A stretch of 7,627 nucleotides of DNA from JBDRGX01 sp043817485 [NCBI: bacterium] (GTDB lineage: Bacteria; JBDRGX01), in NCBI GenBank assembly GCA_043817485.1, contig JBDRGX010000082.1, forward strand, positions 1 to 7,627, given 5' to 3'. Positions 1 to 7,627 of this stretch are shown here, one piece after another. Position numbers and translations under genes: made by a program. The notes beneath the pieces were generated by a model, which made no database searches, was not told the DNA's origin, and was given only the letters and a program-made list of their open reading frames with translations. Positions within the stretch are counted from its first letter, which is position 1, and each line of letters opens with the position of its first letter.

Positions 1-3000
1 GGTAATTTAATATTCAAAAATGCACAAGAAGAAAGTCATATTCCTTCTACATTTAAAAATTTATTATCTTTACAATATTTTCTTAAACAAAAAGAATGGG
101 TTTCTTTTCGTACTGCTCTTATTAAAGGACAAGAAGTAAAATTAGAACAATCTCGTTATTTATCTGTTTGGATATATGGGCAAGGAAAAGGAGAAACTGT
201 ATATTTTGATATAGGAGAAATTAGTGAAGATTCAAATGAAAATGGATTTTTGGACACAGAAGACAAAAATAATAATAATTTTTTGGATGAAGGAGAAGAT
301 ACTGGATTAGATGGAATAAAAGGAAATTTTCCTCAAGGAGAAGGTTGGATTAGTAATTGGAATGATAATTATGATAATGAAAAAAATTTGTCTGGAACTG
401 AAGAAAATAAAAGATTAGATACAGAAGATATGGATGGAGATAAAAAACTTAATTTTTCAAAAGATAAGGAAAAATATTTTCAATACAAAATAAAAGTTGA
501 TGGAATAGGTTGGAAATTATATAATATTGAATTAAATATGCCATATAAAACAATTGGAAAAATTTCTTTATCTGAAATTAAGCATATGAGAATTTGGATA
601 TTTAATGAAACAGATAAAGATATTATTTTAGATAAAAAAAATCCTTCTTTAAAAATAGAAGAAATAAATTTTACAAGAAATTTAGTAACAGAAGTTATTT
701 CAGGAAAACTTATTCCAGAATTAGAAATAAAACAAATAGATGCTAAATTAAATATAAGTGGAGAAAATGTAGTTGTAATTGAAGGTGCTTATCGTCAACC
801 TAAAAGCCTTTCAGGGTCTTCCTTAACAAAAGCTGCTACTTCTGATATTACTCAACTTCTTTCAATATGTATAGCTGGAACTATTGGAGATAAAATTCGA
901 TTAAATATAACACATAAAGGTGGAAAAGAAAGAGATGTTCCTGTTGAAACTGTAAATGATATTAAAATAGATTATACTGGGCAAAAAAAAGATTTAGTTA
1001 AAAAAATAGTTTTTGGAGATATTGATGTTTCTTCTTTGAAAATAGAAAAAGGGTTTCCAGTTACTAATGTTTTTGGAGTAATGGGAGAAATTTCTTTGGA
1101 TGATGAAAAAATTGATAAATTATTTAAAAAAGAAAATAAAGAAGAAAAAAGATTATTTAAAAAAGATTTTAAATTAATTACTGCTTTAAGTCAATCAACA
1201 AATCAGGTAATTTTTGAAAAATTTACTGGTGGTTATGAAAAAACTCAAAAAGTTATAAAAGATACAGATTACATAAAAAATATATATTATAGCTTTTGGT
1301 ATGATGAAATTTATAATAAAGAAGAACCTTATAATAAGTGTTATAAAATAAGAGACCCTTATTATTTAGATGATAAAATAAAGAAAAATTTTACAGGAAA
1401 ACGAAGTTATGAAATTATTCCTAATAGTGAAGTTATATTTATAGATCATCAAAATGAAGGAAGAACAAATACTGGAACTGGTTCTATTATAGTAAAAAAT
1501 AAAGATATAACTAATCAAGATATTACTTTTTATTTAGATAGACAGATTCCCGGAAAAATTAGTAATTATACAATTAATTATAAAACTGGAATTATTGAAT
1601 TTACACAAGAAATAAAAAATCAAGAACTTATTTTTATAGCATATCAATATTATGGAGAAAATGGAATTATAGAAAGTATTGGTTATACATTAGATGAACA
1701 AGGAAAAATTAAATATACACCTGGTGTTGAATTAAAAAATGCTGAAGATCTTGCTAAATATTTTAAAAATATTAAATGTATAAAATATCAAAATGAATAT
1801 ATATCGCAAACAACAAAAAATTATGGAACTACTGAACAAAGAAGATTTTACAATTTATATACTTCTGGTGAAAATATTATTCCTCCAGAACAAGATCCAG
1901 ATTTTGTATTTAAAGTAGTTAATAAAGATCATAATGAGATTAATCATCCTAAATATCCAGAAATAAGAAATATGAATCCACCTATAATATTTGATTATAC
2001 TAATGGAATAATAGGATTTTATGAGCCTTTTGATGAAAAAAATTTTACAGATGGAACTTTTTCAAATCTACATCATTATTTAATAAAAATGAATTTTAAA
2101 ATACAAAAAACATCTTTTAGACTTAAACAAGGGTATGGTTTAGTTAAAGGAAGTGAAAAAGTTTATGTTGATGGTATTTTATTATCTAAAAACGAATATT
2201 CTTTAGATGATATAGGAAATTTGCAATTTTTTGATGCAACAAAAATTAAAAGTATAACGAACATAGAAGTAGAATATGAATTTAAGCCATTTGGAGGATT
2301 AGGTGGAGTAAATAATTTAGCTGGAATAAGAGGAGAAATTAATTTGTTACGAGGGGATAAAAATGAAAATTTATTTTTAAAGCAAATTAATTTTGGGACT
2401 ACATTTTTTTATTATGGAACACCATCATTTTCTTCAAGTGAAGGGAAAATGGTTCCACCAGAATTAGGAACAGAACCTTCATCTAAAGTTTTGAGAACTT
2501 TAGATGGTGAAGCAAATTTTAATTTTGTTTTAGGAAAAAAACCTCAAAAAAATATAAATATATTTGAACAAGAAATTAAAACAAAAGAAAATAAAATAGA
2601 GCAAGAAAAAAAAGAAGAAGTACTTAATTCAGATTTAGATATAAAGAAAAATGAAAATTTGGAATTAGATGAAAATTTTTCCAAAAAAATAAATGAAATA
2701 AAAAAAGATGATGATATTGAAATAAGAGAAGAAAGAAGATATTTAAGAGAAGATGATGATGAAAAAGAATTTGAAAAAGAAATAAAAAAACAAGATACAA
2801 GTTTTCCTATTGATATAAGTGTTAAAGGAAATATTTCTTATATTGACACTAATCTTAATACTTATAAATATCAAAGTGAAATTCAAAATAAAGCATCATT
2901 CGGAATGGAAAAAAGATCTATTGCTATGATTGAAAATATGGAAGGAATAGATGTTTCTATTCCCATAAGAATAGATTATAATGCTTGGATTCCTTCGAGT

Positions 3001-6000
3001 CCACCAATAGATTTTATTACTGATGAAATGAAAGTGATTCAAAATAAACGAGGCAAAATAGCAATTAAAAAAGCAAAAGGAAAAGGAAAAGATAGTGTAG
3101 ATGAAATATTACTTTTTTCTTTACAAAATGAATTATTGCCTAATGAATGGACTGGGATAAGAACACCTATAACTAGTACAACTAAAGGGAAAAATTTAGA
3201 GGAATATAAAACACTTGAAATTTCATTATTAAGTAAAGGAGAACAAGAAGTTTTTTCTCTTATTAAAGAAGGAAAAATAAAAATTTTCATAGATATAGGA
3301 AAAATAAATGAAGATAGTGATGGTGATGGAATTTTGGATAAAGAAGATTTTAATCATAATAAAACACTTGATACAGCAGAAGATGTTGGATTATGTGGAG
3401 ATAAACCAGAAATTGAAGGAGGTAAAGGTTGGATTAAAAATTGGGATGATGTATATTCAAAAGATAATCCAACAGGTACTAAAAATAATGGTTTATTAAA
3501 TACAGAAGATATGGATGGAGATGGACTTTTAGAAGATGATAATGAAGATAGTTTTTATCGTTTTGCAATTTCTCCAGAAATGCTTTATTGGAATGAAGAT
3601 AGATGTGGTGTTGCTTCTATAAATTTAATGTTACCAACAAAAGAAGTAAAAACTGATACAAATTTATGGAAAGATGTTAAATCTATGAGATTAATAATGA
3701 AAAATGATTCTTCTAAAAATGTATCTTGTGAAATTAATATTGAATCCATGAGATTTGTTGGGAATAGATGGAAAATTAATTCAGAATGGGTAAAACAAAA
3801 TACTAATATTTCAGAAAAAAACCCTCCTATTTTTAAAATAGATTATATCAATAATTATGATAAAAATTATATAGAAGATTTAGAATTTAAACCTACAGAA
3901 ATTAAAGACAGTACATTTTCTTTTGATAATACTAAAAAAGATAAAATTAAAGAACAGTCTTTAAAAATTACTTATGAAAATATTAAACTTCAACCTGATT
4001 GGGAAAAACAAGCATGGGTTAATCTTTCTTTTTACAAAGGATTAGAACATTTATCTTGTTATAAAAAACTTCGTTTTAGTGTTTATAGTGCTTATCCTGA
4101 AGATAAATTATTTTTTAGATTTGGATCTAGTGACAAAACTAATCAAATTCAATATAAATTAGAAATTAAAAATAGTAAAGTATGGGAAAAAATAGAAATA
4201 GATTTAGAAGAGGTTAAAAATGTTCTTAAAGAATACTATCAAAAATATCCTTTAGGAAAATCTTCTAATGAAGATTATGGAATTTATACTTTTCAGAATG
4301 GTAAATGGGCAATCAAAGGAAAACCTTCATTAAATAATATTACTCAATTTTTTTTCGGAGTAGAAAACACTAAAACTTCTAATGAAATTTGGATTAATAA
4401 TATTATAGTTTGTGATATAGATGAAAAAAAAGGTAGCAAAAAAAATATTGCAATAAGTACTTCTTTAAGTAATTGGTTAAAATTAAATTTTATTAATAAT
4501 TATGAAGATTCTGATTTTTCTTCGGTTAAAAATTTAGAATATAGTTCTTCTCAATCTTTATTTACAAATACTAATTCTAATTTTAATTTTTTATCAGATA
4601 AATTTTCTTTTATTCCATTTTTTAATTATCAAAAAAGCAAAAAAATATATGATGAAAAAACAATAGTTGAATATAGCAATAATACTCTTTACAAAGAAGA
4701 TGAAAAAAAAACATCATATCAATGGAATAAATTTTCTTTTAATTTAATAAGTAAAGAAAGATTAAAAAAGAAAAATGAAAATAAAGTTTTAAATTATATT
4801 GATGGAATTAATTTTATTGAGGAACTTCAATTTATACCTCAACAATATTTTGATGTTTTTCAAAAAGAAAAAGATTATGTAATTAATAATTATAATAATA
4901 TAGAAACTTTAGATGAAAAAACTAAAGAAGCAATGTCTTCTACTAATATTGGGTTTAAATTAAATTTAGAAGAAAAAAAATATTTTCCTATTTTAAGTCA
5001 TAATTTTACTTCGGGATATATTTATAAATATGTAGATACTGATTATAATCCAAATTATTTAAAACTTTTTACTTCTTCTTATTATTCTTATTATTATAAA
5101 GAAAAACCTATTATTTCTAAAACTTATAATTATTTGTGGAGTGGAAATAGAACTCCTTATAAACTCATTAATTTTTTACCTCAATTAAATTATAATTATA
5201 CTATGAAAAAAGATCCAAATTTAAATACTTATATAACAGGACAAGCAAAAAAAACAATAGATGCTTTTGTAAAAGACGATGAAAATACGGAAGGAAGTAT
5301 TAATGTAGATATAAAACCTTTTTATATATTAAAAGATATTAATACTTTATATAAAGCTGGAGTATATCATAATATAGGAACAGAAAATTACAAAATAAAC
5401 AATGCTTTTAATTTATCGTTTAATTTAAGCACAAGAGATATTTTTATTTTGCTTCAAAAAAAACAAAAAACACAAATAAAAGAAGATATTCCAGTAATAG
5501 AAAATAATGTTTTTTTAGAAAAAGAAAATGGAAAGGAAAAAAAATCATATTTTACTTTTGCTGGGTTTATTCCTAATTTACAAATAAGTTCTACAAATGA
5601 ATATAAATATGCTTATTATAAAGAAACTTTTAATAAATTGCCTTTCAATGAAATTCTTAAAATTAAATTAAGAGAAGAAGAAAAATCTGGGTTATCTCAA
5701 TCAGTGCGTAATTTAAGTATAAATATTAGTCCAAATGATTTTAGTTATAAATTATGGGCAAATAAACTAAACAAAAAAGATTTTTTAATTAAAAAAGAAA
5801 AAAATAATGAAGCAAATCATTCTCAATTTATTTTTACTCCAACAATAGAATTTAACAATATGCTTTCTTTTTCTAATTCTTATTTAGGAGAAACTAATAA
5901 ATATACTTTTAAATTTGGAACAAGAAATAGTAATCCTTATATTTTAGAAAAAGGAATTTTTCTAAAATATAATTTTGATGAAATAAGCGTTGATTATAGT

Positions 6001-6594
6001 TGTGAACATTCTATAATAAAAACTTATACTTTTTCAAAAAATGTTTTAAATTCTGTAGGGACTACTATTACTCATTTTTTTGGAATTTTTTCTTCTTTTA
6101 AAAAAGTAGGGATATCTTATGATAAGGAAAAAAAAGAATATAATTTTATTGAAGGGAAAAGTTTTTATAAAGTAAATTTATTACCTTCTACTTTTACTAT
6201 TTTTCAAAGAGAAAAAAATTTACAAGAAAAAAAAATTAATACAAAACTTTTAAATTTAACTATAGGAGTTAATAATATTCATTTTAATCCATTTTTTAAA
6301 ATTTGGAAAAAACAAATTGAAACAAAACAAACTTTTGATGCTCGTTATATTATAGATATTTATAATTATCAACAAAAAGATATGATTACTTTTAATTATT
6401 CACGAATAGAAAAAAATGTTGATTGGATAAAAGCATCTATTGATTTAACTTATACTTTATTGCAAAATATTAAAGCTACTTATGGACTTAATTTTTTATG
6501 GCATGATGATTTTAGTACAACCTTTAAACAAGAAGGAACAAAGGATTTTATAGATGTAAGGATTTCATTTTTAATAAGAATGGAATTAAGGTAA
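1..6594 (+). CDS. sprA: SprA/Sov-family outer-membrane translocon (type IX secretion), 5'-partial
   Basis: In T9SS bacteria SprA (Sov) is the very large outer-membrane beta-barrel through which folded CTD cargo leaves the periplasm, with PorV and a plug protein as partners. The frame is open from base 1 to the TAA at 6592, so the true start and signal peptide lie upstream. SprA landmarks, in window codons: ISED domain copy 1 (about 20-227), GDKI segment with a Y-G-Q-K-K-D-L-V-K-K-I core (281-364), GSxxV strand modules (475-534, 717-743), EPSS..LDG (825-840), a charged insert (856-932), IENMEG...PSSPP (977-1002), ISED domain copy 2 (1036-1258), EQSL (1318), RFGS (1373), KGKPSLNN (1439), EIWINN (1462), LSNWL (1489), then about 700 residues of alternating aromatic/polar strands. 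The 2197 visible residues compare with roughly 2400-2500 for complete SprA/Sov. Assignment rests on remembered family motifs and their order, not on a search; family membership looks secure, an active T9SS role is inferred. Confidence 0.85.
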   Translation, partial: GNLIFKNAQEESHIPSTFKNLLSLQYFLKQKEWVSFRTALIKGQEVKLEQSRYLSVWIYGQGKGETVYFDIGEISEDSNENGFLDTEDKNNNNFLDEGEDTGLDGIKGNFPQGEGWISNWNDNYDNEKNLSGTEENKRLDTEDMDGDKKLNFSKDKEKYFQYKIKVDGIGWKLYNIELNMPYKTIGKISLSEIKHMRIWIFNETDKDIILDKKNPSLKIEEINFTRNLVTEVISGKLIPELEIKQIDAKLNISGENVVVIEGAYRQPKSLSGSSLTKAATSDITQLLSICIAGTIGDKIRLNITHKGGKERDVPVETVNDIKIDYTGQKKDLVKKIVFGDIDVSSLKIEKGFPVTNVFGVMGEISLDDEKIDKLFKKENKEEKRLFKKDFKLITALSQSTNQVIFEKFTGGYEKTQKVIKDTDYIKNIYYSFWYDEIYNKEEPYNKCYKIRDPYYLDDKIKKNFTGKRSYEIIPNSEVIFIDHQNEGRTNTGTGSIIVKNKDITNQDITFYLDRQIPGKISNYTINYKTGIIEFTQEIKNQELIFIAYQYYGENGIIESIGYTLDEQGKIKYTPGVELKNAEDLAKYFKNIKCIKYQNEYISQTTKNYGTTEQRRFYNLYTSGENIIPPEQDPDFVFKVVNKDHNEINHPKYPEIRNMNPPIIFDYTNGIIGFYEPFDEKNFTDGTFSNLHHYLIKMNFKIQKTSFRLKQGYGLVKGSEKVYVDGILLSKNEYSLDDIGNLQFFDATKIKSITNIEVEYEFKPFGGLGGVNNLAGIRGEINLLRGDKNENLFLKQINFGTTFFYYGTPSFSSSEGKMVPPELGTEPSSKVLRTLDGEANFNFVLGKKPQKNINIFEQEIKTKENKIEQEKKEEVLNSDLDIKKNENLELDENFSKKINEIKKDDDIEIREERRYLREDDDEKEFEKEIKKQDTSFPIDISVKGNISYIDTNLNTYKYQSEIQNKASFGMEKRSIAMIENMEGIDVSIPIRIDYNAWIPSSPPIDFITDEMKVIQNKRGKIAIKKAKGKGKDSVDEILLFSLQNELLPNEWTGIRTPITSTTKGKNLEEYKTLEISLLSKGEQEVFSLIKEGKIKIFIDIGKINEDSDGDGILDKEDFNHNKTLDTAEDVGLCGDKPEIEGGKGWIKNWDDVYSKDNPTGTKNNGLLNTEDMDGDGLLEDDNEDSFYRFAISPEMLYWNEDRCGVASINLMLPTKEVKTDTNLWKDVKSMRLIMKNDSSKNVSCEINIESMRFVGNRWKINSEWVKQNTNISEKNPPIFKIDYINNYDKNYIEDLEFKPTEIKDSTFSFDNTKKDKIKEQSLKITYENIKLQPDWEKQAWVNLSFYKGLEHLSCYKKLRFSVYSAYPEDKLFFRFGSSDKTNQIQYKLEIKNSKVWEKIEIDLEEVKNVLKEYYQKYPLGKSSNEDYGIYTFQNGKWAIKGKPSLNNITQFFFGVENTKTSNEIWINNIIVCDIDEKKGSKKNIAISTSLSNWLKLNFINNYEDSDFSSVKNLEYSSSQSLFTNTNSNFNFLSDKFSFIPFFNYQKSKKIYDEKTIVEYSNNTLYKEDEKKTSYQWNKFSFNLISKERLKKKNENKVLNYIDGINFIEELQFIPQQYFDVFQKEKDYVINNYNNIETLDEKTKEAMSSTNIGFKLNLEEKKYFPILSHNFTSGYIYKYVDTDYNPNYLKLFTSSYYSYYYKEKPIISKTYNYLWSGNRTPYKLINFLPQLNYNYTMKKDPNLNTYITGQAKKTIDAFVKDDENTEGSINVDIKPFYILKDINTLYKAGVYHNIGTENYKINNAFNLSFNLSTRDIFILLQKKQKTQIKEDIPVIENNVFLEKENGKEKKSYFTFAGFIPNLQISSTNEYKYAYYKETFNKLPFNEILKIKLREEEKSGLSQSVRNLSINISPNDFSYKLWANKLNKKDFLIKKEKNNEANHSQFIFTPTIEFNNMLSFSNSYLGETNKYTFKFGTRNSNPYILEKGIFLKYNFDEISVDYSCEHSIIKTYTFSKNVLNSVGTTITHFFGIFSSFKKVGISYDKEKKEYNFIEGKSFYKVNLLPSTFTIFQREKNLQEKKINTKLLNLTIGVNNIHFNPFFKIWKKQIETKQTFDARYIIDIYNYQQKDMITFNYSRIEKNVDWIKASIDLTYTLLQNIKATYGLNFLWHDDFSTTFKQEGTKDFIDVRISFLIRMELR
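58..681 (+). repeat. ISED domain, copy 1 (N-terminal duplicate inside SprA)
   Basis: This protein-level repeat matches the domain at 3106-3774. Shared landmarks in order are LLSLQ...EWVSFR, YLSVWIYG, YFDIGEISED, LDTED, GEDTGLDG, GWISNW, LDTEDMDGD and HMRIWIF. It carries three Asp/Asn-rich loops that resemble EF-hand, dockerin or thrombospondin-type-3 calcium loops (starting near codons 77, 88 and 143). The copy has no cysteine. From memory of the family, this domain normally sits only in the middle of SprA, after the GDK segment, so an N-terminal copy looks like an extra. The duplicates are diverged at nucleotide level, so the duplication is old. Confidence 0.75.
841..1092 (+). other. GDKI beta-strand segment of SprA
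   Basis: Codons 281-364 reproduce a characteristic SprA stretch. A short strand ends in GTIGDKI and is followed by NITHKGG. Next comes IKIDYTGQKKDLVKKIVFGD, matching the family pattern of I-K-L-x-Y-x-G-x-E-D-E-I-I-K-x-I-x-x-G-N. The segment closes with an S-L-x(n)-V-F-G-V-M-G-E-I element like the family's LFGVK. A short LSQS and FTGG follow near codons 393-409, as SQQ and GG do in canonical SprA. This is one of the best pieces of evidence for the family call. Confidence 0.75.
2566..2796 (+). other. Highly charged low-complexity insert in SprA
   Basis: These 77 residues (codons 856-932) contain 19 Glu, 10 Asp, 15 Lys and 4 Arg, so about 62% are charged, with runs such as KKDDD and REDDDEKEFEKE. 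They lie between the EPSS..LDG segment and the conserved SVKGNISYIDTN strand, where canonical SprA has a short link. The segment is probably a disordered or helical solvent-exposed loop. Its function is unknown. Reading frame and AT-rich codon use continue unbroken through it. Confidence 0.7.
3106..3774 (+). repeat. ISED domain, copy 2 (canonical mid-protein position)
   Basis: This is the second copy of the domain at 58-681, at the position expected for SprA, right after the IENMEG...PSSPP segment. Landmarks are LLFSLQ...EWTGIRTP, LEEYKTLEISLL, IFIDIGKINED, DSDGDGILD, AEDVGLCG, GWIKNWDD, LNTEDMDGDGLLEDD, DVKSMRLIM and MRFVGNRWK. Three Asp-rich loops near codons 1105, 1117 and 1170 resemble calcium-binding loops. 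The Asp of the family's GLDG is Cys here (codon 1132), and two more Cys are at codons 1202 and 1243. Confidence 0.8.
4456..6591 (+). other. C-terminal beta-barrel half of SprA
   Basis: From about codon 1486 to the end, the protein is a series of short stretches with alternating polar and hydrophobic/aromatic residues rich in Tyr and Phe, separated by Lys/Asn/Glu-rich turns. This is the usual look of transmembrane outer-membrane strands and loops. I recognise few family-specific motifs after LSNWL, so this half is more divergent than the N-terminal half. The gene ends in a strand-like DVRISFLIRMELR. Barrel assignment is by composition and position. Confidence 0.55.
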
Positions 6595-6610
6595 AATTAT
6601 TTTTTCAAGA

Positions 6611-6616
6611 GAGGAG
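6611..6616 (+). promoter_or_regulatory. Shine-Dalgarno site for comF
   Basis: GAGGAG lies in the 34-bp gap after the sprA stop and stands out in otherwise AT-rich sequence. It is 12 nt before the TTG at 6629 and only 6 nt before an in-frame ATT at 6623. No ATG is present in frame here. The TTG is the ordinary choice, but the spacing would fit the rare ATT better. No terminator separates the two genes, which favours cotranscription. Confidence 0.65.
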
Positions 6617-6628
6617 AAAAGTATTTTT

Positions 6629-7330
6629 TTGTTTTCAATTTTACAACAAACTTTAAATTTAATATATCCATCAAATTGTATAAGTTGTAAAATTAGTTTA
6701 AAATTTTATGAAAAATATGTTTGTGATATCTGTTTAAATAAAATAGAATTTATAAAAAAATGTTGTATTGTTTGTGGAAAGCCTTTAATTGCAAGTGAAA
6801 TTAAATGTGGACAATGTATTGTAGATTTACCTGTTTTTGAAAAAGCTATATCAGTAGGAAATTATAATGTGGTAATTAAAGATATTATTCTTTTATTCAA
6901 ATATAAAAAACGAGAAGGGATCAGTAAAATAATAGAAAAAATTATTTTTAAATATTTAGAAAATGAGAGTTTAAATAAGAATATTGATTTAATGATACCA
7001 GTTCCTTTACATAAATCTCGATTAAAAGAAAGGGGCTTTAATCAATCAGAAATTTTAGCAAAAATTATAAGAAAAAAATATTCTTTTAAAATCGAAAAAA
7101 ATTTAATAAGAATAAAAAAAACAAGACCGCAAATAGAATTAAATGCAAAAGAAAGAAAAGATAATATAAAAGGAGCGTTTGTTCTAAAAACACCAGAAAA
7201 AATTAAAGACAAAACAATACTTTTGATAGATGATGTTTATACTACTGGTTCTACTATTAAAGAATGTGCAAAAGTATTACAAAAAGCAAAAGTTAAGACA
7301 ATATATGTTTTTACTTTTGCTCATGGATAG
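6629..7330 (+). CDS. comF: ComF/GntX-family phosphoribosyltransferase with zinc finger
   Basis: ComF-family proteins pair an N-terminal four-cysteine zinc-binding region with a type I phosphoribosyltransferase fold. In naturally competent bacteria they are cytoplasmic factors needed for DNA uptake or processing; the substrate is not established. The 233 residues show CxxC pairs at 17/20 and 32/35, a further CxxCG at 46-50 and CGQC at 60-63. The PRTase part has FKYKKREG (90-97), IPVPLHKSRLKERGFNQSE (123-141), TRPQIELNAKERKDNIKGAF (165-184) and the PRPP-binding loop ILLIDDVYTTGST (197-209). All signature residues are present and length is normal, so it should be intact. The start is non-ATG: TTG at 6629, with ATT at 6623 possible. 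It lies 34 bp after sprA in the same direction, probably cotranscribed. Composition matches its neighbour. Family is certain; a competence role is not shown. Confidence 0.93.
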   Translation: MFSILQQTLNLIYPSNCISCKISLKFYEKYVCDICLNKIEFIKKCCIVCGKPLIASEIKCGQCIVDLPVFEKAISVGNYNVVIKDIILLFKYKKREGISKIIEKIIFKYLENESLNKNIDLMIPVPLHKSRLKERGFNQSEILAKIIRKKYSFKIEKNLIRIKKTRPQIELNAKERKDNIKGAFVLKTPEKIKDKTILLIDDVYTTGSTIKECAKVLQKAKVKTIYVFTFAHG

Positions 7331-7346
7331 AGCTTAAATAATTTTA

Positions 7347-7363
7347 AATTCATAATTCATAAT
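7347..7363. repeat. Short 7-bp-period tandem repeat
   Basis: AATTCAT is repeated twice in a row and continues into AAT, just downstream of the comF stop and upstream of the palindrome. In such AT-rich DNA this may be chance. It could also be a small duplication next to the IS-like end that follows. Confidence 0.4.
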
Positions 7364-7381
7364 GGCTTTGTTGCATAAATG
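7364..7381 (+). mobile_element. IS903-like (IS5 family) terminal inverted repeat, possible solo end
   Basis: The 18 bases starting GGCTTTGTTGCATAAAT agree at 16 of 18 positions with the IS903 terminal repeat as I remember it (GGCTTTGTTGAATAAATC). No transposase of that family is next to it, so it would be a remnant, a solo end or part of a miniature element. The right arm at 7393 shares only GGCTTT and two further positions. The match is from memory and could be coincidence with a terminator stem. Confidence 0.35.
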
Positions 7382-7393
7382 CATAAAAAAGCC
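7364..7393 (+). terminator. Palindrome downstream of comF, candidate terminator
   Basis: GGCTTT and AAAGCC form a 6-bp outer stem. An inner TGCAT-AA-ATGCA stem is separated from it by a small unequal internal loop. It is the only GC-containing hairpin between the converging comF and transposase genes, so a bidirectional terminator is plausible. The following GTTTATATTT is only a weak T-tract on the plus strand, and the minus-strand side has no T-run. Its left arm also resembles an IS end, listed separately. Confidence 0.4.
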
Positions 7394-7422
7394 GTTTATA
7401 TTTAAAAAATATAAAGATTTAA

Positions 7423-7627
7423 TGTCATCTTTCACAACGTTGTTCCTGAAAAATGTTTAAATGATTGTAAATTTTCAAAATATTATTTTTAAATTCTAAT
7501 GGACTTTTATGAAAAATTTCTGGCTTATTTTTATACCACCATTCTATTGCATCATAAGGTGTTTTTACATTTAACTCTTTTTTTAAAGAACTATGTTTTC
7601 TATTAAAAATATAAAATAACAAAAACT
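7423..7627. mobile_element. End of an IS481-like insertion sequence (partial)
   Basis: The element appears to begin at TGTCATCTTTCACAACG: a TGT terminus with the transposase stop codon (7425-7427, minus strand) inside the inverted repeat, an arrangement typical of IS481-family elements. ACAACGTTGT at 7434-7443 is a perfect palindrome within this end. The rest of the element, the other inverted repeat and the target duplication are beyond the window, so the boundary at 7423 is inferred from one end only. Confidence 0.65.
7425..7627 (-). CDS. IS481-like transposase, C-terminal fragment (gene continues past window)
   Basis: This is the tail of a DDE/integrase-core (rve) transposase, which would cut and join the insertion sequence ends in the cytoplasm. 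About 67 codons are visible. They show the post-catalytic FNRKHSSL motif, equivalent to YNxxRPHSSL, then KTPYDAIEWWYKNKPEIFHK, matching the K-T-P-(Y/F)-E-A-x-x-x-W-(Y/F) pattern of the rve_3 region, and a terminal QRCER like the QRCET endings of IS481 transposases. The reading frame enters from beyond the right edge, so no start can be assigned and the catalytic DDE residues are not visible. The visible part has no stop or frameshift, so the gene may be intact. It converges on comF with about 92 bp between. IS3-family transposases share the rve core; the ending favours IS481. Confidence 0.8.
   Translation of the reverse strand, partial: FLLFYIFNRKHSSLKKELNVKTPYDAIEWWYKNKPEIFHKSPLEFKNNILKIYNHLNIFQEQRCER

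What the first reader, a model, noticed from the sequence alone, without database searches (positions are those of the whole stretch)
58..3774. ISED/calcium-loop domain duplicated, with an extra N-terminal copy
Two diverged copies (58-681 and 3106-3774) share a dozen landmarks in order, including the EW...R entry, the ISED/INED motif, three Asp-rich loops and the MR(I/L) strand. Copy 2 is at the usual SprA site. Copy 1 precedes the GDKI segment, where I recall no such domain in canonical SprA. It could give a second calcium-dependent periplasmic or partner-binding module.
Basis: partly seen in the sequence, partly recalled or inferred. Interest (0 to 1): 0.6.

Follow-up and report, generated by a model that had tools for sequence, protein, structure and literature searches.

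The report
SprA-like pore with duplicated domain
A very AT-rich uncultivated bacterium encodes a relative of the giant SprA protein-secretion pore that carries a second, diverged copy of one of its own domains near its front end, a layout that none of the comparison proteins read here showed, though what the extra domain does is not known.

Summary
One open frame (window 1-6594, 5' end outside the window) holds two diverged copies of a domain, aa 20-227 and 1036-1258, 32% identical, far above chance. It is the ISED domain of SprA, the type 9 secretion translocon: a jelly roll like a family-11 carbohydrate-binding module, with Asp/Asn-rich loops. Copy 2 is at the usual place. Copy 1 lies before the GDKI segment, where 39 of 39 SprA-like frames of three uncultivated phyla and 57 of 57 Bacteroidota SprA frames show no such domain. 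Front ends differ: FN3 repeats in part of one phylum, in F. johnsoniae a SkpA-caged peptide. A GxGWIxNWxDxY loop occurs in both window copies and in no other of 265 frames scanned, and each copy, alone, falls at the same place in trees, so duplication within the window's lineage is likeliest, though long branches keep it unproved. The domain also occurs as small free-standing proteins with lipoprotein-like starts, arisen at least twice. Calcium binding, compartment and function are inferred. The protein is a divergent SprA homologue below the TIGR04189 cut-off. New variant of a known kind.

The parts
1..6594 (+). SprA-like protein, 2197 codons, 5' end outside the window
   Evidence: Open frame; TIGR04189 surface_SprA 52.7 bits, E 1.1e-14, cut-off 200
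58..681 (+). Copy 1 of the ISED/CBM11-like jelly-roll domain (aa 20-227), the extra N-terminal copy
   Evidence: fold matches SprA 8gl8 chain A from residue 941, Z 11.4, 3.3 A over 194 residues
226..300 (+). First and second Asp/Asn-rich loops of copy 1 (EDSNENGFLDTED, DKNNNNFLDEGED)
   Evidence: E76 kept in 38 of 38 rows, D77 in 36 of 38 (N in 1)
337..372 (+). GEGWISNWNDNY loop of copy 1, shared only with copy 2
415..453 (+). Third Asp-rich loop of copy 1 (LDTEDMDGDKKLN)
   Evidence: D143 kept in 37 of 38 rows (N in 1)
748..1161 (+). GDKI segment, start of the conserved SprA region
   Evidence: TIGR04189 model positions 99-232, E 5.8e-10 for the piece 682-1800
2527..2865 (+). Lys/Glu/Asp/Asn-rich stretch between the GDKI half and copy 2
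   Evidence: K 17%, E 17%, D 11%, N 10% over aa 843-955
3106..3774 (+). Copy 2 of the ISED/CBM11-like domain (aa 1036-1258), at the usual SprA place
   Evidence: TIGR04189 model 897-954, weak alone (E 0.94)
3310..3384 (+). First and second Asp/Asn-rich loops of copy 2 (EDSDGDGILDKED, DFNHNKTLDTAED)
3421..3456 (+). GKGWIKNWDDVY loop of copy 2, shared only with copy 1
3496..3534 (+). Third Asp-rich loop of copy 2 (LNTEDMDGDGLLE)
3757..4425 (+). Second jelly roll next to copy 2 (model residues 225-447 of 3085-4545)
   Evidence: Copy 2 plus this domain match SprA 8gl8 951-1515, Z 17.6 (369 residues, rmsd 9.9 A); this part matches CBM11 6r3m, Z 12.6
4426..6594 (+). C-terminal part, presumed barrel strands (inference; the piece 4501-6591 has no NCBIfam match)
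6629..7330 (+). comF-like gene starting 35 nt after the SprA stop; context marker
   Evidence: NCBIfam comF models match below their own cut-offs (TIGR00201 E 7.7e-36); same order in 12 of 39 SprA-like loci

Best explanation
The protein is a divergent SprA homologue, most likely the outer-membrane pore of a type 9 secretion system in an uncultivated, very AT-rich bacterium. Its ISED domain, a CBM11-like jelly roll with Asp/Asn-rich loops that probably hold Ca2+, was duplicated inside the gene and the copy now stands just before the first conserved barrel segment. Shown: two homologous copies, loop acids kept in both, same fold by prediction, extra copy absent from every homologue read here. 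Inferred: because the SprA N-terminus lies in the periplasm in the solved extended translocon, copy 1 is a folded periplasmic module at the pore entrance; it sits where F. johnsoniae SprA has a SkpA-caged peptide and where some relatives have FN3 repeats, and most likely acts as a Ca2+-stabilised docking or vestibule domain for a secretion partner or substrate. Likelihood of the architecture and origin about 0.8; of the docking role about 0.4.
For: Homology of the copies. Copy 1 model matches SprA chains from residue 940-941 on (last aligned residue 1265-1267 in two entries, 1490-1508 in the other two), Z 10.7-11.4; copy 2 with its neighbour matches 951-1515. The profile of 38 ISED domains finds F. 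johnsoniae SprA 984-1268 by sequence, E 2e-8, and nothing else in the PDB at E up to 1. Piece by piece, copy 1 hits TIGR04189 at 897-955, the copy 2 place. One domain in 39 of 39 and 57 of 57 homologous frames. Private GxGWIxNWxDxY loop. Left out in turn, each copy falls beside the same group of Bacteroidota and two free-standing domains (SH-aLRT 95 for copy 1, 77 for copy 2); together they join (bootstrap 72, SH-aLRT 24, unstarred). sprA-comF order shared with 12 of 39 SprA-like loci. In 29 relatives' genomes chosen from the three phyla, secretion signals (TIGR04183) occur in 28 and PorV-family carriers in 29 (among 14 control genomes these families also match in 2 and 1). N-terminal SprA peptide caged by SkpA and its removal harming transport: PMC10994853, passages and one section read.
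Against: The window's genome is not held, so no other secretion part could be checked in it. The protein misses the TIGR04189 equivalog cut-off (52.7 against 200 bits) and Pfam PF14349 altogether. Tree branches of both copies are very long; the tool warned that the joins of copy 1 with copy 2, and of copy 2 with the Bacteroidota group, may be false for that reason. In the tree without Bacteroidota the copies do not group (28% of bootstraps), although holding them together is not rejected (p-AU 0.46). Copy 1 is more identical to a domain of another phylum (39%, L180) than to copy 2 (32%). No evidence on Ca2+ or on any partner.
Confidence: 0.55

Rival explanations
1. Copy 1 is an old, regular feature of SprA in the window's own unsampled phylum, gained or kept there long ago, rather than an oddity of one lineage.
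For: The window protein sits on a long branch outside all three sampled uncultivated phyla (quick tree); the copies are only 32% identical; direct searches found no relative, and the best ComF relatives are only 29-44% identical.
Against: No second example was found in what was reached; the private loop only says that the duplication came after that loop arose.
Confidence: 0.4
2. Copy 1 is a spacer or folding aid with no specific partner, one of several interchangeable beta-sandwich domains that SprA homologues carry before the barrel.
For: Six of ten N-termini scanned, all from one phylum, carry FN3 repeats there; in the other two uncultivated phyla the GDK-like motif comes at residue 88-207 of the frame, leaving little room before it.
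Against: Loop acids of copy 1 are kept, and the F. johnsoniae N-terminus has a partner, SkpA (PMC10994853, passages).
Confidence: 0.25
3. Copy 1 is a free-standing ISED protein fused to the front of SprA.
For: Such proteins exist beside SprA in two phyla: L266, L267 and L211.
Against: Copy 1 with L266 and L267 as one clade is rejected (p-AU 0.014, a group named after the tree was seen), and with all three (p-AU 9e-29); copy 1 shares its private loop with copy 2 instead. The window's own genome could not be searched for such a protein.
Confidence: 0.1
4. The two copies were joined by a metagenome assembly error.
For: The window is an unnamed record without a genome, and the copies are related, a usual setting for a chimera.
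Against: One open frame; ordinary codon usage in the copy 1 segment; the sequence after copy 1 goes on into conserved SprA sequence; the copies are much diverged at DNA level (best local DNA alignment about 260 nt).
Confidence: 0.04

Closest known systems
Flavobacterium johnsoniae SprA (PDB 6H3I, 8GL8), type 9 secretion translocon
   Same: ISED jelly roll (984-1268 by sequence) followed by a second jelly roll, to about 1515 by fold
   Different: Close Bacteroidota homologues show one ISED domain only; its N-terminus is a peptide caged by SkpA (PMC10994853, passages); the window protein is far below the equivalog cut-off
SprA-like proteins of three uncultivated phyla (loci L173-L210, L212)
   Same: GDK-like segment, ISED domain, second jelly roll; DxNxNG-type loops in most rows; comF next door in 12 of 39
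   Different: One ISED domain each; front end short or, in part of one phylum, with FN3 repeats
Free-standing ISED-domain proteins L266, L267 (phylum of G017, Bacteroidota) and L211 (phylum of G019)
   Same: Same domain used outside the barrel position, after a signal-like start with a lipobox-like cysteine (read by eye)
   Different: Separate genes in open frames of 320-401 codons; at least two origins; no private loop
Family 11 carbohydrate-binding module (6R3M, 6R31, 1V0A)
   Same: Jelly-roll fold, Z 9.7-10.0 with copy 1, level with a few unrelated jelly rolls
   Different: No sequence relationship shown; a shared fold says nothing about sugar binding

Membership tests
SprA/Sov T9SS translocon, NCBIfam TIGR04189 (equivalog) | Score at or above 200 bits | tested here: not met
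   52.7 bits, E 1.1e-14; of 30 genomes, 3 match and 0 exceed the cut-off
SprA/Sov T9SS translocon, NCBIfam TIGR04189 (equivalog) | Pieces in the order of the model: GDK segment, ISED domain, following domain | tested here: met
   99-232, 897-954 (weak alone, E 0.94), 1147-1472 in the whole-protein search; the piece 3700-4800 scanned alone gave no match
SprA/Sov T9SS translocon, NCBIfam TIGR04189 (equivalog) | ISED jelly roll plus second jelly roll of the SprA fold | tested here: met
   8gl8 chain A 951-1515, Z 17.6, best match of the library; rmsd 9.9 A over both domains together
SprA/Sov T9SS translocon, NCBIfam TIGR04189 (equivalog) | 36-strand barrel with lateral opening | not tested
SprA/Sov T9SS translocon, NCBIfam TIGR04189 (equivalog) | Other T9SS parts and CTD substrates in the same genome | not testable with these tools
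   No genome held for the window; present in relatives
Pfam PF14349 SprA_N | Score at or above 27 bits | tested here: not met
   No match to the whole window protein at E up to 1 nor to pieces 1-750, 3085-3800 and 682-3084
ISED domain of SprA | Sequence and fold match to F. johnsoniae SprA in the region from ~940 to ~1270 | tested here: met
   Profile of 38 domains, both copies included, E 2e-8 at 984-1268; fold Z 10.7-11.4 for copy 1
Family 11 carbohydrate-binding module | Sequence membership and a sugar-binding cleft | tested here: inconclusive
   Fold only, Z about 10; no Pfam match to either copy; cleft not examined
Calcium-binding module | Bound Ca2+ | not testable with these tools
   Only loop acids kept

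The most novel reading that the evidence does not exclude
The ISED jelly roll is a portable docking module of the type 9 translocon: lineages have repeatedly copied it out of SprA, as free-standing lipoproteins at least twice and, in the window, in cis to the front of the pore, where it takes over the place of the SkpA-bound leader as the periplasmic docking site.
Probability: 0.22. Interest if true: 0.7.

Novelty: new variant of a known kind. Interest (0 to 1): 0.45.

Why it matters
How the periplasmic entrance of the type 9 pore is organised is known from one model, F. johnsoniae, where a leader peptide caged by SkpA is important for transport (PMC10994853, passages). The front end of SprA homologues turns out to be a variable slot: SkpA-binding leader, FN3 repeats, little at all, or a copy of the pore's own ISED domain. 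That gives natural variants with which to ask what the slot does, and points to the ISED domain as a part with a job of its own.

Tried and rejected
Direct searches with the window protein found nothing: genome contigs, plasmids and phages by tblastn, PDB by phmmer; nor did viral contigs with the two-copy alignment. A detour through ComF gave genome handles, from which SprA-like proteins were reached. Prevotella NC_022111 gave no SprA match. No ISED match in 285 genomes of the phylum of G010 or 286 of the phylum of G021; one weak loop-only hit in 198 genomes of the phylum of G009. The tool warned that such empty answers show little.

Considered and rejected: canonical SprA already has the N-terminal copy; Pfam's double SprA_N match as an ISED duplication (against 99); fusion with a free-standing protein; assembly chimera. 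Weak extra profile hits in L193 (1003-1068, 13 bits) and L206 (841-890 and 894-955, 9 bits) lie after the ISED domain, in the region of the next jelly roll, and were not counted as ISED copies. Which side of the membrane the canonical ISED domain faces was not found: the 2018 structure paper is not held. In one search the GC3 value for the stretch before copy 2 was out of phase and is not used.

Limits of the counts. Of 63 genomes with ISED matches, none listed two full domains in one frame; G042, G073, G074, G076 and G104 show halves of one domain, G094 and G075 two separate frames. 40 regions were fetched for reading (39 SprA-like frames from 38 genomes, plus L211); L173, L174 and L177 are cut at the 3' end and L198 at the 5' end; L192 and L207 match in two halves. 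The 57 Bacteroidota frames are the 20 best-scoring, 20 picked at lower scores (first read from stretches that cut several of them; fetched again with longer flanks and read whole) and 17 picked (L263 has a masked run). With a distant profile some of these match in two adjoining halves of one domain. The profiles used for 40 of the 57 were built from Bacteroidota frames of the same set. In one search (295 of 395 genomes matched) the weaker rows were not listed, so a rare double copy there is not excluded.
Full report
What was checked. The window is 22.4% GC. One frame runs from its first base to 6594, followed by a comF-like gene at 6629. A profile search returns exactly these two such domains in the protein (the profile includes them).

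What the protein is. NCBIfam names it by one family, TIGR04189 surface_SprA, at 52.7 bits, below the cut-off of 200; Pfam has no match. Piece by piece, aa 30-83 of copy 1 hit model positions 897-955 (E 0.001), the piece with copy 2 hits 897-954 (weak, E 0.94), and the GDKI segment hits 99-232. So copy 1 resembles the part of the model that belongs to the copy 2 place. Related proteins, reached through ComF, occur in genomes whose contigs are titled Aerophobetes, Goldiibacteriota and Elusimicrobia (loci L016, L055, L083): the ISED profile matches 10 of 17, 38 of 45 and 15 of 16 genomes held for those phyla. In a quick tree of the conserved part the window protein is outside each of these groups, on a long branch. 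A comF-like frame lies on the same strand after sprA in 12 of 39 SprA-like loci; in ten of them its open frame begins within about 120 nt of the sprA stop or overlaps it, in L187 after 312 nt and in L208 after 1352 nt. Of the 39, 31 had at least 1 kb downstream to look at (recounted). In 29 genomes picked from these phyla, secretion-signal domains (TIGR04183) occur in 28 and PorV-family proteins in 29, so SprA there keeps the company of type 9 secretion parts; of 14 control genomes two match the first family and one the second. For the window's own genome this could not be tested.

Fold. AlphaFold models (copy 1: mean pLDDT 72, pTM 0.72, residues 1-12 and 104-134 poor; copy 2 with the next domain: pLDDT 75, pTM 0.63) both have F. 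johnsoniae SprA as best PDB match. Copy 1 aligns from residue 940-941, Z 10.7-11.4, 3.3-3.9 A over 190-194 residues in four entries; the last aligned residue is 1265-1267 in two entries and 1490-1508 in the other two. Copy 2 plus the next domain aligns to 951-1515, Z 17.6. The profile of 38 ISED domains matches the same chain at 984-1268 by sequence. The nearest other fold is the family 11 carbohydrate-binding module, level with a few unrelated jelly rolls. The copy 1 model rests on an alignment of homologous domains, so it supports rather than proves the shared fold.

Is the extra copy unusual? Yes, as far as could be reached. 39 of 39 SprA-like frames from three phyla have one ISED domain. 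57 of 57 Bacteroidota SprA frames have one, between residues 928 and 1517 of the frame. The ISED profile finds nothing in Bacteroidota residues 40-960 (probability 0.2%) but their ISED region at 99.2%. Upstream of the GDK segment, F. johnsoniae has a leader caged by SkpA, whose removal harms transport as much as loss of SkpA (PMC10994853; passages and section 7 read); six of ten scanned N-termini of the phylum of G019 have FN3 repeats and four have no Pfam match at E up to 0.01. The slot is variable.

Origin. Both window copies carry a GxGWIxNWxDxY loop absent from the 36 other domains aligned with them and from all other frames among 265 scanned for the pattern. With 17 Bacteroidota rows in the tree the copies join (72/24, unstarred) beside the Bacteroidota group (96/94, starred), and each alone goes to the same place; the tool warned of long branches in both. 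Without Bacteroidota they do not group, but grouping is not rejected (p-AU 0.46). A duplication inside the lineage is the simplest account, not a proved one.

A related find. Free-standing ISED proteins exist: L211 (401 codons, phylum of G019), L266 and L267 (320 and 352 codons, phylum of G017). Their starts look like lipoprotein signals (read by eye). They do not form one clade (p-AU 4e-11): L211 groups with its phylum's SprA domains, the other two with Bacteroidota SprA. So the domain has been copied out of SprA at least twice, which suggests a use apart from building the pore.

Mechanism. Shown: two copies, same family, loop acids kept (E76 in 38 of 38 rows, D77 in 36, D143 in 37). Inferred: Ca2+ in the loops; periplasmic place of copy 1, from the periplasmic N-terminus of SprA in PMC10994853; docking role. 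The side of the membrane of copy 2 is not known here. A C. hutchinsonii sprA mutant takes up less Ca2+ (PMC7906972, passages), but that paper does not speak of this domain in the passages seen, and the effect may be indirect.

Novelty. Searches of the paper library for SprA or type 9 secretion together with such phyla or with CBM terms listed no paper whose title or abstract start speaks of such a duplication; two papers on Goldbacteria and Cloacimonadota mention type 9 secretion only in their reference lists. The library lacks most subscription papers, so this is weak. The protein is a new variant of a known kind: a divergent SprA homologue with a duplicated domain.

Noticed in passing
L211 minus strand 5289-6491 (G075), L266 minus strand 3728-4687 (G175), L267 plus strand 3398-4453 (G221): Free-standing ISED-domain proteins with lipobox-like starts, in genomes that also encode SprA; at least two independent origins.
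   Followed up: partly
G039:C34, G041:C196, G045:C14, G044:C73 (twice), G044:C25, G024:C17, G024:C195, G037:C59, G049:C147, G049:C167, G089:C88: In the uncultivated phyla a secretion-signal (TIGR04183) hit is followed 69-171 nt later by a PorV-family hit on the same strand (12 pairs picked by eye from capped lists), and 29 genomes hold 2 to at least 56 PorV-family matches each, against 2 in the Bacteroidota genome G235: perhaps a private carrier for each substrate.
   Followed up: no
L153 (frame of the annotated translation) aa 58-457 and 1106-1602: Pfam PF14349 SprA_N matches two regions of canonical SprA between which profile-profile comparison finds no similarity; the model may mix unrelated regions.
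   Followed up: partly
L175, L176, L178, L182, L187, L189 N-termini: FN3 repeats before the GDK segment of SprA-like proteins of the phylum of G019.
   Followed up: partly
window 2527-2865: Lys/Glu/Asp/Asn-rich stretch of about 110 residues between the GDKI half and copy 2; comparison with homologues not made.
   Followed up: no
window 7425-7625 minus strand: Frame open at the window edge that looks like a transposase C-terminus (recalled resemblance); no match in plasmids.
   Followed up: partly
G744:C25:15531-15677 (L213): Weak match to the Asp-rich loops alone in a 1256-codon frame (E 1e-4), perhaps unrelated calcium repeats.
   Followed up: no
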